37,428 bases of DNA from Planctomycetales bacterium. Its GTDB lineage: Bacteria > Planctomycetota > Phycisphaerae > SM23-33. The DNA lies in contig JAUWNJ010000031.1 of NCBI GenBank assembly GCA_030612725.1, forward strand, positions 1 to 37,428, written 5' to 3'. Positions 1 through 37,428 of the stretch are shown here, one piece after another (positions within the stretch are counted from its first letter, which is position 1; each line of letters begins with the position of its first letter). Position numbers and translations under genes: made by a program. Under the pieces are notes generated by a model that saw only the letters and a list, made by a program, of their open reading frames with translations, was not told the origin of the DNA and did no database searches.

Positions 1-2397
1 GCTCACATTGCTCTCGGCTGCGAGTGTGAAACTCCGGCCCCACCCGCCGGACATACCATTGACGGACACCATGTCGATACCTCCCATGGCCACGCGCAGC
101 GCGCCGCCCGAATGCCCGCCGGAAGCGATTCGCTCGCCGTCTGCATAGGCCGGACTGTTCGTGCTGCGGAACGTATCGTCGGCGTAACCGAAGCCGTCGG
201 TTCCGCTGTCGAAATTCACATCCAACACCGTCTGTGCAGGCGGCGGGGGGTTGTAACTCACCTGTACGTCGTCGATGAGCATATCCGTTACTTCAGTGTT
301 GAAGGTTTTCTGGTTGTTGTAAGCGCCGATTCTCAGCGTGTGACTGCCGGCCGACAGCGTCCCCAGGCTTATCTCAGCGTGCACCCAGCCTGTGGTTATC
401 GGGTCTCCGCTCTCGCCGTCGCCGGTGATTATGGCCAGTCGGTCGCCGTCCGTACCGATCAACTGTCCGTCGATACTCACCAGCGCTTCGGAATATTCGT
501 CCGGTTCGTAGGAACCCGATTGTGTCAGTTTGTACCACAGCGACAGGCTCACAGTGCTCTCTGCCGCGAGTGTGAAACTCCGGCTCCATCCGCCTGACAT
601 ACCATTGATGATGTCCACGTCGTCGACGTTCCCGACGGTTACGCGCAGCGCCCCGCCGGAATGTCCGCCGGAAGCGATTCTGTCGCCGTCGGCATACGTC
701 GGATTGCTCGTGCCGCGGAACGTATCATCGACGTAACTGAAGCTGTCGGTTCCGATGTCGAAATTCGCACTCCATAAGATTTGTGCGGGCGGCGGATTTC
801 CGACCTTGAAGGTGAAATCGGACGCGGTAATCTCCGGTATGGTCGGTAAATTGGGAATGTCCACCATGATGCCGTTGATTCCCCGGTTGTAACTGGTGTA
901 ATTGGCGAACGCCGCCGTCAGGCCCGGAAGCAGGGCCGTCTTGTCGGTTGCGATGGCGTTGTCGTCAGCGGCGCCGGCGGCAGGGTTATTCCCGTCAAAG
1001 GACGAATTGTTGTAAAAGACGTGCCGTCCGACAGGTTCGGCAACCGGCTGGATCGCCCGATGGTAGATGTCCATTACCGTGCGAACATTCAATGGTGTCT
1101 GGTCGGTTCGTTCGTATAGGTAAAAGGTCAGGTATTCCAGGGTTCCGGCCACCGGGGCGGTAAAGGAAAACGCGGTGCTGCTCGTGTCTTCCTCGGTAAC
1201 AATGACCTCCTGTGTATAGTATTGTCCGTTGATGCATCCGGTCAGTCGCCACTTTCCGGGGTACATCGGCACCCATGGCCCGCCGGGCGTCCACGGGCTT
1301 CCTGTGATAGTCCGGCTATAGACGCGCACCCAGTTCCCGGTTACCACCTGCCCGGCGGTAACGGTCTGGTCGACCTTCTGATATTTCCAGAAGCCGTGCG
1401 GCATGACGCCGATATAGACCGGTTCGATTGCGTCGCCGTAGTTGGCAAACGGCGCGGTCCAGACCGGCGGTGTGCTGCCCTCGCCGATGAGTTGCCAGCC
1501 GGAGTACCATCCACCATAGGCGCAGTTGGCGCTGGGACGCGCCTTGGACGGTGTCGGCCAGGTCATTACGTAGATCGTGTCGATGTCCATTGCCAGGTCC
1601 AGCGTCGTCTTGCTGTTCGTCGGCGCCACGGCGTGGTAGGTGTCGGGGTATTTGGTGGAGTCAACGGTCCAATCGTTGCCGCCGGTTCCGACCTCCGGGG
1701 CTATGAAAATCCGTGTCTCCCCGTGCATGCCTTGCTGGCTTGCCTGGCTGACAGGCGTGATTTGGACCAGCCACTGACCGCCGACAATGCGATAATTTGT
1801 GGTTACGGTAGTCTCGAAGCCGTGATCGGTGTAAGTGATGGCTTCGCTCTCGATGAGAAGTTCGCCTTCTTCGTACTTGAGAATCCTGCAACTCTGAGAA
1901 CCGCTGCCGTAGTTGCAATAACCGTTGGGGGTGTTCCATGCGCGGTAAATCTCGTTATGCCGGGCGGGGGTGCCCGAAGCCTCCAACTTCGCATAAAGGA
2001 AGACCGCGTCGTACGGGCTTGAGTGCAGCGATATCCAGAAATTGTGGCCTTCAAGGGCGGGGTCACCCTGAAACTCGTAATCCGTTTCTCCGGGGGGCAC
2101 CAGTACCCATGTGCTGCGCCGGTTCCATGCCTCGAAGCCATAATGCTTGTGCGAGTCATAACCCATGGTGTCCCAGATGCGGACTGTGTCGGGAGGCAGG
2201 GGCGTATAACCGACCTGGTAGTCTTCGGAGGTCGAAGGTATGGACGATTCCGACGACGTATCGTCGCTGGTCGCCTTTGCCACAGGGTCGGAAACAACCC
2301 CGGTGTCCACGTTGTCACCTGTCACAAAAACAACCAGCACGGATGTCGCAACCACAGCGGCCAACGACACCAACAGCACATTTGTTACACGTCCCAT
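1..2397 (-). CDS. Large secreted multidomain protein, 3' end outside window
   Basis: The frame stays open from ATG 2397 to the left edge (799 codons), so the protein is truncated by the window, not broken. AGGAGGT lies 7 bases before the ATG and decides the start. Residues about 5-27 form a hydrophobic signal or anchor segment, then a Ser/Thr/Asp-rich linker. The middle has no family I can name. Around residues 440-500 lies a module with FYNNSSFDGNN, DDNAIATDK, LLPG and GINGIMVDI, which I associate with planctomycete secreted proteins, often next to sorting or dockerin modules. From about residue 515 comes a beta-rich module (SGGHSGGALRV, GGWSRSFTLAAES, SLSLWYKL, LIDDVQVSY) resembling jelly-roll/MAM/LamG-type modules. 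It restarts 182 residues later and runs off the edge. Likely a cell-surface or exported adhesive or carbohydrate-binding protein; substrate unknown. Confidence 0.85.
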   Translation of the reverse strand, partial: MGRVTNVLLVSLAAVVATSVLVVFVTGDNVDTGVVSDPVAKATSDDTSSESSIPSTSEDYQVGYTPLPPDTVRIWDTMGYDSHKHYGFEAWNRRSTWVLVPPGETDYEFQGDPALEGHNFWISLHSSPYDAVFLYAKLEASGTPARHNEIYRAWNTPNGYCNYGSGSQSCRILKYEEGELLIESEAITYTDHGFETTVTTNYRIVGGQWLVQITPVSQASQQGMHGETRIFIAPEVGTGGNDWTVDSTKYPDTYHAVAPTNSKTTLDLAMDIDTIYVMTWPTPSKARPSANCAYGGWYSGWQLIGEGSTPPVWTAPFANYGDAIEPVYIGVMPHGFWKYQKVDQTVTAGQVVTGNWVRVYSRTITGSPWTPGGPWVPMYPGKWRLTGCINGQYYTQEVIVTEEDTSSTAFSFTAPVAGTLEYLTFYLYERTDQTPLNVRTVMDIYHRAIQPVAEPVGRHVFYNNSSFDGNNPAAGAADDNAIATDKTALLPGLTAAFANYTSYNRGINGIMVDIPNLPTIPEITASDFTFKVGNPPPAQILWSANFDIGTDSFSYVDDTFRGTSNPTYADGDRIASGGHSGGALRVTVGNVDDVDIINGMSGGWSRSFTLAAESTVSLSLWYKLTQSGSYEPDEYSEALVSIDGQLIGTDGDRLAIITGDGESGDPITTGWVHAEISLGTLSAGSHTLRIGAYNNQKTFNTEVTDMLIDDVQVSYNPPPPAQTVLDVNFDSGTDGFGYADDTFRSTNSPAYADGERIASGGHSGGALRVAMGGIDMVSVNGMSGGWGRSFTLAAESNVS

Positions 2398-2492
2398 CGG
2401 TTTTACCTCCTGTCGGTGGTGAGAAACCCTATACAGATTACCCATCCCCTATCCCTGGCGTCTCCTGCCTGCTCACAGGCACATGTATATAG

Positions 2493-2521
2493 ATTATACG
2501 GCAACATGCCATAAACGTCAA
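2493..2521 (-). promoter_or_regulatory. Sigma70-type promoter for the large secreted protein
   Basis: On the minus strand TTGACG (2516-2521) is followed after exactly 17 bases by TATAAT (2493-2498). Transcription would start near 2487, giving a leader of about 90 bases before ATG 2397. The leader holds a small hairpin (GCCTG-TGAG-CAGGC, near 2467-2480). I see no known riboswitch motif in it. The rest of 2522-2685, between this promoter and the end of mtnA, shows no gene and no convincing terminator. Confidence 0.75.
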
Positions 2522-2685
2522 GCAACTGCTTGCTCCGCGGGTGCTTGTAATACGACAACGCGGGTCAGGAAAATGACGGTTCCCGATTGTTTTTCTGTTG
2601 AAACAGCGTCAAATCCAAGGCGTAAATTTAAAAGGACGGCGTAACAGCGTGGGATTTTTCCCGGGCAGGACTTTTTTACTCCGTC

Positions 2686-3723
2686 TTATCTGACGGCAAC
2701 CTTATCGATCTCGTCGATGACGGGTTTAATGACGCCGCGTTCGGTGATGATTCCGTCGATTAATTCTGCCGGGGTGATGTCGAAGGCGAAGTTGATTGCC
2801 TCGACGCCCTCGGGCGCGAGGCGGACGCGGGTGAATTTGCCATCGTCGGTGAGACCTGTGGCGTAGAGGACTTCTTCGTCGCCGCGCTGCTCGATGGGAA
2901 TACCGTTGCCGTCGGGGCAGTCCAAATCGAACGTTGAAAGCGGAGCGGCTACATAAAACGGTACGCCCGAAGCCTTTGCGCAGAGGGCCTTTTCGTAGGT
3001 TCCGATCTTGTTTGCGACGTCGCCGTTTGCGGCGATGCGGTCAGCGCCGGTGATTACCAGATCAATCTCGCCTCGCCGCATGAGAAGCCCCGCGGCATTG
3101 TCGGCGATAATTTTCACCGGAATGCCCTCTTGCTGAAGTTCCCATGCTGTCAGGCGCGAACCCTGGCAACGCGGGCGGGTTTCATCGGCGATGACCGAGA
3201 CCTTTCGACCGGCCCGGTGGGCAAAATATATCGGCGCAAGGGCTGATCCCCAATCCACAAACGCCAGCCATCCGGCGTTGCAGTGTGTCAGCACGGTCAT
3301 TGAGTCGGTTATCAATTCCGCGCCGATTTCGCCGATTCGACGCCCGGCTTCGATATATTCTGCGGCAATAGTCCGGGCTTCGGCGGCGGCATCGGCAGCG
3401 GCACGAACCCGGTCGATGGAGTAGAACAAATCGCGGGCCGTCGGGCGGGTGTTTTTGAGCGTCTCGTAACCGTCCTGGATATAGGCCGAGCGGTCCGGTT
3501 CGTCGGCGGGGGCTTCGGCGAAGACCTGTGCCATACCGTATCCCGCTGCCGCTCCGATAGCTCCGGCTCCGCGAACGACCATTGTTTTGATAGCCTCGGC
3601 TGTATCGCGGTGCGTCGGTAGCGCGACGACCTCGAACCTGTGCGGAAGCATCGGCTGATTAATCGTCATCACCGACGAACCTTCCATCCACACCGTCAGA
3701 TAATCTTTGCCATTGACCTTCAT
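2686..3723 (-). CDS. mtnA: S-methyl-5-thioribose-1-phosphate isomerase family protein
   Basis: 345 aa, full family length. The MtnA / eIF2B-alpha-like family isomerises methylthioribose-1-phosphate to methylthioribulose-1-phosphate in methionine salvage. Visible signatures are RGAGAIG near 51, the catalytic Cys in LTHCNAG (about C148), DETRPRCQGSRLTAWEL near 180-196, and GADRIAANGDVANKIGTY with the catalytic Asp at about 228. After the Cys the chain reads WLAFVDWGSALAPI instead of the LAT-x-GYGTALG of classical MtnA. That subgroup may instead act on 5-deoxyribose-1-phosphate or another aldose-1-phosphate, so the exact substrate is uncertain. No other methionine-salvage gene is in the window. 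The gene lies 163 bases downstream of the CoA-transferase gene on the same strand, separated by a hairpin repeat, and may be the last gene of that transcript. The Shine-Dalgarno before ATG 3723 is weak, but the N-terminus (LTVWMEGSSVMTINQPMLPH) fits the family. Confidence 0.88.
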   Translation of the reverse strand: MKVNGKDYLTVWMEGSSVMTINQPMLPHRFEVVALPTHRDTAEAIKTMVVRGAGAIGAAAGYGMAQVFAEAPADEPDRSAYIQDGYETLKNTRPTARDLFYSIDRVRAAADAAAEARTIAAEYIEAGRRIGEIGAELITDSMTVLTHCNAGWLAFVDWGSALAPIYFAHRAGRKVSVIADETRPRCQGSRLTAWELQQEGIPVKIIADNAAGLLMRRGEIDLVITGADRIAANGDVANKIGTYEKALCAKASGVPFYVAAPLSTFDLDCPDGNGIPIEQRGDEEVLYATGLTDDGKFTRVRLAPEGVEAINFAFDITPAELIDGIITERGVIKPVIDEIDKVAVR

Positions 3724-3782
3724 TGTTACCAGGAATTATACCACCGGCATTTGATTAATGCGCTCTGCATGGTAAGCACCCT

Positions 3783-3838
3783 ACGAGCCGCGACCGCGAG
3801 GGAGCGGTCAGACCAGTCCCTTGCTTCTCGCGGCCCGT
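3783..3838. repeat. Nested hairpin repeat (GAGCCGCGACCG family)
   Basis: Outer arms ACGAGCCGCGA (3783-3793) and TCGCGGCCCGT (3828-3838) pair at 10 of 11 positions. Inside is a perfect hairpin GACCGC (3792-3797) / GCGGTC (3804-3809). Sequence of the same type (GAGCCGCGACCG, GGAGCGGTC, CGGCNCGTTTATCT) recurs inverted near 37321-37372, and its core sits at the centre of the 44-bp palindrome at 37258. It fills most of the gap between mtnA and the CoA-transferase gene. Confidence 0.7.
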
Positions 3839-3886
3839 TTATCTCTCGCCGGCACAGTCTTCCGTGCATCCGGAAGATCAGTCAGG

Positions 3887-5758
3887 CTATTCTTGCTCTT
3901 TCACCAGGTCAAAGGTGATGCTGTAGGCGTCGCCGTCGAACTCGGTGTTCACCTTGAAACCGGAGTTGTGGAAGATGGCGAGCATTGGTTTGTTGGCCGG
4001 TAGAACCTTGGCGTAGAAGTGGCGGACGCCGCGCTGACGGGCGATCTGGGCTATGTAGTCCATCAGGAACGTGCCCATTCCCTTTTGCTGCCATTCGTCC
4101 TGGACGATGAAAGCGACCTCAGCGGCCTGGGTTTTGGGGTCGAGGAAATACTGCGCGATGGCGACGATGTCTTCGCCTGTCGGGCTTGGCACAACGCCGA
4201 CGATGGCAATGTCGTTTCGGTAATCGATGTTGGTTAGTTTCTGCACATCTTTGTGTGGAAAAGTCATCGTAGAAGAGAAATATCGCGTATGGACGGACTG
4301 GTTGCTCAGTGAATAAAGCATCTCGCTCAATGCCGGCTCGTCGGTTGGCTTGACGGGGCGGAAAAAAATCTGCGTACCGTCTTTGAGCGTGTCGTAACGT
4401 TCGAGTTCTTCGGGATAAGCGACCTTGTCCCATGCCAGTTCGATCTGGTCCTGCGGGAGATAATTCTGCGTTTTGGCGGCCTCAATGAGTTCATTCCTGA
4501 ACTTCGGGTGGGCGATATTGACCAGCGCCAGAACCCGCTCGCGGATGCTCCTGCCGTGAAGGTAGGCGATACCGTATTCGGTAACGACGTAGTGCACGTC
4601 GCCGCGTGTTGTAACGACGCCGGCGCCTTCTGTCAGGTGTGGGACGATGCGGGAGACGGATTCGTCTTTGGCGGTGGAAGGCATGGCGATGATGGCCTTT
4701 CCGCCCCGACTTCTGGCAGAACCGCGAATAAAATCGACCTGCCCGCCGATACCGCTGTAGAACTTATAGCCCAGTGAATCGGAGCAGACCTGGCCGGTCA
4801 GGTCGATCTCCAAAGCAACATTTATTCCAACCATTTTATCGTGCTGACTGATGACGAACGGATCGTTGACGTACTCGGTTGGTCTGAAATTGAAAAAGGG
4901 GTTTCCGTCAATGTAGTCGTAGAGTTTCTGCGACCCCATGCAGAAACTGGCGACGATTTTCCCTCGATTAATCGTCTTTTTAGAGCAGGTTATCGCGCCG
5001 CACTCGATAAGGTCGATAATCCAGTCGCCGAACATTTCGGTATGTATGCCGAGTTCTTTTTTGTCTTTGAGGTACTCTGCCAGCGCTTGAGGTATGCGTC
5101 CGATGCCGCATTCAATTGTGCTTCCGTCTTCGACCAGGCGGGCGATATTCTCGCCGATACGTCGGAGCGTCTCGCTCGGTTCTGGGACTGGAACGGTAAT
5201 AACAGGTTCGTCATAGGGCACGAGCATATCAATGAAATTGGCGTGGATAAAACTGTCGCCCATCGTTCGCGGCATTTTGGAGTTAACCTGGGCGATGATG
5301 TACTTGGCGTTGGCTGTGGCGGATTTGACGATATCGACTGATACGCCGAAACTGCACAGGCCGCTGGCATCGGGCGGCGAGACGGATATTAACGCCACGT
5401 CGATGGGAATTCTGCCTGTCTCGAACTCGCGAGGAATCGCCGACAGGAAAATCGGCGTATAATCGCCGATACCGGCGTCCAGAGCGTGCCGGACGTTATC
5501 GGCGACGAAAAAACTGTTCATCTTGAATTTGTCGCGGAATTTTTCATCGGCATAGGGAGCCGACCCCATCGTCAGCAGGTGGATGATACGGGCGTCGTAA
5601 ATATCCCGGGAATGCTCCACAAGCGCGTTGACAAGATGTTGAGGCTGGGCGCATCCGGTGCCTATGAAGATGCTGTTTCCCGGTTTGATTAGCTTCATTG
5701 CCTCGGCGGCGGTTCCGACCCGGTCGGCAAACTTTTTTTTCCAGTCAAATTCCTGCAT
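3887..5758 (-). CDS. Acetyl-CoA hydrolase/transferase fused to GNAT acetyltransferase
   Basis: 623 aa from ATG 5758, which has GAGAAG just upstream. An in-frame start 26 codons earlier would overlap the preceding gene and adds residues unlike the family. Residues about 10-440 are a CoA-transferase of the acetyl-CoA hydrolase/4-hydroxybutyrate CoA-transferase type: IECGIGRIPQALAEYL near 215, GIGGQVDFIRGSARS near 337, and VVTEYGIAYLHGRSIRERV with IAHPKFR near 391-420. Residues about 455-620 are a GNAT domain with the acetyl-CoA pyrophosphate loop QDEWQQKGMGTFLM and the NxxMLAIFHNSGF ending. The first domain moves CoA between acyl groups or hydrolyses acetyl-CoA. The second should transfer acetyl, perhaps to protein lysines; its target is unknown. 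The fusion is known in other bacteria. The upstream synthetase gene ends 13 bases before the start, so the two are co-transcribed. Confidence 0.88.
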   Translation of the reverse strand: MQEFDWKKKFADRVGTAAEAMKLIKPGNSIFIGTGCAQPQHLVNALVEHSRDIYDARIIHLLTMGSAPYADEKFRDKFKMNSFFVADNVRHALDAGIGDYTPIFLSAIPREFETGRIPIDVALISVSPPDASGLCSFGVSVDIVKSATANAKYIIAQVNSKMPRTMGDSFIHANFIDMLVPYDEPVITVPVPEPSETLRRIGENIARLVEDGSTIECGIGRIPQALAEYLKDKKELGIHTEMFGDWIIDLIECGAITCSKKTINRGKIVASFCMGSQKLYDYIDGNPFFNFRPTEYVNDPFVISQHDKMVGINVALEIDLTGQVCSDSLGYKFYSGIGGQVDFIRGSARSRGGKAIIAMPSTAKDESVSRIVPHLTEGAGVVTTRGDVHYVVTEYGIAYLHGRSIRERVLALVNIAHPKFRNELIEAAKTQNYLPQDQIELAWDKVAYPEELERYDTLKDGTQIFFRPVKPTDEPALSEMLYSLSNQSVHTRYFSSTMTFPHKDVQKLTNIDYRNDIAIVGVVPSPTGEDIVAIAQYFLDPKTQAAEVAFIVQDEWQQKGMGTFLMDYIAQIARQRGVRHFYAKVLPANKPMLAIFHNSGFKVNTEFDGDAYSITFDLVKEQE

Positions 5759-5771
5759 GGTTTCTTCTCGT

Positions 5772-7874
5772 TCAGATTTTTTCGACGCTGATTCGAGCGT
5801 CAACTGCGATTGGCGTGACGCCTTCGATACCGACAATAAAGGGGTTAATGTCCATTTCCTGAATCTGGGGGAATGCTGTTACCAACTGGCTGAGCCTCTG
5901 AAGACCCTCGGCGATAGCGTCAAGATCGACGCCTTCCTTGCCTCGGAACCCTTTGAGTATCTGATACGTTTTCGTGCGAACGAGCATTTCCTTGGCTTCG
6001 GCAGCCGTTATCGGCGCCAGATAGAACGCCACGTCCTTCAGCACCTCGACCGTAACGCCGCCCATACCGAACATCAGCAGCGGTCCGAAATGCGGATCAC
6101 GGTTCATTCCGAGTATTACCTCTTTGCCGCTGGTGCACATCTCCTGAACCAGTACGCCGAGTATGTCGGCGTCGGGTGCTTTTTTCGGGATGCGGTACAT
6201 CATCAGGTCGAATGCGTCCATGACTTGCTGGGGACCATTCAGACCTATCCTGACGCCGCCGACGTCCGATTTGTGGAGGATGTCCGGCGACCATATCTTC
6301 ATCACGACCGGATAGCCAAGTTGATCGGCAATGTCCGCCGCCTGCTCAGCGGTCATTGCGACCGTCCCCTTGGGAGTTACGAATCCGTAGGCTTCGAGAA
6401 TCTCCTTGGATTCCATTTCCGGTATTTCACGAACGCCCTGGCGAAGGTGCCTGTCGATAATGTGCTCGACTTTACGGCGATTTACGGGGAAGAGTTTTAT
6501 GACTCGCTTAGGCCTGGATCGCCAGCAGGTATATTTGTTCATTACTTCAATGGTTGCTACGGCGCTTTCGGGTGAATCGTATTGAGGAATGTTACCTCTG
6601 CGCAGGATACGAATCGCCTCGGCGACCATCTGACCGCCGAGGAAGCAGGCAAGCACGGGCTTTGAGGACTTTTCGGTGGCGATTTTGACGATTGCCTCGG
6701 CGACACCGGCACAATCAGTCATTGCCTGCGGCGTCAGCAACACCATGACTGCGTTCACGCCGGGATCGTCGAGAACGACGTCAAGTGCGAACTCGTACCG
6801 GTCGGGCATTGCGTCGCCCAGAACGTCTATCGGGTTGTTGACGTTGGCAGCGGATGGGAGATTCTCAGCCAACCGCCTAATCGTTTCGTCGGTCAATTTG
6901 GCAAACGTCAGTCCCCTTCGTTCGATTGCGTCGGCTGCCATAATTCCAGGCCCGCCGGCGTTTGTGATAACCGCGACACTCGGACCGGCGGGTAAAGGTT
7001 GATTGACAAAGGCCTGTGCATAATCGAACTGCGTCTTTATGGAGTCGCAACGGATAATACCAGACCGGTCGAACCCGACATCGTAGGCAGTTTCACTACC
7101 GGCCAGAGACCCGGTGTGAGAGGATGCAGCCTTTGCTCCTGCGCCCGTACCACCTGATTTTATCAGCAGTATCGGCTTTTCCTGCGAGATGAGTTCTGCC
7201 TGTCGCACGAAGTCGTCACCGCTCGTGATGCTTTCCAGATAACCGGCGATGACCTTTGTGTCTTTGTCCTGACCGAGCGCCTTAATAATATCGAGTTCAT
7301 TAATGTCGGCTTTGTTCCCGATGCTGACAAGCGCGCTGAAACCGATGTCGTTCGCTTTTGCCATGTCGAGGATCGCCGTAACCAGGGCGCCCGACTGCGA
7401 GAGGTATCCGATATGCCCGATTTCCGGTAAGTCCCCGCCGAAACTCGCATTGAGATAACTGCCCGGAACCATAATGCCCAGACAGTTAGGCCCGATAATT
7501 CGAATCTTCGCGTTTTTTGCGATCTGAAGGACCGATTGTTCGAGTTGCCGGCCTTCTGCGCCGACCTCCTTGAAACCGGCGGTGATGATTATCACCGATT
7601 TGACGCCGACACCTGCGCATTCGGTCATAACCGCCGGAACGGCCTTGGCCGGTACGACGATGACTACCAGGTCCGGTACGGTACCGATTGACTTGAGGTC
7701 CGGATAGCAGCGAAGACCCTCCACCTCGTCGGCCTTGGGGTTGACCGGATAGATGTCGCCCTTGAACTGACCGGAAATCAGACCGGCGACGATCTCGTGA
7801 CCGACTTTACCCTTCTGCCGCGATGCGCCGACAACCGCGACAGACTCCGGGCTAAAAAAAGATTTCATACTCAT
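5772..7874 (-). CDS. ADP-forming acetyl/acyl-CoA synthetase (fused alpha-beta)
   Basis: 700 aa, the usual length for the single-chain form with CoA-binding, ligase and ATP-grasp parts. It interconverts acyl-CoA + ADP + Pi with acid + ATP + CoA. An N-terminal CoA-binding Rossmann domain (VAVVGASRQKGKVG, FPV-type YPVNP) is followed by GPNCLGIM and YLSQSGALVTAILDMA near 129-172. The phosphorylated His is in SSHTGSLAGSE (about H253). The ATP-grasp part begins near 470 (YGFVTPKGTVAMT, LGYPVVMKIWSPDILHKSDVGGV). The C-terminus (MDINPFIV, VAVDARI) is intact. No GNAT domain is attached here, unlike Pat-type protein acetyltransferases; the GNAT is on the next gene. The start ATG overlaps the stop of the deacetylase gene by 4 bases (ATGA), typical of translational coupling. 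Confidence 0.9.
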   Translation of the reverse strand: MSMKSFFSPESVAVVGASRQKGKVGHEIVAGLISGQFKGDIYPVNPKADEVEGLRCYPDLKSIGTVPDLVVIVVPAKAVPAVMTECAGVGVKSVIIITAGFKEVGAEGRQLEQSVLQIAKNAKIRIIGPNCLGIMVPGSYLNASFGGDLPEIGHIGYLSQSGALVTAILDMAKANDIGFSALVSIGNKADINELDIIKALGQDKDTKVIAGYLESITSGDDFVRQAELISQEKPILLIKSGGTGAGAKAASSHTGSLAGSETAYDVGFDRSGIIRCDSIKTQFDYAQAFVNQPLPAGPSVAVITNAGGPGIMAADAIERRGLTFAKLTDETIRRLAENLPSAANVNNPIDVLGDAMPDRYEFALDVVLDDPGVNAVMVLLTPQAMTDCAGVAEAIVKIATEKSSKPVLACFLGGQMVAEAIRILRRGNIPQYDSPESAVATIEVMNKYTCWRSRPKRVIKLFPVNRRKVEHIIDRHLRQGVREIPEMESKEILEAYGFVTPKGTVAMTAEQAADIADQLGYPVVMKIWSPDILHKSDVGGVRIGLNGPQQVMDAFDLMMYRIPKKAPDADILGVLVQEMCTSGKEVILGMNRDPHFGPLLMFGMGGVTVEVLKDVAFYLAPITAAEAKEMLVRTKTYQILKGFRGKEGVDLDAIAEGLQRLSQLVTAFPQIQEMDINPFIVGIEGVTPIAVDARISVEKI

Positions 7875-9016
7875 TTCGACAATCCATGTAAAGGGAACAC
7901 GTTCAATTTAACCTTTTCAATTGTAGCGTTGATTTCGGGGACCACCGTTCCTCGCTGGCGAGCGTTAGCCACAAGCATACGGTCTCTCAACCCGCCATGC
8001 CAGTCCGTACTTTCGAGCATCACGCCGCCCATGCCTATACTCATGTCATCCGCCGCATTGTCCTGGCCTGACAGAATGCTCCACGCCAGCGCCCATCCAC
8101 GGGCAGTGTTCTCGATGTTATACCCGCCGCCGCCGACGGCCAGGATCGGCTTACCGAAATCAAGCACAGCCTGCACCACGTCGGCGTATGCGTTATTGGT
8201 CAGTCTCAGGTGCGCCAGCGGATCGCCCGACAGGCAGTCCATCCCAAGTTCCAGCATAATCATGTCGGGGTCATACGCACCGATAAGCGGAAGCGCCACA
8301 GCCCGAAACGCTATGAGAAATGCTTCGTCGTAGGTATCTACCGGCAGGGGGACGTTGATGCTGTAGCCTTCCCCGTCGCCGACGCCGATCTCATTCTCGA
8401 AACCCGTACCCGGAAAAAGCGTCTTGCCGCTTTCGTGGAACGACAACGTCATAACGTCGGACCGATTGTAGAATGCTTCCTGCACGCCGTCGCAATGGTG
8501 AACGTCCACATCGAGAAAGAGCACCCGCTTGCCCGCAGCCGCAAGGTGCATGCAGACGAGCACAACATCATTAATATAGCAGAAGCCCGAAGCCTCGGCT
8601 GGGTGGGCATGGTGATAGCCGCCGGAGGGGTTAAATGCTACGTCAACCTCGCCGGAAAGGATCATTTTCGCCCCTGCCAAACTTCCCCCGCAAGCCAGCG
8701 CGGCGTATTCGTAAAGTCCGAAAAAGACGGGACATTCGGGCGTACCCAGTCCCATGTGCAGGCCTTCGACATCCAGGTCGCCCTTCGATGCCTTCTGGAG
8801 AACGTCGAGGTACGCGGGTGTGTGGAAGGTCTCCAGCGTATGCCTGTCGGCAGGATCGGGCGCGACTTCGCGCCGACCTTCACCGCTCAGCAGATCCATC
8901 GAAGCCAATATCCCGCGAGCCTTACCGGCCCGCTCGCTGCTGAATGGGCAGTCGGGAGGATAGTGGTACTTCTCAATTTCATCGGAATGTATAAAAGCAG
9001 CCTTGGCCGGGTTCAT
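7871..9016 (-). CDS. Class I histone deacetylase-like (AcuC-type) deacetylase
   Basis: 381 aa from ATG 9016; a GTG at 9031 adds five residues and cannot be excluded. Family: zinc-dependent arginase-fold deacetylases, which remove acetyl from lysines of bacterial proteins such as acetyl-CoA synthetase, or act on small amides. With ATG numbering the charge-relay pair is HH 135-136 in GGYHHAHPAEASGFCYIND, zinc ligands are D171 and H173 (DVDVHHCDG) and D260 (LGMDCLSGDPLAHL), and the transition-state Tyr is in GGGGYN (about 299). All key residues are present, so an active enzyme is predicted. First gene of a run with the acyl-CoA synthetase (4-base overlap) and CoA-transferase-GNAT, which suggests a role in reversible acetylation linked to acetate/acyl-CoA metabolism. 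That role is inference. Confidence 0.9.
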   Translation of the reverse strand: MNPAKAAFIHSDEIEKYHYPPDCPFSSERAGKARGILASMDLLSGEGRREVAPDPADRHTLETFHTPAYLDVLQKASKGDLDVEGLHMGLGTPECPVFFGLYEYAALACGGSLAGAKMILSGEVDVAFNPSGGYHHAHPAEASGFCYINDVVLVCMHLAAAGKRVLFLDVDVHHCDGVQEAFYNRSDVMTLSFHESGKTLFPGTGFENEIGVGDGEGYSINVPLPVDTYDEAFLIAFRAVALPLIGAYDPDMIMLELGMDCLSGDPLAHLRLTNNAYADVVQAVLDFGKPILAVGGGGYNIENTARGWALAWSILSGQDNAADDMSIGMGGVMLESTDWHGGLRDRMLVANARQRGTVVPEINATIEKVKLNVFPLHGLSK

Positions 9017-9057
9017 CGTATCGTAATCCACAAATCCGGGGAGAACGGATAACGCGT

Positions 9058-9063
9058 ATTATA
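9058..9063 (-). promoter_or_regulatory. Possible -10 box for the deacetylase operon
   Basis: A perfect TATAAT is found on the minus strand about 40 bases before the deacetylase start. The hexamer 17 bases upstream (CTTTCA) matches a -35 box poorly, so this is a candidate only. The region 9017-9354 between the divergent genes otherwise holds a dispersed repeat at 9138 and no gene. Confidence 0.4.
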
Positions 9064-9137
9064 CGGAATCAAGCGAATACTGAAAGGGGCTATCGAAATA
9101 TTCATTCTCCATATTGTAATCGAGCGGGAGATAGCAT

Positions 9138-9166
9138 GCTTCCCGTAGGGACACTACGTGTCGCTC
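9138..9166. repeat. Dispersed repeat, copy 1 (GCTTCCCGTAGGG...)
   Basis: A 29-base element containing CCCGTAGGG and the hairpin ACAC-TAC-GTGT. The same sequence with one extra base occurs inverted at 33978-34007, 25 kb away. Here it is intergenic between two divergent genes. Confidence 0.75.
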
Positions 9167-9259
9167 GCCTGCGCTCCAGCCGGATGACACGATCAACATC
9201 TCGCCCAAGCGCGTCGCCGTGGCGACAATCCATAAACTTACACACGATTAGTTACACTA

Positions 9260-9288
9260 TTGAACGCAGGGGAGACGGTTACTTTATT
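9260..9288 (+). promoter_or_regulatory. Possible promoter for the 485-aa membrane protein
   Basis: TTGAAC (9260-9265) and TTTATT (9283-9288) are 17 bases apart; each matches the sigma70 consensus in 4-5 of 6 positions. It lies about 65 bases before the start at 9355. Weak evidence. Confidence 0.3.
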
Positions 9289-9354
9289 GTCCTGTCGGGC
9301 CGATTGCGTTAGGATGAAAAACCAATTCAGGCTGAAGTGTTTAGGAGTATAGCG

Positions 9355-10812
9355 GTGAATGAGAAACCACGCAGACCAGCTCGGATATGGAAATGGACGC
9401 GACGGCTCATCGTAACACTGTTTCTTCTGTTGATTCTGCTGGTTTCGGCGATACTTATTTATGCCGCCGTCGTGAACCACCAGGGTAAAGAAGCGATTGA
9501 ATCGGCCTTGGCTGATGTTCGCGCTCGTGGTTTGCCGCTCGACCGGAAGCAAATCTATGACGACGCGGGGTCCGGGGACGACGAGGCAGGGCATCTCTAC
9601 CTGGCTGCATTCGAATTGACCAAGGTCGACCAGGACAAATACGATGACCTGCCCTATATCGGTTCCCGTTTCCGTAGCGAGGACATGCCCCTTTGCAAGC
9701 CGCTTGACCCAAAACTGGTCGGGAAAATCCGTGCGTTTGCCGAGGAAAATAAACGCTACTTCGCCCTGCTCGAAGATGCTCGCTCCCGAAACGCACGAAT
9801 TCCCCTGTTGGACTTCTACTCCTGGAATGGGTCGCAACTCTCTCACTTAAGTAGCTCAAGGGCTGCGGCAAAAAGGTGGTTGCTTCTGTCTTTGCTGGCA
9901 CAGGCGGAGGGCAAGGACGCCGAGGCTATGCAGGCCTGCGCGAAAGCCATCGAGACGAACCGCATCTTTGACGGCCAACCGTTAATCCTGACCGGCTTGG
10001 TTCGTATTGCGGTTGGCGAGTTGGTTTCGCATGCAGTCGAAGACACCCTCAGCCGGGTCAAACCTGACCCGAAAGACCTTCGGGATTTGCGGGATATCCT
10101 GTTGGCCGAAGACGCCTGCCTCGACCCCAGGGAGATATTGAAAGGTGAACTGGCCTTGGTGGCGGAAACAGCAGCAGACCCGGATCTTCGGATAGTCAAT
10201 CAAATGTCTTCCGTGTTGATGCTCTACACGATAAGCAAACAGTTTCGTGAATCACCGTTGTCAGTTACCGCCGGCAGTAAAGGTATAATCCTGGAAGATG
10301 CTCGGATTTTCCCCAGGACTTTATGTGTGCAGTTTGGAATTTCCTGGCTGTGGCAGGGTATATGTCCCGGCGTAAATCAAAAGCACTATGCCCGGGAAAT
10401 TCGCAACTTTCTTGCCGAGTATGATGCCGCTGATGTCCCTCTGTCCGAGCAGGCCCAGCGAGCCAAACGTCTGAAAGAAAGCGACGAGATGCAAGAAGGC
10501 GGATTTACGTCCCGCTGGGTTCAACTGCTGCTGCAAGGCAAGGCATCTCTGCGCGCGGCTGCCATTGCCATGTCGGTGGAAACTTGGCGAATTCAGCATC
10601 AAGGCTGGCCTGAGAAATTGGCAGATGTCGCCGCCGACTTTCCGATGGATCCATTTACAGGCAAGCCGATGAAATATAAACGCACCGAGGAAGGCTGCGT
10701 GATTTACAGTGTCGGCAAAAATCTTCAGGACGATGGCGGGAAAGATCATAGCAACGATGGTGACGACACCTGCTTTAGACTTTTTGATGTAGCAAAACGT
10801 AATAAACCGTAA
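9355..10812 (+). CDS. Membrane-anchored protein of unknown function
   Basis: 485 aa. Start chosen at GTG 9355 because AGGAG at 9343-9347 sits 7 bases upstream; a GTG six codons earlier has no such site. A basic N-terminus (NEKPRRPARIWKWTRR) precedes one transmembrane helix (about residues 18-40), leaving a largely helical extracytoplasmic part. The last 80 residues (WRIQHQGWPEKLADVA, DPFTGKPMKYKRTEEGCVIYSVG, LQDDGGKD) follow a pattern I associate with planctomycete membrane proteins, reminiscent of the C-terminal end of type II secretion pseudopilins (DPF-G-P-Y ... YSxGxDG). Function not recognised. The phosphatase gene follows on the same strand after 32 bases and may be co-transcribed. Confidence 0.85.
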   Translation: MNEKPRRPARIWKWTRRLIVTLFLLLILLVSAILIYAAVVNHQGKEAIESALADVRARGLPLDRKQIYDDAGSGDDEAGHLYLAAFELTKVDQDKYDDLPYIGSRFRSEDMPLCKPLDPKLVGKIRAFAEENKRYFALLEDARSRNARIPLLDFYSWNGSQLSHLSSSRAAAKRWLLLSLLAQAEGKDAEAMQACAKAIETNRIFDGQPLILTGLVRIAVGELVSHAVEDTLSRVKPDPKDLRDLRDILLAEDACLDPREILKGELALVAETAADPDLRIVNQMSSVLMLYTISKQFRESPLSVTAGSKGIILEDARIFPRTLCVQFGISWLWQGICPGVNQKHYAREIRNFLAEYDAADVPLSEQAQRAKRLKESDEMQEGGFTSRWVQLLLQGKASLRAAAIAMSVETWRIQHQGWPEKLADVAADFPMDPFTGKPMKYKRTEEGCVIYSVGKNLQDDGGKDHSNDGDDTCFRLFDVAKRNKP

Positions 10813-10844
10813 GAGAGTCATACGCCTTGTCGGATGGGTTAATT

Positions 10845-12977
10845 ATGAAGATTCGCTGGAAACTGCTGATTCTGATGTTGGCGATTGCACTGGTGCCTCT
10901 GATTACCGGGACTGTTTTGAATCGCACCTCTATGCGTCGTCTTGGAGCCCACCTGGCTTCGGACAGGCGAACAGACCTTACGGAAAACGCCCGCCAACAT
11001 CTCCGGCATATTGTGGACGGCTACGGTGAGATTATCACACGCGACGCCGAGATACTGGAACAGGCCCTGATCATCCAGGCCGACGGGGTTGAAGACAGGC
11101 TAGCCATGAAACCGCCGGCTTCACCGCAATTGTTCTTTGGTGAGGACTATGACAAAGGCGTCAACCTTCCTTCGGGCATGAAAGCATCGGCGAGTCTCAA
11201 ACGTCTCGGACCGGACGGTAAAGTCGTCCCGATTCAGGTTACCTACGACCAGCAGGTTTGCGTCCTGGTGGCGGGGGTCGATAGAAAGGCAGCCGCCGAC
11301 GACCTGGCCAGGTTATCAACGATGCATGAGGCCTATCGGCCGCTCCACGAGTCCAACGCCAAACGCATTTCCTGGCAGTACACGTCGTTGGAGACGGGCA
11401 TCCATACATCCTATCCCGGGCATGGCGGTTATCCGCCCGACTACGATCCGCGAAAACGCCTGTGGTACACCCAGGCCAGGGAAGAAGGTTCTTTGACCTG
11501 GACACTTCCAGCGGTGGATGTCTCCACGCGAACGGTCGCGCTGACGCTGGCTATGCCTGTGCATTATCCCGACGGGTCCTTCGCCGGAGTAACGGCCATT
11601 GACGTACCCCTGGAAAGCATCTTCAGCGAATTAACGCTTCCGGATCAATGGTCTAACACTGCAGCCAGTCTGCTGGTCTTCCCGGGCCTGAAGGGCGACG
11701 AAAGCGAGGGGAAACTGGTAATCCTCACGCAGAAAAGTTACGAGGGACACGGAAAGGACTGGCGAGGCCCCGAACTGAAACAGTATCTCATCTCCGAGGA
11801 CGCCGACGAGTTGAAGGCGTTGATGGCCGATGCGGTTGCGGGTAAATCCGGCGTGCGGAAGATGCGGTATAAGGGTCAGGATGCCTTGTGGGCCTACGGC
11901 GCAGGTGGGGCTGAAAAGCAATTCCCCATCATCATCGTACCGTACGAAAAGGTCGTCGCCGAAGCCGCAGGGGCTGAAAAATACGTTCTGGCCCAAATAG
12001 CTCAGGGTCTGCGGGTTGCGGGGATCGTTATGGTCAGCGTCGTTATTATAATTGCGATTGTGGCGTTCCTTATCTCGCGTAGAGTAACCAGGCCTCTGGT
12101 CCACCTTGCCGATGCCGCTGAAAGACTCGCAGCCGGTGATTACGACGCCGGCGTGCAAATACGAACCGGCGACGAATTGCAGGAACTCGGTGAGATATTT
12201 AATGACATGGGGCCTAAACTCCGCCAGCACGCGGAGATGCAACGGTCGCTGGCTGTGGCGATGGAGATTCAGCAGCAACTTCTTCCATCCGAGTCGCCGA
12301 AGATAGACGGTTTTGACGTTGCAGGAACGAGCATCTATTGCGACGAGACCGGAGGCGATTACTACGATTTCATTGACCTGATGGACATCGGGACCGGCAA
12401 ACTCGGTATCGCCGTAGGTGACGTTACCGGGCACGGGATAGGAGCGGCGTTGCTGATGGCGTCGGCGCGTGGCGTTCTTCGCAGCCACGCCGGTCGGCAC
12501 GGCGGAGACCTGAGCGAACTGTTCAGCGTGCTCAATACGCACCTGGTCAGGGACACCGGCGAGACGCGGTTTATGACGCTGTTTTATGGCGTGCTGGATG
12601 CGAATAACCGCTCGTTGATGTGGACCTCCGGCGGACACGACCCCGCCATCTGGTTGAGGCGAAGTATGGGGAAAATCGAGGAACTACCCAACACCGGCGT
12701 ACCGCTGGGGATTCTCGAAGATGCAACTTTCGAGCGAGTTGAACCTGTTACGTTGGAGGCCGGTGATATCGTCGCCATAGGTACTGACGGTATATGGGAG
12801 GCTGCCAATGCCGCCGGCGACATGTTCGGAAAGGACCGGATGCGAGAAGTCCTGTCGGCTTCTGTCGAAAAGTCCGCCGCCGAAATCCACACATCCGTTG
12901 TCGCCGCCGTTAACGAATTCCTTGGCTCCACGCACCAGCAGGACGACATTACACTGGTAATCATCAAGGCGATGTAG
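10845..12977 (+). CDS. Cache-HAMP-SpoIIE (PP2C) sensor phosphatase
   Basis: 710 aa from ATG 10845; a TTG six codons upstream is less likely. Order of parts: transmembrane helix about 5-25; a long extracytoplasmic dCache-type sensor about 26-385 with the typical YDPRKRLWYTQAREEGSLTW and DVSTRTVALTLAMPV stretches and AIDVPLESI; transmembrane helix about 392-412; HAMP about 413-465; a linker with AMEIQQQLLPSESP; and a SpoIIE/RsbU-type PP2C phosphatase about 475-710. Metal-binding Asp motifs are present: GGDYYDF, VGDVTGHGIGAALLMA, SGGHDPAIW, GTDGIWEA and QDDITLVII. The family dephosphorylates Ser/Thr-phosphorylated anti-sigma antagonists in response to an external signal. No anti-sigma factor or antagonist gene is visible nearby, so its target lies elsewhere. 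Confidence 0.93.
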   Translation: MKIRWKLLILMLAIALVPLITGTVLNRTSMRRLGAHLASDRRTDLTENARQHLRHIVDGYGEIITRDAEILEQALIIQADGVEDRLAMKPPASPQLFFGEDYDKGVNLPSGMKASASLKRLGPDGKVVPIQVTYDQQVCVLVAGVDRKAAADDLARLSTMHEAYRPLHESNAKRISWQYTSLETGIHTSYPGHGGYPPDYDPRKRLWYTQAREEGSLTWTLPAVDVSTRTVALTLAMPVHYPDGSFAGVTAIDVPLESIFSELTLPDQWSNTAASLLVFPGLKGDESEGKLVILTQKSYEGHGKDWRGPELKQYLISEDADELKALMADAVAGKSGVRKMRYKGQDALWAYGAGGAEKQFPIIIVPYEKVVAEAAGAEKYVLAQIAQGLRVAGIVMVSVVIIIAIVAFLISRRVTRPLVHLADAAERLAAGDYDAGVQIRTGDELQELGEIFNDMGPKLRQHAEMQRSLAVAMEIQQQLLPSESPKIDGFDVAGTSIYCDETGGDYYDFIDLMDIGTGKLGIAVGDVTGHGIGAALLMASARGVLRSHAGRHGGDLSELFSVLNTHLVRDTGETRFMTLFYGVLDANNRSLMWTSGGHDPAIWLRRSMGKIEELPNTGVPLGILEDATFERVEPVTLEAGDIVAIGTDGIWEAANAAGDMFGKDRMREVLSASVEKSAAEIHTSVVAAVNEFLGSTHQQDDITLVIIKAM

Positions 12978-13053
12978 AAGAAATTGCCAATTTCCGATTT
13001 TCAACCTGTCCCTTTGGGATTTCCAATTGAAGATAAACAAACCGGCAGAAGAA

Positions 13054-13809
13054 TTATTCTTTTCGTATCTCAAGTTGCGCCAGACAACGATAAACGTCAT
13101 CCATCCGAGCACCTGTCTTGGTGAGAATTACAAGGTTCGCAAATTCTTTTGTTTCAGGGAGGTAAATATTCACGAATATCCCGCGCATGGTGGTATCGCC
13201 CGCGAGTATGCCCTTATGTCTATCGGTCTCAAATTGGAGAAACAGTTTATCTGCTCCGACGGGCAGCAGTACGGTCTTGAGCAAGAGGAGGAGAAGGTGT
13301 TTTTGAAGGGCGTCATGGGTAGGCTGGTGATGGATACCTTCGGGAGTGGCGTTGAAGGCGTCCACGAGTATCTGGTAGGGGTCTGTCCGGCTGAAATAGG
13401 CTTCGACGGTTTCAGCTTTCGGTTCTTTTATTTTTGGGAAACTGGCGGTAAGGGGCAACACCCCTAAGCAACCCAATATGACTTTGTCGTTTTCAAATCT
13501 TTCTTTCCTGTCTTTGACGCGACGGTACTCCTTCTTGGGAACTGAAAACAGGTACCCATCAACGGTGTAGGTAATCCTTTCGCCGTCAGCCGCAAGTGGG
13601 TGAATCTTTTTGACGTCGGGTGAAAGAACGGTACTTAAGCCGGCCGTGTCCTCCGATGACATCTTCGAGTATTTTTCCCATGCTTGGTGTTTCGCAAACC
13701 AAAGTGAGAATTTCGGCCAACCGACTACGCCTGCAAAGATTATCAGAATTGCAGCAATTGCTATTACTACAGTTGATTTCTTCACCGTGAGTTTCTCCAA
13801 AGAGATCAT
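13054..13809 (-). CDS. Hypothetical protein with N-terminal anchor
   Basis: 251 aa from ATG 13809 (AGGA upstream). A GTG at 13785 with GGAG nine bases before it is an alternative start. One hydrophobic segment (VVIAIAAILIIFAGVVGW, about residues 11-30) acts as signal or membrane anchor. The remainder is soluble and contains YTVDGYLFSVPKKEYRRV near 80-97 and a C-terminal segment FVNIYLPETKEFANLVILTKTGARMDDVYRCLAQLEI. I do not recognise the family. It converges on the phosphatase gene with a 76-base gap and no obvious terminator. Confidence 0.7.
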   Translation of the reverse strand: MISLEKLTVKKSTVVIAIAAILIIFAGVVGWPKFSLWFAKHQAWEKYSKMSSEDTAGLSTVLSPDVKKIHPLAADGERITYTVDGYLFSVPKKEYRRVKDRKERFENDKVILGCLGVLPLTASFPKIKEPKAETVEAYFSRTDPYQILVDAFNATPEGIHHQPTHDALQKHLLLLLLKTVLLPVGADKLFLQFETDRHKGILAGDTTMRGIFVNIYLPETKEFANLVILTKTGARMDDVYRCLAQLEIRKE

Positions 13810-13843
13810 CAATCCTAATAACTCAAACTGACCGATTTCAATA

Positions 13844-14052
13844 AGCCCGAAGGGCTGGCGGATGGTAGCCGGAGGCATAAGCCTCCGGAAAAGGGGATGT
13901 TAGGAAATAGCCCCGAAGGGGCGTCGGAGATGTAGCGATTACCCAAGAGACCGCGTTTTCTCTCCCTCGTCCCTTCGGGACTGACTCTTCTGACACCTTA
14001 CTTACCGTGGGCTTACGCCCACGGCTACTGTCCGATGTCCCTTCGGGGCTGA
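13844..14052. repeat. Array of short GC-rich hairpins
   Basis: Between two minus-strand genes, a chain of perfect hairpins: AGCCC-GAA-GGGCT (13844-13856), CCGGAGGC-ATAA-GCCTCCGG (13869-13888), GCCCC-GAA-GGGGC (13910-13922), GTCCC-TTC-GGGAC (13969-13981), CCGTGGGC-TTAC-GCCCACGG (14005-14024) and a final CCC-TTC-GGGG near 14040. Connecting pieces such as GATGTAGC and GATGGTAGCC recur. The layout matches the REP-like hairpin clusters common in environmental bacterial genomes. No gene is credible here. Confidence 0.75.
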
Positions 14053-14075
14053 AGAAAATGGTCAATTTGAGTATT

Positions 14076-14921
14076 CTATTTTTCCGACTGGACCACGCTG
14101 CTGGAGGTCAGGAACCGGTCGGGTGGGACGATCCAGATTTCCACGCGGCGGTTAACCGGGTTGCCTTTGTTTCCGGCTTTGTTTGGTTCGACGGGGTGAT
14201 ACTTGCTGAATCCCATCGCTCCCATTCGTTTCTGGGCGACGCCTCCGATGGCGAGTACCTTTACGACGGCGCCGGCTCGGTGAAGCGACAGGCCCCAGTT
14301 GGACTTATGCGCCCTGATGGTCGCGGGTTTGACCAGCGGTATGTCGTCGGTGTGTCCTGCCACGTAAATATGGAATGCTTTGGCCTCACCGGTCTTGACA
14401 ATTTGTGCCAATTTACCCAATGCCGCAACAGCGGCGGATTTGACCGTGGCTGAACCTTTATCAAACGTCAGGTCGGATTTTAGTTTGATCATACCGTATT
14501 TCGGAAGGTAGTCCATCAGTTCCGGGTTGGCTTTGACCAGTGCCCGAAGGGCTGTGTCTATCCTGGCTGGGAGGATATTGAGAGTGGGTCCTTCGATGTT
14601 CACTTTCTGTCCAGCAGCCTTTTTGTACAGAATTTCCAGTTCTTTGAAATCGACGAGCAGCCCGGCGTGCGCATCCTTGAGGTTGGCGATTTCCTTGTCT
14701 TTTCCGGTTAGTGCCGCGTCGCGCGCATCCAGGTCGTATCGAAGTTTCTGATTCTCTGTCCTGGCAGCCTGCAGGTCCGCCAGCGCCTTTTCCCGCGACT
14801 CTCCAGCCCGTTGCGAAGCCGTTACCGCCTTGTTGTATTCATCCCGTGAGACGCATCCGACAGCCCCCGTCGCCAGGATACCAACCAGCACTGCTACCGT
14901 TATTGTCAATTTACCGCTCAT
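14076..14921 (-). CDS. OmpA-family peptidoglycan-associated lipoprotein
   Basis: 281 aa. ATG 14921 is preferred over an in-frame ATG six codons earlier because AAAGGA lies at the right distance before it. The signal peptide ends in ATGAVGC, a plausible lipobox with Cys near residue 23. A coiled-coil region follows (about 35-95: DEYNKAVTASQ, EKALADLQAARTENQKL), then an OmpA C-terminal domain (about 150-270) with FDKGSATVKSAA, VAGHTDDIPL and GNPVNRRVEIWI. The Asp of HTDD and Arg of NRRVEI that bind diaminopimelate in peptidoglycan are present. Probably anchors the outer membrane or a trans-envelope assembly to the wall; MotB-like use is less likely without a MotA neighbour. The gene is 71 bases downstream of the membrane-tethered HTH gene on the same strand. 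Confidence 0.9.
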   Translation of the reverse strand: MSGKLTITVAVLVGILATGAVGCVSRDEYNKAVTASQRAGESREKALADLQAARTENQKLRYDLDARDAALTGKDKEIANLKDAHAGLLVDFKELEILYKKAAGQKVNIEGPTLNILPARIDTALRALVKANPELMDYLPKYGMIKLKSDLTFDKGSATVKSAAVAALGKLAQIVKTGEAKAFHIYVAGHTDDIPLVKPATIRAHKSNWGLSLHRAGAVVKVLAIGGVAQKRMGAMGFSKYHPVEPNKAGNKGNPVNRRVEIWIVPPDRFLTSSSVVQSEK

Positions 14922-14992
14922 ATCGAACCGTCCTTTCATTGATTTAGAAAAAATCTCATAACGACAGAGAAAAATTGGTTATGGAATCGGTT

Positions 14993-15826
14993 TTACCCGC
15001 CGGACCGTCGTAGTGAGGCAGTTTGGTCGGCGATGGATTTTCCGAGAAAATATCCCACTCCCGCCAGAATCATCGTTACTACCGCCGCAATAGCGATGAA
15101 GGCAGGCCAGTTGTGCTGGAGTGTCTCCAGGTAGGGCGGTACCGCGCCGAGCATTGTCGCCATAACAACAGCGCCCATCAATATCATCAACAGACATGCC
15201 GCCACGATCATTCCGGAGAACGCACCGCTACCGGCGTCGATTTGCTCGACGGCGGCTTGGGTCTCTGCGAAGACCGGTTCCGTTTCGGGTAGTGTTGACG
15301 GGGTTGCGAGACCTTCAGCGGCTGCGCTGCTCGGGATGGCGCTTTCCACGTCGATGTGTTCGAGCACTTCAGCGCCGAGTGAGGTGTCGTCGCTCTCGCG
15401 GGTAAGGTCCAGCAGACCCGAACCGCTACCGACGCCTTCAAGCGAAATCTGGTCTTCCATGCTGGGAGCGATGGTGGTCTTGGCCAGTGGGTCAGCGGCC
15501 ACTTCGAGGTCTTCTTCATCGAAAATGCTGATACCTTCAGAGGTGATTACCGTATCGGCCTTCCCGGGTGCGGCGGTTATTTCCTCGGCCTCGGAAAGGG
15601 TTATCACGTCTTCGGTGGATTCTTCAGCGGGGGTCAGTTCAACTTCGCCACCTTTATCCGCGCCGGCAGGGGCAAGGGCACCGACCTCGTCGGACTTGAA
15701 CATCCTCTTGGCACCGTCATGGTAAGCGCGAAGTTTTCCTTCGCTGACGAGTCCTTCCAGTTGCTGCTGGGTAAGACCCAATTTTTGAATTGCCTCTGCT
15801 TCGCTGTAGTACATTTTGTCAGCCAT
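14993..15826 (-). CDS. MerR/excisionase-like HTH protein with two C-terminal membrane helices
   Basis: 277 aa from ATG 15826; an upstream in-frame start has no support. Residues 1-55 (YYSEAEAIQKLGLTQQQLEG, GKLRAYHDGAKRMFKSDEV) look like the winged helix of MerR/excisionase-type DNA-binding domains. A long acidic, Ser/Thr/Glu-rich low-complexity region (about 56-200) includes LSEAEEITAA and EDLEVAADPLAKTT. Two hydrophobic helices near 205-225 and 237-258 end in a short basic tail. This would tether the HTH to the inner side of the membrane. Whether it binds DNA, a protein or acts as a localisation factor is unknown. It follows a small anchored protein gene by 47 bases and precedes the OmpA lipoprotein gene; the three may form one envelope-related operon. 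Confidence 0.75.
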   Translation of the reverse strand: MADKMYYSEAEAIQKLGLTQQQLEGLVSEGKLRAYHDGAKRMFKSDEVGALAPAGADKGGEVELTPAEESTEDVITLSEAEEITAAPGKADTVITSEGISIFDEEDLEVAADPLAKTTIAPSMEDQISLEGVGSGSGLLDLTRESDDTSLGAEVLEHIDVESAIPSSAAAEGLATPSTLPETEPVFAETQAAVEQIDAGSGAFSGMIVAACLLMILMGAVVMATMLGAVPPYLETLQHNWPAFIAIAAVVTMILAGVGYFLGKSIADQTASLRRSGG

Positions 15827-15873
15827 AATGGAACACACTCCCTGGTTTGCTTTTGGTCTGCTCAAGACCCGTT

Positions 15874-16287
15874 CTACGGTCTAGTGGTAGTCTTTATATC
15901 TTTCAGGCGTCTAGCCCTTGCGACCAGTTTCGCAACGTCCTTTGGTAACGGTTCGGTATTATACGAATCCAACTGGCAATCGTAAATAAACGTTCTGGCC
16001 GCCGCCAGTTTCAACTGGCCGCTATTCGTAAGCCGATACACACATATCGTACTATTTTTCATGTCGACAAGGTACAGCCCATATGTATCCTTCGTGATTT
16101 GTCCGGCAATGGCAAAAACTTTTCCCTCTTTGTCGCCCGCCCAACCTGTCTTGGCATCTGCCGCTGACGACGAGGAAAATAACTCGCTTCCCAGCATGAC
16201 GACAATAACCGCCAGTAATATCACCATAAGCCAGCGTGCGGCGTTTTTGCTCCGGCCTGAAATTGTTTGCTTCGACGATTCAATCAT
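15874..16287 (-). CDS. Small membrane-anchored hypothetical protein
   Basis: 137 aa. One transmembrane helix (WLMVILLAVIVVMLGSELF, about 19-37) is followed by an extracytoplasmic region with GKVFAIAGQITKDTYGLYLVDM and STICVYRLTNSGQLKLAAARTF. That segment resembles one or two beta-propeller-like blades and is of a type I associate with planctomycete envelope proteins. No function can be assigned. The Shine-Dalgarno is weak (AAGGAT, AGGGG upstream). First gene of the run leading to the HTH and OmpA genes; 155 bases of intergenic DNA separate it from the divergent 16443 gene. Confidence 0.75.
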   Translation of the reverse strand: MIESSKQTISGRSKNAARWLMVILLAVIVVMLGSELFSSSSAADAKTGWAGDKEGKVFAIAGQITKDTYGLYLVDMKNSTICVYRLTNSGQLKLAAARTFIYDCQLDSYNTEPLPKDVAKLVARARRLKDIKTTTRP

Positions 16288-16442
16288 GAGGAGTACGCCC
16301 CTAATCCTTAGTGTACGAAGCTACCTTATCGACGCAATCAATGATTATAGATAACTGCACTGACGCCCACAAGTATTTTTCCCACCCCAAATATCAGCGA
16401 AGAATCTTTGACCGCCGGGCTGGTGTGTGTTCTAATGTTGTC

Positions 16443-17000
16443 ATGCTTGGACGTGTACGACGCACATCTCGTGTTGACGTTGGTTTGGCGATGTCCTTTG
16501 CGGGCATATCCTATCTTATCTGGGTGCTCGTGGTTGGTGTAACGCGGCATCTGGTCAATGAAGTCTCCCGATATGCGGGCGAATCCGTATTCTTGCTTCC
16601 GCTCGTTACGCGGTGGCTGCGGAACGCCTTCATCCATGCCGCACCGGTGTTCGACCTGGTCGGTGTGCTGTGGCTACTGCTTAGCCTGGGTTTGATTGTT
16701 GGTGCGAGCCGGCAGCGATGGAGTATCTCCTGCCCGTGGGTCTGCGCCATCTGCCAGGCAATGTCAGCCGCTGTTTTGGCTGTATGGGCAGGCTTGGCTG
16801 GACAGATGCCTTACCGTATTTATGCAAATCACGTTTCCGCTTCGTCGTACCCGACCACCGGTTGGACTTCACTGTGCGTAGCCGTTGCCATTGCGCTTGT
16901 GATGTGGGTAACGTCGCTTCTCTGGATGATCAGCGCACGGGCGCGCCTGATGCGAGGCCCGAAACTGCGCGACGGAATGAGAACCAATATCCCTGGATAA
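16443..17000 (+). CDS. Small integral membrane protein, unknown function
   Basis: 185 aa from ATG 16443 (MLGRVRRTSRVDVG). The frame is open 44 codons further upstream, but that part looks non-coding. Four hydrophobic segments are visible: about 15-35 (FAGISYLIWVLVVGV), about 75-95 (VFDLVGVLWLLLSLGLIVG), about 103-122 and about 147-167 (LCVAVAIALVMWVTSLLWMI). A basic C-terminus follows. No family recognised and no clear Shine-Dalgarno. It converges on the rhombosortase gene with 23 bases between stops. Confidence 0.6.
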   Translation: MLGRVRRTSRVDVGLAMSFAGISYLIWVLVVGVTRHLVNEVSRYAGESVFLLPLVTRWLRNAFIHAAPVFDLVGVLWLLLSLGLIVGASRQRWSISCPWVCAICQAMSAAVLAVWAGLAGQMPYRIYANHVSASSYPTTGWTSLCVAVAIALVMWVTSLLWMISARARLMRGPKLRDGMRTNIPG

Positions 17001-17023
17001 AGTGGGCGAATGGATTCAGTTGA

Positions 17024-17659
17024 TCAGTTCCTTGTTTTATTTCCCGCCAATGTTCCGACGATTAATCCTGCGGCGTGAGCGACGCCGACTGTTGCGATGC
17101 CGTCGGGCAGACCGATGCCGGGAATCAGGCCTGCGCCGGCCACCTCGAATGCGATTTTGACGGCCACCACAACGAGCAGACTTATACATGTAATTCGTGT
17201 CAGCCGGCCCGCTTCAACAACCAGTGTTACCAGGACCCACCCGAGCAGGGCGTAGTTCACACCTGACAGGCCTCGATAGATAGCGATGTCGCCAGCCCCG
17301 AAATCAACCGTCAGTCCGACCGCTGCGAACGAGGCTGCCAGCATAGCGAATAACCGATACGGGCGGCCTCGTCCCAGCCAGCACAGTGCCACGAATGCGG
17401 CCAAGTCCGCTGCCAGGTGAGACCAGGACCAGTGGGTCAGGTGGCAGGTCAGCACCCGCCAGACCTGCCCGTCCTGGACGGCATGACGGTCGAACTGAAG
17501 CATTGCCTGCGCCGCAGGGAAGAACTGCACCAGGACTATCGCCAGAACCACCGCGACGGGCAGGGCGTCGGCGGGGCTGAATACGCCCCGCCCCGCCCGC
17601 GTCGCCACGGCGGCCCCGGCGACTCGACCTCTTACGATGTTGACGGTTTCCGCCTGCAC
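17024..17659 (-). CDS. Rhombosortase-like rhomboid serine protease
   Basis: 211 aa with GTG start 17659, supported by AAGGA 7 bases upstream. It overlaps the end of the VIT-VWA gene by 28 bases. Rhomboid proteases cut within membrane helices with a Ser-His dyad. Here Ser is S132 in YRGLSGVNYALLG and His is H195 in GVAHAAGL; HLTHWSWSHLAADL (73-86) matches the membrane helix 2 region. Small size, the short core without extra domains and the YRGLSG motif fit rhombosortase (RrtA), which processes proteins with a GlyGly-CTERM tail, rather than GlpG. The overlapping upstream gene encodes a protein with such a tail and is the likely substrate. Rhomboid membership is strong; the rhombosortase subfamily is likely but would need an HMM search. 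Confidence 0.82.
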   Translation of the reverse strand: MQAETVNIVRGRVAGAAVATRAGRGVFSPADALPVAVVLAIVLVQFFPAAQAMLQFDRHAVQDGQVWRVLTCHLTHWSWSHLAADLAAFVALCWLGRGRPYRLFAMLAASFAAVGLTVDFGAGDIAIYRGLSGVNYALLGWVLVTLVVEAGRLTRITCISLLVVVAVKIAFEVAGAGLIPGIGLPDGIATVGVAHAAGLIVGTLAGNKTRN

Positions 17660-19836
17660 GTCTGTTCCTTTCTACGTCGAAGAACTGCCATTGCAGCCAA
17701 CACGCCGATGACCATCAGTGTAATCAGTCCGACCGGCCCGCCACCGCTGCTGGGAAAGCCCAGGGAGAAGCCGCCGCCGGAAGACGATCTACCGCCACAG
17801 GCCAATCCTGGGTTCTCGATGGTCGTTTCATAGCAGACACCATCGGGCATCGGTACTGCTACGGGCACCAATCTGGGCCGGCCTCCGAAGGCTGTCGGCG
17901 TCTCGTCAATTGCCACGAAGGAGGTGTACTTGCTCATCAGCGAATATTCCAACGCCAGTTCGGTAATCTCGTCAGCCATTGTCTGGTTGCTTCCGCTGCC
18001 GATCTTGTCCAGTTCCAGTTGCTTTATGCGCCGGCGAGCCCAGATGCTCGGAAGCGGAGAGGAATCCTCCGTTGGTCCGGGGAAAGTGAACGTTATCTTT
18101 GTCCCGCTGGGTTCTTTTCCGATTCGGCCAAGGATTTCGATGGTCGCCTCGCCTCCTTTGCGATACCGCCCATGCACGTACACCGGCATACCGGCGTACA
18201 GGTCGGGTACGCACGCAGGCAAACAGTCAAAGACCTCCACACCGGTGATCTTCACTTTTGCGTCGGTCAGCACCGGTTTTTCAATCCGTTTTGCAAAGCG
18301 ATTGATGACCTCCTCGGGTTTGTCCTTCAGCAGGATGACTTCGAAGAAACCCCGTCCAAGGAAGGCCATTCGGTCAAGCAGGTAGCGGTTGACACTTGAC
18401 CCGATGCCGAACGTAAAGAACCGCGCCGAACCGACGTTGCGTTTGATTTCCTCGAATATCGCCTCTTCGTCCCCGATGTAACCGTCGGTAAGGAAGACGA
18501 TCATCCTCATGTGGCTTTCGGGAATCTGTTTGCCCAAGGCCGCCCGGACGCCCTTGAGCATCTCCGTACCGCCAGCGGCTCGCAGGTTTTTGACATAATT
18601 GATACCGGCTCGAATGTTTTCATCGTCGGCGTCAACCGGGTCCGGTCGGAAGGATGAAACGTCGTTGCTGAATACATAGATGTTGAACCGGTCGGTAGGC
18701 TTCAGACCTTTGAGCAACTTGACGGCAGCCTTCTTAGCCAAGTCAATCGGCTTGCCGCTCATAGAACCTGATGTGTCCATCACACAGATAATCTCCCGCG
18801 GACGGATCTGGTCGTCGGCGGGCGCTTTGGGCGGATGGATGATCATCGTGAAGTATCCGCTCTTGTCGTTGGCGTGCGCCAGGATGCCGATTTCAGGCTG
18901 GTCGCCCGCGACGGCGATATTCAGAACGAAATCCTTGTTGGGAATCGCATCCTCGCGACCCAGCATGACGACGGCATCAGATTCACCATCGCGTTTAATC
19001 GTTACGGCGTGGGCGCGCGAAGTAATCTTTTGGATCGGCACACCGGCCTCGATATCTACCGATATGCTGATGTCAAAACCGCAGCGCCGCCCCGGCGGGA
19101 TGACCGGCGGGGTAATCCGCGAAGCGTCGGGGACGCGGTCGGTATCGGGCAGCCGCCCATTACCTCTCCGCATCGGGCGACCTCTTTCGTCTCGAAGCGG
19201 CTTACCCGGTATGTACCTCGGACCAACCACCATCGGAAAGACAACCTCGTACGCCCCGTCTTTGTAAGGAAGCGTCTGGACGTAGCGAATGACTACGTGG
19301 ATGGTTTCATTCGGGCCGATGTTGGCCACTGATTGTGTGAAGATGTTAGGTCTTTCCTGCTTCAGCAGACTGGCGCGTTTGCCCTGATCGCGGGCTTTTT
19401 CGTATTTCAGACGGGCCGACTCGCGCCGGTCAATCTTTCCGCGAATGACACGTTTGCCTATCCGCATCTCCGTAGCGTTAATGGCTGAATCGTGAGGCAG
19501 GGGAAAGACGTACTCTGCCTCAATCGGTCGGGACAGCGGATTGGAAAATTCCTGCGTAACCGTTACCTCGGCTACGAAGCCCCGTACTTTAATTTTCACG
19601 TCGGTATGCTTCAACGGCGCGACGGACGGAACCTCTTTTTTGAACAGCCGCTTTGGCGCTTGCAGGTCGGCGTTTTTAATCTCCAGACGACCCTGGCTCA
19701 CCGGCTTCCAGGTGGTTTTGGCCGACAGCGGCACGGATGTCGTCAGCAGCACTGTCGCTATCAGGGCGACCGCCCATACCGGACGAATCAGCCTCCGCCT
19801 TATCAATGCCTTGTTCGCTTGCTTCTTTCGGTTCAT
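17632..19836 (-). CDS. VIT and von Willebrand A domain surface protein with GlyGly-CTERM-like tail
   Basis: 734 aa from ATG 19836, which has AAAGGAG 8 bases upstream. A basic N-terminus and hydrophobic segment (PVWAVALIATVLLTTSVPLSA) form a signal peptide with cleavage after about residue 39. A VIT domain (about 45-165) shows VAEVTVTQEFSNPL, IEAEYVFPLPHDSAI and LLKQERPNIFTQSVANI. A VWA domain (about 345-520) has an intact MIDAS: DTSGSMSG near 352, GGTEM, and FLTDGYIGDE. The C-terminus is Gly/Ser-rich, then SSGGGPVGLITLMVIG, a hydrophobic helix, and RRRKEQ: the layout of GlyGly-CTERM sorting tails (Gly run, helix, Arg cluster). Likely exported, then cut and anchored or released by the rhomboid protease of the overlapping downstream gene. 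Ligand unknown; VIT-VWA proteins often mediate metal-dependent protein contacts. Confidence 0.9.
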   Translation of the reverse strand: MNRKKQANKALIRRRLIRPVWAVALIATVLLTTSVPLSAKTTWKPVSQGRLEIKNADLQAPKRLFKKEVPSVAPLKHTDVKIKVRGFVAEVTVTQEFSNPLSRPIEAEYVFPLPHDSAINATEMRIGKRVIRGKIDRRESARLKYEKARDQGKRASLLKQERPNIFTQSVANIGPNETIHVVIRYVQTLPYKDGAYEVVFPMVVGPRYIPGKPLRDERGRPMRRGNGRLPDTDRVPDASRITPPVIPPGRRCGFDISISVDIEAGVPIQKITSRAHAVTIKRDGESDAVVMLGREDAIPNKDFVLNIAVAGDQPEIGILAHANDKSGYFTMIIHPPKAPADDQIRPREIICVMDTSGSMSGKPIDLAKKAAVKLLKGLKPTDRFNIYVFSNDVSSFRPDPVDADDENIRAGINYVKNLRAAGGTEMLKGVRAALGKQIPESHMRMIVFLTDGYIGDEEAIFEEIKRNVGSARFFTFGIGSSVNRYLLDRMAFLGRGFFEVILLKDKPEEVINRFAKRIEKPVLTDAKVKITGVEVFDCLPACVPDLYAGMPVYVHGRYRKGGEATIEILGRIGKEPSGTKITFTFPGPTEDSSPLPSIWARRRIKQLELDKIGSGSNQTMADEITELALEYSLMSKYTSFVAIDETPTAFGGRPRLVPVAVPMPDGVCYETTIENPGLACGGRSSSGGGFSLGFPSSGGGPVGLITLMVIGVLAAMAVLRRRKEQTCRRKPSTS

Positions 19837-20029
19837 AAGTTGTGCTCCTTTTGAGTGCGCGCAGACCTTCCCTGTGCGCATCGCCTGTGGTTTTTCACGC
19901 GAGCTTCTTTGTGATTCCCGCCGCCCTACGCCGGGCGGTACTCTGCGTGTTTAACTACGCCGCTTTCCAGTGCCGGCACACATGGGTGCTTCACCGCGGC
20001 AGTTGTATCTAAAGCATCTGACATAATGG

Positions 20030-20097
20030 CCACAGAGACGCAAAGAATGAATAAAATCAAAAAATTCCTGCCTTATTTTTCTCATCTCTGCGTCCTC
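20030..20097. repeat. Inverted repeat with GACGCARAG arms
   Basis: GAGACGCAAAGAATGA (from 20035) and its imperfect inverse TCATCTCTGCGTC (ending 20097) flank an AT-rich centre. More related text (GCCGCAGGCGG, ACCGCAGAGCC) lies just beyond, inside the 3' end of the neighbouring gene. It looks like a dispersed intergenic element that has become the last codons of that gene. 19837-20029 shows no gene. Confidence 0.5.
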
Positions 20098-21452
20098 CCC
20101 TTGGGACGGCGAACAGCCGCCTGCGGCTCTGCGGTCCAATGTTTTGTTAAAAAGGCCTTTGGCGGAGTCGTTTTGCTGATTTTCAGTTTCTTATGGCGGT
20201 CAATGGTTGCCATTAACTTCCCATCCGGAGAGGGCGTACCGTTCAGTTGCCAGAAGTGGCTTCCCGTGCAATCGGCAGCGTATATTCTCCCGATTCCGTT
20301 TTTATCTTTGCCCACGGCACAGATGCAGCCGCCCAGGAGGTGGCGTTTGAAAAAAACGGATTCTGGGCCGAAACGTTGCGTAACCTTTTCTCCAATGTCC
20401 AGGACCTGCCACGGGTGCAGGGATATCAGGAGGTATCGGTGGTGGTAGTTAAATCCTGGCGGCGCCTCCAAGCCTTTCCATTCGGGACCTTCTCGTACCA
20501 AATACCAGAAGAAGAGGTATCCGCCTTCGTACGCCCAGGATACATCACCAATCCCTATGTCATTTCCAAACTGTGTGACGAATTGCTTTGTGAAATCCTC
20601 GACCCGACCTGTGGCTGAATCTACCAAGAGAAATTCGAGTTTTTGTTGCCCCATTTTTTCGCTGATACACATAACCGCCGAACCGTCCGGCTTCCAAGCG
20701 ATGCCTTCGGGATAGCAGTTTAACTGTCCGAAAGCCCGTACTGTTCCTGTGGCGACATCGAGAAATTTGAAAGGCCCTCCGTGGTATCGACTTTTAAAGA
20801 CGACGTATCGCCCACGCGGCGACCAGATTTCCAGCGGGTAACTATTAACCAGAAAGTCCACCCCGGGCTTGACGCTCATTTCCCGATGGATTGCCACGCG
20901 AGCATCCGGCGAATCAGAAATTTTCTGCCTCCAGAAGGTCCTGTCGGTAATGCCCTCGTGTTTTCCATGTAAGTTGGCGTGTGCGACGTATCCGATCTCG
21001 TTGTTACTGAGCCAAACGAAACTGCTTACGATTTCGTCGGGTCGGCTGAAACCCCGAAGTTTTCCCGAATATAAGTTGATAACCGACAGCTTCCACGGAA
21101 CGATGATTGCCAGATGCCGAGAATCCGGGGAGAACTCGAAGGGCGTTGGGACGGAGATGTATCCGGCCCATTCCATGCCCACCGATCCGACACGAACAGA
21201 TTTCAGGACATCGGGCGTGTCCACACCGCACCATTTAATGCTTATGGTCCGTGATAGTGTCCTGCCGTCCAACCACGGTTCATTCCACTCATCCAACCAT
21301 ATGTAGGCTACCTTTGAAGAGTTGGGCGAGAACTTGATTTCGCGCGGGCCGCTACTTGGAAGCACGCACCCATCGAGTGCCGCGGCCAGGCAGAGCAGCA
21401 GGCCCGTGACGGGTGTGAGCGAATGAAAATTCCTTATCTTCATCTTTGCCAT
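20082..21452 (-). CDS. Predicted lipoprotein with TolB/WD40-like beta-propeller repeats
   Basis: 456 aa from ATG 21452, with GGGAG 7 bases upstream. The signal peptide (GLLLCLAAALDGC) ends in a Cys that could be lipidated, though LDGC is not an ideal lipobox. Repeated motifs of the type FSPDSRHLAII, WSPRGRYVVFKS, WKPDGSAVMCI and PSPDGKLMATI are spaced about 50-90 residues apart. This is typical of TolB-like or WD40-like propellers that mediate protein contacts in the envelope. The last 15 residues (AEPQAAVRRPKGRTQR) are rich in Arg and fall in repeat-derived DNA, so the native C-terminus may have been replaced. The start is 22 bases after the stop of the LexA-HUH gene, so both probably share the promoter at 22147-22175. 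Confidence 0.75.
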   Translation of the reverse strand: MAKMKIRNFHSLTPVTGLLLCLAAALDGCVLPSSGPREIKFSPNSSKVAYIWLDEWNEPWLDGRTLSRTISIKWCGVDTPDVLKSVRVGSVGMEWAGYISVPTPFEFSPDSRHLAIIVPWKLSVINLYSGKLRGFSRPDEIVSSFVWLSNNEIGYVAHANLHGKHEGITDRTFWRQKISDSPDARVAIHREMSVKPGVDFLVNSYPLEIWSPRGRYVVFKSRYHGGPFKFLDVATGTVRAFGQLNCYPEGIAWKPDGSAVMCISEKMGQQKLEFLLVDSATGRVEDFTKQFVTQFGNDIGIGDVSWAYEGGYLFFWYLVREGPEWKGLEAPPGFNYHHRYLLISLHPWQVLDIGEKVTQRFGPESVFFKRHLLGGCICAVGKDKNGIGRIYAADCTGSHFWQLNGTPSPDGKLMATIDRHKKLKISKTTPPKAFLTKHWTAEPQAAVRRPKGRTQR

Positions 21453-21474
21453 GCGTTTCTCCCTGTCGGCTTTA

Positions 21475-22116
21475 CTATTTCGTTTCCTGTTCATCCAGCA
21501 TTTGCTTGATGAGTTCATCGAGGATCGCCAGGTCGGTCGTTACCACGTAGCCACGGTGCCAGAGTTCCTTGTTGGGAAAATGCTTCGCGTGGCGACGCCG
21601 GGTAAAGTTAGCCATTCGCTTGAATCGTCTAACAACCTGCTCCGGCGAATGGTTGGGCCAGACCTCAACGATTACCCGAACGTGGTCCGGGCGGATATCC
21701 TTCTCCAGCAGTTTCCATCCGTGCTCGATACATTCCTGCTCAATGGCCTCTTCAATGAGTTTTTTCGCCCGACCGGTCAGGATTTTCCTGCGCTGCGACG
21801 TCGCCCACGCCAGGCCATAGACCACCCAGCAGGCAACGCCCTCATCGGTGTGTGCGATATCGTGCAGTTTTCCGCGTAACCTGCTCAAGACTGACGGACT
21901 GTGGAGGATGCGAATCGAGCGGGCCTTGTCGGGGTCTTTGGTGATGTAGCCCTTCTTTTCCAGGGCTGCGAGGTGTCCACGGACGGCGTTGATATTGGCG
22001 ATACCGGCCGCTAGGCTGATCTCTCGCAGCGTCGGCGGGAAGCCGTGCCCGGCTGAATACTCCTCAATATGCCCCAATACCTTCTTCTGCTGATCTGTCA
22101 ACGGCTTGGTAGTCAT
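21475..22116 (-). CDS. LexA-type DNA-binding domain fused to inactivated IS200/TnpA-like HUH domain
   Basis: 213 aa from ATG 22116 (AAAGGA 7 bases upstream). Residues 1-72 match the winged-helix N-terminal domain of LexA: LTDQQKKVLGHIEEY, GFPPTLREISLAAGIANINAV, GHLAALEKKGYI and a KARSIRIL end. The S24 autopeptidase that normally follows is absent. Instead residues about 95-210 align by eye with Y1 transposases of the IS200/IS605 and REP-associated type: YGLAWATSQRRKILTG, IRPDHVRVIVEVWP, SPEQVVRRFKRMANFT, ELWHRGYVVTT. The HUH pair is H145-V-R147, so the second His is Arg. The position of the nucleophilic Tyr (VVKQYIENQ in ISHp608) reads LIKQMLDEQ with Met206. Both changes predict no strand cleavage. 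Probably a domesticated, dimeric, hairpin-binding regulator. It likely controls itself and the lipoprotein gene downstream through the palindrome in its promoter. The LexA half is very secure; the TnpA-like half is strong but made by eye. Confidence 0.85.
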   Translation of the reverse strand: MTTKPLTDQQKKVLGHIEEYSAGHGFPPTLREISLAAGIANINAVRGHLAALEKKGYITKDPDKARSIRILHSPSVLSRLRGKLHDIAHTDEGVACWVVYGLAWATSQRRKILTGRAKKLIEEAIEQECIEHGWKLLEKDIRPDHVRVIVEVWPNHSPEQVVRRFKRMANFTRRRHAKHFPNKELWHRGYVVTTDLAILDELIKQMLDEQETK

Positions 22117-22146
22117 AGTGTTTCCTTTATCACTGCTATTATGTAC

Positions 22147-22175
22147 AGTGTACATATGTACACTTATCGTGTCAA
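22147..22175 (-). promoter_or_regulatory. Promoter with overlapping 18-bp palindromic operator
   Basis: On the minus strand a perfect -35 TTGACA (22170-22175), a 17-base spacer and TACACT as -10 (22147-22152). The perfect palindrome AGTGTACATATGTACACT (22147-22164) covers the -10 box and half the spacer. A further TGTACA at 22142-22147 gives three TGTACA hexamers in 21 bases. The centre GTACATATGTAC differs from the Gram-positive SOS box GAACATATGTTC by one symmetrical change. A repressor here would block polymerase, so autorepression by the adjacent LexA-HUH protein is the simplest reading. TACATATGTA is also the BlaI/MecI/CopY-type core, but no such gene is in the window. Confidence 0.82.
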
Positions 22176-22337
22176 GTACTTTTTTACTTTAATTTTTTTG
22201 TGGTCGGGGAGCGGTGTCAGCGTTCGGTGAATTATTACATTGGTCAATTTAAAGTTTTAGATGAACCGGGAAGGGGGTTTTGCGTCTAATTATCATATTA
22301 CTGGATGCTTTTTTTCTCGTTCACAGGGAGATTGCTC

Positions 22338-25300
22338 ATGGCTGTTAGAGCGAACGAACACAGACGCAGAGCGAGTACTCTATGCTATCGTTGGGCTTGT
22401 TTATGGGGTTTTATTGTCGTGGCGGCGATGTTATTTCTGCCGGGTGAAACCGTAGGCTCAAATCCGGCTGCCGGAAACGCCAAATACATCTCGGCCTTGT
22501 TTGCCAAAACCGCCAGGCGGGAGGGCGCTTCGTATATTGTGGCAAAGAACGTCCTGGTCCTTCGTGGTAAGACCATCGTTCCGTTTCTCAAGACCAAAGT
22601 CCGCTCTACCAATTGGCGTGAGCGGAACCTGGCCGAGGTTCTGCTGCTCCGCATAGAGCAACCGGAGAAGGTTACAAATTGGCTGCGGATATTCCACGGG
22701 GGGCATAACCCAATGACCTTTCGTAAGGACGGCACGGTAGAAGTGACGTTCAAGACACGCGAGACGGTTGTCGCGGACCGCTCGGTCGTGCCACTGCTGC
22801 TGGACGTGATGCGAGAGAGCATCGGTTTTGCCTCCAGTGGCCAAGGCAGAGAGGAGCACGTCTTTGGAGTATCTCTTCAGTTTCTGCGCCATTTCGCCGA
22901 TCCGCACTCGGCCGAGGCGCTGGTGAACGCTGCGGGAAGGGTTTGGAAACAGGACCCGGTAATCGTCGAGACGCTGGTCAAGATAGGCAAGCCGGCGCTG
23001 CCCGCGCTTCGCAAGGCGGCAAGGAAAGGTGACGGCAACCGGTATGATGTGAGGCCGGCGGTTTTGGCTGTGGAAGTCCTGGGGAAACTCGGTGACGCCG
23101 AATCGGCCCCGATGCTGATCGAGACGCTCGACAAACTCAAATCTCCCGACACGGTCGCAGCCTATTGCCAAACGTTGGCGAAATTCGGGACGCGAAAATG
23201 CGCCGATGCCGTCTTCGCCCAACTGCTCAATTGCGCAAAAGGCTGGCCTGGGCGGAAAAATTATCGTGACTCGAAGAATTACTTCGCCATCCGTGAGGCG
23301 ATGCTGTCCTTCGGCGATGCGGCAAAGCCTCTGCTGAAAAATGTCGTAAAGACGGGCAACGATAAAATCGCGATCGCCATCGCCCAGGGCATGTTATGGG
23401 AATTGACCAACCCAAAGAAGGCAAAAGCGTCCTACGCCGCCTTCGGCAGGGAATTGCCTCCCCATCGGCTGACATGGTGGACATCCGGTAGTAAAGACAA
23501 AGAGATCGACTTCGCCGATGTCGGACGGAAGGAGTTCTGGTATCGCCACTCTCGCTATGCAGATTGGAAGCCGATGGTGTCCGACTTCCCAGCCGAATTG
23601 CTGATTGAACGGGCAGCGGCGATGACGGGAGTTTCGAACCTTGTCGCCTTGGGGCGTCTGAAGGACAACGCTTTGGCATTCGATATCCTGTCTGCGGCGC
23701 TCCTGAAGCATAATAATCCCTACATAATCGACCGGCGAGTCATTCTCGCGCTGGCAGAGATAGGCAATCCCAAAGCCGTTGATGTGTACGGCAGGATACT
23801 TCCAAAGCAGCGGACACACTATGTCGGCATGACCATTGAAGCGTTGCTGCTACTGGATGAGCCAGCCGGAGCGAAGGTGCTCCGAGAGATTATCGGTCGA
23901 GAGATCGAGGAGCACAATGCGAAACACTACAAAGAGAACGTCGTTCCACTGGCAGAAGCCGTCCTGTCTGCACTGGAGGGCAAGCCGGAACCGGTCGTCA
24001 AACTGCTGGAATCGAAGCAGCAATCGCTTCGACTGGCGGCAGCGAGGTATCTTGCCCGCAAAGGCGACGTGCGGGCAGTGCCCGTGCTGCTGACCGAGGC
24101 AATGACCACCAGCCACATAGCGATTCGCGAGCATATTGTGGCGATGGGCAAGGTCGCGCTGGAGCCGCTTGGAAAAATTCAGGCCGACACCAAAGACGAC
24201 AAGGAAAAACTGCTGTGCGAAGCGGTCCGGCTTCGGATTACGAATCCCAAACTTGTCAAGAAATTTGAACGGGCTGGACAAGTTCCCTGTCCGGGTTTTC
24301 AAAGTCACGTCGGGCCGAGCGTTGACGACTACCGCTTCGTCGGTAAGCACATCGCCAAGGCCATCGGCCCAGAGGCGGTTCCGCTGCTGGAAGCGGCGAT
24401 TGTCTGGAAAACCGGAGCCGGATCAGCGGCATTTGCCTTGGCTGAATTCAAGCAGCCGCGATCCATCGACTTGCTCGTCAAATACTGCGGAAACGTCGGA
24501 TGGGCGCGAGGCGGGTCGATAGCGGCCCATGCGCTGAAGGAATTCGGCGAAGCGGGCATCGCCGCCGCCAAGAAAGTTCCCGTAGCCAACCCGAACAAGG
24601 CCCGCTTCGACCGGCGCGTCAGACGACACCGCACCGCCGCAAGCGTGCTGGCGCTGGCCGATGACCCAAAGGGCATTGAGGAGATTATCAAAGGTCTGAA
24701 ACTCGCAGCCGACGACAAGATTAAACCCTACCAGACCAACGTCTATATGCGTCTGGCGGGAAAATATACAGATAAACGCCTCATAGAACCGGTCATCCAG
24801 GCCTTGGAAAAACAGATTCACAAAGACAACAGAGGCAACATGGCCGATTTGGCCTTGAGATCACTCTGCCGCTATAACGACGAACGCATCGTCCCTGTCT
24901 GCCTGAAGCACCTGGCCCACAAGTCATCAACGGGTCGCCATGCCCTGTTCGGCCTGGCGCGTGTCAAGGGAAACGGCCTGGCGGCGTTCCTCGTCGAGCA
25001 GGCTGAAAAATCGAAAGATGAGAATGTCCGCATCGGGGTTTCCTGGGCAATGGCTGAATTACTGTCGGATCGTAGTAACTTTTTCCCAAAGAATAAGGAT
25101 GAGGATGCGCCCAAACTGTCAAAGGACGCTCTCGCCAAAGAGAAAACACTGCTTTATCAGACGCTTATGCGGATGTTGGACGACCCCGGCGAGTCCGTCC
25201 AGCTGGCGGCTGCGGACGATTTGTCCGATGTCTCATATCGTCGCAGCAACAAGACCGGCAAGGCGGCGCTGATCGCCTGGGGCCACCGGCAGGAATGGTT

Positions 25301-25877
25301 GTCGTTTAAGGTGATCAGGTATCTCGCACGGACCAAAGACCCAAATGTCGGTCCGTTACTGCTCAAGATATTCAGGAAGAATCCCTCCAAGGGTTACGTT
25401 CCAGCCAAGGCGTTGTCGGACCTCAAGTACGAAAAGGCCGTCCCTGACGTCGCCGCCGGGGTCCGCCGGCAGATCGAAGCCGGTAAGATCAGATGGGACA
25501 TTCCGCTGATGGACATTCTCGGCGGGTTCGGCGAGAGCGGGTGTAAGGAAGTGTACGACATCATGCAGACGCATAAGGAACTGGGCGTGCAGGTGGCCGC
25601 TGCCGGCGCTCTGTCCCGGCGTTCATACGAGAAGGGTTTCGCCGAGATGCGGAAACTATTCGAGGAACTTATCGCCGCCGGCCCGGATGATGCGCGCATC
25701 AAGAAATGGCCCGACCGAACCAGGTTGGAGACGCACCGAGGAGTAATCATCAGTTTGTCCAGGTCGCTGTGGACATGGGACGCGAAAAAAGCCTATCCGA
25801 TAATCCTCAATGCCAGCCTCGAAACAACAGATGAGCATCTCATCAATCATCTTTCCCGGATAGCGCTGAAGATGTAA
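22338..25877 (+). CDS. Large exported HEAT-repeat protein
   Basis: 1179 aa from ATG 22338, which has GGGAG 8 bases upstream; an earlier TTG in frame is unlikely. A basic N-terminus and hydrophobic helix (WGFIVVAAMLFLPGE, about 23-38) act as signal or anchor. The rest is almost entirely helical repeats of HEAT/PBS-lyase type: LVKIGKPALPALRKAARKG, LAVEVLGKLGDAESAPMLIE, LALAEIGNPKAVDVYGRIL, LAAARYLARKGDVRAVPVLL, ALAEFKQPRSIDLLVKY and others, with Ala/Leu/Pro/Val at the usual spacing of about 30-40 residues. Such solenoids serve as binding scaffolds; no enzymatic motif is visible. It is divergent from the LexA-HUH gene with about 220 bases between starts, and could be affected by the same operator, though that is 160 bases away. 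No terminator is obvious. Confidence 0.88.
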   Translation: MAVRANEHRRRASTLCYRWACLWGFIVVAAMLFLPGETVGSNPAAGNAKYISALFAKTARREGASYIVAKNVLVLRGKTIVPFLKTKVRSTNWRERNLAEVLLLRIEQPEKVTNWLRIFHGGHNPMTFRKDGTVEVTFKTRETVVADRSVVPLLLDVMRESIGFASSGQGREEHVFGVSLQFLRHFADPHSAEALVNAAGRVWKQDPVIVETLVKIGKPALPALRKAARKGDGNRYDVRPAVLAVEVLGKLGDAESAPMLIETLDKLKSPDTVAAYCQTLAKFGTRKCADAVFAQLLNCAKGWPGRKNYRDSKNYFAIREAMLSFGDAAKPLLKNVVKTGNDKIAIAIAQGMLWELTNPKKAKASYAAFGRELPPHRLTWWTSGSKDKEIDFADVGRKEFWYRHSRYADWKPMVSDFPAELLIERAAAMTGVSNLVALGRLKDNALAFDILSAALLKHNNPYIIDRRVILALAEIGNPKAVDVYGRILPKQRTHYVGMTIEALLLLDEPAGAKVLREIIGREIEEHNAKHYKENVVPLAEAVLSALEGKPEPVVKLLESKQQSLRLAAARYLARKGDVRAVPVLLTEAMTTSHIAIREHIVAMGKVALEPLGKIQADTKDDKEKLLCEAVRLRITNPKLVKKFERAGQVPCPGFQSHVGPSVDDYRFVGKHIAKAIGPEAVPLLEAAIVWKTGAGSAAFALAEFKQPRSIDLLVKYCGNVGWARGGSIAAHALKEFGEAGIAAAKKVPVANPNKARFDRRVRRHRTAASVLALADDPKGIEEIIKGLKLAADDKIKPYQTNVYMRLAGKYTDKRLIEPVIQALEKQIHKDNRGNMADLALRSLCRYNDERIVPVCLKHLAHKSSTGRHALFGLARVKGNGLAAFLVEQAEKSKDENVRIGVSWAMAELLSDRSNFFPKNKDEDAPKLSKDALAKEKTLLYQTLMRMLDDPGESVQLAAADDLSDVSYRRSNKTGKAALIAWGHRQEWLSFKVIRYLARTKDPNVGPLLLKIFRKNPSKGYVPAKALSDLKYEKAVPDVAAGVRRQIEAGKIRWDIPLMDILGGFGESGCKEVYDIMQTHKELGVQVAAAGALSRRSYEKGFAEMRKLFEELIAAGPDDARIKKWPDRTRLETHRGVIISLSRSLWTWDAKKAYPIILNASLETTDEHLINHLSRIALKM

Positions 25878-25977
25878 CGCAGTAACCTGAAATAAAAAGA
25901 TGCGAAATAACATTTACACGGTGGTGGGGGTCTCCAGGGCCGCTAATCCGACGTTGCTTGTGGCTACGCCGTGATAA

Positions 25978-26049
<72 letters not shown>

Positions 26050-26065
26050 AAAACTCACTGAAGAA

Positions 26066-26093
26066 ATCATACATTTTTCAGGTGACTTGTCCA
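26066..26093 (-). promoter_or_regulatory. Promoter for tRNA-Gly
   Basis: Minus strand TGGACA (26088-26093, 5 of 6 to consensus), 16-base spacer, TATGAT (26066-26071, 5 of 6). The -10 box ends 16 bases before the mature tRNA 5' end, leaving a short leader. Confidence 0.6.
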
Positions 26094-26100
26094 ATCTTTT

Positions 26101-26177
26101 CATCAGGGCATAGGGCGTAGGTCATAGGGCATAGGGGAAAACGGAATCAACCGATCAACCGATCAACCGATCAACCG
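26101..26177. repeat. Two adjoining short tandem arrays (7-bp and 8-bp units)
   Basis: 26101-26135 is five 7-base units of the form GCATAGG (catcagg, gcatagg, gcgtagg, tcatagg, gcatagg). 26146-26177 is four exact copies of ATCAACCG (8 bases), followed by degenerate continuation (accaaccg, accagtg, aaccg) to about 26200. Located between the tRNA promoter and the promoter of the TsaC fusion gene. Confidence 0.9.
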
Positions 26178-26223
26178 ATTCACCAACCGACCAGTGAACC
26201 GAATTACCAATTACGACCATTGC

Positions 26224-26253
26224 TTGACTTTGTGTTGTCGGTCTTTGGATAAT
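26224..26253 (+). promoter_or_regulatory. Sigma70-type promoter for the tsaC-like/rpiB operon
   Basis: TTGACT (26224-26229), 18-base spacer, GATAAT (26248-26253). Predicted transcription start near 26260, about 40 bases before ATG 26300. The near-palindrome at 26260-26281 would be the very 5' end of the transcript. Confidence 0.6.
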
Positions 26254-26259
26254 CGTCGT

Positions 26260-26281
26260 GCCTGCCTGCCGGCAGGTAGGC
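26260..26281. repeat. Near-perfect 22-bp palindrome (CCTGCCTGCC/GGCAGG)
   Basis: CCTGCCTGCC is followed directly by GGCAGGTAGG, with flanking G and C; one position is unpaired. It sits at the predicted transcription start of the downstream operon and would form a hairpin just before the AAAGGA ribosome site. Similar GCCTGCCGGCAGGC elements are scattered in many environmental bacterial genomes. Confidence 0.7.
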
Positions 26282-26299
26282 GAGTAAAGGATTTTGCCG

Positions 26300-27442
26300 A
26301 TGCAGACGCGCGTTATCTCAATAGGTTCATCTAAAGGCAAGGCTGGGCGTTTTGATACGTCCGCTGTGGCTCGGCTGATTGCTCCGGCAGTGAAGGCATT
26401 GCGCGCGGGAAAACTGGTGGCATTTCCCACCGAAACGGTCTATGGACTCGGAGCCGTCGCCGTTGACGCCCGCGCGGTGGCCCGTCTTCGGAAGGTGAAG
26501 AACCGTCCGAAATCGCCTTTCACCGTTCTTGTCGGCTCGCCGGACGATGCGAAACGATACATCAAAGATATTCCGCTTCCGGCGCGGATGCTGATGAAAA
26601 AGGCCTGGCCCGGACCTGTAACAATTCTTCTGGCCGTAGCCGGAAAATTCGCGCATCGCTCGCTGCAGAGCAGGTCGCTGTTTCGACGGATAGCACCGGC
26701 CGGAGTTATAGGGCTTCGATGCCCGGATCATCCGGTAACGCAGTTGTTGCTGAAGCGGGTCGGTAAGCCGGTCCTTGCACCCAGTGCGAACCTGGCCGGT
26801 AAAATAGAACCGAGATGCGCCGCCGACGTCCTTGCCCAACTCGACGGGCGGATCGACTTCCTCATCGACGCCGGCGCGACGCAATTCGGTAAAGGGTCCA
26901 CTATCGTCTCGGTCGGCAGGAGCGGCTGCAAGGTTGTCCGCGAGGGCGTTCTTGATGCCGGTGCGATTGATCGGATAATCCACCGGCAGATTCTGTTCGT
27001 CTGCACCGGAAATACCTGCCGAAGCCCAATGGCATCGGCGCTGGCGAAAAAAATATTGGCAGAGCAGGCCGGTTGTAAGCCCGACGAGTTGGGGAAATTT
27101 GGTCTGGAGGTGCTTTCGGCGGGTGTTTTCGCTACCGGCGGGTGTTTGGCGACCCCCGAAGCAATCGAAGCGGCCTGCGAACTGGGCGGTGACGTAAAAA
27201 AACATCGCTCCAGAAAACTCACAGACAGGTTGACTGTTTCGTCGGATTTGATATTCTGTATGGGTCGGAGCCACCTGGATGCGGTAGTCCGACAGACGCC
27301 GGATGCGTCAGAGAAAACTTTTCTCCTTGATGAGACAGGCGACATTGAGGATCCGATTTGCGGCGATTTGCGGACGTACCTGCGAACCGCCAGGCGAATT
27401 GAACGATGCCTGAAAAAACGAGTAAAAGAGAACCTGCTATGA
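26300..27442 (+). CDS. Threonylcarbamoyl-AMP synthase fused to YwlE-like low-molecular-weight phosphatase
   Basis: 380 aa from ATG 26300 (AAAGGA 9 bases upstream). Residues about 20-215 are a Sua5/YciO/YrdC domain: GKLVAFPTETVYGLG, KNRPKSPFTVLV, KKAWPGPVTILL, IGLRCPDHP and VLAPSANLAGK. It makes threonylcarbamoyl-AMP for the t6A37 modification of tRNA. Residues about 229-378 are a low-molecular-weight phosphatase: P-loop VCTGNTCRSPMA with Cys235 and Arg241, and the general-acid DP in DETGDIEDP. The fifth P-loop residue is Thr239, as in the protein-arginine phosphatase YwlE (Thr11), while tyrosine phosphatases usually have Ile there. Arginine-phosphate specificity is therefore predicted. The stop overlaps the rpiB start by 4 bases. 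B. subtilis carries the same three activities in one gene cluster (ywlC, ywlE, ywlF). Confidence 0.9.
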   Translation: MQTRVISIGSSKGKAGRFDTSAVARLIAPAVKALRAGKLVAFPTETVYGLGAVAVDARAVARLRKVKNRPKSPFTVLVGSPDDAKRYIKDIPLPARMLMKKAWPGPVTILLAVAGKFAHRSLQSRSLFRRIAPAGVIGLRCPDHPVTQLLLKRVGKPVLAPSANLAGKIEPRCAADVLAQLDGRIDFLIDAGATQFGKGSTIVSVGRSGCKVVREGVLDAGAIDRIIHRQILFVCTGNTCRSPMASALAKKILAEQAGCKPDELGKFGLEVLSAGVFATGGCLATPEAIEAACELGGDVKKHRSRKLTDRLTVSSDLIFCMGRSHLDAVVRQTPDASEKTFLLDETGDIEDPICGDLRTYLRTARRIERCLKKRVKENLL

Positions 27443-27918
27443 AGATCGCAATAGCCGCTGACCATCGCGGGTACGCAATGAAGGAAAGAGTCGTCGCCCT
27501 GTTGAACGAGCAGGAGCATGAGGTCATCGATATGGGGACGAACTCATCGAAGAGTTGCGATTATCCTGACATGGGCTACCAGGCCGCCAAGGCCGTCGCC
27601 GACGATGTGGCCGAGCGGGGCATTACGCTCTGCGGGAGCGGTATAGGTATGAGTATCGCCACCAACAAGGTTAACGGCGTACGGGCGGCCATTTGCCACG
27701 ACGAATTGGCAGCCCAGATGTCACGCCGGCACAACAACGCCAATATGCTATGCCTGGCGACGGACGTGCTGGGCGAAGAGATGATGCGTCGCGTCGTCAT
27801 GACCTGGCTTGAGACGGAGTTCGAGGACGGTGGCCGACACGAACGCAGAATAATGAAGGTCGCCTGCATCGAACGTGGCGAAGATCCCGCCGGTTGCATA
27901 GGGCCGACGAAAAAATAG
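27439..27918 (+). CDS. rpiB: Ribose-5-phosphate isomerase B
   Basis: 159 aa from ATG 27439, overlapping the upstream stop (ATGA); an earlier in-frame start lies inside the previous gene. The enzyme interconverts ribose-5-phosphate and ribulose-5-phosphate in the pentose phosphate pathway (some LacAB/RpiB members act on other sugars). Family landmarks: MKIAIAADHRGYAMKE, DYPDMGYQAAKAV, the catalytic Cys in TLCGSGIGMSIATNKV, and CHDELAAQMSRRHNNANMLCLATDVLG. All expected active-site residues are present. The C-terminus is slightly longer than average (HERRIMKVACIERGED). No terminator is apparent downstream. Confidence 0.94.
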   Translation: MKIAIAADHRGYAMKERVVALLNEQEHEVIDMGTNSSKSCDYPDMGYQAAKAVADDVAERGITLCGSGIGMSIATNKVNGVRAAICHDELAAQMSRRHNNANMLCLATDVLGEEMMRRVVMTWLETEFEDGGRHERRIMKVACIERGEDPAGCIGPTKK

Positions 27919-27994
27919 TAGCCGGTAGCCGGGAAAAGAAGAAAAAGAAGTGGGCGTCGGGTGTTTTTTTTCGTTTTTTACTGACTACTGACTG

Positions 27995-28678
27995 CTATTC
28001 TTTCGGCAGGTCTTCGATTGCTTCGTTTGTTCCGACCACCAGGAGCAGGTCGCCCGATTCGATTTCGCTGTCGGGCAGGGGGGTATCTATGACGTAGGCA
28101 TGTGTTTTTGGGTCTTTTCCGGGCGGGAGGCGGTGAATAGCGACAACATTGACTCCGAATTTCTTTCGCACGTTCAGGTCTGCAAGTGTTTTTCCGACCC
28201 ACCCCGACGGCGTGCATATCTGCACAAGCGAATGGTCCTCGCCGAGGTCAATCTTCTCGGTTACCTGGGGAACCACCAGTCGGTGGCACCATCGCTCGGC
28301 GGACTCTGCTTCGGGGTTGACGATGTCGTCGGCTCCGATGCGTGAGAGTATTTCCGCCCGCTGCCTCGTTGTCGCCCGGCTGATGACTCGTGGTACGCCG
28401 AGGCTTTTGAGGATGGAAGTCGCCAGGGCACTGGACTCGAACGCGCCTCCGACGCCGACGACGGCTACGTTGACCTTGTCGATTCCCTGGGCGATGATTG
28501 CCTCTTCGTCGGTGGCGTCCAGAACTACCGCCAGCGTAACGACGTCGCGCATCTGCTCGACAAGATCGGTCCGCTTATCAACGGCTATGACCTCAGCGCC
28601 CGCCGCCGCCAACCCGCGAGCAAGCCTCATCCCGAAACGTCCAAGACCGATTACCGCAAAACGGTTCGAATTACCCAT
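27995..28678 (-). CDS. Potassium uptake regulatory subunit (KtrA/TrkA, RCK)
   Basis: 227 aa from ATG 28678, with AAGGA 9 bases before it; ten more residues upstream in frame are unsupported. A peripheral membrane protein that gates the TrkH/KtrB channel in response to nucleotides. The RCK_N Rossmann domain (5-125) has VIGLGRFGMRLARGL and the acidic residue in VIAVDKR that contacts the ribose. RCK_C (about 145-222) has LVQICTPSGWVGKTLADLNVRKKFGVNVVAI and SGDLLLVVGTNEAIEDL. Single RCK unit means KtrA type rather than the double TrkA of enterobacteria. Encoded 122 bases downstream of its channel partner on the same strand; the gap carries a heptamer repeat hairpin. Confidence 0.93.
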   Translation of the reverse strand: MGNSNRFAVIGLGRFGMRLARGLAAAGAEVIAVDKRTDLVEQMRDVVTLAVVLDATDEEAIIAQGIDKVNVAVVGVGGAFESSALATSILKSLGVPRVISRATTRQRAEILSRIGADDIVNPEAESAERWCHRLVVPQVTEKIDLGEDHSLVQICTPSGWVGKTLADLNVRKKFGVNVVAIHRLPPGKDPKTHAYVIDTPLPDSEIESGDLLLVVGTNEAIEDLPKE

Positions 28679-28698
28679 GTCGGAATTCCTTATTGTAA

Positions 28699-28793
28699 AG
28701 CGTTCCACGTAGTGGTGCTACGCACAGCGGTCAGCTATCAGCAGTCAGCAAAAGATAAAAAAAACGCTGATCGCTGATTGCTGAATGCTGATT
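28699..28793. repeat. Hairpin of inverted heptamer arrays between trkH- and trkA-like genes
   Basis: 28731-28751 holds three units TCAGCTA, TCAGCAG, TCAGCAA. After an A-rich spacer (28752-28765), 28766-28793 holds four units GCTGATC, GCTGATT, GCTGAAT, GCTGATT, which are the reverse complement type. The two arms can pair over about 20 bases. Just before it, CCACGTAGTGG (28705-28715) resembles the 9138/33978 repeat family. Confidence 0.8.
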
Positions 28794-28799
28794 ACTTTT

Positions 28800-30671
28800 T
28801 TATCCCAGAACCACCTCTTCACTCGGATAGGCGTATTTTACAGTCTTCAGCCTCACCGTCAGCGCCAAAAGCAGCGTCAGCGGGCCAAGTCTTCCGATAA
28901 ACATAGCAAATATAATCACGTATTTCGCCGCTGTCGTCAAACGCTCTGTTACTCCGCAGCTTAGCCCGACTGTCCCGCACGCGCTGCACGCCTCAAAGAA
29001 AATCTGCATAAACGTCAACCCCCTGTTGCTGAGAGTTACGCACAGCAGCAGTGTAACACCCAGCACCAGCGTCAGGTACAGCCCCGCCAGCGTAACTGCC
29101 TTCCTGACGAACGGTTCGGTGATGCTGCGTTTGAATGCCTCGACCCGTTCGCGTCTGCGCAGCATACACCAGATTGTCAGCACGAGCACCGCCAGGGTGG
29201 TGGTTTTCATTCCACCGGCAGTACTTGCCGGCGACCCGCCGATTACCATCAGAATGCACATCCACAATTTCCCGCCCGTGCTGAGCCGGTTCATATTGAC
29301 GGTGTTGAACCCGGCTGTGCGGGCGGTTACCGATTGGAAAACCGATTCGCGGGCGCAATCAACGGTCGAAAGTTGCGACATGGAATCATTCTGTGCAAAC
29401 GGACGATCATCATACTGTGTGGCGGTTATCGGCGCGCCGAAGGTCTGACTGGTTCCGCTTGACATCTCGAACATAAACAGCCCGACCGCACCGGCCAGGA
29501 GCAGCACAATCGACATAGACAACACTAACTTGCTGTGCAGCGTGAGAATGGGTACTCTGCTTCTCGTTGCTCGTCGGAAAAGCCCGTTCCATAACGCGCC
29601 GGTCAGATCGTAGAGCACGGGGAAACCCAGCCCACCCAGGAATATCAGCGGCGCCATTACGCCGATAACCTGCCAATTCCCCCGTATTTCCGCCAGGCTG
29701 GCCGACTGGAGCGAAAATCCGGCGTTGCAGAAGGCGCTGACAGCGTGGAAAACGCTGCTGAAAACGACCGTGGCGTCCAACGAGGATCCCTCGGCAAGAT
29801 TGAGATGTTTCGCCCACATCGGATACATGACCACAGCCGCCGCCGCCTCGATTAACAGCGTCGAAATGACCGCAAACTTCACCATTTTTCCGATTCGCCC
29901 AATCGTTCCGTCGGCGAAGGTCTGACTGGCCACGAGGCTTTCGCGTATGCTCAAACCACGACCGGTCAGTAGTGCGAAAATCGTTCCAGAGACCATTATT
30001 CCCAGCCCGCCCAGTTGGATCATCGCAAGGATGATTACCTGTCCGAAGCGGGCGAATTGGGTTCCGGTGTCGCGTACGATAAGTCCCGTAACGCAGGTTG
30101 CACTGGTGGAAGTGAAAAGGGCGTCCGTGAAACCCAGCGGGTTGTCCTGCGGAGCGGCCTTGGGAAGCATCAGCAGACCGGTTCCAAACAGAATCACCAT
30201 TACGAAACTTCCTATCAGTATCCAGACCGGATGGATACCCGCCCCGGCGACCTTGAACTGAAAACCAATCGTTCGAATCACCAGCACCGCGAGGATATAT
30301 ACCTGCGTGATGACGACATAGAGGGTGGCGGCAGAAAGGAGTTTTAACTCTATCTGCCCGGTAACGATGGCGACGACCGTCGTCGCCGCCGCCAGCATCA
30401 GGGCAAAATCCCAAAAGTTCTCGCGGAAGAAACCCTTGCGATCATTACTGAGCAGCAGGCGTGCGAACCGGTCCAGTACGAACGCGCCAAGCACACATCC
30501 CTGGACGATATGAAGATAAATTACCGCCACAGGCGGAGTGTAGAAACCGTATTCCAGCGCAAGGGCCGTTATGGCCGACGCCGCTGCGAACGCCATAAGA
30601 ACGTCGAAAAACATCAGCATCCGCCGACGAAAAAGAAACGGACTGACAGATTGTTCATCTTTACCATTCAT
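28800..30671 (-). CDS. Potassium transporter channel subunit (TrkH/KtrB family)
   Basis: 623 aa, inner membrane. The family has four M1-P-M2 repeats, each with a selectivity loop centred on Gly. The four loops are visible: TSTSATCVTGL, SAFCNAGFS, VTARTAGFNT and SACGTVGLS. An N-terminal extension of four or five hydrophobic helices (about 18-155) before the core makes it longer than typical KtrB (about 450 aa). GGSPASTAGGMKTTT and ARFGQVIILAMIQLGGLGIM are also family hallmarks. It pairs with the RCK protein gene downstream, so a Ktr-type K+ uptake system (often Na+-dependent) is predicted. ATG 30671 has no clear Shine-Dalgarno; MNGKDEQSVSPFLFRRRM is a plausible cytoplasmic start. Confidence 0.93.
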   Translation of the reverse strand: MNGKDEQSVSPFLFRRRMLMFFDVLMAFAAASAITALALEYGFYTPPVAVIYLHIVQGCVLGAFVLDRFARLLLSNDRKGFFRENFWDFALMLAAATTVVAIVTGQIELKLLSAATLYVVITQVYILAVLVIRTIGFQFKVAGAGIHPVWILIGSFVMVILFGTGLLMLPKAAPQDNPLGFTDALFTSTSATCVTGLIVRDTGTQFARFGQVIILAMIQLGGLGIMVSGTIFALLTGRGLSIRESLVASQTFADGTIGRIGKMVKFAVISTLLIEAAAAVVMYPMWAKHLNLAEGSSLDATVVFSSVFHAVSAFCNAGFSLQSASLAEIRGNWQVIGVMAPLIFLGGLGFPVLYDLTGALWNGLFRRATRSRVPILTLHSKLVLSMSIVLLLAGAVGLFMFEMSSGTSQTFGAPITATQYDDRPFAQNDSMSQLSTVDCARESVFQSVTARTAGFNTVNMNRLSTGGKLWMCILMVIGGSPASTAGGMKTTTLAVLVLTIWCMLRRRERVEAFKRSITEPFVRKAVTLAGLYLTLVLGVTLLLCVTLSNRGLTFMQIFFEACSACGTVGLSCGVTERLTTAAKYVIIFAMFIGRLGPLTLLLALTVRLKTVKYAYPSEEVVLG

Positions 30672-30736
30672 GTGTTAGCAGTCGGTGTCGTGGTGGCCGG
30701 GTTTTGGGTGAAGGGTAACAGAGCGCCGCCCCGCGG

Positions 30737-30776
30737 GGGGCCACACCCCCCCCCCCGCCCCCCCCACGGCACCCAG
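30737..30776. other. Low-complexity C-tract
   Basis: A GGGGGG run is followed by about 22 C residues broken by a single G, just upstream of the trkH-like start and 2 bases from the end of hisI. The minus strand is G-rich and could form a G-quadruplex. Such runs are also prone to sequencing or assembly error. No gene is present in 30672-30777. Confidence 0.7.
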
Positions 30777-30777
30777 G

Positions 30778-31179
30778 TTATTTCCCTTTTTTATACACTG
30801 CATCGGGGTCGAAGATCTTTTCGGCCACTGTTTCCCATTGGCCATCGTCGGAAAGTTTGCGATAGAAGCAGGAGCGATAACCCATGTGGCAGGCGGCTCC
30901 GTGCTGGATAACCTTGACGAGCAGCGTGTCGGCGTCGCAATCGACGTAGATGGCTTTGACTTCCTGCGTGTGCCCGGAGGATTCGCCCTTCATCCAGAAC
31001 TTCTTCCGGCTTCGGGACCAGAAATGCGTCATTCCGGTCTCGACGGTCCGCTTGAGTGATTCGGCGTTCATATACGCCACCATGAGAACGTCTCCATTCT
31101 CGCTATCGGCAACGACGGCGGGTATCAGCCCGGCGTCATCGTATTTCAGTATGCTGATTGCTTCTTCGAGTTTGTCCAT
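30778..31179 (-). CDS. hisI: Phosphoribosyl-AMP cyclohydrolase
   Basis: 133 aa, standard length for the stand-alone enzyme without the HisE part. Third step of histidine biosynthesis: hydrolysis of the adenine ring of phosphoribosyl-AMP. Motifs: [43 protein letters not shown] with the Mg-binding Asp residues and a zinc-binding Cys, and [14 protein letters not shown] with two more zinc Cys. All are intact. No other his genes are nearby, so it is an orphan of a dispersed pathway. The Shine-Dalgarno before ATG 31179 is weak (AGAAAGAA). Confidence 0.95.
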
Positions 31180-31240
31180 GCGATAGTTCTTTCTCTATAT
31201 GTTGCAGGTGGCCAATATGCTACCGTCGGAAACGTTGACG

Positions 31241-31317
31241 GTCAAAAGCAATCAGCAATCAGCAATCAGCGTTCAGATGTTTATTTCGCATCTTTGTCTT
31301 TTGCTGACCGCTGAGAA
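31241..31317. repeat. Heptamer array with inverted arm
   Basis: GCAATCA repeated three times exactly plus GCGTTCA (31248-31275), preceded by CAAAA; the inverted counterpart CTTTTGCTGACCGCTGAG lies at 31298-31315 after an AT-rich spacer. Same unit and same arrangement as the element at 28731-28793. It fills the divergent region between hisI and the aspartokinase gene; no promoter is clear in 31180-31414. Confidence 0.85.
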
Positions 31318-31414
31318 GCTTCAGTATTACATCTAGCCAACGGTGGCGAAAGATATTATGTTATCGACTCCGAAGCCGGGTTTGCTCCGGCCTCGCAGAA
31401 GAAGGATACCAACA

Positions 31415-32698
31415 GTGAGTATTGTGGTGATGAAATTCGGTGGGACTTCCGTATCCGACGCTGAGAAGATTCGTTCCGCCGCTCGACGGGTTGTTCAGGC
31501 CCGTAATCGAGGTCGGCAGGTTGTCGTGGTTGTTTCGGCTATGGGCGACACCACCGACCGGCTTGTGCACCTGGCGGGGCAGATAACGCGGCGTCCGCCG
31601 AAACGCGAAATGGACCAACTCCTCGCCACCGGCGAACAGATAACCATCTCTCTGATAGCGATGATGCTTGAGAGCATGAAGACCCCGGCCATCAGTTTTA
31701 CCGCCGGTCAGATAAAGATTATTACCGACGACGTTCATACCCAGGCGCGGATCAGGCATATTAACGCTCATCGGATACACGGCGAACTTGATGCCGGAAG
31801 AGTCGTTATCATAGCCGGTTTCCAGGGCGTAACCGAGGACGGCGAAGTAACTACGCTTGGTCGGGGCGGGTCGAACCTCACACTGGTGGCGGTGGCGGCG
31901 GCGATTGGAGCGAAGGTCTGCGAAAATTATACCGACGTGGACGGCGTATATACCGCCGATCCGAACATCGTACCCAATGCCCGAAAGATCGCGCGAGTCA
32001 GTTACGACGAGATGATGGAGATGTCTTCGCTGGGCGCGTCGGTGCTGCATAACAGGGCAGTCGGGTTCGCAAAAAAATACAGCGTACCGGTACATGTCAG
32101 GAGCAGTCTGCACAACAGAAAAGGAACGATGATCGTGAAAGAGACGGAAGAAATGGAACGGATTGTCGTCAGCAGTGCGGCGCTGAAGAAAAACCTTGCG
32201 AGCGTTTCGCTTCGGAATGTCCCAGACAGGCCCGGTGTGGCAGCCGGGATATTCCACGCCATAGCCGCGGCGAATATCATTGTCGATGACATCATTCAGA
32301 TCGAAACAGGCCCGAAACTTGCGACAATATCCTTTACCGTGGACCTGCATACCCTGCCGGAAGTACGCCGAGTATGCCGCAAATTGTTTCGGCAGATGAA
32401 GAGCACCACTATCGAATGCGAGAAGAACCTTGCAAAAGTCTCGGTCATCGGCCTGGGGATGAGAGTTCATACCGGCGTGGCGGAGAAAATGTTCGCCGCG
32501 CTGGCCGAAGGCAGCATCAACATCCGAAACATCACCACCAGCGAGATAAAAATTTCCTGCATCATCGACAAACTCGACGGCCCGAAGGCGCTTCGACTGG
32601 TACATGACGCATTCGACCTGGGACGAAAGAAGAAACCCATCGCCAAAACACCCAAAAAGAAAACCTCCAAAAAGAAAATCGCCTCTAAAAAGAAATAA
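31415..32698 (+). CDS. Aspartate kinase
   Basis: 427 aa from GTG 31415, giving the family N-terminus VSIVVMKFGGTSVSD; AAGGA lies about 10 bases upstream. Phosphorylates aspartate, the first step to lysine, threonine, methionine and diaminopimelate. Kinase motifs: KFGGTSV, VVSAMGDTTDRL, TLGRGGSNLTLVA, CENYTDVDGVYTADP and LGASVLHNRAV. Two ACT domains follow (about 270-400: VSLRNVPDRPGVAAGIF, VSVIGLGMRVHTGVAEKMF, INIRNITTSEIKISCII), which should bind lysine or threonine for feedback control. The last 20 or so residues are an unusual tail of KKK/TPKKKTSKKK type, absent from standard enzymes. Confidence 0.94.
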   Translation: MSIVVMKFGGTSVSDAEKIRSAARRVVQARNRGRQVVVVVSAMGDTTDRLVHLAGQITRRPPKREMDQLLATGEQITISLIAMMLESMKTPAISFTAGQIKIITDDVHTQARIRHINAHRIHGELDAGRVVIIAGFQGVTEDGEVTTLGRGGSNLTLVAVAAAIGAKVCENYTDVDGVYTADPNIVPNARKIARVSYDEMMEMSSLGASVLHNRAVGFAKKYSVPVHVRSSLHNRKGTMIVKETEEMERIVVSSAALKKNLASVSLRNVPDRPGVAAGIFHAIAAANIIVDDIIQIETGPKLATISFTVDLHTLPEVRRVCRKLFRQMKSTTIECEKNLAKVSVIGLGMRVHTGVAEKMFAALAEGSINIRNITTSEIKISCIIDKLDGPKALRLVHDAFDLGRKKKPIAKTPKKKTSKKKIASKKK

Positions 32699-32749
32699 CC
32701 GGTCATCAAAATCGGCTTGCCGTTTAGTACTGTTTCTTTTGTGCGTAAG

Positions 32750-33391
32750 ATGCTGAAACGCGAACGTTCGGACAAATTGACCCGTCGCCAGAGACGGATA
32801 CGACGAGCGGCGAGGAAATTCTTCTTCCTGACCGGTGTCGTCGCAGTGCTGATTGGGCTGGTACTGGCTGACCGGGCGGGGTTCTTCGGACAAGCGCCGA
32901 AAGACGACTGGGATAAGTATCATGGCTGTCAGTTCAAGGTGGCCCGCATCATAGACGGCGACACGCTCGATGTCGATTGTCCCGACGGGCGTTTCAAGCG
33001 AACCCGCATCCGCCTGCTGGGCGTGGACACCCCCGAAACCGTCAAGCCTGACTCGCCCGTGGAGCACTTTGGGCCCGAAGCTTCGCGCTTTACCAAGTCG
33101 GCCACACTTGGAAAAACCATCACGCTGAAACTTCAGCGCGCCAGAACCCGCGATACGTATAACCGCCTGCTGGGGTACGTAATTCTGCCCGATGGGAAGA
33201 ACCTTAACAAGCAGATAATTGCCACAGGCCACGGGTACTCCGACCCTCGATTTCGCCATCCGCTCGGGCGGGAATTCCAGGCCGCTCAAACCGAAGCGAT
33301 GGGGGCTTGCAGGGGGCTTTGGAAAGAGGCCACCGACGCCGACCTTCCGTATTACTACCGCGGAAAACTCAAACTCCCGAAACCGGAGTAG
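32750..33391 (+). CDS. Membrane-tethered staphylococcal nuclease-like protein
   Basis: 213 aa from ATG 32750; TTG 32717 and GTG 32741 are alternatives and no Shine-Dalgarno decides. A very basic N-terminus (KRERSDKLTRRQRRIRRAARK) precedes one transmembrane helix (FFFLTGVVAVLIGLVLADR), so the nuclease is extracytoplasmic. The SNase fold (about 60-200) shows VARIIDGDTLDVDC with the Ca-binding Asp, RIRLLGVDTPET with catalytic Arg and Glu, and TYNRLLGYVILPDG with the second catalytic Arg, plus HGYSDPRFRHPLGREF and ACRGLW at the end. An active Ca-dependent nuclease for extracellular DNA/RNA is predicted. It follows the aspartokinase gene by about 50 bases. Confidence 0.9.
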   Translation: MLKRERSDKLTRRQRRIRRAARKFFFLTGVVAVLIGLVLADRAGFFGQAPKDDWDKYHGCQFKVARIIDGDTLDVDCPDGRFKRTRIRLLGVDTPETVKPDSPVEHFGPEASRFTKSATLGKTITLKLQRARTRDTYNRLLGYVILPDGKNLNKQIIATGHGYSDPRFRHPLGREFQAAQTEAMGACRGLWKEATDADLPYYYRGKLKLPKPE

Positions 33392-33472
33392 ATTTTTTCT
33401 TAAAGTTCGCATTTCGCTTACGGATTTTCGCTCCGAAATTCCGATGTAAGTTATAGATACGGAAGGCGATTT

Positions 33473-34030
33473 ATGGGTTTTGCATACTCTAAAGATAACG
33501 ACAGCGTGGTTGAGCCAAAGCGACCAGCCGGTCGGTATGTAATCTTCGCCTTTTTCACTGTTGCCGGTCTGCTGGCGCTGGCCGGTACGATCCTCCTGCC
33601 CGAGTACGCCGCTCTGGACGACCTTCAGGCCCGGCGGGACGCGCTTGCTCATCAGGCCAGGTGTGATGAGAAACTGTCGTCCTATAATGCTCGGATGATT
33701 CGCGCAGCCCGCGAAGACCCGGTACTGATTGCCCGCCTGATGATTCGGCGTGGAAATTACCGCCCGGCGGGATGTGAAACCGTCGAGATGAAATCCGTCC
33801 CTCCGGAGCAGTCTGTCCCGGAACGCCTGCTGCGAGAGTCCGGTAATCCCCCGAAACGCAAAGAACCACGCTTGCTGGCCCATGCCGGACTTTGGCTGAC
33901 GGACACGACCACGAGCAGGTGCATGATACTGCTGGCGCTGGCGATGATTGTTACCGGTGCAATCGCAGGTTGGGCCGGAGCGACACGTAGTGTCCCCTAC
34001 GGGAAGCGCAGACCCACCTTCACATCTTGA
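33473..34030 (+). CDS. Bitopic membrane protein, FtsB/DivIC-like in outline
   Basis: 185 aa; GAAGG 7 bases before ATG 33473 supports the start. One helix near the N-terminus (YVIFAFFTVAGLLALAGTIL, about 22-41) is followed by a predicted coiled coil (DDLQARRDALAHQARCDEKLSSYN) and then ARMIRAAREDPVLIARLMIRRGNYRP. A second helix is near 148-166 (MILLALAMIVTGAIAGWAG). The helix plus coiled coil recalls septum proteins of the FtsB/DivIC type, but the second helix and the length do not fit well, so no function is claimed. The last 18 codons are encoded by a copy of the 30-base dispersed repeat, suggesting that repeat insertion has rewritten the C-terminus. Confidence 0.75.
   Translation: MGFAYSKDNDSVVEPKRPAGRYVIFAFFTVAGLLALAGTILLPEYAALDDLQARRDALAHQARCDEKLSSYNARMIRAAREDPVLIARLMIRRGNYRPAGCETVEMKSVPPEQSVPERLLRESGNPPKRKEPRLLAHAGLWLTDTTTSRCMILLALAMIVTGAIAGWAGATRSVPYGKRRPTFTS
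33978..34007. repeat. Dispersed repeat, copy 2, inside a coding region
   Basis: GAGCGACACGTAGTGTCCCC followed by TACGGGAAGC is the reverse complement of 9138-9166 with one additional C. It lies in frame in the 3' end of the 33473 gene and encodes its TRSVPYGK tail. Confidence 0.8.
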
Positions 34031-34119
34031 CATATCACTCACCATGCAGTATCTTTTCATTCGCGCCGTTGCGTATGCGTATGCTGCTCGGAAACACCAC
34101 CCAACTCGGGAGACCAAAC

Positions 34120-35508
34120 GTGACAATTGCGACTTCATTTCTAGGCCTGTGCCTCCTGTTGGGGGTGGGTTACTACCTTCGAATGCGAATTCGCCTGCTC
34201 AAGGGGCTGTATCTTCCTGCGTGTGTCATCGGCGGGCTGATCGGTTTGGCGGTTATCCAGGGCGCCGAATCGCTGGGTTCTCCGGTACCGTCCGACTGGA
34301 CAGCGGGGTGGGGTAAGCTGCCCGGTTTCCTGATTAACATTGTTTTTGCGTGTTTGTTTATGGGTGCGGTGCTGCCGAAATTCACCCAGCTTGCCCGACG
34401 CGCCGGCCCGCAACTGGCGTACGGACAGGTTGTGGCCTGGGGACAATACGTCGTCGGTATCGGCTTGTTCCTGCTTGTCATAGCGAAGTTGTACCCGAAC
34501 TTGCCGGAGATGTTCGCAGCGATTCTTCCGGTGGGTTTTGAGGGTGGTCACGGCACGGCGGCTGGACTCACTAAAACGTTCACTGATCTCAAGTGGGAAG
34601 ACGGAAAGGATTTCGCCCTCGCCAGTGCGACTGTCGGAATGATCAGCGCGATAGTTGTTGGAATGGCGTTGGTGAACTGGGCTGTGAGACGTGGACATAC
34701 CACCAGGAAGGTGCGAGTTGAGGATGTTTCTCGACGGGAGATTACCGGTGAGGTGTCGTCTGACTTGCGCCCCGTCGCCGGGCGGCTGACTGTTTCTGCC
34801 GATGCAATTGAGACGCTTACGCTTCATCTGGTGTTTGTAGGGTTGGCGATCGGAGTTGGACTGCTCTTGAAACAATGCCTGCTCGTAGCCGCTTCCGGAG
34901 TGGGCAACGCGACGTTCATACAAGTCGCCGACAGTTTCCCGTTGTTTCCGCTGTGCATGATCGGCGGGCTTGTCGTGCAAATCTTCGAAGACAAATTCGA
35001 CAAGCGCAAACTGATGGATGCGGGAATCATGCGGCGGATCCAAAACACCTCGCTGGACTTCCTGATCGTTGCGGCGATTGCGACGATTAACATCAAGGCG
35101 CTGATACCCGCAGCCGTTCCGTTTGCGATCGTGATGGTAGGCGGGATTCTGTGGAATGTGTTCTGCGTACTCGTGCTCGCCAGGTTCTTCCTTCCAAATG
35201 CATGGTTCGAGCGTTCGATTGCGGAGATGGGACAGTCGATGGGCGTAACTGCGACGGGGCTGCTGCTTCTGCGCGTGGTGGACCCGGAATATAAGACCCC
35301 CGCAGCCGACGCCTTCGCCTCCAAACAACTCCTCCACGAACCGTTCATGGGCGGGGGATTGTGGACGTCGGCGGCGATTCCGCTGCTTGCCCTGTGGGGA
35401 GGATGGAAGGTGTTTGCAATCGCCTGCGGTGCGGTGGCGGTATGGTCGATAGTTCTGACGGTGATGCGGATTCTGCGGAAACGCTCGGCGAGTGCAGAAG
35501 CAGTTTGA
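34120..35508 (+). CDS. gltS: Sodium/glutamate symporter
   Basis: 462 aa from GTG 34120, with GGGAG 7 bases upstream; the frame is open earlier but those residues do not fit. An inner-membrane ESS-family carrier for Na+-coupled glutamate uptake. Ten or more hydrophobic helices form two inverted halves. The hairpin-loop motif GFEGGHGTAAGL near 155-167 and its counterpart near the second half (ATGLLLLRVVDPEYKTPA) are characteristic. Other landmarks: LKGLYLPACVIGGLIGL, LPKFTQLARRAGPQLAYGQ and PLCMIGGLVVQIFEDKF. Slightly longer than E. coli GltS (401 aa), mainly in the central loop and C-terminal end. A possible terminator follows 17 bases after the stop. Confidence 0.92.
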   Translation: MTIATSFLGLCLLLGVGYYLRMRIRLLKGLYLPACVIGGLIGLAVIQGAESLGSPVPSDWTAGWGKLPGFLINIVFACLFMGAVLPKFTQLARRAGPQLAYGQVVAWGQYVVGIGLFLLVIAKLYPNLPEMFAAILPVGFEGGHGTAAGLTKTFTDLKWEDGKDFALASATVGMISAIVVGMALVNWAVRRGHTTRKVRVEDVSRREITGEVSSDLRPVAGRLTVSADAIETLTLHLVFVGLAIGVGLLLKQCLLVAASGVGNATFIQVADSFPLFPLCMIGGLVVQIFEDKFDKRKLMDAGIMRRIQNTSLDFLIVAAIATINIKALIPAAVPFAIVMVGGILWNVFCVLVLARFFLPNAWFERSIAEMGQSMGVTATGLLLLRVVDPEYKTPAADAFASKQLLHEPFMGGGLWTSAAIPLLALWGGWKVFAIACGAVAVWSIVLTVMRILRKRSASAEAV

Positions 35509-35525
35509 GATAAGGCGAGTAGGTT

Positions 35526-35553
35526 GGGACGGAGCGAAGCGGAGTCCCTTTTT
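35526..35553 (+). terminator. Possible Rho-independent terminator of gltS
   Basis: GGGAC (35526-35530) and GTCCC (35544-35548) pair around GGAGCGAAGCGGA, followed by TTTTT. The stem is only five strong pairs plus two inner ones, so moderate to low confidence. The sequence may equally be one of the dispersed hairpins of this genome. Confidence 0.45.
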
Positions 35554-35557
35554 ACTT

Positions 35558-35635
35558 CGTAATTCATAATTCCTTGTTCATTATTCGACATTCTCTTTTA
35601 CCTACGCCCTATACCCTGCACCCTACGCTCTACTA
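35558..35635. repeat. Two degenerate heptamer arrays
   Basis: 35558-35590 reads as 7-base units of the type TAATTCA (taattca, taattcc, ttgttca, ttattcg). 35601-35635 reads cctacgc, cctatac, cctgcac, cctacgc, tctacta. The second array is the inverse of the GCATAGG array at 26101. They fill the gap between the convergent gltS and metallopeptidase genes. Confidence 0.8.
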
Positions 35636-35639
35636 CCGA

Positions 35640-36569
35640 CTAACGAGAACGCCAGCGAAGCGTCATTACCCATTTAAGGTACTCGGATTCGATCCTTTCC
35701 AGTTTGGCGCCGAAGACGTGCTCGATGGCTTTGACCGCAGCGTCCTTGCCGCGGTGATTGTCGCGGAAGTACTTATAAAACTTCCGCAACAGCCCACGCT
35801 TCTGCATGTACATCACGAAATATCTCGCCTGTGCGTAGTTCAGCCCCCGCTGTCGGCCATAGAAATCGTCGCGTGTAACCAACTCCCGCAGCGGGCGGAG
35901 GGTCTTGCCGCGGACCGCCTTCTGCAACGCCGGTAATCGCCAGTTCACCACGCCGATTATCTTATCGGGAAGCACTTGGCATCCCTCGTGCAGGCTCGCA
36001 AGTCCTTCGTTGAACCACAAAGGCACAGCCGGGAAGTCATAAACAATCAATGCGTGCGTCAATTCGTGAACCAGCGTTCCCGTGCCCGTATTGATATTCA
36101 TCACCATCGTCCGGTCGCCGGGACGGTAGTAGCCGAAATAGGGCGGGTCGGTATTTTTATAAAGTTTCTTCGCCCAGTGTTTATAGGTCTTTGCATCGCG
36201 GAACAGCAGGATAGTGATAACGCGGGTCGGTTTTTTTCGGAAGTAACTTCGCCACATCGCCTTTGCCGGCATGACGACGCTTCTGTCGGCCAGTGCTTCG
36301 ACACGGCGGGGCGGCATGTTGCCGATAACCACGAAAGGGGGGTGAACCGCGACGCGGAAAGTCTTATCCAGACGCGCGAGCATAGCCTTGGCGGCGGCTT
36401 CGGAGGCGATGATAAGTTGGTCCGACGGATATGTAGCGGGCTGGCTTTGCGATGTCGCTGTGGCCGTTGTCGTGGTCGTGCGAGTTTCGCCACCCGTAGC
36501 CAGGACACAGCCAAGCGCCGCTACGGTGAACACCGCCGTCAATTTGACCGGATCAAAATATCGTCGCAT
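35640..36569 (-). CDS. Exported gluzincin-type metallopeptidase
   Basis: 309 aa; GGGAG 8 bases before ATG 36569 supports the start. A signal peptide (LTAVFTVAALGCVLATGG) has a Cys at 21 that could be lipidated, although the lipobox is not ideal. A Thr-rich linker (about 29-46) follows. The zinc site is HELTH at 168-172 with the third ligand Glu188 in WFNEGLASLHEG, which is the peptidase MA-like gluzincin arrangement. Such proteins are frequent in planctomycetes (DUF1570-like). The N-terminal part (FRVAVHPPFVVIGNMPPRRVEAL, ITILLFRDAKTYKHWAKKLY) matches the usual propeller-free prodomain of that group. Target proteins unknown. Single gene, transcribed toward gltS. Confidence 0.85.
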   Translation of the reverse strand: MRRYFDPVKLTAVFTVAALGCVLATGGETRTTTTTATATSQSQPATYPSDQLIIASEAAAKAMLARLDKTFRVAVHPPFVVIGNMPPRRVEALADRSVVMPAKAMWRSYFRKKPTRVITILLFRDAKTYKHWAKKLYKNTDPPYFGYYRPGDRTMVMNINTGTGTLVHELTHALIVYDFPAVPLWFNEGLASLHEGCQVLPDKIIGVVNWRLPALQKAVRGKTLRPLRELVTRDDFYGRQRGLNYAQARYFVMYMQKRGLLRKFYKYFRDNHRGKDAAVKAIEHVFGAKLERIESEYLKWVMTLRWRSR

Positions 36570-36635
36570 AAAAAGTCTCCCGCTTTCTTACGATTATCGA
36601 GGGAAAAGTACCATACCGTCAACCCTCCTACCCCC

Positions 36636-36665
36636 AAAGCCGACGGATAGCAATCCGTCGGCTTT
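36636..36665. repeat. Perfect 12-bp stem hairpin (AAAGCCGACGGA)
   Basis: AAAGCCGACGGA (36636-36647), loop TAGCAA, TCCGTCGGCTTT (36654-36665). No T-run follows on either strand, and it lies 67 bases upstream of the metallopeptidase start, so a terminator role is doubtful. More likely a dispersed hairpin. Further small hairpins follow (GGTCC-GTA-GGACC and CCAC-GTT-GTGG, 36694-36714). Confidence 0.8.
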
Positions 36666-36710
36666 GTTTCGCTGACGCGATGGAACATTTCCGGTCCGTA
36701 GGACCACGTT

Positions 36711-36820
36711 GTGGAACGAAACGGAACGAAACGGAACAATTCGGAACGAATGGGAACGATTGGGAACGATTGGGAACAAATGGGAACGATTGGGAACGAT
36801 TGGGAACAATTGGGAAAGTT
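36711..36820. repeat. 10-bp tandem array, eleven units
   Basis: Eleven contiguous 10-base units with consensus TGGGAACGAT. They drift from gtggaacgaa / acggaacgaa at the left to tgggaacgat in the middle and tgggaaagtt at the right. The unit equals about one helical turn. 10 is not a multiple of 3, so open frames through it are accidental. 36821-36932 holds nothing recognisable. Confidence 0.95.
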
Positions 36821-36932
36821 TCCAAAATCCACAAATCCTTGCGTGCCAAGCGTTTATGTTTTTTGAGGTCATTTTTTCGCCCATTTAAAAAAATCCGCCA
36901 TTGCCTATCTTGCCTAAACGGCCCAAGTTGAT

Positions 36933-37066
36933 GGTTGATTGGTTGACTGGTTGACTGGTTGATTGGTTGATTGATTGGTTCATCTGTTTTTCTTTTCTTC
37001 TGTTCCTCTGTTTTTCTTTTCCCTAGTCCCAAGTCCCTAGTCCCTAGTCCCTGGTCTCTATTCTCT
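36933..37066. repeat. 8-bp array, pyrimidine tract and 7-bp array
   Basis: 36933-36972: five 8-base units GGTTGATT/GGTTGACT. 36983-37023: pyrimidine-rich stretch built of tctgtttttcttttc-like words. 37025-37066: six 7-base units around AGTCCCT (agtccca, agtccct x3, ggtctct, attctct). The three unrelated arrays abut one another. The 8-base unit is close to the inverse of the ATCAACCG unit at 26146. Confidence 0.92.
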
Positions 37067-37076
37067 CCGTATTAAC

Positions 37077-37116
37077 TTTTGTGTTCGCGTTTGCGCGCGC
37101 AAACGCGAACACAAAA
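37077..37116. repeat. Perfect 40-bp palindrome
   Basis: Left half TTTTGTGTTCGCGTTTGCGC, right half its exact reverse complement, no spacer. It ends at C/C mismatches on both sides. It can extrude as a cruciform or fold as a single-strand hairpin. Confidence 0.95.
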
Positions 37117-37189
37117 CGGATAGCGACTCCATAAGTCCTTGGTGGCCTTGGGAAAAGTTTTTTTGGAATTTTTCATCTCCCTGATTTTT

Positions 37190-37221
37190 ACGTTCGCGTT
37201 TGCGCGCGCAGATGCGAACAC
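37190..37221. repeat. Second, diverged copy of the GTTCGCGTTTGCGC palindrome
   Basis: ACGTTCGCGTTTGCGCGCGC is followed by AGATGCGAACACA: the left arm matches the 37077 palindrome almost exactly and the right arm carries two changes. About 110 bases separate the two copies. Confidence 0.85.
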
Positions 37222-37257
37222 AGCGCGATCAAGGGATAATCGAAAGCCCGGTGATAC

Positions 37258-37301
37258 CCGCTTCCTACCGGTCGCGGCTAGCCGCGACCGGTAGGAAGCG
37301 G
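37258..37301. repeat. Perfect 44-bp palindrome
   Basis: Left half begins CCGCTTCCTACCGGTCGCGG and ends CT at the centre CTAG; the right half is its exact reverse complement, without spacer. The central GTCGCGGCTAGCCGCGAC contains the GAGCCGCGAC-type core of the repeat at 3783. Confidence 0.95.
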
Positions 37302-37320
37302 TCATTAAGACTTTCGCATT

Positions 37321-37372
37321 GGTCCGACCGCTCCCCCCCACGGGGCAGGCTCACGGTCGCGGCTCGTTTATC
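37321..37372. repeat. GAGCCGCGACCG-family repeat, inverted copy
   Basis: GGTCCGACCGCTCC near the left and CACGGTCGCGGCTCGTTTATC at the right (given here split: CACGGTCGCGG, CTCGTTTATC) are the inverse of the arms seen at 3783-3838, with CCCCCCCACGGGG between. No gene is credible in 37302-37428. Confidence 0.7.
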
Positions 37373-37428
37373 TTCCATCTACGCACCCAACATTGCTACT
37401 CTCGAAGAGTCCTCGTAGAGTTCTCGTA

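Follow-up and report, generated by a model that had tools for sequence, protein, structure and literature searches.

We find that two overlapping genes of a planctomycete very probably form a dedicated rhombosortase system with a chimeric substrate, a VIT-VWA protein that would be processed by the neighbouring rhomboid and anchored in the envelope. This reading is built on four computed results, namely the family membership of the enzyme, the uniqueness of the sorting tail in the genome, the conserved pairing of the two genes and the chimeric structure of the substrate. To our knowledge, experimental work on rhombosortases has been done almost exclusively in Vibrio. Adjacent rhombosortase pairs with one target are already known as a kind, with planctomycete and verrucomicrobial examples among them (Haft and Varghese 2011, PMC3237569, whose Table 3 includes Rhodopirellula baltica and Opitutus terrae). 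New here are the extent of such systems in the Planctomycetota and related phyla, an active site with a residue other than His at position Ser+4, and a natural swap of the substrate body.

Results and Discussion

The window, by which we mean the whole stretch of 37,428 nucleotides that was analysed, belongs to a planctomycete genome of 3.16 Mb in 65 contigs that is 96% complete. Both open reading frames of the pair are present on the minus strand, as are all features of the pair given below. The VIT-VWA gene (17632..19836, with an alternative upstream ATG at 19881) encodes 734 amino acids and is matched by Pfam VIT and VWA_3 and, just below its cut-off, by NCBIfam TIGR03788. Its VIT domain covers residues 75-185 (19282..19614; Pfam 119 bits), and its VWA domain residues 348-499 (18340..18795; Pfam VWA_3, 79 bits). 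The rhomboid gene (17024..17659, 211 aa) begins with a GTG inside the end of the VIT-VWA gene, just as an earlier note on this DNA had described, and the two genes share the 28 bases 17632..17659. An overlap of the same length is found in genome G025, which carries the rhombosortase nearest to that of the window (75% amino acid identity over 175 columns). When 90 distinct pairs were compared, the exact 28-base overlap was confined to these two. About a third of the pairs (32 of 90) overlap; four bases is the commonest length, with 16 cases, and the spacing varies. Upstream of the GTG, the Shine-Dalgarno-like stretch AGAAAGGAA (17665..17673), read from the sequence, falls inside the tail codons for R-K-E and may serve the rhomboid. 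Its AGAAAGG is kept in G025, and the GTG start is conserved. This arrangement would fit coupled translation, and a coupling of the rhomboid to the VIT-VWA gene via the overlap is plausible. A consensus scan found no sigma-70 promoter.

The product of the downstream gene contains a Pfam Rhomboid domain and reaches 95 bits against the rhombosortase model TIGR03902 (NCBIfam cut-off 84), while the GlpG model TIGR04239 gives 30.6 bits against a cut-off of 250. The proposal that the rhomboid is a rhombosortase was thereby borne out; indeed, all 38 aligned relatives match TIGR03902. An AlphaFold2 model (pLDDT 89) adopts the rhomboid fold and matches GlpG structures. By profile alignment to structures, Ser132 (17264..17266, in GLSGVNY) falls on the GLSG serine and His195 (17075..17077, in VAHAAG) on the AHxxG histidine of the catalytic pair of solved GlpG; both residues had been named in the earlier note. 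The protein hence combines the rhomboid fold with the Ser-His dyad expected of a rhombosortase. At Ser+4, virtually all rhombosortases of the 2011 set have His (SGMLH; Haft and Varghese, PMC3237569), whereas the window rhomboid has Tyr (SGVNY), as in GlpG. In related planctomycete loci the position is mostly Ser (SGxDS), with His in just two loci of the model-based scan; Ser+4 counts were taken from this set alone because the pattern scan demanded [DN][SY] after SG, which biases its residue frequencies. A site once thought diagnostic holds a variable residue in these phyla. We also considered a relation between Ser+4 and an acidic residue at the start of the tail helix, with Tyr or His solely beside non-acidic tails, and rejected it: it amounts to three changes on the tree and is not significant, and the automatic tail parse is imperfect. 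The G025 rhombosortase has an in-frame insertion of ~42 codons (L057 3914-4039) that is absent from the window protein.

The tail of the VIT-VWA protein reads ...SSGGGPVGLITLMVIGVLAAMAVLRRRKEQTCRRKPSTS. This C-terminal sorting tail (residues 676-734; 17635..17811) consists of a Gly/Ser linker, GGGPVG, a hydrophobic helix, RRRK and a short end. The GGGPVG signature (residues 698-703; 17728..17745) marks the predicted cleavage region, the position being set by analogy with VesB (PMC11389362, PMC6219818). Among 37 aligned VIT-VWA proteins, G698 and G700 are invariant and G699 is kept in at least 90%. The basic cluster RRRK occupies residues 720-723 (17668..17679) in the sequence. Gly motif, helix and basic cluster are thus all present in a protein that is exported according to a signal peptide judged by eye. 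The earlier note had called the tail GlyGly-CTERM-like, which is right for this tripartite architecture; the GlyGly-CTERM model TIGR03501 itself (cut-off 15.5 bits) gave no match to the tail. The related model TIGR03867 matches seven of the 37 related VIT-VWA proteins, weakly. The helix is rich in Val, Ile and Met, unlike the Leu-rich helix of proteobacterial GlyGly-CTERM. MYXO-CTERM tails have a Cys in the signature motif, whereas GGGPVG contains none; a Cys is present upstream of it, in the linker. Against TIGR03788, the model for targets of the marine proteobacterial sortase, the VIT-VWA protein scores 538.3 bits, just below the cut-off of 551.65; its tail contains no LPXTG and its neighbour is a rhomboid.

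The window rhomboid is the sole protein over the rhombosortase cut-off in its genome, which also encodes other rhomboids. A profile made from sixteen such tails singles out the window tail as the only one of its type in the genome (E 9.5e-15), and the eight weaker matches that were read are PEP-CTERM-like C-termini. Two exosortases (G000:C63:2781-3560 and G000:C23:32036-32845) and several PEP-CTERM proteins are encoded as well, the latter presumably being served by the former. A second VIT-VWA protein of the genome has no tail. With one tail adjoining one rhombosortase in a genome of this completeness, a one-substrate system at the window is well supported. The dedicated system that had been proposed therefore stands: the search for GlyGly-CTERM proteins elsewhere in the genome, many of which would make the pairing non-specific, returned no second such tail.

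We propose that the signal peptide would export the VIT-VWA protein and that the C-terminal helix would park it in the inner membrane. The downstream gene of the overlapping pair would supply the rhombosortase, which would cut the helix at its Gly-rich start, around Gly698-Gly700 by prediction; a phosphoethanolamine-type lipid would then probably be attached to the C-terminus so created. Both the cut and the lipid anchor are predicted by analogy with VesB, which is cut by RssP at its Gly motif and then receives a glycerophosphoethanolamine-type modification (PMC6219818, PMC11389362). The end product would be an envelope-anchored or surface-displayed VIT-VWA protein. In this genome the enzyme would serve a single substrate, while other tailed proteins would use PEP-CTERM and exosortases.

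The strongest competing view is that the rhomboid only sheds the VIT-VWA protein and does not sort it to a lipid anchor. In V. cholerae, cleavage of VesB by GlpG gives a soluble protein and cleavage by RssP a surface protein (PMC11389362), and the change at Ser+4 could affect what becomes of the acyl-enzyme. Because the enzyme belongs to the rhombosortase family and the tail architecture resembles the sorting case, we regard mere shedding as rather unlikely, though it deserves serious attention, and favour processing followed by anchoring.

The substrate itself is composed of two parts of different origin. At the DNA level, the window and the syntenic locus of G025 (L057) are 83% identical in the lexA-like gene upstream, 79.6% in the 5' segment comprising the upstream region and the start of the signal-peptide coding sequence (19760..19954), and 73.5-76% in the tail and the rhomboid. 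From 19760 to 17747, no significant match to the G025 DNA was obtained, and the two VIT-VWA proteins share 25% amino acid identity. The body in between (17812..19760), which has no DNA match to syntenic G025, ends at YETTIEN (residues 669-675) and is 43-45% identical at the amino acid level to the VIT-VWA proteins of G009, G010 and G022. Its family occurs in 57 of the 347 genomes of the class, with tail-less VIT-VWA members at 42-46% amino acid identity. Most of the closest homologues stop at YETTVQN or similar and others bear a different C-terminal extension; among the body homologues examined, neither a sorting tail nor a nearby rhombosortase was found. In the window protein YETTIEN leads directly into the tail region, so that the natural end of the family coincides with the joint.

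The trees of the two parts point the same way. In the body tree the window protein stands with the tail-less G009, G010 and G022 proteins and a group with VEW tails (100/100), and the AU test rejects its union with G025 (p about 1e-84). The rhomboid tree unites the window with G025 (96/94) and rejects a placement beside those rhomboids that accompany the tailed relatives of the body (p 8.7e-5). Because the other type of body is found in each of G025, G031, G034 and G018, the state of the window is most likely the derived one. As judged from these comparisons, the signal peptide, the tail and the protease gene appear to be resident in an operon shared with relatives, and the VIT-VWA body was most likely replaced from a different, normally tail-less VIT-VWA family.

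It is unlikely that there was no swap and that the body instead diverged very fast, or that the joint is a misassembly. The body branch is long and the joint is seen in this one genome only, the chimera coming from a single assembly. Nevertheless, the body is much closer to a separate family (42-46% identity) than to G025 (25%), a grouping with the G025 body is the one that the AU test rejects, and the family ends where the joint lies. Furthermore, an open reading frame runs through both joints, and the body has a GC3 of 0.67, similar to the neighbouring genes; a misassembly that keeps the frame at both joints is thus unlikely.

With a body swap as the preferred reading, we think it probable that the tail and the overlapping rhombosortase gene form a self-contained display cassette. 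Recombination between the end of the signal peptide and the end preceding the tail would have brought in a tail-less VIT-VWA body and so added a client to a dedicated intramembrane sorting enzyme that also has a non-canonical Tyr in its active site. The natural swap speaks for the tail alone being what makes a protein a client. Tail and protease behave as a portable module, and the window and G025 together offer a ready natural pair in which the specificity for the tail can be studied with two unrelated bodies. At L070, L072, L074, L082 and L088, a further lineage of VIT-VWA bodies, akin to that of the window, occurs together with VEW-type tails and SGVDS rhomboids; here a body of this type may have become associated with a tail on another occasion.

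A model-based scan detected a rhombosortase over the cut-off in 31 of 392 Planctomycetota genomes, and 30 rhombosortase-model loci (the window and 29 others) form our locus set. A VIT-VWA gene lies directly upstream on the same strand at 24 of the 30. At one further locus the tail is seen and the remainder is lost at the contig edge, and at another the VIT-VWA gene is one gene away, giving 26 of 30 with a tailed VIT-VWA protein beside the enzyme or one gene away (one by its tail alone). At three loci (L032, L035 and L042) the rhombotarget lipoprotein TIGR04179 is the partner in place of VIT-VWA. The tail model matches 21 of the 392 genomes, exactly once in each, and 20 of these tails adjoin a rhombosortase-like gene or lie within about 1.3 kb of one, a co-occurrence count that is partly circular because the model was partly built from tails beside rhombosortases; for the last tail the two are on separate contigs, and the rhomboid lies at the edge of its own. 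When named genomes were scanned with a sequence pattern, 80 loci were obtained, from Planctomycetota, Verrucomicrobiota, Lentisphaerota, Kiritimatiellota and a few other groups. Overall, a VIT-VWA partner is upstream in 104 of the 116 loci collected, some places having been fetched twice. The pair, whose conservation the earlier note had asked to be checked, is hence conserved: a VIT-VWA protein is the partner at most rhombosortase loci of planctomycetes, which is not what a chance neighbourhood would give. In the Planctomycetota the usual job of a rhombosortase appears to be serving one VIT-VWA protein, and Verrucomicrobiota, Lentisphaerota and Kiritimatiellota have related loci. Within the family of the window the enzyme is found in 5 of 35 genomes, and the three other genomes of its genus are without the system, which shows that it is dispensable.

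In the rhomboid tree, the window enzyme groups with VIT-VWA-linked rhomboids and apart from both GlpG and the other rhomboids of its genome, so that the grouping with GlpG-type proteases that the earlier note had considered was not observed; support for the root split is moderate (86/80), and proteobacterial rhombosortases are absent from the trees, the plasmid search for them having returned none. A general GlpG-like housekeeping protease that stands beside a tail-anchored VIT-VWA protein by chance is very improbable despite the GlpG-like Tyr at Ser+4 and the weak GlpG match, given that the GlpG score is far below its cut-off and the rhombosortase score over its own, that the adjacency is conserved across Planctomycetota and other PVC phyla, and that other rhomboids are available in the genome for general duty.

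The dedicated rhombosortase system of the window resembles several known ones. With the dedicated pairs of PMC3237569 it has in common a TIGR03902 rhomboid, one target, adjacent genes and a tail of Gly motif, helix and basic cluster; it differs in that Ser+4 is Tyr instead of His, the tail stays below the TIGR03501 cut-off, the genes overlap and the body is chimeric. The same paper notes VIT-VWA proteins with GlyGly, LPXTG or PEP tails. Vibrio cholerae RssP and VesB (PMC6219818, PMC11389362) likewise combine a rhombosortase with a C-terminal helix led by a Gly motif, the cutting being predicted in the window; V. cholerae has several rhombosortase substrates, whereas the window has one, encoded by an overlapping gene. 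The marine proteobacterial sortase TIGR03784 and its target TIGR03788 use the same substrate family with a dedicated one-substrate enzyme next door, but that enzyme is a sortase acting with LPXTG, while the window has an intramembrane rhomboid and no LPXTG. The VIT protein TIGR04477 of the XrtN system and the Verrucomicrobium PEP-CTERM VIT-VWA protein are also VIT-domain proteins with a sorting-enzyme tail; their enzyme is an exosortase, that of the window a rhombosortase. Finally, the rhombotarget lipoprotein TIGR04179 is another target adjoining a rhombosortase, from a family unrelated to the VIT-VWA protein of the window.

Other features of the window were noted. The lexA-like gene upstream of the pair (21475-22155, minus strand) encodes a fusion of two domains, a LexA DNA-binding domain and a Y1 transposase domain of IS200-like type, and is present in one copy in the genome. 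The expected HUH motif reads HVR, so that the fusion looks catalytically dead. In G025 the gene is conserved and likewise precedes the pair (83% DNA identity), and a match near the pair occurs in G018 (69%). Between it and the VIT-VWA gene lies an open reading frame for a lipoprotein-like protein of 478 aa (20082-21518, minus strand) that has no Pfam match and is missing from the corresponding place in G025. Two matches to the Acido-Lenti-1 RNA, both over the Rfam gathering score, are located at 13843-13888 (minus strand) and 14005-14050 (plus strand).

Follow-up and report, generated by a model that had tools for sequence, protein, structure and literature searches.

A planctomycete protein pairing a LexA-type winged helix with a degenerate TnpA domain is a probable autorepressor of its own operon

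The fusion gene and its two domains

The window analysed here, a 37,428-nucleotide stretch of DNA from a planctomycete genome, carries on its minus strand a gene whose product joins a LexA-type DNA-binding domain to a domain of the Y1/IS200 transposase (TnpA) type. The gene and the parts of it discussed below are as follows.

21475..22116 (stop codon included), minus strand: LexA-TnpA fusion gene, 213 aa, recognised from the ORF, Pfam/NCBIfam matches, homologues and dN/dS
21901..22116, minus strand: LexA-type winged-helix DNA-binding domain, residues 1-72 (PF01726; fold match to 3jso)
21478..21855, minus strand: Y1/IS200 TnpA-like domain, residues 88-213, apparently catalytically dead (PF01797, NF033573, fold match to 2fyx)
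21676..21684, minus strand: degenerate HUH motif, codons 145-147, His-Val-Arg (H145-V-R147), from alignment with canonical TnpA
21499..21501, minus strand: position of the nucleophilic Tyr, codon 206, occupied by Met (M206), from alignment with canonical TnpA

The reading frame starts with the ATG at 22116, which is preceded by AAAGGA at 22123-22128, and ends with the stop codon at 21475-21477. An alternative ATG at 22155 falls within a putative operator and lacks a convincing ribosome-binding sequence. Profile searches assigned residues 4-66 to Pfam LexA_DNA_bind (PF01726; 66.6 bits, cut-off 23.7) and residues 100-194 to Pfam Y1_Tnp (PF01797; 56.5 bits, cut-off 23), and the second half also scored above the cut-off of the NCBIfam IS200/IS605 transposase model (NF033573; 66.4 bits, cut-off 55). 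The LexA equivalog TIGR00498 remained below its cut-off and matched positions 2-71 of 203 only, and the Pfam/NCBIfam searches returned no match in the fusion protein to the S24 peptidase domain of LexA. Among solved proteins compared by sequence, LexA matched the first half at 37-45% identity and IS200 transposases matched the second.

An AlphaFold2 monomer model (mean pLDDT 89.9, pTM 0.60), built from an alignment of fusions together with separate LexA and TnpA sequences and supporting the domains rather than their mutual arrangement, was compared with known structures. Residues 4-71 matched the LexA-DNA complex 3jso (Z 12.5, rmsd 1.3) and residues 88-213 matched TnpA 2fyx (Z 17.4, rmsd 2.4, 126 aligned). 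Comparison of the second half with IS200/IS605 TnpA structures (ISHp608, ISDra2, DR_0177 2fyx) gave Z scores of 15-17 over the whole fold, which is intact, and the PDH, P, LW and Y positions of these enzymes are conserved in the fusion.

The open reading frame is not a product of chance, since a protein of the same architecture in a different genus of the family (L065) is 83% identical with dN 0.10 and dS 0.73, and further homologues were found at 35-55% identity. The combination of a LexA winged helix and a Y1/IS200 TnpA domain at 21475-22116 is real. An earlier note, made from the letters of the window, had described a LexA N-terminal domain followed by a Y1-like segment and no S24 peptidase. 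The profile matches bear out this description, including the assignment of the C-terminal half to Y1_Tnp, and the AlphaFold comparison that the note proposed, run on the monomer, matched one half to LexA and the other to TnpA.

Loss of the transposase active site and distribution of the family

The active site of ISHp608 TnpA consists of H64, H66, D61, Q131 and Y127, and the IS608 enzyme is a dimer whose active site is assembled in trans (PMC5934647). The second His of the HUH motif is gone in all 12 intact fusions (replaced by R,R,V,V,V,V,A,I,S,V,V,L) and the nucleophilic Tyr is gone in 11 of the 12 (residues M,M,L,L,F,F,L,L,L,F,Y,F), while both are present in each of six canonical TnpA proteins compared. 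One member, L070 (9619-10356), retains a Tyr at the nucleophile position and has lost the second His; it may represent a stage on the way to inactivity.

Conversely, the fusions share four invariant positions (W134, H156, S157 and T194) that are not invariant in canonical TnpA, indicating that the TnpA domain is under a constraint of its own. Between the window protein and L065, dN was 0.097 and dS 0.73 overall, with values of 0.118 and 0.90 for the TnpA half, which indicates purifying selection on both halves. These results support the conclusion that the TnpA half is a domesticated, probably catalytically dead domain attached to a LexA-type DNA-binding domain, as the earlier note had proposed; profiles, fold and residue loss all agree with it. 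The note had also read the HUH motif as HVR and the nucleophile as Met, correctly in both cases, and had asked whether these features persist in homologues. None of the 12 members has an intact HUH and loss of the Tyr is nearly general, but the HxR form is not, with Arg at the second-His position in only two.

The 12 intact members occur in 12 genomes, belonging to Planctomycetota and one deltaproteobacterial MAG, and there is one truncated copy in addition; the gene therefore extends beyond this assembly, and restriction to it was one of the outcomes that the note had named as refuting its reading. Besides L065, full-length members were found in three further genomes of the window's family (L068, L069, L067), in other families within the class (L061, L062, L063, L064) and in a different class of the phylum (L070 at 42% identity and L071 at 35%). 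Named records carrying the fusion include the Phycisphaerae MAGs SM23_33 and Arabian11. Its occurrence is sparse and scattered: 5 of 38 genomes in the order and 9 of 397 in the class sample carry the gene, with 2 more in the phylum sample. The deltaproteobacterial member (L034, 6001-6660; 44% identity) is the only one outside the planctomycetes and occurs in 1 of 291 genomes of its order, so that it was either horizontally acquired or lies on a misbinned contig. In a tree with 19 ordinary TnpA proteins the fusion TnpA domains formed a single clade (support 100/99).

Each genome carries one fusion copy, save G018, which has an additional truncated one. This second copy (L066, 8099-8530) ends after residue 144, and its promoter retains four good dyads.

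No relatives of the fusion were found in IMG/VR viral contigs, and no full-length relative was found across viral contigs, phage or plasmid collections. Two phage/plasmid tblastn matches that apparently covered both halves (H1, H21) proved to be annotated single-domain TnpA genes, and a third (H22) overlies a short LexA-like ORF. Three further matches from the contig scan (L035-L037) cover LexA only, and the proteins concerned are of the LexA type and have no TnpA domain.

It is hardly credible that the gene is a mobile-element transposase with a captured LexA domain as its regulator, or a decaying copy of such an element. Although the protein scores above the NCBIfam transposase cut-off, the catalytic losses in every member, the single copy per genome outside G018 and the purifying selection all oppose this reading, as do the conserved promoter operators and operon position described below and the lack of full-length relatives in the viral, phage and plasmid collections. 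Residues, copy number and context likewise lead us to reject an active transposase or IS element.

Promoter, operators and downstream genes

The region upstream of the fusion gene contains a promoter and two candidate operators.

22147..22175, minus strand: sigma-70-type promoter, TTGACA (22175-22170) - 17 - TACACT (22152-22147); TTGACA precedes the dyad in most homologous promoters
22148..22163, minus strand: putative operator 1, GTGTACATATGTACAC, a 16-bp perfect dyad by sequence, with SOS-box geometry, overlapping the -10 element
22133..22148, minus strand: putative operator 2, CTGTACATAATAGCAG, matching E. coli CTGT-N8-ACAG at 7/8 positions and lying 15 bp from operator 1

Operator 1 is the palindrome that the earlier note had cited at 22147. 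Sites scoring at least 9/10 against [CG]TGTA-N6-TACA[CG] numbered 15 in 13 upstream windows of 110 bp each, as against 3 in the rest of the 194 kb. In 2000 first-order Markov resamples of these windows the mean was 0.22 and the maximum 3. Because the dyad model was derived from the same upstream sequences, the independent E. coli model was also tried. LexA binds CTGT-N8-ACAG as a dimer (PMC8565304). The mean best match to this sequence was 7.6 sd above resampled sequence (z = 7.6), a test in which one of two control dyads reached 3.4. The same half-sites at other spacings gave 0.4 (N6), 0.8 (N7) and -1.4 (N9), with a weak signal of 3.0 at N10, and the Gram-positive SOS box GAAC-N4-GTTC was rejected as an operator model with a z of 2.7 compared with 7.6. 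Complete 8/8 matches to CTGT-N8-ACAG occur as CTGTATATAAATACAG in L064 and CTGTACATGCGTACAG in L061.

Paired dyads lie exactly 15 bp apart at six loci (window, L065, L064, L069, L034, L066) and show a spacing of 26 bp in L070 and L071, and the promoters of L067 and L068 have degenerate dyads only. The second site is rotated by 154 degrees at a spacing of 15 bp and by 171 degrees at 26 bp, which is nearly the same phase and suggests that two dimers would sit on opposite faces of the helix.

The source genome has a single perfect GTRTAC-N4-GTAYAC dyad, the one at 22148. GTGTA-N6-TACAC occurs twice, and the second site (C43:187708) falls within an ORF and is probably a chance match. When 12 genomes were scanned for the tandem 15-bp pattern with one mismatch allowed, it was found in four, once in each and always at the fusion's own promoter. 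Similarly, both occurrences of the exact GTGTAATTAATTACAC in the 9 Mb of G519 are within the fusion promoter. These scans indicate a regulator that is mostly local.

One genome, G454, has a second perfect GTGTAATTAAATACAC at C133:65119 (L098 1501-1516), within a TGGACA-17-TAATAT arrangement and with no obvious same-strand gene downstream. This site could be a second target or the promoter of a small RNA, and strict locality may fail in some genomes.

The genes that follow the fusion in the window are listed below.

20082..21452, minus strand: first downstream gene, 456-aa putative lipoprotein, 22 nt past the fusion stop
17632..19881, minus strand: VIT-vWA surface protein (TIGR03788-like, GlyGly-CTERM-like tail), probable operon member, from profile matches
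17024..17659, minus strand: rhombosortase (TIGR03902, 95.0 bits, cut-off 84), probable partner of the VIT-vWA protein

The 456-aa protein has no Pfam/NCBIfam match, and its sequence and spacing mark it as a putative lipoprotein and operon member. The VIT-vWA protein scored 538 against TIGR03788, below the cut-off of 551.65, and such a gene lies behind the fusion in the window, L065, L061 and L066. In all 12 intact members a gene follows the fusion on the same strand, and the fusion is first in the operon.

Elsewhere the downstream genes differ. A long run in L069 (3479-14951) encodes two FabZ-like proteins, two KAS, an ACP, an SDR reductase, a nitroreductase, a hexapeptide transferase and several radical SAM proteins, two of them Tes/TrsS-like, and a FabZ-like gene also adjoins the fusion in L068, L067 and L063. 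The operons of L070 and L071 encode phosphatidylserine decarboxylase (Psd) and a PssA-like transferase, and that of L034 a Tes/TrsS-like radical SAM protein, SDRs and an aminotransferase; the scores of the radical SAM proteins fall far short of the equivalog cut-offs for both TrsS and Tes. A DUF2339 membrane protein is encoded in the L064 operon, and an unassigned 2006-aa ORF lies downstream in L062. In our reading of these few operons, the common theme appears to be the cell envelope and its lipids; no DNA-repair genes are among the operon genes identified.

A 1190-aa HEAT-repeat protein is encoded at 22305-25877 and is divergently transcribed from the same intergenic region as the fusion. 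This gene might also be under the fusion operator.

The LexA-type DNA-binding domain and the SOS-box-spaced operators would be compatible with an SOS-like DNA-damage switch that dispenses with RecA-driven cleavage, which the earlier note had put forward. We consider such a switch very unlikely. The source genome has a canonical S24-containing LexA as a separate gene (G000:C58), upstream of which the dyad-model scan detected no fusion-type operator, the four genomes in which the tandem operator was found have it at the fusion promoter and nowhere else, and the operons carry envelope and lipid genes.

The variety of the downstream genes, which fall into five operon types, and the presence of the fusion in so few genomes of the class raise the question of whether it is a selfish or neutral autoregulator, with the following genes as bystanders whose control would serve no physiological purpose. 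This is improbable, although less so than a damage switch, as operon types recur across families (FabZ-KAS in f1 and f12; VIT-vWA in f1 and f13) and the 4-bp start/stop overlap between the fusion and the next gene in five members (L068, L063, L067, L034, L071) points to co-expression.

A model for operon-specific autorepression

We propose that the fusion acts as an autorepressor specific to its own operon and that its dead TnpA domain has taken over the dimerising role of the S24 domain, a reading to which we assign a probability of about 0.78. The LexA-type winged helix would occupy the neighbouring pair of SOS-box-like dyads that overlies its own promoter and block RNA polymerase, thereby repressing its own gene and the envelope and lipid genes transcribed behind it. 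The TnpA domain would pair the DNA-binding domains in place of the S24 peptidase and would no longer cut DNA. The computed support for this proposal is the domain architecture, the catalytic loss, the single clade, the purifying selection, the LexA-spaced promoter operators, the restriction of the tandem operator to this promoter in the genomes where it was found, and the operon-first position. From these data we infer that the protein represses rather than activates, that its TnpA domain mediates dimerisation and that two dimers bind cooperatively. Dimerisation is proposed because the TnpA proteins that have been studied are dimers and the LexA DNA-binding domain needs a dimeriser. The position of the operator over the -10 element fits repression, and activation from a neighbouring promoter may be possible.

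Beyond pairing the DNA-binding domains, the dead HUH/Y1 domain could tentatively be regarded as a sensing as well as dimerising half, in which nucleic acid (single strands or hairpins) or a small metabolite in the former active-site cleft controls operator binding and so switches the envelope and lipid operons. The intact fold is consistent with this, and the invariance of W134, H156, S157 and T194 suggests a conserved role beyond bare dimerisation. Repressors of lipid operons usually sense an intermediate, which also favours a ligand. However, the conserved residues may instead serve folding or the dimer interface, and the dyad operator already accounts for the hairpin-type palindromes here. 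We therefore hold sensing to be a possibility rather than an expectation.

The proposed autorepressor resembles LexA (PF01726 + PF00717 S24) in its winged helix and in the CTGT-N8-ACAG geometry, with exact spacing. It differs in lacking the S24 peptidase, and with it RecA-stimulated self-cleavage, and in its predicted control of its own operon rather than an SOS regulon. In addition, R46-G47 in its recognition helix correspond to E44-E45 of E. coli LexA. Unlike the IS200/IS605 transposases whose fold it shares, the fusion has lost the second His and the Tyr, carries a LexA domain, is apparently not mobile and heads host operons.

The TnpA_REP/RAYT proteins are likewise domesticated TnpA domains kept by the host, and some subclasses (2.1.2) have an HTH-like extension. 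According to TnpA_Y1 classification work, they keep the HuH/Y core and the HTH, where present, is C-terminal (PMC6006769). In contrast, the HTH of the fusion is an N-terminal LexA domain and its catalytic residues are gone; the fold match is also weaker (4er8, Z 9.6), and the operator dyads are confined to the promoter in the scanned genomes apart from the second G454 site.

The natural dimeriser of the LexA DNA-binding domain is the C-terminal S24 domain (PMC8565304). Bacterial two-hybrid strains use LexA DNA-binding domains that lack this dimeriser, and these repress a LexA operator once they are joined to interacting partners (PMC3575510). Those fusions were engineered, whereas the planctomycete fusion is natural.

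One-component repressors are already known, and it is the pairing of LexA with a dead HUH transposase domain that appears to be new. No N-terminal LexA fusion is described in the parts of the TnpA_Y1 classification work considered here (PMC6006769), and a TnpA-LexA fusion is likewise absent from corresponding parts of a review of mobile-element exaptation that lists co-opted transcription factors (PMC8987985). A search of literature comprising few subscription papers and no preprints found no paper with both Pfam accessions or domain names together.

The fusion is a clear example of how a transposase domain can become the non-DNA-binding half of a host regulator, and it places a LexA DNA-binding domain outside the SOS system with its operator geometry retained. 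Such genes risk annotation as 'transposase' or 'LexA' and hence being overlooked. The results supply a candidate regulator and operators for poorly understood planctomycete operons, including those for FabZ/KAS with Tes/TrsS-like radical SAM proteins, for Psd/PssA and for rhombosortase surface proteins, and thereby make the control of these operons directly testable.
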